From assembly GCA_021768625.1 (NCBI GenBank), contig JAETUM010000023.1:1-42260 (forward strand): DNA of 42,260 nt. Direction: 5' to 3'. A program made the translations under genes and the position numbers. The notes beneath the pieces are model-generated. The model was given only the letters and a program-made list of their open reading frames with translations, made no database searches and had not been told where the DNA came from. Positions 1 to 42,260 of the stretch are shown here, in pieces. Origin of the DNA: Candidatus Stoquefichus sp. (GTDB lineage: Bacteria; Bacillota_I; Bacilli_A; Erysipelotrichales; Coprobacillaceae). Numbering within the stretch: the first letter of the stretch is position 1; every line of letters begins with the position of its first letter.

Positions 1-705
1 TGTGTGAAGCTTCTTCTAGATATTATCCTTGATACTGATATAAGAATATCAGATATCAATATCCAACATCAGTTAGACAATATCAAAGGAAGAACAGTTA
101 TCATGGATATGTATATTATTGATGAAAAAGGAAGATATATCAATGTAGAAATACAAAGAGATGATAGTCAGGCAATAGCGAAAAGAGCAGGGTATCATGA
201 AAGTCTCCTCAAAACAAACATAACATCAAAACAAACAAAGTGGAAAGATATATCAGAGACATATGTGATCTTTATTACAGAGAATGATGTTTTATTAGGA
301 GAATTACCCATCTATCATATAGAGAGGGTTATACAAGAGAATGGAGAGAGATTTGAAGATGGGGCACATATCATATATGTGAATGGAAGAAATGAAGAAG
401 ATACAAGACTAGGAAGACTGATGCATGATATGAGATGTACAGAAGTGGAAGACATGTATTATGAAGAATTAAGAGAAGAAGCAAGATATTATAAAGAAGA
501 TGAGGAAGGAATAGAGAAGATGTGTAAGCTATTTGAGGAAGTAGAACAACGAGGGATAGAAACTGGAAAGCGAGAAGGAATAGAGCTGACAAGAATTGCA
601 TCAATACAAAACTTAATGAAGAGCATGAATTGGAGTATAGAGGAAGCGATGGATGCATTAATGATTCCGTTAGAAGAACATGAACACTTTATTCATTTTC
701 ATTAA
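1..705 (+). CDS. Rpn-like PD-(D/E)XK nuclease family protein, 5'-truncated by window edge
   Basis: The reading frame is open to the first base, so the true start lies outside the window. The visible 234 codons include the core of the PD-(D/E)XK 'transposase-like'/Rpn nuclease family: an Asp in the strand DMYIIDEKGR, followed by the E-x-Q motif in NVEIQRDD, then AKRAGYHES and a beta-strand VIFITE. The C-terminus is a charged helical tail (EQRGIETGKREG) followed by a short helix pair, NWSIEEAMDALMIP, typical of this family. Members are often annotated as transposases. Characterised Rpn proteins are DNA nucleases that promote RecA-independent recombination, so a transposase role is not implied. 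A second family member sits at 31128. No strong terminator follows the stop codon, only an A/T palindrome. Confidence 0.8.
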   Translation, partial: CVKLLLDIILDTDIRISDINIQHQLDNIKGRTVIMDMYIIDEKGRYINVEIQRDDSQAIAKRAGYHESLLKTNITSKQTKWKDISETYVIFITENDVLLGELPIYHIERVIQENGERFEDGAHIIYVNGRNEEDTRLGRLMHDMRCTEVEDMYYEELREEARYYKEDEEGIEKMCKLFEEVEQRGIETGKREGIELTRIASIQNLMKSMNWSIEEAMDALMIPLEEHEHFIHFH

Positions 706-935
706 AAATTTTTTAATCAAATAGAAATTGTTTTTATTTATTAGAAATATAATTTATTTAATAAGTAAGAACTTTTTTATTTATAAGGAATCGAAGTTTA
801 TATGATGATTGTGATTTTTATTGAGAATTTATGCTCAAGAATAGAAAATAAAATTTCTAAAAAAGTAAATAGATCACTTATTTTTGAAAAGATATTTTCA
901 AACTTATCTTACTTGATATTTTCATTTTTAATAAA

Positions 936-944
936 TGATATGAT
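936..944 (+). promoter_or_regulatory. Extended -10 promoter for the EIIB-RbsD operon
   Basis: TGA directly before TATGAT makes an extended -10 element. The only -35-like hexamer, TTGATA at 913-918, is 20 bases away, which is too far for a classic pair, so the extended -10 probably matters most. It predicts a start near 951, exactly where the leader hairpin begins. Confidence 0.45.
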
Positions 945-950
945 ATGTGT

Positions 951-1013
951 AAAGAGAGAAGGATTTCATATTTAACCTTTTCTATACTTCTCTCTTTGAC
1001 TATTAAGGAGGAG
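951..1013 (+). promoter_or_regulatory. Leader hairpin competing with the EIIB ribosome binding site
   Basis: AAAGAGAGAAG (951-961) is perfectly complementary to CTTCTCTCTTT (987-997) around a 25-nt loop. The start of the 3' arm, CTTCTC, can also pair (one G-U) with GAGGAG at 1008-1013, which is the ribosome binding site. The two pairings exclude each other, so the leader could switch between open and masked translation. The hairpin is seen directly; the switch is inference. Confidence 0.35.
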
Positions 1014-1019
1014 ATAATA

Positions 1020-1322
1020 ATGAAAATTTTATTAGTATGTAATGCTGGAATGTCAACAAGTATGCTTGTTGCTCGAATGGAGAAAGCAGCAAAAGAAAAA
1101 GGAGTCGATGCAACAATTTTAGCAGTACCATTAACACAGGCAGAATCTGAAATGAATGAGTGGGATATTGTTATGCTTGGACCACAAGTAAGACATTGTC
1201 TCAATCAATTACAAAAACATTCTAAAGGAACTCCAATTGAAGTTATAGATATGAGAGACTATGGTTTGATGAATGGTGCTAATGTTTTGAAAAGGGCTAT
1301 TCAAGTTATTGGTTTAAAATAA
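1020..1322 (+). CDS. PTS lactose/cellobiose-family EIIB component
   Basis: A 100-aa cytoplasmic EIIB of the lactose/chitobiose/cellobiose PTS family. EIIB proteins take phosphate from EIIA onto a cysteine and pass it to the sugar bound by EIIC. The phospho-accepting Cys7 lies in the expected P-loop-like turn LLVCNAGMSTS after beta-1, and the family's DIVMLGPQV strand follows. The start is fixed by AAGGAGGAG at 1005-1013 with a 6-nt spacer; an in-frame ATG at 945 lies upstream of the predicted transcript start. First gene of a tight operon with rbsD-like, acetyltransferase, EIIB-ROK and PHP genes. No EIIC or EIIA is present in the window, so it is either served by components encoded elsewhere or has become a regulator. 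Confidence 0.9.
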   Translation: MKILLVCNAGMSTSMLVARMEKAAKEKGVDATILAVPLTQAESEMNEWDIVMLGPQVRHCLNQLQKHSKGTPIEVIDMRDYGLMNGANVLKRAIQVIGLK

Positions 1323-1343
1323 AAAGTATGTGAGGAAATGAAT

Positions 1344-1814
1344 ATGAATAAACGTATTTTAAATGAAAGACTGGCTGCCATAATAGCAAGCTTAAGACAT
1401 GGTGAAATGATATTTATTGCGGATGCTGGAAGTGGAACTTCATCAAAGGCTATATATCCGTTAGATTCTAGTGTAGAATATCTAGATTTAGGAGTTGTAA
1501 CAGGTTCTCCTAGCTTTAAGGATGTTTTTATGACTCTAGTTGAATGTGGTGATTTTGAAGGTGCTATTGTAACAGAAGATATGATTGAAATGAATCAAAA
1601 AGACTTTCAATTTATTAAGGAAACCTTTGATACAAAAAATATTCATGTATCACATTATATTCCTGAATATTATCAGTTACGTGATCGATGCAAAGCAGTT
1701 ATTCAAACAGGAGATTATGGTATTCATGCACAGGCTATTTTAATTGCAGGATATTCAAGTGCTGATATTCCTATGGATTGGTTAAAGAAAGGATTAAAAA
1801 AAGGTCATGAATGA
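1344..1814 (+). CDS. RbsD/FucU family sugar mutarotase
   Basis: A 156-aa member of the RbsD/FucU family, cytoplasmic enzymes that interconvert pyranose/furanose forms or anomers of ribose and fucose. The family's N-terminal pattern is clear: LNERLAAIIASLRHGE carries the catalytic-type His (about residue 19), and IADAG has the conserved Asp (about 27). LDLGVVTGSPSF and the C-terminal KAVIQTGDYGIHAQAIL match the rest of the fold. ATG 1344 is preferred over ATG 1338 because TGAGG at 1331-1335 lies only 2 nt from 1338 but 8 nt from 1344. Its stop overlaps the next gene's start by 8 nt, indicating translational coupling. The actual sugar cannot be read from the sequence; the neighbours suggest a phosphotransferase-type sugar rather than ribose transport. 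Confidence 0.85.
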   Translation: MNKRILNERLAAIIASLRHGEMIFIADAGSGTSSKAIYPLDSSVEYLDLGVVTGSPSFKDVFMTLVECGDFEGAIVTEDMIEMNQKDFQFIKETFDTKNIHVSHYIPEYYQLRDRCKAVIQTGDYGIHAQAILIAGYSSADIPMDWLKKGLKKGHE

Positions 1815-2367
1815 AAAAGAAAAAATGTTATCAGGTCAATGGTATGATGCGAATTATAATCCAGAGCTTGTCGAACAAAGATATCATTGCTTTGATTTAT
1901 GTTTTGAATTAAATCAAATAAAACCTAGTGATATAGAAAAGAAAAATGAAGTTATTCAAAAGATTATGGGTTATTTGCCACAAGGATTAGAGATAGTAAC
2001 ACCATTTTCATGTGATTATGGAACAAATATTCATTTAGGAAAAAATGTATTTATAAATATGAATTGTTATTTTATGGATGGTGCGACTATTGCTTTAGGA
2101 GATCATGTATTCATTGGACCATATTGTGGCTTTTATACAGCAAGCCATCCAATAGATTATCAAAAAAGAAATCAGGGACTAGAAAAAGCTTTACCTATTA
2201 AGGTAGGAGATAATTGCTGGTTTGGAGCTAATGTTTCTGTTATGCCAGGAGTGATTATTGAATCAGGATGTGTTATTGTAGCTGGGAGTGTTGTGACTAA
2301 AAATATAGAATCAAATTCTTTGGTAGCAGGAGTTCCAGCACGTGTGATAAAAAAAATTAAGCAGTGA
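1807..2367 (+). CDS. Sugar O-acetyltransferase, maltose/galactoside (NodL/LacA) type
   Basis: A 186-aa left-handed beta-helix acetyltransferase. The N-terminal mac domain (MNEKEKMLSGQWYDANYNPEL) is followed by hexapeptide repeats. The catalytic His is in YTASHPID, the motif shared by galactoside and maltose acetyltransferases, and the coenzyme-A loop region GDNCWFGANVSVMPGV and the C-terminal VAGVPARVIKKI are complete. Full family length. It transfers acetyl from acetyl-CoA to a sugar hydroxyl, often regarded as detoxification of sugars that cannot be metabolised. The start overlaps the end of the upstream mutarotase gene. Within this operon it probably modifies the same sugar, but specificity is unknown. 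Confidence 0.9.
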   Translation: MNEKEKMLSGQWYDANYNPELVEQRYHCFDLCFELNQIKPSDIEKKNEVIQKIMGYLPQGLEIVTPFSCDYGTNIHLGKNVFINMNCYFMDGATIALGDHVFIGPYCGFYTASHPIDYQKRNQGLEKALPIKVGDNCWFGANVSVMPGVIIESGCVIVAGSVVTKNIESNSLVAGVPARVIKKIKQ

Positions 2368-2379
2368 TGGGGGATAAAA

Positions 2380-3801
2380 ATGGATGAATTTTTAAAGGAA
2401 ATTCATACACAATTCTTTAAAAAGTGGATATGCATGCAGGTGGATGAGAGATATAAGGTATATATAGATGATAAATATCAGGATGTAATTTATATAAAAA
2501 CCAAATATGGACAAGGAGAGATAACTTTTAATCCATTAAATATCATTGAATTAAAAGTTACAAATAAAATAACAGAAGAAGTTGATTTTTATCTTCATTT
2601 TCAAATGGAAACAATAAAACATGCTGTAGAACTATTTAGTGAAATGATAGAAAGTATTATCAATTTATCAAATAGGCTTATTACTAAAGTATTATTGAGT
2701 TGTAGTGGAGGTTTAACAACTGGCTTCTTTGCTCAAAGAATTAATGAAGTTGTTCAATTATTAGGCTTAGATTTAAAAGTTGATGCAATAGGATATAATC
2801 AGTTATTTCAGGTTGCAAACAACTATGATATTATATTATTAGCACCTCAAATCTCTTATTTGCATGCAAAGATTCATGATATTCTCAAAGATCAAATAAT
2901 TATCAATATACCACCGCAAATCTTTGCAAAATACGATGTTGGAAAAATTCTTTCACTTATAACAGAAGCAAGTGAACATAAAAATAAAATAGAGAATATT
3001 GATGCAAATAAAGAATTATTCCATTTGGATATTAATGATACAAGAAAAATATTTTGTTTAACTATTTTTAAAAATAAAACACACGTTCATATCTCCTATC
3101 GTTTGTTTCAAAAGGGTAAGATTATTTTAGATAATGAGATTATTAAATCTAATATATCTATTCAGGATATATATGATGTCTTGGATACAGTTATCTTACA
3201 ATATCCAGATGTGACAATGATAGGAATAGCTATTCCAGGGATTATTCATAATGGGCTTTTATCATCTTCGTATATTAAAGACATAGAAAATAATGAAATA
3301 GAGAAGGCTTTTACAAATCGCTATACACAAAAAATACTTATTAGCAATGATGTAAACGCAGCAGCAGTAGGATACTATGTATCTCAAGAGAAGTATCATA
3401 CATTTATGTTTTTGTTTCAGCCAATTTCTTTAGGGGCTGGATCTGGCATAATCATTGATGGTAAATTGATGAGTGGTTCTCATAACTTTGCGGGTGAAGT
3501 TTTATATTTGCCTTTAAATTTATCTCAAGATAAATCAGAGCTTAATTGTACACCTGAAGGAACATTAGAGTTAGTTTGTAAAACAGCGTTATCTTCAATG
3601 TGTATAATTGATCCACAAGCAATTATATTATTTAGTGATTTAATTACAAATGTTGAGGAATTAAGAAGTGAAATAGAGAAAATTGTTCCTCAAACATTTA
3701 TTCCTGAAATTATAAAGGTTGATAATGTATTAGAATACATTCTTTTAGGACAAATGGTTTTATGTACACAATGGAAGGGGGAGATATTAAATGTTTTGTG
3801 A
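2380..3801 (+). CDS. Fusion: unknown N-domain + PTS EIIB-like domain + degenerate ROK domain
   Basis: A 473-aa three-part protein. Residues 1-98 are an unrecognised alpha/beta region. Residues about 102-195 are an EIIB-like domain: KVLLSCSGGLTT keeps a Cys (108) at the phosphocysteine position, and DIILLAPQIS matches DIVMLGPQV of the EIIB gene upstream. Residues about 222-440 are a ROK (sugar kinase/regulator) fold: GIAIPGII, SNDVNAAAVGYY with the catalytic-type Asp324, and GAGSGIIIDG. The first phosphate motif DxGxT is missing (IFCLTIFKNK stands there), and after AGEVLYLP the GHxxxxxxxxxCxCGxxGC zinc motif is not recognisable. I therefore infer a sensor or regulator rather than an active kinase, although no DNA-binding domain is evident. 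It lies between the acetyltransferase gene and an overlapping PHP gene. Confidence 0.75.
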   Translation: MDEFLKEIHTQFFKKWICMQVDERYKVYIDDKYQDVIYIKTKYGQGEITFNPLNIIELKVTNKITEEVDFYLHFQMETIKHAVELFSEMIESIINLSNRLITKVLLSCSGGLTTGFFAQRINEVVQLLGLDLKVDAIGYNQLFQVANNYDIILLAPQISYLHAKIHDILKDQIIINIPPQIFAKYDVGKILSLITEASEHKNKIENIDANKELFHLDINDTRKIFCLTIFKNKTHVHISYRLFQKGKIILDNEIIKSNISIQDIYDVLDTVILQYPDVTMIGIAIPGIIHNGLLSSSYIKDIENNEIEKAFTNRYTQKILISNDVNAAAVGYYVSQEKYHTFMFLFQPISLGAGSGIIIDGKLMSGSHNFAGEVLYLPLNLSQDKSELNCTPEGTLELVCKTALSSMCIIDPQAIILFSDLITNVEELRSEIEKIVPQTFIPEIIKVDNVLEYILLGQMVLCTQWKGEILNVL

Positions 3802-4633
3802 TTATCATGTGCACACACAATTCAGTGATGATAGTGAATATGTGATGGAAGATGTGATTAAAGATGCGCTCCAATTAAATATGGAGGAAATTTGTTTTAC
3901 AGATCATGTAGATTACGGAATCAAAGTTGATCAAGAAAATTTGACAGAAAAAGAAATCATAGAATTATCTAGAGGACGTGAATTAGCACCATTGAATGTT
4001 CATTATCCACAATATTTTCAAGAAATAAATCGTTTAAGAAAGATTTACCCTCAAATAACAATTAAACAAGGAATGGAATTTGGAATACAAACACATACAA
4101 TACCTATGTTTAAAAAATTATTTAATCATTATGACTTTGATTTTATTATCTTATCTTGTCATCAAGTAGAGGATAAAGAATTTTGGACACAAGATTTTCA
4201 AGAAGGTAGAACACAAAAAGAATATAATGAAAGGTACTATCAAGAAATATTAGAGGTGATACAAGATTATAAAGATTATAGTGTGTTAGGACATTTAGAT
4301 TTAATCACAAGATATGATGAAGCTGGTATTTATCCTTTTGAAGATATTAAAGAAATTGTCACAAAGATATTAAAGATTGTGATTAAGGACGATAAAGGGA
4401 TAGAAGTCAATACATCATCTCATCGTTATGGATTGAAGGATTTAACACCATCAAGAGATATTTTGGAATTATATAAAGAATTAGGTGGAAAAATTATTAC
4501 TATTGGTAGTGATACACATCAAAAAAATCATCTTGGTGCGTATATTGAGGAAACAAAAATAGAATTAAGAAAATTAGGATTTGAATATTATTGTACATTT
4601 GATAAAATGAAACCTATTTTTCATATATTATAA
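3791..4633 (+). CDS. PHP-domain phosphatase, histidinol-phosphatase-like
   Basis: A 280-aa PHP-family phosphoesterase of the HisK/HisJ type. The metal-binding H-x-H (DYHVHTQFSDDSE), FTDHVD, the Glu in GMEFGIQ, SCHQVEDKEFW, GHLDL and the C-terminal GSDTHQ are all present, so the trinuclear metal site looks intact. The start is set by GGGGGAG at 3777-3783 with a 7-nt spacer, overlapping the upstream gene by 11 nt. There are no histidine biosynthesis genes here. Its place at the end of a sugar operon suggests that it dephosphorylates a sugar phosphate or related ester, although a true histidinol phosphatase misplaced in another operon cannot be excluded. Confidence 0.85.
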   Translation: MFCDYHVHTQFSDDSEYVMEDVIKDALQLNMEEICFTDHVDYGIKVDQENLTEKEIIELSRGRELAPLNVHYPQYFQEINRLRKIYPQITIKQGMEFGIQTHTIPMFKKLFNHYDFDFIILSCHQVEDKEFWTQDFQEGRTQKEYNERYYQEILEVIQDYKDYSVLGHLDLITRYDEAGIYPFEDIKEIVTKILKIVIKDDKGIEVNTSSHRYGLKDLTPSRDILELYKELGGKIITIGSDTHQKNHLGAYIEETKIELRKLGFEYYCTFDKMKPIFHIL

Positions 4634-4635
4634 AT

Positions 4636-4657
4636 AAGCCAACTTATATGTTGGCTT
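4636..4657. terminator. Bidirectional terminator between sugar operon and rpiR-like gene
   Basis: AAGCCAAC and GTTGGCTT form a perfect 8-bp stem around TTATAT. It sits 2 nt after the PHP stop codon and touches the stop of the convergent regulator, so it can serve both strands. The U-tract is short. Confidence 0.7.
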
Positions 4658-5493
4658 TAGTCAATATAATGATTAATTTTATGATTAAGATGTTTTTCAT
4701 AATCTCTATTAAAAAAGCATGCATATATACAATCTAATAAATATTGTAAAGAAATACGTGATGAAAAAGAAGCGATTTTTTCTTCTGAATCTTCATAAGA
4801 AGAAAAATACAAATGATAATCAACATATTTTGCAAAAGGAATTTGAAGTGTTGAAGAAATGAGTATCATAGTGATTTCCTTTTCTTTTAATGTTTTGATG
4901 ATCTCTTCAAGATAAGTTGTTCTTCCTGCATAGCTGATAATCATGACAACATCACCTTTTTGGCATGATTGAGCATGCCAATGTTGATAGAAATGTTCTT
5001 TAACAACTTCAATTCTTACTCCAATTTCTAACATATTTTGTTGAAAACTTTCTGCCATAAAATAATTCCCAATAGATGGAAACACAATGATATTTTCAGC
5101 ATTATACAATGTTTGAACAACCTTTAGAAAAACATCTAAATCTATTAAGTTAAAAGTTGATTTTAATGTTTGATCATAAAGGGATAGCATTTTACTCATA
5201 ATTTGATGATGTGTATTATGTCTATGAAAAGGATAGTTATAATCAACATCATGATTTTCATCTTTTAGATTTTCTAACTGTAATGAAATTTGAATCTTTA
5301 GTTGATTAAGACCTGATAATTCTAATTTCTCTATAACTCTATAAATTGTAGAAGTAGAAACAAAACTGCTTTTTGCAAGCTGCTGGAGATCAAGTTGAAC
5401 AATATCATGGGGACGAGCTAAAATATATTCTGCAAATATTTTTTCTCCTTCTGTAAAATTTGTTGTTTCTTTAATCTTTGTAAAAATATTCAT
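4657..5493 (-). CDS. RpiR/MurR family transcriptional regulator (HTH + SIS)
   Basis: A 278-aa regulator. Residues about 1-77 form the RpiR-type helix-turn-helix (FTEGEKIFAEYILARP, then LAKSSFVSTSTIYRVIEKLELSG). Residues about 110-240 form a SIS sugar-phosphate-binding domain (NIIVFPSIGNYFMAESF; GDVVMIISYAGRTTYLEEII). Such proteins sense phosphosugars and control sugar catabolic operons. It is convergent with the EIIB-PHP operon and divergent from the PfkB kinase gene, so either or both are likely targets. A 12-bp palindrome in the divergent gap (5565-5576) is a possible operator. Confidence 0.9.
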   Translation of the reverse strand: MNIFTKIKETTNFTEGEKIFAEYILARPHDIVQLDLQQLAKSSFVSTSTIYRVIEKLELSGLNQLKIQISLQLENLKDENHDVDYNYPFHRHNTHHQIMSKMLSLYDQTLKSTFNLIDLDVFLKVVQTLYNAENIIVFPSIGNYFMAESFQQNMLEIGVRIEVVKEHFYQHWHAQSCQKGDVVMIISYAGRTTYLEEIIKTLKEKEITMILISSTLQIPFAKYVDYHLYFSSYEDSEEKIASFSSRISLQYLLDCIYACFFNRDYEKHLNHKINHYID

Positions 5494-5564
5494 TTTTTAT
5501 CATTCCTCTCTCTATATATTAAAACATATTATGATAAAAATCCCTAGTATATTTTTATTATTTG

Positions 5565-5576
5565 TATATGCATATA
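5565..5576. promoter_or_regulatory. Perfect 12-bp palindrome, candidate RpiR operator
   Basis: TATATGCATATA is a perfect palindrome in the 168-bp gap between the divergent RpiR and PfkB genes. In AT-rich DNA such palindromes arise by chance, so the support is positional only. Confidence 0.3.
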
Positions 5577-5661
5577 TTTTATTAGCAAAGACTTAAGAAG
5601 ATGATATGAACAGAAAACTATGTTACAATAATATAAGAATAGAAATATGTGAGGAAATAGA

Positions 5662-6522
5662 ATGAAAGTATTAGTTATAGGTTCAAGCGTATGTGATGTA
5701 GTTATTAATGTGAATAAGATACCAAAGCGTGGAGAAGACGAACATATTCTTTCACAAAGTTTTCAGGTAGGTGGTTGTGCATTTAATGTTGCTTCACAAC
5801 TTCAATTTTTTGATATTCCATTTGATTTGTTTTCACCTATAGGAAAAGGAATATATGGAGAGTTTGTTAGAAAGTTTTTTATAAAGGAAGAAATTCCTAT
5901 TTTAATAGAATCAGATGAAAATAATGGTTGTTGCTATTGTTTGGTAGATCAAACGGGAGAACGCACATTTATTTGTGAACATGGAACAGAATATGTGTTT
6001 CAAAAACAATGGTTTGATCAATTAAATGCTTTAGATTATAAATATGTATATATTTGTGGTTTGGAAATTGAAGAAAGAAGTGGCAATACTATTATTGACT
6101 TTTTAGAGAAAAACTCTCATTTTCAGATTGTTTTTGCTCCCTCACCTAGAATTCATTATATAGATCATCAAAGAATGCAACGATTATTTGCATTACATCC
6201 AATTCTTCATCTTAATGAAGAAGAAATATTATCTTATACACAAAAACAAACAATTGAAGAAGCAAGTTTGTATTTATATTCATATACTCAAAATGTTATT
6301 ATTGTGACATTAGGAGAAAAAGGTTGCTATTATTATGATGGAGAACATCATTATATTCAAGGATATAAGGTAGATGTTGTCAATACAATAGGTGCTGGAG
6401 ATAGTCATATAGGAACAATTATTGCTATGCTATATCAAAATAAAACATTAGATGAGTGTATGATAGAAGCAAATAGAATTGCAGCGAAGGTTGTCGGTCA
6501 AAAGGATGCAAGATGTCAATAA
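5662..6522 (+). CDS. PfkB-family carbohydrate kinase
   Basis: A 286-aa ribokinase-fold kinase. The N-terminal signature is VGGCAFNVASQL (family: GGxxxNxA). The C-terminal ATP/anion-hole motif NTIGAGDSHIGT carries the catalytic base Asp247, and VTLGEKGCYYY is the usual strand before it. It phosphorylates a sugar or nucleoside-like substrate that cannot be named from sequence. RBS GTGAGGAAATAGA precedes ATG 5662. Divergent from the RpiR regulator, so probably under its control, and it could phosphorylate the product of the neighbouring sugar operon. An ECF-type promoter begins directly at its stop codon, so the following sigma gene is probably a separate unit. Confidence 0.88.
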   Translation: MKVLVIGSSVCDVVINVNKIPKRGEDEHILSQSFQVGGCAFNVASQLQFFDIPFDLFSPIGKGIYGEFVRKFFIKEEIPILIESDENNGCCYCLVDQTGERTFICEHGTEYVFQKQWFDQLNALDYKYVYICGLEIEERSGNTIIDFLEKNSHFQIVFAPSPRIHYIDHQRMQRLFALHPILHLNEEEILSYTQKQTIEEASLYLYSYTQNVIIVTLGEKGCYYYDGEHHYIQGYKVDVVNTIGAGDSHIGTIIAMLYQNKTLDECMIEANRIAAKVVGQKDARCQ

Positions 6523-6550
6523 TGCAACCTTTTTTCTTTTTCAAACGTAT
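6523..6550 (+). promoter_or_regulatory. ECF-sigma-type promoter upstream of the sigma gene
   Basis: TGCAAC (6523-6528), then 17 nt with the usual T-rich run, then CGTAT (6546-6550). This matches the general 'AAC...CGT' pattern of promoters read by extracytoplasmic-function sigma factors. The predicted start lies near 6555, just ahead of the ribosome binding site, and supports GTG 6574 as the start codon. It suggests that the sigma factor drives its own gene. Confidence 0.5.
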
Positions 6551-6573
6551 TAATGGTGAAAGGAGGTACAATC

Positions 6574-7029
6574 GTGAATATAACAAAGGAACTTATAGAC
6601 GAATATGGTGATATGGTTACAAAAATATGTATTATGAATCTTAGAAATAGTGATGATGCTAAAGATTGTTTTCAAGATGTTTTTATTAAGCTTTATCATC
6701 ATAAGGATTTTGATTCTAAGGAACATTTAAAAGCGTGGTTAATTAGAGTTTCTATAACAACTTGCAAAGATTATCAAAGGAGGTTTTATAAGTCTGCTAT
6801 CAATATAGATGATGTTGTTGTAAGTCATCATCAAAATGATTTAAAACTATTACCTATTCTTTTAACTTTGGATAATAAATATAAAAATGTTTTGTACTTA
6901 TATTATTATGAAGGATATAAAATTAATGAAATAGCACAAATACTTCATAGTAATGAAAATACAATTAAATCAAGATTGAAACGAGGGAAAAAATATTTAA
7001 AAGAAAAATTAGGAGATGAATACATATGA
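6574..7029 (+). CDS. ECF RNA polymerase sigma factor
   Basis: A 151-aa sigma-70 family ECF protein. Region 2 (DAKDCFQDVFIKLYHH; HLKAWLIRVSITTCKDYQRR) and region 4 (LDNKYKNVLYLYYYEGYKINEIAQIL, NTIKSRLKRGKKYLKEKL) are both present with no extra domains. GTG 6574 is preferred: AGGAGG at 6561-6566 has a 7-nt spacer to it and would lie inside the gene if ATG 6553 were used. It overlaps the following membrane protein by 4 nt (ATGA), the standard arrangement for a sigma/anti-sigma pair. An ECF-type promoter upstream suggests autoregulation. Confidence 0.92.
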   Translation: MNITKELIDEYGDMVTKICIMNLRNSDDAKDCFQDVFIKLYHHKDFDSKEHLKAWLIRVSITTCKDYQRRFYKSAINIDDVVVSHHQNDLKLLPILLTLDNKYKNVLYLYYYEGYKINEIAQILHSNENTIKSRLKRGKKYLKEKLGDEYI

Positions 7030-8201
7030 ATAGATGGAATGAATTTGATTATATAAAGACGCCAGAAGAATGGAAGGGCATACCATTAGATATAAAAAAG
7101 CATCAACCCAAATATCGTTTATCTTTTATAATGATGATATGTGTTATTATTATATCTATAACAACAGTTGTTGCATATCATGAGGAATTAGAAGAATGGT
7201 TACGTTCTTACTTTCATAGTGAGAATGTTTATAAAATTGAAAATACAGATAAAATCAAGGTAGAGAATTTATTATTTGTGAGTTATAAAGATGCTCTTAT
7301 AGCTTATGAGTATGATCAAGATGATATGGAAAATAATCAGAAAATTTATCTTGTGAAAAATCATCAATTCTCAGAGTTAAATCCATCATCTATCAAAGGA
7401 ATATATGAAAATAAAGAATTTTCTTTTCGTTATGTTCGTTATAAGGACAGTATTTTTTCTTATGATTATCAAGGTATAGATGAGGTTTTGCCATATATTC
7501 AAGATGATAATGTTTATATAATGACACCTGATAATAACTTAGCTTCTTTTAATCTTGATAATAAAGAAATTGTTTTAGTAACCCATGATAATGAATCAGT
7601 TAATCCTATTATGTCACCAACTGGACAAACAATTCTTATTAATAAAAGTGATAAGTATTGGACCGTTTATGATACACAAGCAAAAACAGAGAAAATAGTG
7701 AAAGATATAGAAGGATATGCTTTAAGTAACGAATTACGCTTTATAGATGACTATACAGTATGCACATATCATACGTATGAATATGAAGAAAATAATTATA
7801 CAACAGAAGTATCAGAAATGTATGTGATTGATTTAAAAACATTTGATAAAAGAGTTTTTAAAGATTCAACAGAATTTGCAACATGTCTTGTTATTGATGA
7901 ATCAGAACAATCTATAAAAATTAAAAATATACTTACTTATCAAACATGTTCTATTCCAACTCATCACAAAACTTTTTCAAAATATATGACAGATCATTAT
8001 GTCTTATTTTATAATGATGATAAAAAAGAAAACAAGGGTTATCTTTATAGTATAAATGATAATAAGTATATAGAAATTGATATGCCAAAGGGAGTAGGAA
8101 ATATTGAAGATATGAATATTATAGATGAATCAAAGGAATTATTCTTCACAGATGGAGATCATTTCTATTTTATAGATATAAGTCATATGTTTGATAAATA
8201 G
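7026..8201 (+). CDS. Putative membrane anti-sigma factor with propeller-like extracytoplasmic domain
   Basis: A 391-aa protein with a short cytoplasmic N-terminus (about 31 residues), one transmembrane helix at about 32-51 (LSFIMMICVIIISITTVVAY) and a large outer domain. The outer domain has repeated blade-like strands (LLFVSYKDALIAYEY; DDNVYIMTPDNNLASF; MSPTGQTILINKSDKYWTVYD) reminiscent of TolB/WD40-like propellers. The ATGA overlap with the ECF sigma gene is the main reason for the anti-sigma call. The cytoplasmic tail lacks a recognisable zinc anti-sigma HxxxCxxC motif, so sigma binding would use another mode. The signal it senses is unknown. Confidence 0.6.
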   Translation: MNRWNEFDYIKTPEEWKGIPLDIKKHQPKYRLSFIMMICVIIISITTVVAYHEELEEWLRSYFHSENVYKIENTDKIKVENLLFVSYKDALIAYEYDQDDMENNQKIYLVKNHQFSELNPSSIKGIYENKEFSFRYVRYKDSIFSYDYQGIDEVLPYIQDDNVYIMTPDNNLASFNLDNKEIVLVTHDNESVNPIMSPTGQTILINKSDKYWTVYDTQAKTEKIVKDIEGYALSNELRFIDDYTVCTYHTYEYEENNYTTEVSEMYVIDLKTFDKRVFKDSTEFATCLVIDESEQSIKIKNILTYQTCSIPTHHKTFSKYMTDHYVLFYNDDKKENKGYLYSINDNKYIEIDMPKGVGNIEDMNIIDESKELFFTDGDHFYFIDISHMFDK

Positions 8202-8209
8202 AATATAAT

Positions 8210-8238
8210 TTGAATTTTTTTGTTGATAATGATAAAAT
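8210..8238 (+). promoter_or_regulatory. Promoter candidate before the nuclease gene
   Basis: TTGAAT, a 17-nt spacer and TAAAAT. The predicted start near 8245 puts a terminator-like hairpin (8255-8279) in the leader, so this may be an attenuated promoter. Confidence 0.35.
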
Positions 8239-8254
8239 ATGAGTAGAAAATAAG

Positions 8255-8279
8255 AAGTTCCATAATAAGGAACTTTTTT
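8255..8279 (+). terminator. Intrinsic terminator or attenuator before the nuclease gene
   Basis: AAGTTCC / GGAACTT (7 bp) with loop ATAATAA and a following T-run. It can end the sigma/anti-sigma transcript. If the promoter at 8210 is real, it would also act as an attenuator for the nuclease gene 20 nt downstream. Confidence 0.65.
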
Positions 8280-8298
8280 ACTTCATAGGAGTGGTTAG

Positions 8299-9021
8299 AT
8301 GAAAAAGAAAAATATTATTTCAACTATTATTGGAATTTTTTTATTTGTTGGTAGTGGAACATATATGTATAATCAATATCATGATGATTATACATTTGAT
8401 TGGTTTTCATCATACCAGGGTGAAAATATAGATATTTCTGAGATACCTGATTATACTCATCAAAAATATGTAGAAATCAATAATAATATTCCCTATTTTG
8501 ATGAGGCTGATTTAAGTGATGAATCATTTGAAAGGTATAGTGAATTAGATGAATTGGGAAGATGTGGTGTTGCTTATGCGAATATTGGAGTAGATCTTAT
8601 GCCAACTGAAAAAAGAGGATCAATAGGGATGATTAAGCCATCAGGCTGGCACACTGTGAAATATGATAATGTAGATGGAAAGTATTTATATAATAGATGT
8701 CATTTAATTGCATATCAGTTGAGCGGAGAAAATGCAAATGAAAAGAATTTGATTACTGGGACACGTTATATGAATGTAGAAGGAATGTTGCCTTTTGAAG
8801 AAAGAGTAGGAAATTATGTGAGAGAAACAGAAAATCATGTTTTATATCGTGTGACTCCTTTTTTTGAAGGTGATAATTTATTAGCGAAAGGTGTATTAAT
8901 GGAAGCTATGTCAGTTGAAGATTCTGGAGAAGATATATGTTTCTGTGTTTTTGTTTATAATGTGCAACCAGATATTCAAATAGATTATGCAACAGGAAAA
9001 AGTCAATATGTAAAGGAGTAA
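8299..9021 (+). CDS. Secreted/membrane-anchored DNA/RNA non-specific endonuclease
   Basis: A 240-aa protein with an N-terminal hydrophobic anchor or signal (residues 5-25, IISTIIGIFLFVGSGTYMY). The nuclease domain belongs to the non-specific endonuclease family, in the streptococcal EndA/mitogenic-factor-like branch: YNRCHLIAYQLSGENANEKNLITGTRYMN holds the catalytic-type His and the metal-coordinating Asn of the beta-beta-alpha-metal fold. The complete pattern suggests an active enzyme at the cell surface, degrading external nucleic acid for nutrition or uptake. RBS AGGAG precedes ATG 8299. Its stop overlaps the ribosome binding site of the MBL gene, indicating a two-gene unit. Confidence 0.88.
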   Translation: MKKKNIISTIIGIFLFVGSGTYMYNQYHDDYTFDWFSSYQGENIDISEIPDYTHQKYVEINNNIPYFDEADLSDESFERYSELDELGRCGVAYANIGVDLMPTEKRGSIGMIKPSGWHTVKYDNVDGKYLYNRCHLIAYQLSGENANEKNLITGTRYMNVEGMLPFEERVGNYVRETENHVLYRVTPFFEGDNLLAKGVLMEAMSVEDSGEDICFCVFVYNVQPDIQIDYATGKSQYVKE

Positions 9022-9024
9022 ATA

Positions 9025-9684
9025 ATGAATATTACAGAGTATGAGAAAGATTTTTATATTTTAGATAATGGAGAAGTGAGAGCATTTTTAATTATAGGGG
9101 AAACACGAGCAGTTCTTATAGATACGTGTTATGAAAAAGATCATATTATAGAAGTTGTTAATCAATTAACAAATAAGCCAATAGAAGTCGTTTTAACTCA
9201 TGGAGATAGGGACCATATTGGTGGATTACATAATTTTAAAAGATGTCGCATTCATATAAAAGATTCACATTTTATTCAATGTCCTATATCTATATCTTAT
9301 TTAAGATCAAAAGATCAAATTAATATAGGAAATTATTGTTTTGAAGTGATTGATATACCTGGACATACTTATGGAAGTATTGCATTATTAGATAGAAAGA
9401 AGAAATTGTTGTTACCTGGTGATAGTGTTCAGAAGGGACCTATCTATATGTTTGGAGAACATAGAAATTTAGATATGTATATTGAAAGTTTAAATAGCTT
9501 ACAATATATAAAAGATATTCAAATTATTCTTCCTAGTCATCATGAGTATCCACTAGGCAGAGAATATATCAATCATTGTTTAGAAGATGCTATGGCATTG
9601 AAAAATCATGAATTAACTGGAGTAGCTCATCCTACAATGCCATGTTCTCACTATATTGGCAAAAACATTGAATTTTACTATTAG
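9025..9684 (+). CDS. MBL-fold metallo-hydrolase with HxDxDH variant motif
   Basis: A 219-aa metallo-beta-lactamase-fold hydrolase. The metal motif reads THGDRDHIGG (His59, Asp61, Asp63, His64), so the usual second His of HxHxDH is Asp. The remaining ligands look intact: PGHTYGS (His), LLPGDSV (Asp) and LPSHHEYPL (His). The protein is cytoplasmic, with no signal peptide. RBS AAGGAG overlaps the upstream nuclease stop. The substrate is unknown; the fold covers hydrolases of glutathione thioesters, lactones, phosphodiesters and others. The Asp variant may mark a subfamily rather than inactivation. Confidence 0.85.
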   Translation: MNITEYEKDFYILDNGEVRAFLIIGETRAVLIDTCYEKDHIIEVVNQLTNKPIEVVLTHGDRDHIGGLHNFKRCRIHIKDSHFIQCPISISYLRSKDQINIGNYCFEVIDIPGHTYGSIALLDRKKKLLLPGDSVQKGPIYMFGEHRNLDMYIESLNSLQYIKDIQIILPSHHEYPLGREYINHCLEDAMALKNHELTGVAHPTMPCSHYIGKNIEFYY

Positions 9685-9773
9685 ACATTGTCATTGAGAT
9701 TATTTTTGTTATTCATTCGATAAAATTTGCTAAAGTTCTTAAAATATGATACCCTTGTCTAGAAGGTGATAGA

Positions 9774-11270
9774 ATGAAATCAAAATTAGAAAAGTCAATG
9801 AATTGGGTGACTTATATTTTTCAAATCATAACTTCTATCGTATTATTGTATATGTTATATACAATAAAGTTTGTACCTGCTCGTTATATTATGATAGGAG
9901 GTATTGTTTTATTGGGGTTATTGATAGGAGAATACTTTTTAATTTTTTATAAAAAACCAAAAAGTAAAAGATCAATTATAACGCAAGTTTTCAGTGTTCT
10001 TTTAAGTTGTGTTATGATTGTTGCTTCTTTTTATGTATATAAGATGGGAAGTGTGGTTGATTTGTTATCAGCTGAAACATTTCAAAAAAGAGCTATTTCA
10101 GTGATTGTGTTAAAAGAGTCTGATATTCGTAATGAAAGGCAATTACCAAAACATAATGTAGGGTATGTTTCTTCAGTTAATACTGAAGCAATGGATTATG
10201 CTAAAAAAGAAATTGAAAAAGAAATTGGTAATATATCTCTTACAGATTATAAAGATTTCCATGAATTATTAGATGCTTTATATACTCAAAAAGTAGATGG
10301 GATTATTTTGGATGAAGCATTCCGAGCTTTAATAGATCAAGATAAAAAAACATTTGATGAAGATACACGTGTTATTTATCAAATTTTAAAAGATGAAGGT
10401 TCTATTTCTGCTAAAAATGTAGACGTCACAACGAAGCCTTTCTTAACATATGTAAGTGGAAATGATCAATATGGTGATATTTCGACGATTTCACGTAGTG
10501 ACGTGAATATGTTAATTGCTATTAATCCTACGACACATCAAGTTTTATTAATTAGTATACCTAGAGATGTTTATTATCCTTTACATAGAAATGGTCAATT
10601 GGATAAGTTTACGCATACAGGAGTTTATGGTTTACAAGAAAGCATAGATACTTTACAAGATATTATGAGTGAAGAGATTAACTATTATGCAAGAATGAAT
10701 TTTACTTCATTTATAAAAATTGTTGATGCTATTGGTGGAATTACTGTTAATTCACCAGCTGATTTTACAACAAAAATTGGAAACTTTGATATCAAGAAAG
10801 GTGAAAATGTTTTGAATGCTAAAGAAGCTTTGGCATTTGTAAGAGAAAGAAAATCTTTTATTGATGGAGACTTTGCTAGGGGAAGAAATCAACAAAGAAT
10901 GATTGCTGCTATATTAAAGAAAGTGTGTTCTCCAGCAATCTTAACATCATTTTCAGCAGTTTTAGATACAGTCAGTGAAAGTGTAGAAACAAATCTTTCA
11001 TCTGATGATATTAATGCATTAGTTCAAATGCAATTATCAGATATGCCATCATGGGATATTCAATCTTATCAGATTATGGGAGATCCAATGAAAAAGCCTT
11101 GTTATTCTTTAGGAGGAAGGGAAGCTTCTGTTGTTTTACCATATGATTCTTCTATTGAACAAGCAAGACAATATATTGATGATTTAATGGCAGGAAAAAT
11201 TATTGAAACTGAAGATGGTAATTTAAATGAAAAAACAGATGCAGATGACAATAATGATTCTCAAGAGTAA
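9774..11270 (+). CDS. LytR-CpsA-Psr (LCP) family cell-wall glycopolymer transferase
   Basis: A 498-aa membrane protein. Three transmembrane helices lie in the first 90 residues. A juxtamembrane domain of about 120 residues follows, then the LCP domain at about 220-400: SRSDVNMLIAINP, LISIPRDVYYPL, LDKFTHTGVYG, VDAIGGITVNSP and the Arg-rich FARGRNQQRMI. These are the residues that bind polyprenyl-pyrophosphate-linked polymers. LCP enzymes attach teichoic acids or capsule to peptidoglycan outside the membrane. The acidic C-terminal tail (residues after 480) is low complexity. It ends at a strong terminator. An apparently single-gene unit; the three-helix N-terminus resembles the polytopic LCP proteins of streptococci. 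Confidence 0.9.
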   Translation: MKSKLEKSMNWVTYIFQIITSIVLLYMLYTIKFVPARYIMIGGIVLLGLLIGEYFLIFYKKPKSKRSIITQVFSVLLSCVMIVASFYVYKMGSVVDLLSAETFQKRAISVIVLKESDIRNERQLPKHNVGYVSSVNTEAMDYAKKEIEKEIGNISLTDYKDFHELLDALYTQKVDGIILDEAFRALIDQDKKTFDEDTRVIYQILKDEGSISAKNVDVTTKPFLTYVSGNDQYGDISTISRSDVNMLIAINPTTHQVLLISIPRDVYYPLHRNGQLDKFTHTGVYGLQESIDTLQDIMSEEINYYARMNFTSFIKIVDAIGGITVNSPADFTTKIGNFDIKKGENVLNAKEALAFVRERKSFIDGDFARGRNQQRMIAAILKKVCSPAILTSFSAVLDTVSESVETNLSSDDINALVQMQLSDMPSWDIQSYQIMGDPMKKPCYSLGGREASVVLPYDSSIEQARQYIDDLMAGKIIETEDGNLNEKTDADDNNDSQE

Positions 11271-11295
11271 GACAAAGATGATTCTTTGTCTTTTT
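11271..11295 (+). terminator. Rho-independent terminator of the LCP gene
   Basis: GACAAAGA / TCTTTGTC, perfect 8-bp stem with loop TGAT and a following TTTTT. It begins immediately after the stop codon. Confidence 0.85.
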
Positions 11296-11301
11296 CTATA
11301 T

Positions 11302-11329
11302 AAAAAATCCTAAGCAGAATACTTAGGAT
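11302..11329 (-). terminator. Terminator of the DUF1846 gene, containing its stop codon
   Basis: On the minus strand ATCCTAAG pairs with CTTAGGAT, followed by a T-run. The last codons and the TAG stop of the DUF1846 gene lie inside this stem, so the hairpin is partly coding. Confidence 0.75.
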
Positions 11330-12773
11330 CACAAGTTAAATTCATATGTAAATTTCTTAGTGTTGCAGTATCTTTTTTACTTAAGATAACTGTTGAATGA
11401 ATTTCACAATTATTCAATAATGGAAGAGCTTTTAAACATTTCTTTGCATTTTCATCATGAGATGAGGCAATAGATAATGTTAAAAGAACTTCATCTATAT
11501 CTAATAAAGGATTATCAATACTTAAATAATCATTTTTTAAAGATAGAATAGACTTTAACAGATCAGGAGAAATTAATTGAATTTCTTGATCAATACCTGC
11601 TAAATATTTTAAAGCATTTAATAATGCAGCACTAGAACATCTTAATAGAGAAGATGTTTTTCCGCTAATTAGTTGTCCATCATTTAATTCAATAGCACAA
11701 GCAGGACTGTTTTTTATGTTTGCGACATCATTAGCCACTGTTGCACACTTTCTATTTCTTGCATAGACATCTGCTTGAGATAATAACATTTGCATTTTAT
11801 CAAGAGAATTTGTATTAATTTTCCCCATAACATAATCTACTTGTGCATGATAATATCTTCTCACAATTTCACGTCGACTTGCATCACATGCAGCTTCATC
11901 ATCTATAATGGCATATCCAGCCATATTTACACCCATATCAGTTGGTGAAGCATAAGGAGAAGTTCCAAATATTTTTTTGAACATTGTTTGTAATACTGGG
12001 AAAATCTCAATATCACGATTATAATTAACAGTAGTTTCATTGTATGCTTCAAGATGGAATGGATCTATCATATTAACATCATTCAAATCAATAGTTGCAG
12101 CTTCATATGCTAAGTTAACTGGGTGTTTTAATGGTAAATTCCAAATAGGAAACGTTTCAAATTTTGCATATCCAGCATGAACACCATGTAAATGTTCGTG
12201 ATAGAGCTGTGATAGACATGTTGCCATTTTTCCAGAACCTGGACCAGGTGCTGTTACAACAATTAAAGGTTTACTTGTTTCAATATAATCATTTCTGCCA
12301 AAACCTTCAGGAGAAACAATTTTTTCTACATTATGAGGATATCCTTCAATAGGATATTGTAAAAAAACTTTTATTCCCATATTTTCTAATTTCGTTTTAA
12401 AAGTATCTGCTGCGTTTTGATTTTTATATTGTGTAATTGTAACACTTCCAACATAAAGACCTACACGATTGTACTCGTCAATAAGACGAAGAACTTCATC
12501 ATCATAAGAAATACCTAAATCTCCTCTTACTTTATGTCTTTCTAAATCTTTTGCACATACAGCAATGATAACTTCAACTTTATCTTTTAAAGTTAATAAC
12601 ATTTTTAACTTGCTATCAGGTTCAAATCCCGGTAAAACTCTTGAAGCATGATGATCATCGAAAAGCTTGCCACCAAATTCAAGATATAATTTATTATCAA
12701 ATTCACGAATTCTTTCTTGAATATGTTTTGATTGTAATTCTACATATAATTCATTACTAAACGCTTTTTTCAT
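11310..12773 (-). CDS. DUF1846 family protein
   Basis: A 487-aa protein matching the conserved DUF1846 family of Firmicutes and relatives. Hallmarks: the N-terminal FSNELYVELQSKHIQERI, FGGKLFDDHHASRVLPGF, a P-loop-like APGPGSGKMATCLSQLYHEH, and the long run of conserved Asn/Asp/His segments (LPLKHPVNLAYEAAT, NYNRDIEIFP, SPTDMGVNMAGY). Full length. Start ATG 12773 has GGGAG 8 nt upstream; the in-frame GTG at 12782 would overlap that ribosome binding site. The function of the family is not established; structures show a Rossmann-like fold, and nucleotide use is a guess from the P-loop-like stretch. Single-gene unit. Confidence 0.9.
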   Translation of the reverse strand: MKKAFSNELYVELQSKHIQERIREFDNKLYLEFGGKLFDDHHASRVLPGFEPDSKLKMLLTLKDKVEVIIAVCAKDLERHKVRGDLGISYDDEVLRLIDEYNRVGLYVGSVTITQYKNQNAADTFKTKLENMGIKVFLQYPIEGYPHNVEKIVSPEGFGRNDYIETSKPLIVVTAPGPGSGKMATCLSQLYHEHLHGVHAGYAKFETFPIWNLPLKHPVNLAYEAATIDLNDVNMIDPFHLEAYNETTVNYNRDIEIFPVLQTMFKKIFGTSPYASPTDMGVNMAGYAIIDDEAACDASRREIVRRYYHAQVDYVMGKINTNSLDKMQMLLSQADVYARNRKCATVANDVANIKNSPACAIELNDGQLISGKTSSLLRCSSAALLNALKYLAGIDQEIQLISPDLLKSILSLKNDYLSIDNPLLDIDEVLLTLSIASSHDENAKKCLKALPLLNNCEIHSTVILSKKDTATLRNLHMNLTCDPKYSA

Positions 12774-12918
12774 TTTTCTCACTCCCAGACTTCATTATAA
12801 AGTAATTTAAAGGAAGATAAAGAAAATAATAAGAAATTATTAGGCTAATAATTGTCAATTGAAAAGGAAAAGAAAATGAAAAAATAACATATCAAATTAT
12901 CCTATTTGAGATGAAATA

Positions 12919-12927
12919 TGATATAAT
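12919..12927 (+). promoter_or_regulatory. Extended -10 promoter of the SNF2 gene
   Basis: TGA-TATAAT with no good -35. It is 29 nt upstream of the chosen start ATG 12956, and within any longer open frame starting at 12911, which supports the later start. Confidence 0.5.
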
Positions 12928-12955
12928 GAAGTGTCATGTAAAAGGGAGGATTTCT

Positions 12956-15900
12956 ATGTATATTCAAGATAACGAAATTAAAAAAATTGTTAATGATGAA
13001 AAAGAATATCGTTATGCTCGTTTTCTTAATATTAAAGAATTATTGGAGAGAATGACAGTTTCTATTGATGAAAATAATAAATGTTATCGTATTAATGCAC
13101 GTTTAAGTGAAAATAATCAAAAATATATTATATCTATGAAGATAAGTTTTTTAGGAGAAATTATTCATTACCATTGTAGTTGTCAATATGAAACAATAAG
13201 AAGTGCTTGTCGTCATTGTGGAAGTGTCTTACTCTTTTTAAAAAAATTAGATATTCAAGAATATCCATACTTCTATGAAAAGAATACGGAAGAAGATAAA
13301 CTAGCAAAGTATCGTTTATTAGAAGAACAAAGACAAGAGAGAATTTTACATAAAAAACAAAGTGAATCTCTTCAAATGATTGAATTATATAAAAATCGTC
13401 TTTTAAGAGAGTCTATGATTCCCTTATCATCACAACAATACCAACTAAAAGTTTTTGTAAAAAAAGAAAAAAATCAATTATGTATAACTTTAAAAATTAT
13501 TCATTTTACACAATCCTATATGATTAGAAATATAGAAGCATTTTTACATGCTATTCATCACCATGAAAGTATGAAATATGGTAAAAATTTTGAGTTTATA
13601 CATAGTTATGATGCTTTTGATGATGATTCATTAGAAATAATATCTTTTATAGAAGAATGTTTTCTAAAAAATCAAATGATACAGAAAGGTGTTATTAAAA
13701 CATTGATTATTGATTATACAATGATTGATTCTTTTTATAATCTAATGAATGGTTTACCATCAACATATTGTGATATTTCTTTTGATAAAAAAGAATATCA
13801 TATACCTTTAGAAATCACTTTGAAAGAAGAGAGTTATGTATTAGATTTTGAGGATTATCAAGAGTTTCAAGGTGCAATAATGTCTAATACTTATATATAT
13901 ACATTTTCTAATGATGTTTTATATCGTTATTGTTTTGATGAAAATGGTCAATGTCTTCTTTTTATACAAAAATTATTAGAAAGTCAGGGAGGTTTTTATA
14001 TCCCTCAACAGGCTATTTATGACTTTTATAAATATGTTTTGATAGATTTATTAGATTATATTCAATTAGATACTCGTTTGTTTGATGAATATCATCAAGA
14101 GAATGTCATTAATCTTTATGCAGATATGACAAATCAAGATCAAATATGTATTCAATTAGAATACATTTATGATGATTCTATTTCATATGGCTTTGATGAG
14201 AACAATCCTCATATTTCTAAAGAAGCTGATTTAATTGAAAATTATCTTAGACCTTATATAGAAGATCAAGACGATCATATTCTTTATTTATTATATGATT
14301 ACGATTTTACTTATTCATTTATAAAAGAAGGGCTTCCTTATCTTTCTAATTACTGTCAGGTTTATATTAGTGATGTTTTAAAGGGTTTATCAACAACTCA
14401 ACAAATGAAGATTCAAGTAGGGGTTCATTTATCTCATCATTTATTAGAAATTAATATTGATAGTATCAATATTAATAAAGATGAACTTTATGATATTTTA
14501 AAAGCGTATAAGAAAAAAAGAAAATTTTATAAACTTAAAAATGGACAATTGGTATCATTACAAAATAATGAGTTAAAGGAATTAGATGAATTAACATCTT
14601 CGTTGCAGTTGAATGCTCAGGATTTTCAACAGGATAAGTTAGCAATTCCAACATATCGTTTGTTTGAAATAGAAAATTTAGCAGATAAACAATCGCATCT
14701 TTCATATTTAAAGAGTGAGACTTTTCAAAAATTTGTTGATGGTTTTGAGACGCCAGCATCATTTCAAGTTCCAGCAATCTATCAGGAGACATTAAGAGAA
14801 TACCAAGTTCGTGGCTATGAGTGGCTACGTTTAATGGAACATTATGGTTTTTCAGGTATTCTTGCTGACGATATGGGGCTAGGAAAGACATTACAAGTTA
14901 TTGCTTATTTAGAGAGTATGAAAGAAGTTCATTTACCTTCACTTGTTATTACACCAGCTAGCCTTTTGCTGAATTGGCAAGATGAAATGACAAAGTTTTC
15001 ATCTCATTTGAATGTGAAATGTATTTATGGGCATAAGTCACAACGTAATGAAGATATCCAGAATATATCATTATATGATGTTATTATTACTTCATATGAC
15101 TATCTTCGTCGTGATATTGATTTGTATGAACAAAAAGATTTTCATACAATTATTTTAGACGAAGCCCAATATATTAAAAATCCTAAAACAAGAAATGCAG
15201 TAAGTGTGAAAAGGTTAAAATCTAAACAACGTTTTGCTTTAACAGGAACACCTATTGAAAATTCTTTAGCAGAGATGTGGTCCATTTTTGACTTCTTAAT
15301 GCCACATTATCTTTATCATTATTCTTACTTCTTAGAACATTTTGAAAGACCAATTGTTAAGGATCATGATGAAGAAAAGCAGGCACGATTAAAACAAATG
15401 ATTTCACCATTTATTTTAAGAAGAAATAAAAAGGATGTTTTAAAAGAACTACCAGATAAGATTGAAAAAACAATGTATTTTCAATTTACTGAAGAGGAAG
15501 AAAAGTTATACTTATCATTATTGGTTCAAGTAAATAAAACATTACAAGAAAAGTTAAATCTCAATCAGCTAGGAAGAATAGATGTTCTAGCTATGTTGAC
15601 AAGATTACGACAACTATGTCAAGATCCACGATTATTATATGAAAATATAAATGAACCATCATCAAAAATGAAAGGGTGTATGGAATTAATTCATTCTTTG
15701 AAAGACAATGGTCATAAGATTCTTTTGTTTTCTTCTTTTACAAGTGTTCTTCATCTTATAGAAGTACAATGCCAAAAAGAACATATAAGTTATTATTTAT
15801 TAGATGGGTCTACACCAAAGGAAAAAAGAAAAAAAATGGTGGACGATTTTCAATCAGATCAAACAACGCTTTTCCTTATTTCATTAAAAGCAGGAGGATC

Positions 15901-16177
15901 AGGACTGAATTTGACAGCAGCTCAAGCAGTTATTCATTATGATCCATGGTGGAATATGTCAGCAAAAAATCAGGCAACAGATAGAGTTCATCGTATTGGA
16001 CAAAGTGAGACAGTTCAAGTTTTTTCTTTAATTATGAAAAATAGTATAGAAGAGAAAATTATGAAGTTACAGGAACAGAAAAAGAATTTAGCAGATACTT
16101 TTGTAGAAGGAAATGAGGGTTCTATTTCTTCAATGAGTATAGAGGATATTCAATTATTGTTTAAAATGGATAGTTAA
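12956..16177 (+). CDS. SWIM zinc-finger SNF2-family helicase/translocase
   Basis: A 1073-aa protein. The N-terminal SWIM-type zinc motif (HCSCQ...ACRHCG, residues about 72-88) is followed by a long bacterial SNF2-associated region and then the SNF2 ATPase core: DDMGLGKTLQV (Walker A, about 638), LDEAQYIKN (motif II, about 735), ALTGTPIENS (III), SLKAGGSGLNLT (V) and ATDRVHRIGQ (VI, about 1013). All motifs are intact. Likely a dsDNA-tracking translocase that remodels protein-DNA complexes; its role in bacteria is poorly defined. ATG 12956 has AAGGGAGGA 5-7 nt upstream. A small LytTR-like gene starts 18 nt after the stop. Confidence 0.92.
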   Translation: MYIQDNEIKKIVNDEKEYRYARFLNIKELLERMTVSIDENNKCYRINARLSENNQKYIISMKISFLGEIIHYHCSCQYETIRSACRHCGSVLLFLKKLDIQEYPYFYEKNTEEDKLAKYRLLEEQRQERILHKKQSESLQMIELYKNRLLRESMIPLSSQQYQLKVFVKKEKNQLCITLKIIHFTQSYMIRNIEAFLHAIHHHESMKYGKNFEFIHSYDAFDDDSLEIISFIEECFLKNQMIQKGVIKTLIIDYTMIDSFYNLMNGLPSTYCDISFDKKEYHIPLEITLKEESYVLDFEDYQEFQGAIMSNTYIYTFSNDVLYRYCFDENGQCLLFIQKLLESQGGFYIPQQAIYDFYKYVLIDLLDYIQLDTRLFDEYHQENVINLYADMTNQDQICIQLEYIYDDSISYGFDENNPHISKEADLIENYLRPYIEDQDDHILYLLYDYDFTYSFIKEGLPYLSNYCQVYISDVLKGLSTTQQMKIQVGVHLSHHLLEINIDSININKDELYDILKAYKKKRKFYKLKNGQLVSLQNNELKELDELTSSLQLNAQDFQQDKLAIPTYRLFEIENLADKQSHLSYLKSETFQKFVDGFETPASFQVPAIYQETLREYQVRGYEWLRLMEHYGFSGILADDMGLGKTLQVIAYLESMKEVHLPSLVITPASLLLNWQDEMTKFSSHLNVKCIYGHKSQRNEDIQNISLYDVIITSYDYLRRDIDLYEQKDFHTIILDEAQYIKNPKTRNAVSVKRLKSKQRFALTGTPIENSLAEMWSIFDFLMPHYLYHYSYFLEHFERPIVKDHDEEKQARLKQMISPFILRRNKKDVLKELPDKIEKTMYFQFTEEEEKLYLSLLVQVNKTLQEKLNLNQLGRIDVLAMLTRLRQLCQDPRLLYENINEPSSKMKGCMELIHSLKDNGHKILLFSSFTSVLHLIEVQCQKEHISYYLLDGSTPKEKRKKMVDDFQSDQTTLFLISLKAGGSGLNLTAAQAVIHYDPWWNMSAKNQATDRVHRIGQSETVQVFSLIMKNSIEEKIMKLQEQKKNLADTFVEGNEGSISSMSIEDIQLLFKMDS

Positions 16178-16195
16178 GGAGTGGAGAATGAAAGT

Positions 16196-16582
16196 ATGAA
16201 TTTTGATTTTTTAGAAGATATGGATAATGAAGATGAGGAAATTGAAATTCAATATCATCCTCAAAATCCAGAAGATGCTATGAAGCTTAAGCAATTTATA
16301 GAATACCAAATACAAACTTTAGAAGTTATTGATAATCATCATCAAATAAAAAAGATAAGAATAGCAATGATATATAGTATTGAACATAAGGAAGAGAAAA
16401 CAATATTGTATGGAAAAGATGAAAACTATGAATTGAGTGAATCGTGGGATATTGTATCCAAGATATTTCATCATATATATTTTATTGATATTAATAAGCA
16501 AATCTTTATTAATCGTTATCATATTAAAGATATATATCAAGACTCTATTGTTTTAGATAATGGAAATGTACTATATGTTTAG
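16196..16582 (+). CDS. Stand-alone LytTR-like domain protein
   Basis: A 128-aa acidic protein. Residues 1-50 are a charged N-terminal segment. Residues about 55-128 resemble a LytTR DNA-binding domain: KIRIAMIYSIEHKEEKT, LYGKDENYELSESWDIVSKI, HIYFIDINKQIFINRYHIKDIY and VLDNGNVLYV, where the family has FxRVHRSxxVNxxHI. There is no receiver domain. It ends at LYV, just where LytTR domains continue into the basic SR(R/K) strand-helix, so the C-terminus is short. ATG 16196 has GGAG 9 nt upstream; GTG 16181 is less likely. It follows the SNF2 gene and faces two LytTR regulators. The fold call is by eye and moderate. Confidence 0.6.
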   Translation: MNFDFLEDMDNEDEEIEIQYHPQNPEDAMKLKQFIEYQIQTLEVIDNHHQIKKIRIAMIYSIEHKEEKTILYGKDENYELSESWDIVSKIFHHIYFIDINKQIFINRYHIKDIYQDSIVLDNGNVLYV

Positions 16583-16590
16583 AATGTTAT

Positions 16591-16622
16591 AAAGAGTAGA
16601 AATGATTATTTTTCTACTCTTT
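16591..16622. terminator. Bidirectional terminator between convergent LytTR genes
   Basis: AAAGAGTAGAAA / TTTCTACTCTTT, a perfect 12-bp stem with an 8-nt loop, T-rich on both exits. It separates the plus-strand lone LytTR gene from the minus-strand regulators. Confidence 0.8.
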
Positions 16623-17348
16623 TTAAAAATCTGGATATTGAAATGTTTGTTTAATGATGAAGTTATGAAATGTTTTTTTGACATCTTCACTCCTTGAAAT
16701 AGAAAGGGGAAGTTGTTTGTGATTATATAGAGTGACATAATGAGAATTGACTGCATAGATATGATTCATATTGACATAAAAGCTTTGATGAACTGAAATG
16801 AAATCAAAGTTTTCTAATGTTTTGATAATATTTGATTTATTCTTAATGTTTGATAGAAATATATCATGAATAGTAACAATTTTTATTTTTTTATAATATG
16901 TTTCAACATATAGAATATCTCTTGGTTGAATAATTTTTTTTCCATCTAATGTATTAAAAATACATGTTGTTTTAACTTTCCGACAAATATGTACAGCTTT
17001 GAGATATTCTCTTTGAAATTTTTCTTCATCAATAGGTTTATACAAATATTGAAATGCTTTAATACTAAAGGCATCTGTAACATATTGAGGATAATTTGAA
17101 ATAAAGATAAGAATACAGTGGGGATTGCTTTTTTGAAGCATTGCACCTAATTGAATACCATTAAGAGATATAATTTCTATATCTAAAAAAGCAATATCAT
17201 AAGTATTTTGTTTAATGTTATTAAGAATATCTTGTTCTTGAGTGAGTCCTGTTATAGATACTGTTAAATCTTTGGGTGTATATTTATGTATTTTATCAAT
17301 CACTGATTCTACAGCAATCTTATCATCATCACAAATTAAAATGTTCAT
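16623..17348 (-). CDS. LytTR-family response regulator (intact receiver)
   Basis: A 241-aa regulator of the AgrA/LytR type. The receiver (1-115) has the acidic cluster CDDD (residues 7-9), phospho-accepting Asp56 in YDIAFLDIE, Ser84 and Lys104 in YLYKPID, so it should be phosphorylatable. The LytTR domain (about 135-235) shows ILYVETYYKKIKIVT, FISVHQSFYVNMNHI and LPLSISR. ATG 17348 is preferred over GTG 17357 because AGAGG, overlapping the upstream stop, then has an 8-nt spacer. It is co-transcribed with the pseudo-receiver gene 17360-18049. No histidine kinase is encoded in the window. Confidence 0.88.
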   Translation of the reverse strand: MNILICDDDKIAVESVIDKIHKYTPKDLTVSITGLTQEQDILNNIKQNTYDIAFLDIEIISLNGIQLGAMLQKSNPHCILIFISNYPQYVTDAFSIKAFQYLYKPIDEEKFQREYLKAVHICRKVKTTCIFNTLDGKKIIQPRDILYVETYYKKIKIVTIHDIFLSNIKNKSNIIKTLENFDFISVHQSFYVNMNHIYAVNSHYVTLYNHKQLPLSISRSEDVKKTFHNFIIKQTFQYPDF

Positions 17349-17359
17349 ATGTTTCACCT

Positions 17360-18049
17360 CTATCTTTGAAATTTATTATATTCTAACATGATTTGTTCTT
17401 TTCTTAATGGGGAAGTTGGTAAAAAAGCTTTATTTTTTAATAAGACACCATTATGTGTAAAATACATAATATGATTCATATTAATCACAAAACTTCTTTG
17501 TATTTTAATAAAACTAGATGTTTTTAGTATTTTATAAAGATTCTTTTTTTGTTTAATATTAGATATATAGGTATTTTCTGTTGTAACAATTCTAAGATGA
17601 TTATAGTAACTTTCTACATAAATGATGTCTTTTGTTCTAAATAAAATTTTTCCAACACTTGTATGAAGCATAAACTTAAAATCTCTTTTTTTATACTCTA
17701 ATAACATACGATTCATTTCGTTTTGAAGAAACAATGGATCAATGGGTTGGTAGATGTATTGAAAGGCATTGATTTGAAAAGCTTGATGAATGTATTGATA
17801 GCAACTCGCAATAAAAAGAATCATACAGTTAGGATTGCTTTTTTTCATAACTTTCGCAATATCTAAGTTTTCTTGACAATTTTCGCATAAATATAAAATA
17901 GCAACATCATATATTTGAGAGTAATTATAATTTTTTTGTATATCAATTTTATAATAATCTATTTCGTTTTGTAAAGACATATAGTCTTGAATAAGAGATA
18001 TGACTTGATTGAAATATTGACTTTGATTTTCTAATATAAGAATATTCAT
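17360..18049 (-). CDS. LytTR-family regulator with degenerate (pseudo) receiver
   Basis: A 229-aa paralogue of the downstream regulator with the same layout. Every phospho-site residue of the receiver is replaced: the acidic pair is Glu7-Asn8 (ILILENQS), the acceptor Asp is Tyr53 (YDVAILYLCE) and the conserved Lys is Gln101 (YIYQPID). The LytTR domain is well kept (IIYVESYYNHLRIVT, FIKIQRSFVINMNHI). I infer a regulator that works without phosphorylation, perhaps as a partner of the intact protein through dimerisation. GGGAGGTG lies upstream of ATG 18049. It overlaps the ribosome binding site region of the next gene, so the two are translated from one message. Confidence 0.85.
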   Translation of the reverse strand: MNILILENQSQYFNQVISLIQDYMSLQNEIDYYKIDIQKNYNYSQIYDVAILYLCENCQENLDIAKVMKKSNPNCMILFIASCYQYIHQAFQINAFQYIYQPIDPLFLQNEMNRMLLEYKKRDFKFMLHTSVGKILFRTKDIIYVESYYNHLRIVTTENTYISNIKQKKNLYKILKTSSFIKIQRSFVINMNHIMYFTHNGVLLKNKAFLPTSPLRKEQIMLEYNKFQR

Positions 18050-18152
18050 TTTTTCACCTCCCTTATATTATTATTTTATCTTTTTTTGTATCTTTTGTAT
18101 TCGTAGATTTATCCAATTTTCTCTAAAATTTATCCGATTTTATAGTAATCAA

Positions 18153-18161
18153 TGATATAAT
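18153..18161 (+). promoter_or_regulatory. Extended -10 promoter of the GNAT gene
   Basis: TGA-TATAAT, 20 nt before the GNAT start, with no clear -35. It drives outward from the divergent LytTR pair. Confidence 0.45.
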
Positions 18162-18181
18162 ATGAAATAGGAAGTGAGAAC

Positions 18182-18577
18182 ATGGAATTAATATTATTAG
18201 AAGAAGTCAAAGATCATTTGCCTCAAGGATTTGATCCATATTCAATTTATAGTATCATGATTGATCATTTAGAGGTGGGAAGAATTGTGCTAAGAAGTGG
18301 AAATGATGAAAAGCGATATTATGATGGACATGTCGGTTATACCATTTATGAGGAATATCGAGGACATCATTATGCATATCAGGCCTGTTTATTATTAAAG
18401 GACATCATTCAAACAGATCATGTGATATTGACTTGTGATCCTCATAATATAGCATCTTTAAAAACAATTGAAAAATTAGGATGTGAGTATCTTGAAACAA
18501 GACATATTCCTTCTCAACTTAAAAAGTTTTTTACTTTAGAAGAAAAAGAAAAAAGAATATATAAATGGCATTTATAA
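18182..18577 (+). CDS. GNAT-family N-acetyltransferase
   Basis: A 131-aa single-domain GNAT protein. It shows the beta-4 strand GHVGYTIYEEYRGHHYAYQAC, which holds the acetyl-CoA pyrophosphate loop in its RGHHYA part (family R/Q-x-x-G-x-G/A). It is followed by ILTCDPHNIASLKTIEKLG, the typical N-x-x-S-x-x-x-x-x-K-x-G close. The substrate is unknown. The stop is 20 nt before sbcD, so it may be the first gene of the sbcDC unit. Confidence 0.82.
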   Translation: MELILLEEVKDHLPQGFDPYSIYSIMIDHLEVGRIVLRSGNDEKRYYDGHVGYTIYEEYRGHHYAYQACLLLKDIIQTDHVILTCDPHNIASLKTIEKLGCEYLETRHIPSQLKKFFTLEEKEKRIYKWHL

Positions 18578-18597
18578 AATGATGAAGGAGGTCTATT

Positions 18598-19725
18598 ATG
18601 AAGTTTGTACATATTGCTGATTTACATTTAGGAAAAGTTATTCATCAATTTTCCTTGCTTGATATACAAAGGGAGCTATTATTTGAGCTTCTTGATTATA
18701 TGAAAGAAGAAGATATTCATTTGTTGATTATTGCTGGAGATGTTTATGATCGTTTAATTCCTAGTCAGGAAGCAGTGAATTTATTAGATGAATTTTTAAG
18801 TCAAGCATTATTAAAATATCAAGTAGAAATATTGATGATAAGTGGAAATCATGATAGTAGTGATCGTATGCATTTTGCAAGTTCGCTTTTATCACAACTC
18901 GGATTACATATAGAAACACATTTAAAAAAAGAAATGGTTTATATAGGAAAAGAAAATGTTCGCTTTTATTTGTTACCATTTGTTAAACCTTCACATGTTA
19001 AAAACTTATATGAAATAGATGGAACATATAGTTATCAAGAGGCGATGGAGTTCTATTTGTCACAACAACATATTGATTCTCAATATCAAAATATTCTCAT
19101 AACACATCAATTTGTAGGAAAGACAAGTGTGACAAGCGAATCTGAGCTTCCACTGAGTGTTGGAGGAAGTGAGGTCATCGATGCTACACTGTTTCAAGAC
19201 TTTGATTATGTCGCTTTAGGACACTTACATGCTCCTCAACATGTTACAAGAGATACAATACGTTATAGTGGTTCTCTCATGCGTTATTCTTTTGATGAAG
19301 TGAAACAAAAGAAGTCAATCACTATTGTTGATACTGATGATATGTCAGTTCATTTACACAAACTTCATCCTAGTCGTACATTGGAAAAGTATACAGGAAC
19401 TTTTCAACAGTTTATGGATATTGAATTTATAAGAAAGAAAGATGATTTTTTAGCATTTGAATTAGAAGATGAAGTCCTTATTCCTCATGCTATAGATCAA
19501 CTAAGAGTGCTTTATCCGAATCTTTTACAAATTACATATTCTTATATGATGAGTCAACAAAAGCAGGGATTATCACAATCTATACAAGCATTAGAAGATA
19601 TAGATCAATTGGCATTGTTTTCCCAATTTTATCAAGAAATGAAAGGTTTAGAATTAACAGAAGAGCAATTACATATTATCAGTGATTTATTAGAGAAAGT
19701 AGGTGAAGAGTATGAGAATCATTAA
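18598..19725 (+). CDS. sbcD: Exonuclease SbcCD, nuclease subunit SbcD
   Basis: A 375-aa Mre11-like metallophosphoesterase. Motifs in order: IADLHLGK, IAGDVYDR, ISGNHDSSDR, ILITHQFVG and ALGHLHAPQ, all complete for two-metal nuclease chemistry; a capping/C-terminal domain follows. With SbcC it forms the ATP-dependent complex that cuts DNA hairpins and processes protein-blocked ends. AAGGAGG lies upstream of ATG 18598. Overlaps sbcC by 14 nt, giving tight co-translation. Confidence 0.96.
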   Translation: MKFVHIADLHLGKVIHQFSLLDIQRELLFELLDYMKEEDIHLLIIAGDVYDRLIPSQEAVNLLDEFLSQALLKYQVEILMISGNHDSSDRMHFASSLLSQLGLHIETHLKKEMVYIGKENVRFYLLPFVKPSHVKNLYEIDGTYSYQEAMEFYLSQQHIDSQYQNILITHQFVGKTSVTSESELPLSVGGSEVIDATLFQDFDYVALGHLHAPQHVTRDTIRYSGSLMRYSFDEVKQKKSITIVDTDDMSVHLHKLHPSRTLEKYTGTFQQFMDIEFIRKKDDFLAFELEDEVLIPHAIDQLRVLYPNLLQITYSYMMSQQKQGLSQSIQALEDIDQLALFSQFYQEMKGLELTEEQLHIISDLLEKVGEEYENH

Positions 19726-22700
19726 ATTAACAATGAATGCTTTTTCAACTTATCACCAACAAACAGTGATAGATTTTGAAAATATGATAGATCATGGACT
19801 TTATTTAATTAGTGGGCCAACTGGTTCTGGAAAAACAACAATATTTGATGCCATTACGTTTGCTTTATATGGAAGTGCAAGTGGGAGCGAAAGAAGTCAA
19901 GCCCATTTCCGTAGTGACTATGCTGAGGCTAAAGAAGAAACTTATGTTGAATTAACTTTTGAATTACATCAGAAAATATATACAGTGAAACGTTCTCCTT
20001 CATATATGCGAAAAGGATATAAGACAGCAAAGATGGCTAATGCTTATCTTACATATGATGGAAAAACAATAGAAGGTGTTAAAGAGGTTAATCAAAGAAT
20101 TAATCAATTATTAGGAGTTGATGTTCATCAATTTAAGCAAATTGTGATGATAGCTCAAGGAGAGTTTACGAAACTTATTTATGCAAGTAGCGAGGAAAGA
20201 GAGAAAGTATTAAGGCATATTTTTCATACAGAATCACTTGTTCAATTTGAAGAATTATTAAAACAAAAGACAAGAGAGTATCGAGAAGAATATATGGTCT
20301 CAAATCAACAATTATTATCACAATACCAACTTTTATCATTTTCAAAGGAATTTATGGATTTGCATAAAGATGGATTTCATAAGTTTTATATGACTGATGC
20401 TGATGAAGAGAATCTTAAAATCAAAGAAGAATATCAAGCATTAAAAAAAGAGTATCAGGTTTGTAAAGATAATTATGATCAGTTATCACAAGATTATTAT
20501 CAAAAAGAGAAATGTAATCAAAATATTTTAGAATATCAAAAAACTCTTTCAGAATATCAAAATCATTTCAAACAGAAGGATATAATGGAACAATATCATC
20601 AAGATATTCAAAAATTAAAGATTTTACAAGAAAATCAAACAATGATTTATCAATATTTAGATACAAAGAAAAGCTTAGAAAAAAATAAGACTGATTTAGA
20701 AAAAGAAAAGAATAATCATGAAAAGATAAAATTAGAGTTTGATAAAGTTAAACAAGAATATCAACAACTTTCACAACTCAAAAATCAACGAGAACAATAT
20801 ATTATTGAAATTAACCAAATCAATCAATTATTAGATAAACAGAAAACTTATCAAAAATTACAAAATGATTATCAAAAAAAGCAAAATGATTATCAAAAAG
20901 AAAAGAAAACATATGATGAACTTCTTTATAAAAATGAACAACTCAATAAACGTATGGAAAGAGATCAAGATAACGTTAATAAATTACCAGAATTACAACT
21001 TGAATTAGAAAGAATGGATCAACTAGCAAAAGAAACAAACCAACGTAGAATTTCTATACATGATTTGAGTGAGTTGTATGATCAGTATAAAGACAATCAA
21101 GATAAACATTATGAACTTGCTCAAAAATATCAGAAAAAAGATCAAGAATATCAAGCATTATTTCAAAAATATCATCAAGAAGACGAAAACTTCAAACAAC
21201 AACAAGCAGGTATTTTAGCACTTCATCTTCAAGAAGGGGTTCCTTGTCCAGTATGCGGTTCAACGCATCATCCTAAGCTTGCTAAACTTTCTAGTAAGGT
21301 TTTAACATCGAGTGAATTAGAAGAATTATCCCAATGTGTTGCAAAGGTAAAAGAGGAAAAAGATGATATTTATCAAGAACTTTTGTTACAAAATGAACAG
21401 ATACAAAGTATTAAAACAAAGATAGATGTTTATAAACAACAACTTTTGATAGAAGAAGAGTTATCTAAGGAAGTCTTTATTCATTTGTTATCAAATGTTA
21501 CTCAATTGGATAAACAACAACAAAAGGCATACCAAAAACAATATACAGAGGTAGAATATTTAAAGAAGATTCAAAAATCTTTAGAAAAAGATAAAATTGA
21601 ATATCAGAATCAAAAACAACAATTAGAGAAAATGCTTCATAACATTCATGAATTAGAAAAAGACTTAATAGATTTAAAAGCAAGAATGGAATCGTTACAT
21701 GATGATTTCTCTATAAATTATGTACTCATGCTTCAAGAAAAACAAAAGCAACTTAAACAAATAGAGAAAAAGATACAAGTGATTGATGAAACATATCATC
21801 AACTACAAGAAAAACTTTCTATGATTCAACAAAAAATTGATATGTTACAAGAAGATTGTCAAAGATTAAATACTCTTTATCAACAAAGAAAAACTGATTA
21901 TGATATTTTTATGGATAAGTATTTTATAAATGAAGAGGAATATGAGAAATATAATCATCAATTAAGTCAGTTTCAAGCTATGGAAAAACAATATCAAGAG
22001 TATTGTATTCAAGAAAGAACTTTGTTATCACAATTAAAAGTATTAGAAAAATACAAAGATTTAGAAATGGTAGACTTATCTCTTGAAAAAGAATATCTTT
22101 CTATGGCAGAAACAAAAAGAAATCAAATGTTTGAAACAATGAATCAAAAACATAATCTATATAAACAAAACAAAGCCATTATTCAAAGAGTTCAAAAAAT
22201 ATTTGAAAAGAATCAAAATATTTTGAATCAATATACACTCTATCAAGATCTCTATGATTATTCAGTTGGTAAAAATCCCCAAAGGATGTCTTTTGAAAGA
22301 TATGTACTCTCTACTTATTTTGAACATATTTTAGATTATGCCAATATAGAATTATCAAAGATGAGTCAAGGACGTTTTGCTTTATATCGTAAGCAAGAAG
22401 TTAAAGGGAGTAAACAACAGGGATTAGATTTAAGTGTATTAGATTATGAGACAGGTATGATAAGAGATATTCAGTCATTGTCAGGAGGAGAATCTTTTAA
22501 GGCGGCGTTATCGTTAGCATTAGGATTATCTGCAATGATTCAAAGTTATGCAGGTGGTATTGAGTTAAATACATTATTTATTGATGAAGGTTTTGGGTCT
22601 TTAGATAGCGAATCATTAGATCAAGCATTATCAGTTTTATTAGATTTGAAAAATGATAATAAAGTTATTGGGATTATTTCTCATGTTCGTGAGTTAAAGG

Positions 22701-22771
22701 AAAGAATATCTACACAGATTGTTGTAGAAAAATCACATCGTGGAAGTCTCTTGCATATAGAAAAAGATTAA
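19712..22771 (+). CDS. sbcC: Exonuclease SbcCD, ATPase subunit SbcC
   Basis: A 1019-aa SMC/Rad50-like ATPase. The head halves are at the ends: Walker A GPTGSGKTT at residues 35-43, signature LSGGES near 921 and Walker B LFIDEGFGSLD near 953. Between them lie two long Gln/Lys-rich coiled-coil arms joined at the zinc hook CPVC (about 512-515). ATG 19712 is chosen over GTG 19703 since GGTGAAGAG then serves as ribosome binding site and the protein begins MRIIKLTMNAF as in the family. The complex resolves palindromes and hairpins in DNA. Confidence 0.96.
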   Translation: MRIIKLTMNAFSTYHQQTVIDFENMIDHGLYLISGPTGSGKTTIFDAITFALYGSASGSERSQAHFRSDYAEAKEETYVELTFELHQKIYTVKRSPSYMRKGYKTAKMANAYLTYDGKTIEGVKEVNQRINQLLGVDVHQFKQIVMIAQGEFTKLIYASSEEREKVLRHIFHTESLVQFEELLKQKTREYREEYMVSNQQLLSQYQLLSFSKEFMDLHKDGFHKFYMTDADEENLKIKEEYQALKKEYQVCKDNYDQLSQDYYQKEKCNQNILEYQKTLSEYQNHFKQKDIMEQYHQDIQKLKILQENQTMIYQYLDTKKSLEKNKTDLEKEKNNHEKIKLEFDKVKQEYQQLSQLKNQREQYIIEINQINQLLDKQKTYQKLQNDYQKKQNDYQKEKKTYDELLYKNEQLNKRMERDQDNVNKLPELQLELERMDQLAKETNQRRISIHDLSELYDQYKDNQDKHYELAQKYQKKDQEYQALFQKYHQEDENFKQQQAGILALHLQEGVPCPVCGSTHHPKLAKLSSKVLTSSELEELSQCVAKVKEEKDDIYQELLLQNEQIQSIKTKIDVYKQQLLIEEELSKEVFIHLLSNVTQLDKQQQKAYQKQYTEVEYLKKIQKSLEKDKIEYQNQKQQLEKMLHNIHELEKDLIDLKARMESLHDDFSINYVLMLQEKQKQLKQIEKKIQVIDETYHQLQEKLSMIQQKIDMLQEDCQRLNTLYQQRKTDYDIFMDKYFINEEEYEKYNHQLSQFQAMEKQYQEYCIQERTLLSQLKVLEKYKDLEMVDLSLEKEYLSMAETKRNQMFETMNQKHNLYKQNKAIIQRVQKIFEKNQNILNQYTLYQDLYDYSVGKNPQRMSFERYVLSTYFEHILDYANIELSKMSQGRFALYRKQEVKGSKQQGLDLSVLDYETGMIRDIQSLSGGESFKAALSLALGLSAMIQSYAGGIELNTLFIDEGFGSLDSESLDQALSVLLDLKNDNKVIGIISHVRELKERISTQIVVEKSHRGSLLHIEKD

Positions 22772-22773
22772 AC

Positions 22774-22826
22774 AAAAGGTATCGACTTACTATTGTATAA
22801 CATATAGTAAGAATTGATACCTTTTT
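22774..22826. terminator. Bidirectional terminator between sbcC and the GntR gene
   Basis: A two-part stem: AAAAGGTATC / GATACCTTTT (10 bp) and CTTACTAT / ATAGTAAG (8 bp) separated by a small internal loop. It lies between convergent genes, with T-runs on both exits. Confidence 0.8.
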
Positions 22827-22845
22827 AGTGTTTAATACAAAAATT

Positions 22846-23556
22846 TTAATTGCGTGTAGATTTATCATTATTAAAGAAATTAGCATATTTATAATTATAC
22901 CAAATTTTAGAATAATTAAATTTTTTGCCATTTGATAAAAAAGTATGATCGTCAATAATCAATCCAAATGCTCCAGGTTCCAATAGCAGCAATTGTCTAT
23001 CTTCTTCTGATAAGGGATAAGCAGAAATATATTTTTCAGAAAATCCTATAGATAACTTTAAATCATTTAAAATATAAGAAAAGATAGATGTCTCAGCAAT
23101 TTCTTTACTCAGATATGGGATATATTCTTTATTATAGTAAGTATATTCAACTGCAAATGGTTTATCATCAATATACATTAATCTTTTAATTGCATAAATA
23201 GGAGTATTGATTTCACATTCTAACTCTTTAGCTAGTTTTTCATCACATGGTAATAATTCAAAGCTCAGTATAGTTCTTTCTAGCTTTTCACCAGGGTGTT
23301 CAGCAGAAAATCCTATGGTATTACTTAGTTTGATTGTTCCATTATTTTTAGGATTTCTCACATAAAAGCCACTTCCATGTACAGCAAAAAGAAGCCCTTC
23401 TTTAACTAATATGTTAATAGCATTACTTATTGTATTTTTACTTGCCTGATATTCTACCATTAATTGGTCTCCAGTAGGTAATTTTTTGTTTGTTTCAAAT
23501 TCTTTATTTTCTATTCTATTTTTTAAATCATGTGCAATTGTTTCATATTTTTTCAT
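22846..23556 (-). CDS. GntR-family regulator with UTRA domain
   Basis: A 236-aa HutC/GntR-type regulator. The winged HTH is at about 1-68 (IAHDLKNRIENKEF, LPTGDQLMVEYQASKNTISNAINILVKEGLLFAVHGSGFYV). The UTRA effector domain is at about 85-230 (IYAIKRLMYIDDKPFAVEYTYYN). UTRA domains bind sugar phosphates or similar small molecules. It is divergent from the giant secreted glycosidase-like gene, whose promoter region holds two matching operator-like sites, so it is probably the dedicated repressor. AAAGGATG precedes ATG 23556. Confidence 0.9.
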   Translation of the reverse strand: MKKYETIAHDLKNRIENKEFETNKKLPTGDQLMVEYQASKNTISNAINILVKEGLLFAVHGSGFYVRNPKNNGTIKLSNTIGFSAEHPGEKLERTILSFELLPCDEKLAKELECEINTPIYAIKRLMYIDDKPFAVEYTYYNKEYIPYLSKEIAETSIFSYILNDLKLSIGFSEKYISAYPLSEEDRQLLLLEPGAFGLIIDDHTFLSNGKKFNYSKIWYNYKYANFFNNDKSTRN

Positions 23557-23605
23557 TTTCTTTTCATCCTTTTTATAAAAATATCATGGTTTATTTATTT
23601 TGTAA

Positions 23606-23625
23606 AGTGTTTGGTAATAATTTTA
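23606..23625. promoter_or_regulatory. Candidate GntR operator, upstream copy
   Basis: Contains TGTTTGGTAATAATTTTA (23608-23625), one base different from the downstream copy at 23711. It lies about 40 bp upstream of the -35 element of the glycosidase gene and between the two divergent genes. Confidence 0.5.
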
Positions 23626-23664
23626 ATATTATCTAACAAAATATGAAAACACTTTCATTTTTCA

Positions 23665-23693
23665 TTGACATATTTTATAAATCACGATATTAT
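23665..23693 (+). promoter_or_regulatory. Near-consensus sigma-A promoter of the glycosidase-like gene
   Basis: TTGACA (23665-23670), 17-nt spacer, TATTAT (23688-23693). The best -35/-10 pair in the window, flanked on both sides by the repeated operator-like motif, which fits a strong but repressed promoter. Confidence 0.75.
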
Positions 23694-23708
23694 AGAGATA
23701 TAGAAATA

Positions 23709-23728
23709 ATTGTTTGGTAACAATTTTA
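23709..23728. promoter_or_regulatory. Candidate GntR operator, downstream copy
   Basis: ATTGTT-TGGT-AACAAT (23709-23724) is a perfect inverted repeat with 6-bp arms, inside the repeated motif TGTTTGGTAACAATTTTA (23711-23728). It sits at about +9 to +24 from the predicted transcript start, a classic blocking position. A half-site-like ATTGTTTCCAATAA occurs at 23757-23770. Confidence 0.55.
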
Positions 23729-23788
23729 TTGTTTTGATATTATTTTGAAATTGTTGATTGTTTCCAATAAGGAAGAGAGGTTAAAAGA

Positions 23789-26700
23789 ATGGGAGTCTTG
23801 AAGAAAAATTTGTTATTATTATTTGTCGCTTTTTGTATGGTGGTTGGTTATATCACTCCAGTTATAGCAGAAAGCTCATGGAGTTTTGAATTAGACGATG
23901 ACATGATAAAAACAGGATATACAACTGTATATAATGATACGAAACCATCAGAAGTTCCTTCAGCAAAGATAGGTTTGACAATTCATGATTCATCACTAGG
24001 AAGTGATTATAATATTTCATTATTAAATTGTTATCAAAAGGTTATTGATGAAGTTAAAAGCACAGGTATTATTAATTCTAAGGATCAACATATTGAATTA
24101 GAAATACCATCGCTATTAAAGGCAGGAGAGTATTATGTTCAGGTTAATATTGATAATGAAACAAGAGAACATAAAATCATGCTTTTAGAAAATGTAAATT
24201 TGCAAAGTCAGATTTCTTCAACGATTGTAGGAAGTGCAGGGCCATTATCCAATTTATGTGATGAGTTAAAATGGTCTGTATATACTCCAAAAGCTAATCA
24301 GCCAACATATGATCACCCAACAGAGTTTATTTTTAATTATGGAAATGATGAAATAAATATATCAATGATTGACTTATACTCTTGTTTTGGACCAGAACAA
24401 GGAATAAAAGAAGGAGAATTTTATTACTGGAATAGTCATAATAATCAATGGGAACTCATAGAAATTGATGGAAAAACAAGGCATACATTTCAATGGGAAA
24501 ATGGTGAGCTATCTCAGTTAAGCTTTCAATTTGATAAAGAATATCAAACAAATCAACTAAAGTTAAAAGCTTTGGATTCGAATGTTGTATGGGAAAATAC
24601 GCTTAACTTAGTTGAAGTTCAAGTGTGGGGATATTCGCCTCAAAAAGAGTGGACTTTAAGAGTAGAGAATCCTTTTGTGAAAGTTGGAGATGTAGAAGTT
24701 TATAAAGATACAAAACCTGCAACTTCACCAGATACAAAAATGAACTTGTTTATTAATAATGCAGATACTCAATTAGAGTATGAAGTTTCATTACTAGATT
24801 CTCATAAAAATGTTATTCAAAATATAGGAAGTACTGGAATTATTCGATCAGCACATGAAGAAATAGAATTGACATTGCCATCAAGTCTTGAGGGTGGAGA
24901 GTATTATATTCAAGTAGATATTGATGGAAACATAAAAACAGAGAAAATAGTTATTTTAAATAATATTAACTTAAATAGTTCTATTAGTGCAAATATTGTA
25001 GGATATAGTGGAATGTTAAGTGATTTGATAGATAAATTACAATGGGCGATATATACACCAATTTCTAATAGACCTACAGAAGATAATCCTGCAGATATTA
25101 TATTTGATTATAAGGATAGTATTATGCAAGTACAATCACTTGATTTGTATTCATGTTATGGGCAGGGGCAAGGACCTAAGGTTGTAGAGTTTTATTATTG
25201 GAACTCTTTACTTAATCAATGGAATGAAATTTTAATCAATGGAAAACATAAACAAAATCTAACATGGAAAGGCGAAGAGTTAGAAAAAATTGAATTTCAA
25301 TTTGATAAAGCTTGTGAGACATCAAAGATAAAGATGTCGGTTACTGATTCTTATACAGAATGGGAGAATACAAATGATATTGTAGAAGTACAGGCATGGG
25401 GTTATAAAAAAACCGATATTCCATCAGTAGAATTAGAACAAACAAGTGGAGTATATGGACAAGAAAATATTGTTAGTATTTTAGTAAAAAATGGAAATGC
25501 TCAAGAAGATATTTCATTTGAATTAGTAGATGCTAAAACACATGAACCATTAAAACAACCAATAAAATATACAAAGAAATTTGAAACAGATGATATACAA
25601 TATTCTTTTGTGATTCCAAAATCAGTGCAAATTGGAGAATATAAAATTCAAGTGAAATCTAATACATTCAATTTATTATCTGAAAACTATACAATAACAT
25701 ATGATCAAAAAGTGAATTATGAAAATTGTAAAGAATATATCAATATTTCTGTATTAGATCAAAAAGAATATCAAAATACTCAATATATGGTTGATGGAAA
25801 TTATAAGAATACTTGGGCTATTTCAGGTAAAGATAATGTATCTCTTATTTTAGAGGTTAAACCAGAAAATAATATTTATGCACATATTGTATTGGATAAA
25901 GTGAAGGTATATGCTGATAAAGATAATATTGATTCTGTAACTTTGAAGTGTATTAATCAAAGTAATTATTATAAGAATGTTAATATTGATGAAAATGGAA
26001 GAGTTTCAAATCTTGTTGAGAATCTAAAAGTTGATTGGCGTAATGATAGTCATGGAGATTACTTTTTGATAGAACCTAACCATTTAACAATGGCAAATAT
26101 ATTTGTTTTGGATATTAAGACAAAAGATAAACAAAGTGATTTAAGTATTCATGAGATAGATATAGAAGGTCTTCATCTTAGTGAAAATATTTTATCTGAA
26201 GCAAAGGTCTCATTAAATGGTAAAAATATTGATTCTTCTGATATGGTAGACTTTGATATACAAACATTTTATAAAACAAAGAAAGGAGAAAATGATGAAT
26301 ATGTCTTTGACTTTTCTCCAAGAACTATAACAACAAATGAATTATTATATACTGCTCATTATCCTAAGTCACAAGGGATTTCTAAAGTAAAGATAGAGAT
26401 TTTTAAAGATAATCAATGGAAAGAATTAGGAATCTATTCTATGAATTATAAAACTGATAGTGAGATAAGAGAGTCCTATCAATTATTATTTGATCAAATC
26501 ACTACAGAAAAAATAAAATTAACAGTTTTATCTGCAAATACAGTTTGGGATGATTCTTATTTATTTACTGATATAAATATGATAGGAAAAATAAATGAAA
26601 ATGCTCAATATATTGTAGATAGCTTAGATAAAAATATTGTTATTGATCAAGGTGTCACAAAATTCCCATTCCCAATTGTTAAAGAGGGATATAAGCTTTC

Positions 26701-28309
26701 TATATATTCAAGTGACAATGAAGATGTTATTGGATTAGATGGCAAAATAACACCACCAAAGAAAGATACATATGTTCATATTCAATTAAAAGCAACATCA
26801 AAAGATGGTGATATTGGAATAAGCGATACAATAAAGGTTTTTGTACCTAGAGGCGTTTTGAATGGAAATCATTTGATTTCAACAGAATATGATGAAACAA
26901 CAGTTTATAACAATCCTGCTATGGGATGGGTACAATATTATGAATTCCAAGATACTGATGTTAACAAGTATTGGGAAGAAATGGATAAGCTTTATAAAGA
27001 AGGATTGAAGACAAATATTCTTTATATAAGAAATCCTTGGAGTTGGTATGAACCTGAAGAAGGAAAGTATGCATGGGAAGATCCAAATAGCCATTTGAGT
27101 CAATTAATAGCGGGAGCAAGAAAACGAAAGATACAGTTGGCATTTAGAGTATTATTGGATTCTACAGACTGTTTCCAACAATGTACACCAGAATATGTAT
27201 TTGGTGCAGGTGCACAATGGTATGAATCTGATCATACAGACCCTACTGCTCCAATAATTGATGCTAAAGATCCATATATTAATGATCCTATTTTCTTAGA
27301 AAAATTAGATACTTTTGTTAAAGCTTTTGCTGCTGAATTTAATGATGATCAAGATATTGCATTTATTGATGGTATGGGATTTGGGAACTGGGGAGAAACA
27401 CACCATGTCAAATACCTTGAAAAATATGATGATAATGTTTATGATGCTGTAGAAAAAATTGTCAAAATATACAATGCCCATTTCTCAGATGTATTATTAG
27501 GAGCACAAGAAGGACAACCTGAAAACTATGGGAATGAAACGTTTGATGGATATAAAGATACAGATTATCCATATACAGGAGCATATGATAAAAAATATGA
27601 TTTTGTTGTTCGTCGTGATACGTTTGGATGGATGAATGATAGTATTAGAAATCAAGTTATTGAATGGTTTAATAAAGGTATACCTGTTTACGCTGAAAAC
27701 TGTTATCATTCTTTTGAGGTAAGAGAATATTGGTATAACAATGCAGGATATCCAACATTAGATGGTATTTTGAAACAGGTTGTGAGTGATGCACTCACTT
27801 GTAGGGCGAATACTTTGGATGCTCGTATTGTTATGGATTGTCAAAGTTGGTTAAAAAATGATCAAGAAAATGGTTCAAATTTATTAAATCAGTTTGCATT
27901 AAATGGAGGTTATCGTTTGGCTCCAACAACAATAGAATTACCTCGATCAGTAAAAGTTGGTGAGAATGTAAACATCACATCTGCTTGGAGAAATTATGGT
28001 GTAGGTATATTGCCAAATAAGAATAAACACTGGAGTCAAAAGTATAAAGTCGCATTTGCTTTATTAGATGAAAAAACAAATGAAGTGGTTTATCAATATA
28101 ATGTTGCAAGTAATCAAATTGATCCAGGGGATTGGTTATTAGAGAATGGAAACTATCGTTATGATACGACTTTTACGATACCATCTTCTATGAAAACTGG
28201 AAAGTATAAATTAGCTCTTGCTATTGTCAATGAAAAGAATAGTTATTTACCTGAGATTAATTTAGCAATTAAGAATGCTGATTTAACATCAGATGGTTGG
28301 TATATTTGA
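23789..28309 (+). CDS. Large secreted glycoside-hydrolase-like protein (DUF4832-type C-terminus), frameshifted before its wall anchor
   Basis: A 1506-aa protein with a signal peptide (about 1-27, ending PVIAES). Two tandem repeats of about 255 residues follow (about 31-286 and 288-540; compare TTVYNDTKPSEVP with VEVYKDTKPATSP, and EFYYWNSHNNQW with EFYYWNSLLNQW), each ending in a discoidin-like segment. Then come an Ig-like stretch and further discoidin-like segments to about 940. A TIM-barrel-like region (about 1025-1385) starts NNPAMGWVQYYEF, with WYEPEEGKYAWED and GFGNWGETHH, where Glu1203 is the likely acid/base. A beta-domain (about 1390-1500) like DUF4832 closes it. I infer a carbohydrate-active enzyme on the cell surface; the substrate is unknown. 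The frame stops at TGA 28307, one base out of phase with a wall-anchor sequence. Confidence 0.75.
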   Translation: MGVLKKNLLLLFVAFCMVVGYITPVIAESSWSFELDDDMIKTGYTTVYNDTKPSEVPSAKIGLTIHDSSLGSDYNISLLNCYQKVIDEVKSTGIINSKDQHIELEIPSLLKAGEYYVQVNIDNETREHKIMLLENVNLQSQISSTIVGSAGPLSNLCDELKWSVYTPKANQPTYDHPTEFIFNYGNDEINISMIDLYSCFGPEQGIKEGEFYYWNSHNNQWELIEIDGKTRHTFQWENGELSQLSFQFDKEYQTNQLKLKALDSNVVWENTLNLVEVQVWGYSPQKEWTLRVENPFVKVGDVEVYKDTKPATSPDTKMNLFINNADTQLEYEVSLLDSHKNVIQNIGSTGIIRSAHEEIELTLPSSLEGGEYYIQVDIDGNIKTEKIVILNNINLNSSISANIVGYSGMLSDLIDKLQWAIYTPISNRPTEDNPADIIFDYKDSIMQVQSLDLYSCYGQGQGPKVVEFYYWNSLLNQWNEILINGKHKQNLTWKGEELEKIEFQFDKACETSKIKMSVTDSYTEWENTNDIVEVQAWGYKKTDIPSVELEQTSGVYGQENIVSILVKNGNAQEDISFELVDAKTHEPLKQPIKYTKKFETDDIQYSFVIPKSVQIGEYKIQVKSNTFNLLSENYTITYDQKVNYENCKEYINISVLDQKEYQNTQYMVDGNYKNTWAISGKDNVSLILEVKPENNIYAHIVLDKVKVYADKDNIDSVTLKCINQSNYYKNVNIDENGRVSNLVENLKVDWRNDSHGDYFLIEPNHLTMANIFVLDIKTKDKQSDLSIHEIDIEGLHLSENILSEAKVSLNGKNIDSSDMVDFDIQTFYKTKKGENDEYVFDFSPRTITTNELLYTAHYPKSQGISKVKIEIFKDNQWKELGIYSMNYKTDSEIRESYQLLFDQITTEKIKLTVLSANTVWDDSYLFTDINMIGKINENAQYIVDSLDKNIVIDQGVTKFPFPIVKEGYKLSIYSSDNEDVIGLDGKITPPKKDTYVHIQLKATSKDGDIGISDTIKVFVPRGVLNGNHLISTEYDETTVYNNPAMGWVQYYEFQDTDVNKYWEEMDKLYKEGLKTNILYIRNPWSWYEPEEGKYAWEDPNSHLSQLIAGARKRKIQLAFRVLLDSTDCFQQCTPEYVFGAGAQWYESDHTDPTAPIIDAKDPYINDPIFLEKLDTFVKAFAAEFNDDQDIAFIDGMGFGNWGETHHVKYLEKYDDNVYDAVEKIVKIYNAHFSDVLLGAQEGQPENYGNETFDGYKDTDYPYTGAYDKKYDFVVRRDTFGWMNDSIRNQVIEWFNKGIPVYAENCYHSFEVREYWYNNAGYPTLDGILKQVVSDALTCRANTLDARIVMDCQSWLKNDQENGSNLLNQFALNGGYRLAPTTIELPRSVKVGENVNITSAWRNYGVGILPNKNKHWSQKYKVAFALLDEKTNEVVYQYNVASNQIDPGDWLLENGNYRYDTTFTIPSSMKTGKYKLALAIVNEKNSYLPEINLAIKNADLTSDGWYI

Positions 28310-28556
28310 TACTTTAGATGTTGTTAAAGATAATCATTCACAAGGTAATGATACTTTAGACAAGCCAGAAGAGAGTCAACCTATAAATAAGGATCCAGTT
28401 ATTGATAGTCAGGTTTTTGGTGATGAAGTAAATTCAAAGCATAAGAAAAATCAGACAGTTCAAACAGGTGATGAAGAAGAGATAGTTTCATATACTATAT
28501 TACTCATATGTTCTATGGGAATTTATATGATTATAAGAAAAAGAAAATACAGTTAA
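28308..28556 (+). pseudogene. Detached C-terminal cell-wall anchor of the glycosidase-like gene (+1 frame)
   Basis: If one T in the ATTTGA at 28304-28309 is skipped, the upstream protein continues GWYI-DTLDVVKDN through a charged linker to QTVQTGDEEE, a hydrophobic helix and the tail RKRKYS. This is a sortase-type anchor with a degenerate (Q)TGD motif, as in other low-GC Firmicute surface proteins. No ribosome binding site precedes the ATG at 28293, so it is not a separate gene. Either a real one-base mutation, an assembly error, or (less likely) programmed frameshifting. Confidence 0.75.
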
Positions 28557-28557
28557 A

Positions 28558-28585
28558 AAATGGTACATCATGTACCATTTTTATA
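28558..28585 (+). terminator. Terminator after the surface-protein gene
   Basis: AAATGGTACA / TGTACCATTT, perfect 10-bp stem with loop TCA, followed by a T-rich run. Confidence 0.85.
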
Positions 28586-28621
28586 TTTTTTATTGATTTA
28601 TATAAGTTGAGAGAGTTGAGA

Positions 28622-28649
28622 TTGCATTTTATATAAAATCTTGTATAAT
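28622..28649 (+). promoter_or_regulatory. Promoter of proS
   Basis: TTGCAT, 16-nt spacer, TATAAT. The leader to ATG 28684 is under 30 nt, so there is no room for a T-box. Confidence 0.55.
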
Positions 28650-28683
28650 AGTAAAAGAAATATTTGAGAAAAGGGGTATAAAA

Positions 28684-30123
28684 ATGGCAAATAATAAAGT
28701 AAAAAATGATGCGATTACATCAAGAGATGAAGACTTTGCGAAATGGTATACAGATGTTTGTCGTAAAGCTGAACTAATGGATTATTCTAGTGTGAAAGGG
28801 TTCATTATTTATCGACCATATGGATATGCTTTGTGGGAAATGATTCAAGCATATATGGATAAGAAATTTAAGGAAACAGGACATGAAAATGTTTATATGC
28901 CGATGTTAATCCCTGAATCATTATTAAAAAAAGAAGCTGATCATGTTGAAGGGTTTGCTCCTGAGTGTGCTGTTGTTACAAAAGGTGGATTGGATAACTT
29001 AGAGGAAAACTTGCTTATTCGTCCAACTTCAGAAACATTATTTTGTGAACATTATGCAAAAATTGTAAACTCATATAGAGATTTACCTAAGTTATATAAT
29101 CAATGGTGTAGTGTTGTTCGTTGGGAAAAGACAACAAGACCATTCTTAAGAGGCTCTGAATTTTTATGGCAAGAAGGTCATACTATTCATGCAACTGCCA
29201 AGGAAGCTAAAGAAGAAACAATGCGTATGTTGGATATTTATGAAACAACAGCAAGAGAACTTTTAGCAATTCCTATGGTTACTGGTAAAAAAACAGACAG
29301 AGAAAAATTTGCTGGTGCAGAAGAAACATATACAATTGAAGCTTTAATGCATGATGGAAAAGCATTGCAATCTGGAACATCACATTATTTTGGAGATGGA
29401 TTTGCGAAAGCTTTTGATATGAAATTTTTAGATAAAGATAACAAGCAAAAATATGTTTATCAAACATCATGGGGTGTTTCAACAAGATTATTAGGAGCTA
29501 TTATTATGGTTCATGGTGATGATAATGGTTTAGTATTACCACCAAGAGTTGCTCCAACACAAGTTATGATTATTCCAATTCAACAACAAAAAGAAGGCAT
29601 TTTAGATAAAGCTTATGAATTAGAACAACAATTAAAAGATGCTGGTATTCGTGTGAAAGTTGATGCTGGAGATAAGTCTCCAGGATGGAAATTCTCAGAA
29701 GCAGAGATGCGTGGAATTCCTTTACGTTTAGAAGTTGGTCCAAGAGATTTACAAAATGGTCAATGTGTTGTTGCTAAACGTGTCAATGGTGAAAAAATTA
29801 CTTTAGTATTAGATGAAAATCTATCTGATACAATTTTACAATTATTAGATGATATTCATGATGAGATGTATCAAAAGGCATTAACATTTAGAAATGAACA
29901 TATTACAACTGTAGAAACTTTTGAAGAGTTTAAAGAAGTTTTAAATACAAAAGGTGGATATGTAAAAATGCCATGGTGTGGTGATGAAGCATGTGAGTTG
30001 AAGGTTAAAGAAGAAACAGCTGCAACATCACGTTGTATTGATACAACAATACATGCAAAAGGTGTGTGCCCAATTTGTGGCAAAGAAGCTAAGCATATTG
30101 TTTATTTTGCAAGAGCTTATTAG
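28684..30123 (+). CDS. proS: Prolyl-tRNA synthetase, archaeal/eukaryotic type
   Basis: A 479-aa class II synthetase that charges tRNA-Pro. Class II motifs: RPYGYALWEMIQ (motif 1), VVRWEKTTRPFLRGSEFLWQEGHT (motif 2; the R...E pair is visible) and GVSTRLLGAIIMVHGDDNGLVLPPRVAP (motif 3). The bacterial editing insert is absent, and the C-terminal zinc-type domain (CGDEACE...CPICGK) ends in the conserved Tyr (FARAY), so this is the short archaeal-type enzyme found in several Firmicutes. Free-standing gene with its own promoter and terminator. Confidence 0.97.
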   Translation: MANNKVKNDAITSRDEDFAKWYTDVCRKAELMDYSSVKGFIIYRPYGYALWEMIQAYMDKKFKETGHENVYMPMLIPESLLKKEADHVEGFAPECAVVTKGGLDNLEENLLIRPTSETLFCEHYAKIVNSYRDLPKLYNQWCSVVRWEKTTRPFLRGSEFLWQEGHTIHATAKEAKEETMRMLDIYETTARELLAIPMVTGKKTDREKFAGAEETYTIEALMHDGKALQSGTSHYFGDGFAKAFDMKFLDKDNKQKYVYQTSWGVSTRLLGAIIMVHGDDNGLVLPPRVAPTQVMIIPIQQQKEGILDKAYELEQQLKDAGIRVKVDAGDKSPGWKFSEAEMRGIPLRLEVGPRDLQNGQCVVAKRVNGEKITLVLDENLSDTILQLLDDIHDEMYQKALTFRNEHITTVETFEEFKEVLNTKGGYVKMPWCGDEACELKVKEETAATSRCIDTTIHAKGVCPICGKEAKHIVYFARAY

Positions 30124-30148
30124 AAACGGAAAAAATTCCGTTTTTTTT
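30124..30148 (+). terminator. Terminator of proS
   Basis: AAACGGAA / TTCCGTTT, 8-bp stem with loop AAAA and an uninterrupted T-run. The end of the T-run runs into the next gene's -35 element. Confidence 0.9.
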
Positions 30149-30149
30149 C

Positions 30150-30180
30150 TTGACTCTTACATGATGGGATAGTTTATACT
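30150..30180 (+). promoter_or_regulatory. MerR-type promoter with 19-bp spacer
   Basis: TTGACT (30150-30155) and TATACT (30175-30180) are separated by 19 bp. Such over-long spacers are the hallmark of promoters activated by MerR proteins, which twist the DNA between the boxes. The predicted start near 30187 lies ahead of ATG 30209 and excludes an ATG at 30185. Suggests autoregulation. Confidence 0.6.
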
Positions 30181-30208
30181 AAAAATGAGCTCAAGGGAGG
30201 ACCTCCAT

Positions 30209-31024
30209 ATGTTAAAGATTTCAGACTTTTCAAAGTTATCTCGAATAAGTATAAGAATGCTAAGGTTTTATGATGACAAGGATATTTTAAAACCGATGAT
30301 TGTTAAGGAAAATGGATATCGTTATTATGATTCTAAACAACTATTACAAGCCTCACATATTCAATATTTACGTTATTTAGGGTTAAGTACATCTCAAATT
30401 AAACATATCTTTTCTCATTTTCAAAACAATCAAGATATTCAAAAATATTTACAAGATCATTTAAATGAATTAAAGGATGAACAAAGTCAGATAAATGAAA
30501 AGATTGATGCTTTAACGAAAACAATTGAAAAGATGAAGAAGGAGGATGTTATGATGCATTATCAAGTAGAAGTGAAAACAATACCATCAAAGTATATGAT
30601 GTGTAAAAGAGCAATTATCCCATCGTATGAAAAAGAAGGATTATTATGGCAAGGATTATGTCATGAAATACAGGAAACAAATATGGATATAGAAAAAGTG
30701 GAAAATGGATTGGTTATGGCTGTTTTTTATGATCCAGGATATAAAGAGAGTGAAGTAGATGTAGAAATTAGAACAGAAGTGAAAGGGTGTTATGAGGATA
30801 CTGAAAATATAAAGTTTAAGCATATTCCTGAGGTTCAAGTTGCGTCTATTACTTTTACAGGAGGATATGAACATATTACAGATATATCTTACAATATTGC
30901 GAAATGGATTTCAGAACATCATTATGAAATATGTGGACCAGATTTTTCTATTTATCATGTAGGATATTTTCAAACAAATAATCCAGAAGAATTTGTAACT
31001 GAAATATGTTATCCAATTCGATAA
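30209..31024 (+). CDS. MerR-family regulator with GyrI-like effector domain
   Basis: A 271-aa regulator of the BmrR/BltR-like type. The MerR winged helix is at 1-70 (KISDFSKLSRISIRMLRFYDDKDILKP, NGYRYYDSKQL). A coiled-coil linker follows (about 80-115: LKDEQSQINEKIDALTKTIEKM), then a GyrI-like domain (about 120-271) that in relatives binds hydrophobic cations and drugs. ATG 30209 has GGGAGG with an 8-nt spacer. The gene is followed by its own terminator and no obvious transporter, so its targets may be elsewhere. Confidence 0.9.
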   Translation: MLKISDFSKLSRISIRMLRFYDDKDILKPMIVKENGYRYYDSKQLLQASHIQYLRYLGLSTSQIKHIFSHFQNNQDIQKYLQDHLNELKDEQSQINEKIDALTKTIEKMKKEDVMMHYQVEVKTIPSKYMMCKRAIIPSYEKEGLLWQGLCHEIQETNMDIEKVENGLVMAVFYDPGYKESEVDVEIRTEVKGCYEDTENIKFKHIPEVQVASITFTGGYEHITDISYNIAKWISEHHYEICGPDFSIYHVGYFQTNNPEEFVTEICYPIR

Positions 31025-31025
31025 T

Positions 31026-31045
31026 AAGGGAGGAATCCCTTTTTA
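31026..31045 (+). terminator. Terminator of the MerR gene
   Basis: AAGGGA / TCCCTT with a GGAA loop and T-run. Confidence 0.75.
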
Positions 31046-31060
31046 ATTTGTGATAAAATA

Positions 31061-31089
31061 TTGCTGTGAGGGAAAACATGTGTTATAAT
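31061..31089 (+). promoter_or_regulatory. Promoter of the Rpn-like gene
   Basis: TTGCTG, 17-nt spacer, TATAAT, 38 nt before the GTG start. Confidence 0.6.
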
Positions 31090-31127
31090 ATATTTGCTTA
31101 AAGAGATACTTAGAAAGAAGGATAATT

Positions 31128-32078
31128 GTGGAAATTACAACACCAATATCAGAACATATCAGTTATGTTTACCAAAAGGCATCTTATGATGTAGCTTGTA
31201 AAAGACTTCTTTCTTTTAAGATTATATTAGCGTATATTTTAAAATATTGTATAGATGAATTTAAAGATATTGATGTTAATGAAATTGCTGAATATTATAT
31301 AGAAGGTTATCCACAAATATGTGAGTCAGCAGTTCATGTGAATCATTCAGATTATATTATTTCAATGAATAATGAAGATAGTACTTTTGATGAAGGAACA
31401 ATATATTATGATATTATTTTTTATGCTATTGCACCTTATAATGGCGAATTAATTAAGTTATTACTAAATATAGAAGCACAAAATGATTTTTATCCAGGTT
31501 ATCCACTTATTATGAGAGCGATTTATTATGCCTGTCGAATGATATCTGCACAATATGGGAAAGAATTTACGAAAGCTAATTATAATCAGATAAAGAAAGT
31601 CTATTCTATTTGGATATGTGCAAATCCACCAAAAACAAAAGAAAATACAATCACAAAGTACGAAATAGAAGAGAAAAATATTGTTGGTTATATGAAAGAA
31701 AAGAAAAACTATTATGATTTAATGACAGTGATTATGATATGTTTGGGAACACCACAAGAAAATATAGAGGGTGGTGTATTGAGGTTATTAGAAGTTTTAT
31801 TATCAAATAAGAGAGATGTTGAGGAAAAAAAGAAAATTTTAGCTACTGAATTTCATATTAAGATGAGTGAAGATATAGAAGAGGAGGTTATGAAAATGTG
31901 TAACTTGAGTGAAGGAATTGAGAGAGAAGGCATAGAGAAAGGACTTTATCAAGGGATAAAAAATATTATGAAAAATCTTCATTTAGATAGTAGTCAAGCG
32001 ATGGAAATATTGGGAATATCAAAAGAAGATTATCCAAAGTATAAAGATATGTTAGAAAGAATGAATGAGATATTATAA
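31128..32078 (+). CDS. Rpn-like PD-(D/E)XK nuclease family protein
   Basis: A complete 316-aa member of the same broad family as the gene at the window's left edge. Core residues: Asp in YYDIIFYAIAP, then E-x-Q in LLLNIEAQND, followed by YPLIMRAIYYACRMI. The C-terminal tail, EGIEREGIEKGLYQGIKNIMKNL, ends with DSSQAMEILGISKEDYPKY, the same helical module as in the first copy. GTG 31128 is used as start (AAGAAGGA upstream). It has its own promoter and a perfect stem terminator. Annotated elsewhere as transposase or Rpn nuclease; no inverted repeats flank it, so there is no sign here of a mobile unit. Confidence 0.8.
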   Translation: MEITTPISEHISYVYQKASYDVACKRLLSFKIILAYILKYCIDEFKDIDVNEIAEYYIEGYPQICESAVHVNHSDYIISMNNEDSTFDEGTIYYDIIFYAIAPYNGELIKLLLNIEAQNDFYPGYPLIMRAIYYACRMISAQYGKEFTKANYNQIKKVYSIWICANPPKTKENTITKYEIEEKNIVGYMKEKKNYYDLMTVIMICLGTPQENIEGGVLRLLEVLLSNKRDVEEKKKILATEFHIKMSEDIEEEVMKMCNLSEGIEREGIEKGLYQGIKNIMKNLHLDSSQAMEILGISKEDYPKYKDMLERMNEIL

Positions 32079-32100
32079 GATAAATATCTCATTCATTCTT
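32057..32100. terminator. Bidirectional terminator: perfect 18-bp stem overlapping both gene ends
   Basis: The arms 32057-32074 and 32083-32100 are perfectly complementary over 18 bp with an 8-nt loop. The stem covers the last codons of the Rpn-like gene on one side and reaches the last codons of the convergent pentapeptide gene on the other. Confidence 0.85.
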
Positions 32101-32716
32101 TTATTTTTACTTTTAATAGATGAATGAGTGATGAAGCTTGATACTCATCAATAATAGCACCAGAAATATCTTGAGGGGAAATAATAATGTTTCTAAGATC
32201 ACATGATGAAAGATCAATGTTATATAATGAAGAGTGAAGTATTTCACATTGTGAAAAACAACAATCAGAAAAACGAGTTTTGTTAAGATTTGTTTCTATA
32301 ATACTTGCATTTGTGAAATCACAGGTTTGAAAATAAACTTTTTTATTTTTCATAAATGAAAAATTAGCAAAGCGACATATACAATCTTTTATATGTACAT
32401 TATCAAATATAGATTCTGAAAAGTCTGTTCCTAGTAATTTACAATTTATAAATTGAATATTTCTTAATAAAGATGAATTAAGTTTTATATTTGATAAATC
32501 ACAATTTTCAAATATAACATGAATAAAATAGCTATTTTCAAAAGAAATATCTTGGAATTGACATTCTTCAAAGTAACAATCTTTAAACTCTATATGTGAA
32601 AGAGAATGTTCTAAAAGACAATCATTTTGAAAATGTTTATATTGTATTAAGTCACTATCTATATCATGAGATAGTTGTGAATGTTCTAAATAAGAAATAT
32701 CACTTTTCTTCATCAT
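32093..32716 (-). CDS. Pentapeptide-repeat protein
   Basis: A 207-aa protein made almost entirely of pentapeptide-type repeats (A(D/N)LxX-like), e.g. IEFKDCYFEECQFQDISFENSYF, where every fifth position is F, L or I. It predicts a right-handed quadrilateral beta-helix, here unusually rich in Cys. Known members mimic DNA and protect gyrase, but most have no assigned role. ATG 32716 follows GGGGTG by about 7 nt; it could also begin one codon later. Convergent with the Rpn-like gene and divergent from the pyridoxamine kinase. Confidence 0.85.
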   Translation of the reverse strand: MMKKSDISYLEHSQLSHDIDSDLIQYKHFQNDCLLEHSLSHIEFKDCYFEECQFQDISFENSYFIHVIFENCDLSNIKLNSSLLRNIQFINCKLLGTDFSESIFDNVHIKDCICRFANFSFMKNKKVYFQTCDFTNASIIETNLNKTRFSDCCFSQCEILHSSLYNIDLSSCDLRNIIISPQDISGAIIDEYQASSLIHLLKVKIKE

Positions 32717-32803
32717 ATTTATCACCCCGATATTTATCATAACACATATTTATTCTCTTTTGAGATAATTTGTGCTAGAATGGTTGCAAAAGAAGGTGAA
32801 AAT

Positions 32804-33640
32804 GTGAAAAGACAAAAAAGAATTGCATTAATTAATGATATAACAGGTTTTGGAAGATGTTCTATTGCAGCTATGGCACCAATTGTTTCAGCTATGAAAA
32901 TACAAGCTGTACCTATTCCTACAGCAATACTTTCAACTCATACACAGTTTCCGATTTATTATTTTGATGATTATACGTCAAGAATGAAAGACTATATTCA
33001 AACATATAAAGATTTAGATTTAGAGTTTGATGCAATTGCAACTGGATTCTTAGGTTCAAAAGAACAAGTTGATATTGTGATTGACTTTATTCAAAGATTT
33101 AAAAGAGAGGACTCTTTTGTTTTAGTTGATCCAGTGATGGGAGATCATGGTAAACTTTATGCGACATATACACCTGAAATGTGTGAAAAAATGCGTGAGT
33201 TAGTTCATTATGCTGATTTAATGACACCAAATTTAACTGAGTTAGTGACTTTGGTAGGAAAACCTTATCCAACGAAATTACCAACCTTTGATGAATTAAA
33301 AGAGATGTGTGAGGAGTTATCTCAAAAAGGACCATCACATATTGTTGTAACAGGTATACCATTTAATGATAAACAGATTTTAAATTTCATATATAATAAA
33401 GATGAAGATTATCAAATTGTGATGGTTGATCGTATTGGGAAAGATCGTTGTGGCACAGGAGATGTTATTGCATCAGTTATTGCGGGAAGCTATTTGAATG
33501 GTTTGAATTTCTATCAAAGTGTTAAAAAGGCAACAAAGTTTGCATCACGATGTATAGCTTATTGTGAAGAAATAGAAATACCACACCATTATGGATTATG
33601 TTTTGAAGAATATTTAACAGAGTTAGGAGAGGGATTATGA
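32804..33640 (+). CDS. Pyridoxamine/pyridoxal kinase-like protein
   Basis: A 278-aa ribokinase-fold kinase of the PdxY/PdxK-ThiD group. Features: INDITGFGRCSIAAMAPI at the N-terminus, the substrate-loop region VLVDPVMGDHGKLYATY, LMTPNLTEL, VVTGIP, and DRCGTGDVIASVIAG with the catalytic Asp. This pattern is typical of proteins annotated as pyridoxamine kinase, salvaging vitamin B6 to pyridoxal phosphate. GTG 32804 has AGAAGG with a 7-nt spacer; the earlier ATG 32780 falls in the likely -10 (TAGAAT). It overlaps the radical SAM gene by 4 nt. Confidence 0.85.
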   Translation: MKRQKRIALINDITGFGRCSIAAMAPIVSAMKIQAVPIPTAILSTHTQFPIYYFDDYTSRMKDYIQTYKDLDLEFDAIATGFLGSKEQVDIVIDFIQRFKREDSFVLVDPVMGDHGKLYATYTPEMCEKMRELVHYADLMTPNLTELVTLVGKPYPTKLPTFDELKEMCEELSQKGPSHIVVTGIPFNDKQILNFIYNKDEDYQIVMVDRIGKDRCGTGDVIASVIAGSYLNGLNFYQSVKKATKFASRCIAYCEEIEIPHHYGLCFEEYLTELGEGL

Positions 33641-34278
33641 TATTATATACTTTACATGGAAATGGATATATTGATATTGGTGAATTAGAATCATTAGAAG
33701 GGGTTAATGTTTATGTGAATCTCACTAACCGCTGCCCTTGTTCATGTACGTTTTGTTTAAGACAGACAAAAGAAATGACAGAGTCTAATACATTATGGTT
33801 AAAGAAAGAACCAACTGTTGATGAAGTTATTCAGGAATTTCAAAAATATGATTTAGATGATTTTAATGAAGTGATTTTTTGCGGGTTTGGTGAACCATTA
33901 GAAAGAGTTGATGATATTGTACAGATTGCTGGTATCTTAAAACATTATCGTAGAGATTTACCAATTCGTGTCAATACAAATGGACTGGCAAATTTAATTC
34001 ACGAAAGAGATATTACTCCATTATTAAAAGGAAGAATTGATACAGTCTCTATTAGTTTAAATGCTCCTGATGAAAAAGAGTATTACGCTTTAACAAGAAG
34101 TCGTTTTGGAATACAGTCATACCAAGATATGCTAGACTTTGCAGTTAAATGTAAGGATTATGTTCCACATGTTGTATTAAGTGTTGTTGATATTATTGGT
34201 GAAGAAAAGATTCAAAAATGTCAAGATATATGTGATCATTTAGGTGTGAAGCTAAGAGTTCGCCCATTTGAGGAATAG
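33637..34278 (+). CDS. Radical SAM protein, TatD-associated family
   Basis: A 213-aa radical SAM enzyme. NLTNRCPCSCTFCLRQ holds the [4Fe-4S] motif CxxxCxxC (Cys33, Cys37, Cys40; Cys35 is additional). VIFCGFGEPLERVDDI is the GGE-like SAM strand, and IRVNTNGLANL and VSISLNAPDEKEYY follow. The LWLKKEPTVDEVIQEF segment after the cluster fits the family found next to TatD nucleases. No tatD gene lies in this window. Its ATGA overlap with the kinase gene and the phosphatase gene 12 nt later suggest one operon. The reaction is unknown. Confidence 0.85.
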   Translation: MILYTLHGNGYIDIGELESLEGVNVYVNLTNRCPCSCTFCLRQTKEMTESNTLWLKKEPTVDEVIQEFQKYDLDDFNEVIFCGFGEPLERVDDIVQIAGILKHYRRDLPIRVNTNGLANLIHERDITPLLKGRIDTVSISLNAPDEKEYYALTRSRFGIQSYQDMLDFAVKCKDYVPHVVLSVVDIIGEEKIQKCQDICDHLGVKLRVRPFEE

Positions 34279-34289
34279 GAGAATAGAAA

Positions 34290-35027
34290 ATGTTATATAT
34301 GACAAGAGAAGAAAGAATGATTTCATTAGAGAAAATGGTTAATACAAGAGATCTTGGAGGATATGAAACACAAGGAGGAACATATAGTAAAGCTCATAAG
34401 TATATTCGTGCTTCATCGCCTGCATCTGCGAGTCAAAAAGATATTCAAACTTTAAAAGATTATGGTGTAAAGGTCGTTATTGATTTAAGAAGTGATTTTG
34501 AAAAGGAAAATCAGAAAAATCCTTTTCAAAATGAAAAAGATATTGATTATTATGAAGTGAATTTGTTTGATTCATCAACAGCTTCTATTGTTCCAGATGA
34601 AGTCAAACAATATAAAGATCTTGGTGGTGTTTATATTTATATGCTTGAAGGAATGAAAAATAAGTTTAAAGAAATTTTTGATATTTTTTTAAAGTATCCT
34701 TATGATGGTGTTATGTTTCATTGTTCTGCTGGAAAAGATCGTACAGGAATGACAGCCGCATTATTATTAGATCTTATTGGATGTCATGAATATGATATTG
34801 TGAAGGATTATAGTGAATCTTATGAAAATAATCTTGAAATTAATGAAGAATTATCACAAATGATGAAGGATGAAGAAGCAAAACAATATTTAAAATCATC
34901 ACCTCGTTATATGATGGAACTTCTTGATTATCTAAGAGAACATTATGGAAGTAGTAAAGGATATTTGGCTGAAATAGGATTATCTTATGATGAAATTGAA
35001 CAATTAATTGAGAATTTTACAATTTAA
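34290..35027 (+). CDS. Tyrosine-specific protein phosphatase (Y_phosphatase3 / LipA-like)
   Basis: A 245-aa protein phosphatase of the bacterial dual-specificity group. VNTRDLGGYETQGG near the N-terminus is its hallmark; the catalytic P-loop is FHCSAGKDRTGM with nucleophile Cys145 and Arg151, and the general acid is probably in VIDLRSD or near. No signal peptide, so it is cytoplasmic or exported by another route. AGGAG is 8 nt before ATG 34290. It may act on phosphoproteins or phosphoinositides, as known relatives do. Confidence 0.9.
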   Translation: MLYMTREERMISLEKMVNTRDLGGYETQGGTYSKAHKYIRASSPASASQKDIQTLKDYGVKVVIDLRSDFEKENQKNPFQNEKDIDYYEVNLFDSSTASIVPDEVKQYKDLGGVYIYMLEGMKNKFKEIFDIFLKYPYDGVMFHCSAGKDRTGMTAALLLDLIGCHEYDIVKDYSESYENNLEINEELSQMMKDEEAKQYLKSSPRYMMELLDYLREHYGSSKGYLAEIGLSYDEIEQLIENFTI

Positions 35028-35078
35028 AGAAGAAAAATGCCTTTTAATTACGTATATATAATTAGGAGGTATTTTTTT

Positions 35079-35507
35079 ATGCATGAAAAATTAACATTAA
35101 AACAAAAAGATAAGATTGTGAAAACAATTTATAAAAACTATCAAAGGGCACAATTAGATATTTTATATATGAATCAACACTATAATTATTATCCACAAAT
35201 TGATATCTTTAAAGTACGAGAACCATCATCTTCACCTAATACGGAAACTCATTTATTGAATCAATTAGAAAGAAAACAATATTTAGAAGAATATGTGAAT
35301 ATTATGAATCAGGTTCACTCTCATCTTTCTAAAGAAAACTATTTTTTTATTGAAAATGAATATTTAAATTTTTATGATACAAATTGGTGGATTCATTTGT
35401 TTTCTAAAGCTACATATTATCGTTTGAAACATAATGCCTTAAATGAGTTATTAGATATTGCGTTGAATTTTTGGAGTGAGAAAGAGATTTTAATGTTATT
35501 GAAATAG
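35079..35507 (+). CDS. Small HTH-like protein, resembles MG284/MPN403 family
   Basis: A 142-aa protein with a fine ribosome binding site (AGGAGG, 8 nt before ATG 35079). Its C-terminal half, NYFFIENEYLNFYDTNWWIHLFSKATYYRLKHNALNELL, reads like a sigma-region-4/ArpU-type helix-turn-helix and recalls a small family known from mycoplasmas and Erysipelotrichia as MG284/MPN403. I am unsure of the family name. The role is unknown; DNA or polymerase binding is plausible. Last gene of the group starting at the pyridoxamine kinase. Confidence 0.6.
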   Translation: MHEKLTLKQKDKIVKTIYKNYQRAQLDILYMNQHYNYYPQIDIFKVREPSSSPNTETHLLNQLERKQYLEEYVNIMNQVHSHLSKENYFFIENEYLNFYDTNWWIHLFSKATYYRLKHNALNELLDIALNFWSEKEILMLLK

Positions 35508-35568
35508 TATAAAATATTGTTCAGGGAATAAAATAAGAAAGAAGTTTAGATAAAGAATGGAATTTATC

Positions 35569-35596
35569 TTGAAAATATAAAGAGGTTTAGTATAAT
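35569..35596 (+). promoter_or_regulatory. Promoter of the small multidrug exporter gene
   Basis: TTGAAA, 16-nt spacer, TATAAT, 44 nt before the gene. Confidence 0.6.
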
Positions 35597-35639
35597 GTTA
35601 AATTGTACATTATAGTGAAAGGAAAGTAGAAGAATAGAT

Positions 35640-36101
35640 ATGTTAAAGATATTTTATATTATGGTTATTTCAGCTATTCCCCTTATTGAACAAAGAGGTG
35701 CCATTCCAGTAGGTATTTTTACTGGTGGAGATCCATTAACAGTTTTTATTTTTTCTTATATTGGATCACTTATACCTGTGCCTTTTATTTTCTTTATGTT
35801 TAATTGGATTATGGATTTATTAAGAAGTAAGAATTGGCTTCCATGGTTAATTAATATTGTAGATAATAAGATTAACAAGAATATAGATAAATTTGAAAGA
35901 TATAAAGAAGCAGCATTGATTACCTTTATTGGTATTCCTTTACCAACAACAGGAGTTTGGACAGGAACTGCTATCGCAACATTTTTAAAACTTGATTTTA
36001 AAAAAACAATGTTTTGTGCTATGATAGGAGCATTTCTTTCAGCAGTTGTGATTACTTTAATATGTGTCATGTTGCCAGAGTTGGCACAAAGTCTTTTCTA
36101 G
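35640..36101 (+). CDS. Small multidrug export protein family membrane protein (COG2426-like)
   Basis: A 153-aa integral membrane protein with about four hydrophobic segments. The family signature is ISAIPLIEQRGAIPVGIF near the N-terminus, then LITFIGIPLPTTGVWTGTAIA, matching the 'Sm_multidrug_ex' family with its paired ExRGAIP and PxPxTGxxTG motifs. The export role is an old inference and substrates are not established. The ribosome binding site is weak (AGAAG). The stop codon sits in the loop of its terminator hairpin. Confidence 0.85.
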   Translation: MLKIFYIMVISAIPLIEQRGAIPVGIFTGGDPLTVFIFSYIGSLIPVPFIFFMFNWIMDLLRSKNWLPWLINIVDNKINKNIDKFERYKEAALITFIGIPLPTTGVWTGTAIATFLKLDFKKTMFCAMIGAFLSAVVITLICVMLPELAQSLF

Positions 36102-36117
36102 TGAGAAGACTTTTTTT
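36089..36117 (+). terminator. Terminator overlapping the end of the exporter gene
   Basis: AAGTCTTTTC pairs with GAGAAGACTT (one G-U) around loop TAGT, followed by a T-run. The loop is the gene's stop codon region. Confidence 0.75.
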
Positions 36118-36167
36118 ATATTTAGAAAAGATATATAATAAAATAATCTTAAAAGGAGGGTTATTGG

Positions 36168-37226
36168 ATGAATGTAGAAATTATCAATGTCGGAACAGAA
36201 TTGTTGTTAGGTGAGATTATTAATACGAATGCAACATTCTTACAAAAGATGTGTAAAGATTTAGGCTTTAATGTTTATTTTCAAACTGTTGTTGGAGATA
36301 ATTCAAAACGTTTGTATGATTGCCTTGATTTAGCATTTAAGCGTGGTGCTGATTGCGTTATTACAACAGGCGGTTTAGGTCCAACAACAGATGATCTTAC
36401 AAAAGAATTATCTGCTCAATATTTGGGATTAGAGATGGTATATCATGAAGAAGAAGCACAAAAAGTCTATGAAAAGTGTTGTTATATTACAGGAAATAGT
36501 CAAATTCCAGAAAATAATTTTAAACAAGCTTATTATCCAAAAGATGCATATATCTTAGAAAATATGATGGGTACAGCGAATGGATGTATTATGCATAAAG
36601 ACGAAAAAATGATTATCAATCTTCCTGGACCACCTAAAGAAATGACATATGTTGTTGAACATTCATTGATACCTTATTTAAAACAATATAAACAAGACAA
36701 AATATATACTTTTGAATATACAACAATGTTTATAGGAGAAAGTCAAGTTGATGAAGTTCTAAGAGATATTATAGAAAAACAAAACCAGGTATCTGTGGCA
36801 TTATATGCAGGTGAAGAAACAGTGAGAGTAAGATTAGCAGTCAAAACATCATCACAAAAGCAAGCTGATGTACTTATGGAGCCAATCAAAAAAGAAATTG
36901 AACAACGTCTTGATTCTTATATTGTTGATATATCACATATTAAAGAGACTTTGTTGAAAATGAATGTTTCTTTATCTGTTGAATATAAAGGAGATTTTCA
37001 TTTTAAAGACGAACTTTTTCAACCTTTTTTAAAAAATCAATCACAAGTTCATATTATTGTAGAAACAGTAAAAGAAGACTTAGGAGAAGTTATCATTTTT
37101 CATTTTAATGATGATTATGTTTTTCAAGTACCAACATTTATGAAAGCAGAGTTATCTTATGGAAAAGTAGAGACAAGATTTATTTTACAGTTATATAAAT
37201 ATATTAGGGAAAATGTAAATAAATAA
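36168..37226 (+). CDS. cinA: CinA-family protein with decayed C-terminal domain
   Basis: A 352-aa protein. Residues 1-170 are a normal MoCF/CinA domain (INVGTELLLGEIINTNATFL, ITTGGLGPTTDD at about 66-77, INLPGPPKEM), and the middle linker domain (TMFIGESQVDEVLRDII) is also typical. The C-terminus, which in full CinA (about 410 aa) is the nicotinamide-mononucleotide deamidase, is only about 95 residues and lacks its recognisable S-x-A-E-S-C-T-G-G active-site stretch (LSVEYKGDFHFKDELF stands there). COG1058-type pyrophosphatase activity may remain; deamidase activity is unlikely. AAAGGAGGG precedes ATG 36168. Confidence 0.85.
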   Translation: MNVEIINVGTELLLGEIINTNATFLQKMCKDLGFNVYFQTVVGDNSKRLYDCLDLAFKRGADCVITTGGLGPTTDDLTKELSAQYLGLEMVYHEEEAQKVYEKCCYITGNSQIPENNFKQAYYPKDAYILENMMGTANGCIMHKDEKMIINLPGPPKEMTYVVEHSLIPYLKQYKQDKIYTFEYTTMFIGESQVDEVLRDIIEKQNQVSVALYAGEETVRVRLAVKTSSQKQADVLMEPIKKEIEQRLDSYIVDISHIKETLLKMNVSLSVEYKGDFHFKDELFQPFLKNQSQVHIIVETVKEDLGEVIIFHFNDDYVFQVPTFMKAELSYGKVETRFILQLYKYIRENVNK

Positions 37227-37279
37227 AATAAACTTGAACATAATATATCTAGACAGCACTAGGAAAGTGAGGGATAGAT

Positions 37280-37486
37280 ATGAAATTAAGAATAGATAAT
37301 TGTTATTATGAATTGGTTAAGGATCTTTTGATGAGTCAAGATTCTTTAGTAAAAAGTGTACAGAAGGATGAAATGGGAGCTATTGTGACTTTACAAAGTG
37401 GACATTCTCAAATGGATTTAGTCAACTTTTTAAGTCAAGAACCTTTATTACAATTATGCAAAGATTCGGCCGTGTATATTGTATAG
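37280..37486 (+). CDS. Small hypothetical protein, 68 aa
   Basis: Not recognised. ATG 37280 has GTGAGGGA a suitable distance upstream. The sequence is mixed alpha/beta (MKLRIDNCYYELVKDLLMSQ; GAIVTLQSGHSQMDLVNFL; SAVYIV) with no membrane segment. It is a free-standing short gene whose 3' end overlaps its own terminator, a sign that it is expressed. It follows cinA by 53 nt and may be co-transcribed with it. Confidence 0.65.
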   Translation: MKLRIDNCYYELVKDLLMSQDSLVKSVQKDEMGAIVTLQSGHSQMDLVNFLSQEPLLQLCKDSAVYIV

Positions 37487-37505
37487 AAACACGGCTTATT
37501 TTTTT
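37469..37505 (+). terminator. Terminator of the 68-aa gene
   Basis: GCCGTGT (37469-37475) pairs with ACACGGC (37489-37495); TTATTTTTTT follows. The 5' arm lies in the coding end. Confidence 0.75.
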
Positions 37506-37615
37506 AAAAATATGGTACTTTTAAAAACTATTCCTATCCTTTATGAATGTAAGTGTTTTCACATGGGATTTTTATAAAAAATATTGATAAAATGGACATA
37601 ATTTCCATTTTTTTA

Positions 37616-37643
37616 TTGCAAAAGAACAAACTATGCATATAAT
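37616..37643 (+). promoter_or_regulatory. Promoter of the orphan structured RNA
   Basis: TTGCAA, 16-nt spacer, TATAAT. The predicted start is near 37650; no open reading frame follows, only a series of hairpins and a terminator. Confidence 0.65.
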
Positions 37644-37649
37644 AATAAG

Positions 37650-37839
37650 TGTCCAAGGCAAGAAAGTATGTCAAATAATAATCAGATGACATACAATCAG
37701 CACAAAAAGATTTCATATAATTTTTTACTCAATAAATAGATCGTTGTTAGTAACAGCAGACTAACAAATATAGAGAACAGCAGCTCTATGGATCAAATAG
37801 AAGAACGATGATAATTAGGGGGATCGTTCTTTTATTTTT
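37650..37839 (+). ncRNA. Candidate non-coding RNA with twin AACAGCAG-loop hairpins
   Basis: A stand-alone unit of about 190 nt with a sigma-A-type promoter, no coding frame and a terminator. Hairpin 1: GTATGTCA (37666-37673) / TGACATAC (37687-37694). Hairpin 2: TTGTTAGT (37744-37751) / ACTAACAA (37760-37767), loop AACAGCAG. Hairpin 3: ATAGAG (37770-37775) / CTCTAT (37784-37789), with the identical loop AACAGCAG. Hairpin 4: the terminator at 37801. Different stems with the same 8-nt loop, 2 nt apart, point to a selected loop sequence, such as a protein-binding, ligand-binding or base-pairing site. It lies downstream of and antisense-convergent to the LysR gene. I do not recognise a known RNA family; the pattern recalls the tandem-hairpin layout of guanidine-II but not its loop sequence. 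Confidence 0.6.
37801..37839. terminator. Terminator of the RNA candidate, also facing the lysR-type gene
   Basis: AAGAACGAT (37801-37809) / ATCGTTCTT (37823-37831), 9-bp stem with a 13-nt loop ending GGGGG, then TTTATTTTT. The plus-strand T-run is the stronger one; on the minus strand it may end the LysR transcript weakly. Confidence 0.75.
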
Positions 37840-38701
37840 GAATAAGTTCTATAAATTTTAAGGAAGCAGAGGTTAATGTTTTTCTAGAAAGATAAGCATA
37901 GCCGATGCTTCTTTTTGGAATAGGGGAAAATAGTTGGATTTCATGAATTGTATGCTTTTTTAATTCTTCCTCAGAAAACTCTTTAATGACACAAGCCTTG
38001 CCTAGGTTATTTTTAGCAGCATTCAATAATAAGTCATGAGAGCCTAGTTCTATTGTCGGATTAAGCAAGAGTCCTTGACTAGCAAAATAACTGTCTACAA
38101 AATGTCTTGAATTAGATGTTTTCTCTAATAAAATAAGTGGTTCAGATGTGAGTTCTTGTAAAGTATAGATATGATTGTCTTTTTCTTTGGATACAAAGAT
38201 ATCATGAACTTGTAAACATTCTTGTATGGTGATTGAATCATCATATACAGGCATATTGATAAAACCTATTTCAATTTGACCACTTTTTAATAAATCAATA
38301 ATTTCTAAACTTGTACGATTGATCATTTGAATGCTGACATGGGGATAAAGTTGGTGAAATTGAACAAGATAGGGCATAACATAGTTTTCACTAATGGTAT
38401 CACCAGCACCAATTGTGAGTTGTCCTTTTGTAAGTTCAAGTTGATTATTGATTTCATTTTCAGCATCTGTTATTAAAGTAAGAGCTTGTGATATTTTTTG
38501 ATATAAGATTTCACCTTCTTTTGTGAGAATAACGCCTTTAGATTGCCTAATGAATAATTGTGTATTTAGTTCTTTTTCTAGAATTTTAATTGTTTGTGAA
38601 ACAGCAGATTGAGATATATAGAGATTTCTTGCAGCTAAAGAAAAAGATAATGTTGATGCTGCTTCATTAAAGATTTTATATTGTTCGAGTTTTATATTCA
38701 T
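37832..38701 (-). CDS. LysR-family transcriptional regulator
   Basis: A 289-aa LTTR. The N-terminal winged helix (KIFNEAASTLSFSLAARNLYISQSAVSQTIKILEKELNTQLFIRQ, residues about 8-52) is followed by a linker helix and a periplasmic-binding-like effector domain (QLTIGAGDTISENYVMPYL; IGFINMPVYDD). Its ligand cannot be predicted. AAGGAG precedes ATG 38701. It is divergent from purA; a T-N11-A-type inverted repeat upstream suggests autoregulation and perhaps control of purA. Confidence 0.92.
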   Translation of the reverse strand: MNIKLEQYKIFNEAASTLSFSLAARNLYISQSAVSQTIKILEKELNTQLFIRQSKGVILTKEGEILYQKISQALTLITDAENEINNQLELTKGQLTIGAGDTISENYVMPYLVQFHQLYPHVSIQMINRTSLEIIDLLKSGQIEIGFINMPVYDDSITIQECLQVHDIFVSKEKDNHIYTLQELTSEPLILLEKTSNSRHFVDSYFASQGLLLNPTIELGSHDLLLNAAKNNLGKACVIKEFSEEELKKHTIHEIQLFSPIPKRSIGYAYLSRKTLTSASLKFIELIQK

Positions 38702-38731
38702 ATCAGTTCTCCTTATATCATTTTAATAAAA

Positions 38732-38748
38732 TATTAATTTTACTAATA
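38732..38748. promoter_or_regulatory. Candidate LysR-type operator (T-N11-A box)
   Basis: TATTA, 7 nt, TAATA: an inverted repeat with the LTTR T-N11-A core, 31 nt upstream of the lysR-type start in the divergent gap with purA. Confidence 0.45.
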
Positions 38749-38800
38749 GATGTATTTATAATATAATAGAAAAGTAATATGGTCAATTGTTATAAATTGA

Positions 38801-38829
38801 TTGTATAAATGGAGAATATTTTATATAAT
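38801..38829 (+). promoter_or_regulatory. Promoter of purA-guaA
   Basis: TTGTAT, 17-nt spacer, TATAAT. The leader to ATG 38859 is only about 22 nt, too short for a purine riboswitch. Confidence 0.65.
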
Positions 38830-38852
38830 ATTGTCGTAATAAGAAAGGATGA

Positions 38853-40136
<1,284 letters not shown>

Positions 40137-40148
40137 GGAGGGAAATGA

Positions 40149-41693
40149 GTGAAGCGAGAGTTAGTCATTGTAATGGACTTTGGTGGGCAATATAACCAGT
40201 TAATTGCTCGTAGAGTTCGTGAATGTAATGTCTATTGTGAGATTTATTCTTATAAGATTGATATTGAAAAGATTAAAGAAATGAATCCTAAAGGTATTAT
40301 TTTGACTGGTGGTCCAAGTAGTTGTTATGAAGAGGATTCAGCAACGTATTCCAAAGAATTATTTGAATTAGGAATTCCAGTATTAGGATTATGTTATGGG
40401 GCTCAGTTAATGCAACACTTATTAGGTGGTAAGGTTGAACGTGCAAGTGTGAGAGAATATGGGAAATCTGAATTGACTGTTGACAATAGTTCGGTTATTT
40501 TCTCAAATGTGAAGACAAAGAGTACATGTTGGATGAGTCATTTTGATTATATTTCTCAAGCTGCTCCTGGATTCACTATTACTGCTACAACACCTGATTG
40601 TCCTGTTGCTGCATGTGAAAATAAAGAAAAAGATTTATATGCTATTCAATTCCATCCTGAAGTTTTACATACTGAAGAAGGAACAAAGATGTTATCTAAT
40701 TTCGTGTTAAATGTTTGTCATTGTGCGGGAGATTGGAGAATGGATTCTTTTGTTGAAGAACAAATTAAAGCAATTAGAGAAAAAGTTGGAGATGGTAAAG
40801 TTTTATGTGCTTTATCTGGTGGTGTTGATTCATCAGTTGCTGCTGTTCTTCTTTCTAAGGCTATTGGTAATCAATTGACTTGTGTTTTTGTTGATCATGG
40901 ATTACTTCGTAAAAATGAAGGTGATGAAGTTGAGGCTGTTTTTGGACCTAATGGTAATTATGAATTAAACTTTATTAGAGTGAATGCTCAACAAAGATAT
41001 TATGATAAATTAAAAGGTGTTACTGAACCTGAGAATAAGAGAAAAATCATTGGTGAAGAGTTTATTCGTGTTTTTGAAGAAGAAGCGAAAAAGATTGGTG
41101 CTGTTGATTTCTTGGTTCAAGGAACAATTTACCCTGATGTTGTTGAAAGTGGATTAGGTGGAGAATCTGCAGTTATTAAGTCACACCATAATGTTGGTGG
41201 ATTACCAGATCATGTTGATTTTAGAGAAATCATTGAACCATTAAGAGATTTATTTAAAGATGAAGTTCGTAAAGTTGGGTTAGAATTAGGTATACCTGAA
41301 TATTTAGTATTTAGACAACCATTCCCAGGACCAGGACTTGGTATTCGTATCATTGGTGAAGTAACTGAAGAAAAAGTGAGAATTGTACAAGATGCTGATG
41401 CTATCTATAGAGAAGAAATTGCAAAAGCAGGTTTAGATAGAACAATTGGGCAATACTTTGCAGCTCTTACAAACATGCGTTCAGTTGGTGTTATGGGAGA
41501 TGAAAGAACATATGATTATGCAGTTGCATTACGTGCTGTCAATACAATTGATTTTATGACTGCTGAAGCTGCACAAATTCCATATGATGTCTTAAACAAG
41601 GTTATGTCTAGAATTATTAATGAGGTTCGTGGTGTGAATAGAGTATTCTATGATATTACGTCTAAGCCACCAGGGACTATAGAGTTTGAGTAA
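40149..41693 (+). CDS. guaA: GMP synthase (glutamine-hydrolysing)
   Basis: A 514-aa enzyme converting XMP to GMP. The N-terminal glutaminase domain shows [17 protein letters not shown], the nucleophile Cys82 in [11 protein letters not shown], and [10 protein letters not shown]. The ATP-pyrophosphatase loop [11 protein letters not shown] follows, and the C-terminal dimerisation domain ends KPPGTIEFE. The start is GTG 40149, with AGGAGGG upstream. The usual C-terminus is IEWE; Phe replaces Trp here. The 3' end of guaA is a known integration site for genomic islands, and the DNA past this gene changes character. Confidence 0.98.
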
Positions 41694-41724
41694 TCCACAC
41701 AATCATAAGAACTCAGTATTTATG

Positions 41725-41780
41725 CGGGTTGCAAACAAATTTGTTTAGTAATTGGCAACAAAATGGCAACATTTTGTGGT
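41725..41780. other. Possible attachment-site region of an integrated element
   Basis: Within 60 bp after guaA lie three related words, GGTTGCAAACA, TTGGCAACAAA and ATGGCAACATT. Short repeated GGCAACA boxes beside a guaA 3' end resemble the arm sites of tyrosine recombinases of integrative elements. No second copy of the guaA end is visible because the window stops, so this remains inference. Confidence 0.35.
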
Positions 41781-41821
41781 TATTCAAGAGATAAAAATTT
41801 TATTTCATAACGTATATAAAG

Positions 41822-41877
41822 AAACCTTACTGATTTTCAGAAATAAAAAACTGAATATCAGTAAGGTTTTTCTTTTC
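41822..41877. terminator. Bidirectional terminator between guaA and the edge gene
   Basis: AAACCTTACTGAT (41822-41834) / ATCAGTAAGGTTT (41857-41869), extended after one T-T mismatch by TTCAG / CTGAA, with a 10-nt A-rich loop; TTCTTTTC follows. It separates convergent genes. Confidence 0.8.
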
Positions 41878-41879
41878 TA

Positions 41880-42260
41880 TTATTTCTTTTTCTTATCAAG
41901 TAATCCCTGTACAAGGTAGTCGCTCAATTCCTGAGATGGTACCTTGGCACGTTTCTGGTAAGTATCCAGTTCCGGGTACTTATATCTCCATTCATCATAT
42001 TCTTCCTTGCTGATTTCACCGTTTTTCAGTTTGTCAGCCTGTTCCATCCATGAACGAAGCATTTCATCGACAGAGGAGCCGGGAGTAGATATGGAAGAGT
42101 CAAGGCAGAGATGAGGCTGCCCATCTACATTTTTTACCTTTAGACCATACATATCTTCCAGTGCAAATAGTGTATGCATCAGACCTATGTGAGTATCAAT
42201 ATCTGGAACTGTTAAGGCATGAGTATTGATATCAAAGATCTGAGACATTTGTTTTACAAG
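41880..42260 (-). CDS. C-terminal part of an unrecognised protein, likely from a mobile element
   Basis: The frame is open to the window edge. The internal Met at 42248 has no ribosome binding site and the preceding codons (LVKQ) are uninterrupted, so this is most likely the 3' end of a longer gene. The visible 126 residues end in a charged helical segment, KLKNGEISKEEYDEWRYKYPE, somewhat like short SHOCT-type helices, then KVPSQELSDYLVQGLLDKKKK. I do not recognise the family. GC content is clearly higher than in the rest of the window and codon choice differs (CTG, CAG, GGC and CCC appear), pointing to recent transfer. Confidence 0.55.
   Translation of the reverse strand, partial: LVKQMSQIFDINTHALTVPDIDTHIGLMHTLFALEDMYGLKVKNVDGQPHLCLDSSISTPGSSVDEMLRSWMEQADKLKNGEISKEEYDEWRYKYPELDTYQKRAKVPSQELSDYLVQGLLDKKKK

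Follow-up and report, generated by a model that had tools for sequence, protein, structure and literature searches.

The gene at positions 2380..3801 (+) of the window, the whole 42,260 nt stretch of a Candidatus Stoquefichus contig analyzed here, joins an N-terminal domain, a PTS EIIB domain, and a degenerate ROK domain in one 473 aa protein (ORF, Pfam, and AlphaFold2 model). We establish here its domain content, its missing catalytic features, its kinship with HTH-bearing ROK repressors (HTH-ROKs), and the split and adjacent gene arrangements of its relatives. Judged from these sequences, there is about an even chance that the fusion is a PTS phosphorylation-responsive co-regulator (an anti- or co-repressor), i.e., a non-enzymatic PTS-linked sensor. 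The protein would probably signal whether sugar uptake is in progress.

Domain content of the fusion protein

The ORF is preceded by a G-rich ribosome-binding sequence and overlaps the downstream PHP gene by 11 nt. Pfam identified PTS_IIB (PF02302) at residues 103-176 (E 3.1e-7, 31.4 bits vs. a cut-off of 23.6) and ROK (PF00480) at residues 249-383 (E 1.6e-16, 61.1 bits vs. a cut-off of 22.9), with no match within residues 1-100. A PDB sequence search with the fusion protein resulted in hits to EIIB(Cel) (2l2q, E 7.7e-8) and ManNAc kinases. The full-length AlphaFold2 model, built on 70 homologs (pLDDT 89.3, pTM 0.75), has three parts: an N-domain (residues 1-95, 2380..2664, +; AlphaFold2, Foldseek, and Pfam), an EIIB-type domain (residues 102-201, 2683..2982, +; PF02302, 2l2q, and the model), and a ROK fold (residues 223-464, 3046..3771, +; PF00480, Foldseek, and alignments). 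The last two are separated by a flexible, low-confidence linker (residues 202-222, 2983..3045, +), where the pLDDT is 51 for residues 201-210, 68 for 211-220, and <50 at 206-210. The Pfam matches and the model confirm the joined EIIB and ROK architecture proposed in an initial annotation made from the sequence alone.

The features of EIIB membership are present, i.e., a PF02302 profile match, a Cys after the first strand, and an alternating order. The predicted domain runs β-α-β-α-β-α-β-α and Cys108 (codon 2701-2703) ends β1 in the motif C-S-G-G-L-T-T, a strand/helix order that agrees with the EIIB fold anticipated at residues 102-195. No EIIB structure is among the best 50 Foldseek matches listed, so the fold assignment rests on sequence profiles and secondary-structure order. 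The domain is like the lactose/cellobiose PTS EIIB (PF02302) in fold and Cys motif, but it is one domain within a larger protein, and the single EIIBs of the same genome read like C-N-A-G-M-S-T at the motif. Cys108 is found in 29/29 full-length homologs gathered by similarity search without a Cys pattern. It is also present in 70/70 rows of a second alignment (A3), a count that is circular and not independent evidence because these loci were fetched by a pattern containing that Cys. The claim of an EIIB-like domain with its phosphocysteine at Cys108 is thus upheld by the above-cut-off PTS_IIB match, the 2l2q match, and the 29/29 count. With Cys108 invariant, an EIIB profile match, and EIIB neighbors at some loci, coupling of the fusion to PTS phosphorylation is plausible.

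Foldseek with the C-terminal part resulted in hits to ROK kinases and ROK repressors (best E 5e-14), including Mlc, the Mlc/EIIB complex (3bp8), and MecR2 (4ija). The best E-values are to ROK kinases. Pfam detects ROK at E<=0.01 in 69/70 homologs, and the modeled fold is a shortened ROK. The DxGxT motif at the first β hairpin is found in no homolog of either alignment (the 70 rows of A3 and the full-length set of 29). The segment after GE(x)GH, where the Cys-rich zinc motif would lie, is shortened and has no conserved cysteines in the homolog alignments; this stretch, which follows G372-E373 in the fusion, is longer in the ROK kinases of its own genome. Both features had been called missing from the window protein, and they are absent across the family. 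Asp324, initially listed as retained, is kept in the window protein but not throughout the family (D in 55/70 homologs, N in 13/70). N323 (69/70), N326 (66/70), P286-G287, and G372-E373 are conserved, and N323 and G372-E373 are equivalents of conserved ROK residues. We reject a role as a sugar kinase on the motif loss throughout the family.

The closest ROK domains to that of the fusion are those of NagC/XylR-type repressors (HTH + ROK). The N-terminal winged HTH of these repressors is absent from the fusion, which has the N-domain and EIIB in its place; the same degenerate core recurs in the split-form partners and in solo HTH-ROKs encoded by the same genomes (see below). In a ROK-domain tree, the split and solo HTH-ROKs cluster together with the fused ROKs adjoining, and a branch 2.1 changes per column long leads to four ROK kinases from the fusion's own genome. 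Neither the root nor the precise branching order of this tree is certain, and the kinases join inside the fused set via the long branch. Loss of the HTH is suggested by the protein layout and is not proven by the tree. Because the split and solo HTH-ROKs share the same degenerate ROK, and because an HTH-ROK gene follows the fusion gene in two Solobacterium MAGs, the ROK part belongs with repressors, not kinases, with its DNA-binding domain missing. The earlier suggestion of a sensor rather than a kinase agrees with the family-wide loss of the ATP-binding loop and zinc site, with HTH repressors as the nearest ROKs, and with the pairing of the split form with such a repressor.

The N-domain is an α-β5-α fold (helix, five strands, helix), which AlphaFold2 models alone with a pLDDT of 95. 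Its conserved residues are "LHF" (H73, F74) and H81-A82. The best Foldseek match is the TriTu immunity protein (7zhm_C, E 4e-3, prob 1.00, TM 0.55/0.60), with KhtT and secretion chaperones at weaker scores, and no DNA-binding family stands out in the Foldseek results. The Pfam TriTu family (PF24689) does not match the window protein, is weakly matched in 3/70 homologs (best E 2.3e-4), and falls below its cut-off of 27 bits in one split-form N-domain (E 0.033, 14.5 bits). An N-domain profile search of PDB sequences returned repeat-protein noise only. The modeled fold tentatively resembles TriTu. We do not claim membership in that family, and the simplest reading is a binding module, which could itself be the output of the fusion. 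An HTH concealed in the linker or N-domain is ruled out, as the linker, at ~20 residues, leaves no room for a winged helix and the N-domain fold is not an HTH.

Distribution, split forms, and gene neighborhoods

We found ~90 distinct full-length homologs, mainly in Coprobacillaceae/Erysipelotrichales with some in Selenomonadaceae, which rules out a chance domain join or an assembly artifact. The fusion's own genome has three further full-length copies (55, 43, and 34% identity). A search for the architecture, proposed with the initial annotation, shows that the same order recurs across dozens of related bacteria and is common in this bacterial family. Some part of the protein is matched at E<=1e-8 in 45/60 genomes searched as relatives. 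An even draw of the phylum gave matches at E<=1e-30 in 11/245 genomes, and 10 of these 11 belong to the same family or order. Scanning GTDB contigs with a pattern containing the Cys108 motif yielded 78 loci in Coprobacillaceae, other Erysipelotrichales, rumen Selenomonadaceae MAGs, and a few MAGs labeled Clostridiaceae or Hungatella. After removal of exact duplicates there are 93 fused and 15 short genes; two of the 15 short entries are pieces of one interrupted fusion gene (genome G034). Literature and PDB searches found no characterized protein with this domain order and no study of any member, consistent with the earlier statement that none was known. We did not find a paper in the literature that joins ROK, PTS EIIB, and this taxon.

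Tandem fused genes are found in Selenomonadaceae MAGs (L138:7980-11413 and L131:7995-10893). One tandem set includes a short N-domain+EIIB form, and one lies upstream of a beta-glucoside-type PTS permease gene. A 123 aa ORF with the N-domain lies beside EIIB and RpiR genes in the fusion's own genome (L187:3019-3390, -). Because the similarity there runs through stop codons, this ORF may be a short form that has been broken.

The protein is split in five genomes (L042, L043, L044, L045, L179). An N-domain+EIIB gene of ~200-230 aa is paired with a ROK gene of 309-337 aa that has a repressor-like N-terminal winged-HTH region, and the spacing of the two ranges from a 29 nt overlap to a 3 nt gap. 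The HTH is on the ROK partner, and the N-domain remains with EIIB. A Pfam HTH scan of the partners in L042, L043, L044, and L179 found HTH_24 in L043 and L044 with scores above its cut-off and in L179 with a score under the cut-off, with no HTH match in L042; the HTH in L042 and L045 rests on alignment with the others. The ROK domain of the partner shares 32-37% identity with the fused ROK and is missing the same motifs. These genomes commonly also encode solo HTH-ROKs of this type, most of which precede a PHP gene. Two precede an RbsD+LacA-like pair, and the same kinds of genes flank the window fusion. The order fusion, HTH-ROK, PHP, LacA-like, HAD is found on one strand in two Solobacterium MAGs (L129, L133).

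The window operon has the order EIIB, RbsD-like, LacA-like, fusion, PHP, with short gaps or overlaps. Its first gene is a stand-alone EIIB of the lactose/cellobiose type (1021..1322, +; Pfam PTS_IIB E 2.3e-22), with aggaggag before the ATG at 1021 (the mechanical ORF starts at 945). It is followed by an RbsD/FucU-like protein of the sugar mutarotase family (1338..1814, +; Pfam E 7.5e-14) and a maltose/galactoside O-acetyltransferase-like (LacA-like) protein (1807..2367, +; Pfam Mac and Hexapep). The gene downstream of the fusion encodes a PHP-domain phosphatase of the HisJ family (3791..4633, +; TIGR01856, 175 bits vs. a cut-off of 90). Our guess is that the phosphatase, acetyltransferase, and mutarotase suit the handling of surplus or non-usable sugar phosphates. 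A stem-loop (4636..4657, no strand assigned) that is terminator-like on the minus strand separates the operon from a convergent gene for an RpiR-type sugar-phosphate regulator (4657..5493, -; Pfam). Just upstream of the operon is a 14 nt inverted repeat (951..997, +; 93% complementary), a candidate operator or leader hairpin. The orthologous operon of G034 (L046) keeps the order EIIB, RbsD, LacA, fusion, PHP. No matching inverted repeat or conserved operator was obvious by eye upstream of it. Its fusion gene (L046:6952-8360, -) is the closest ortholog of the window gene (71-74% identity) and is interrupted, being split over two frames, possibly by decay or an assembly error.

At L049, L069, L075, L110, and L128, as well as in the window operon, the fusion or its short form is directly preceded by a stand-alone EIIB gene. 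Stand-alone EIIB genes make up 6/536 near neighbors of fused genes and 0/473 genes farther away. Most fused genes lack a PTS gene within 2.5 kb, and the link of the fusion to a particular PTS is weak outside this minority of loci. Given this sparse context, the fusion may act in trans or on something else. The commonest conserved neighbor of the fusion is a BrxF-like P-loop protein (13 deduplicated loci). It is encoded downstream of the fusion gene at L062:6057-6485 (-; 142 aa) and likewise at 12 other loci, and scores above the NCBIfam BrxF (BREX-3) cut-off (78.7 bits vs. 50). The window also contains two PDDEXK/Rpn transposase-kind genes, at 4-705 (Pfam PDDEXK_2 match) and 31128-32078 (judged by eye only), and a gene at 23789-28309 for a very large protein (1506 aa) whose start resembles a signal peptide and whose N-terminal part contains repeated stretches.

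Known regulators and alternative functions

In Escherichia coli, the ROK repressor Mlc is sequestered by dephosphorylated EIICB(Glc) (PMC3901232). The Mlc:EIIB(Glc) complex (PDB 3bp8) pairs a repressor ROK domain with a PTS EIIB whose phosphorylation state is the signal, as we propose for the fusion. In the fusion, however, EIIB and ROK are in one polypeptide, the winged HTH and zinc site are absent, an extra N-domain is present, and the EIIB is of the lactose/cellobiose family. EIIB(Glc) belongs to an EIIB family other than PTS_IIB. The best explanation is that the fusion would be a covalent counterpart of the Mlc:EIIB(Glc) contact. MecR2 is XylR-like, lacks a DNA-binding domain in strain N315, and is an anti-repressor by protein contact (PMC3406092). 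It shares with the fusion a ROK fold without a DNA-binding domain (N315 form) and offers a model for protein-contact action, but it has no PTS domain and acts on MecI, which does not belong to the ROK proteins. MtlR is a regulator that contains an EIIB-like domain bearing a regulatory Cys (PMC3217849). In PRD regulators such as MtlR and CelR, as in the fusion, an EIIB-like domain is part of a larger protein, and phosphorylation of its Cys matters (Cys419 in MtlR). These regulators bear DNA-binding, PRD, EIIA-like, and EIIB(Gat)-like domains, but no ROK.

The fusion might instead be a PTS-controlled regulator of enzymes or transporters, whose sugar-binding ROK modulates the PHP phosphatase, the acetyltransferase, or a transporter by contact with no role in transcription. 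This would fit the overlap with the PHP gene in the window, the fused-PHP or EIIB-fused-PHP order at L069, L077/L105, and L110, and the retention of N323 and G372-E373. Most fused genes have no PHP neighbor (8/536 near neighbors), however, and the HTH borne by the same ROK type in split and solo forms points to transcription, so we consider this reading unlikely. It is distinctly less probable that the N-domain+EIIB is the ordinary EIIB of a PTS permease, with ROK as a passenger or assembly aid. The EIIB motif is intact, and short N-domain+EIIB forms adjoin GH1 beta-glucosidase genes (L049, L050, L059), but the window and several other loci have an additional, canonical EIIB gene ahead of the fusion, many loci lack PTS genes in their vicinity, and distant homologs retain the ROK part.

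The N-domain is always present, is conserved, and stands at the usual place of the HTH in a regulator. Were it a new DNA-binding domain, the fusion would be a complete one-protein regulator that binds DNA itself. Its TriTu, KhtT, and secretion chaperone matches and non-HTH fold argue against this, as does the split form, in which the N-domain goes with EIIB and the HTH with the ROK partner; we regard DNA binding by the fusion as quite improbable. The reading of the fusion as an active sugar kinase whose ATP site is unusual has very little going for it beyond the kinase Foldseek hits and the Asp324 of the window copy: the DxGxT and zinc segment are missing in 70/70 homologs, the catalytic Asp is Asn in 13/70, and the kinases of the same genome lie on a long branch of the ROK tree.

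Proposed mechanism

If the fusion is a co-regulator, Cys108 of the EIIB domain would be phosphorylated by the EIIA of a lactose/cellobiose-type PTS, and the phosphate would be lost while the cognate sugar enters. The phosphorylation state may alter the contact of the EIIB face with the attached ROK domain. This ROK domain, of the NagC/XylR type without a winged helix, perhaps binds a sugar or sugar-phosphate and would then affect gene expression via protein contact. Most likely, the fusion would act as a co- or anti-repressor by mixing or competing with putative partners, HTH-bearing ROK repressors from its own subfamily. The presumed outcome is the tuning of sugar-uptake and sugar-handling genes. 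A more specific version is doubtful: that the fusions are a new class of PTS regulator, a phospho-EIIB permanently fused to an HTH-less repressor-type ROK that controls HTH-ROKs of its own subfamily by mixed oligomers, as a one-chain Mlc:EIIB switch with the N-domain as a TriTu-like protein-binding module.

The fusion is an instance of a repressor-type ROK domain used without its DNA-binding part. The occurrence of both split and fused forms in nature would allow direct tests of the EIIB-ROK contact. If the co-regulator reading is true, gut and rumen Bacillota would have a widespread, uncharacterized means of coupling gene control to PTS flux.
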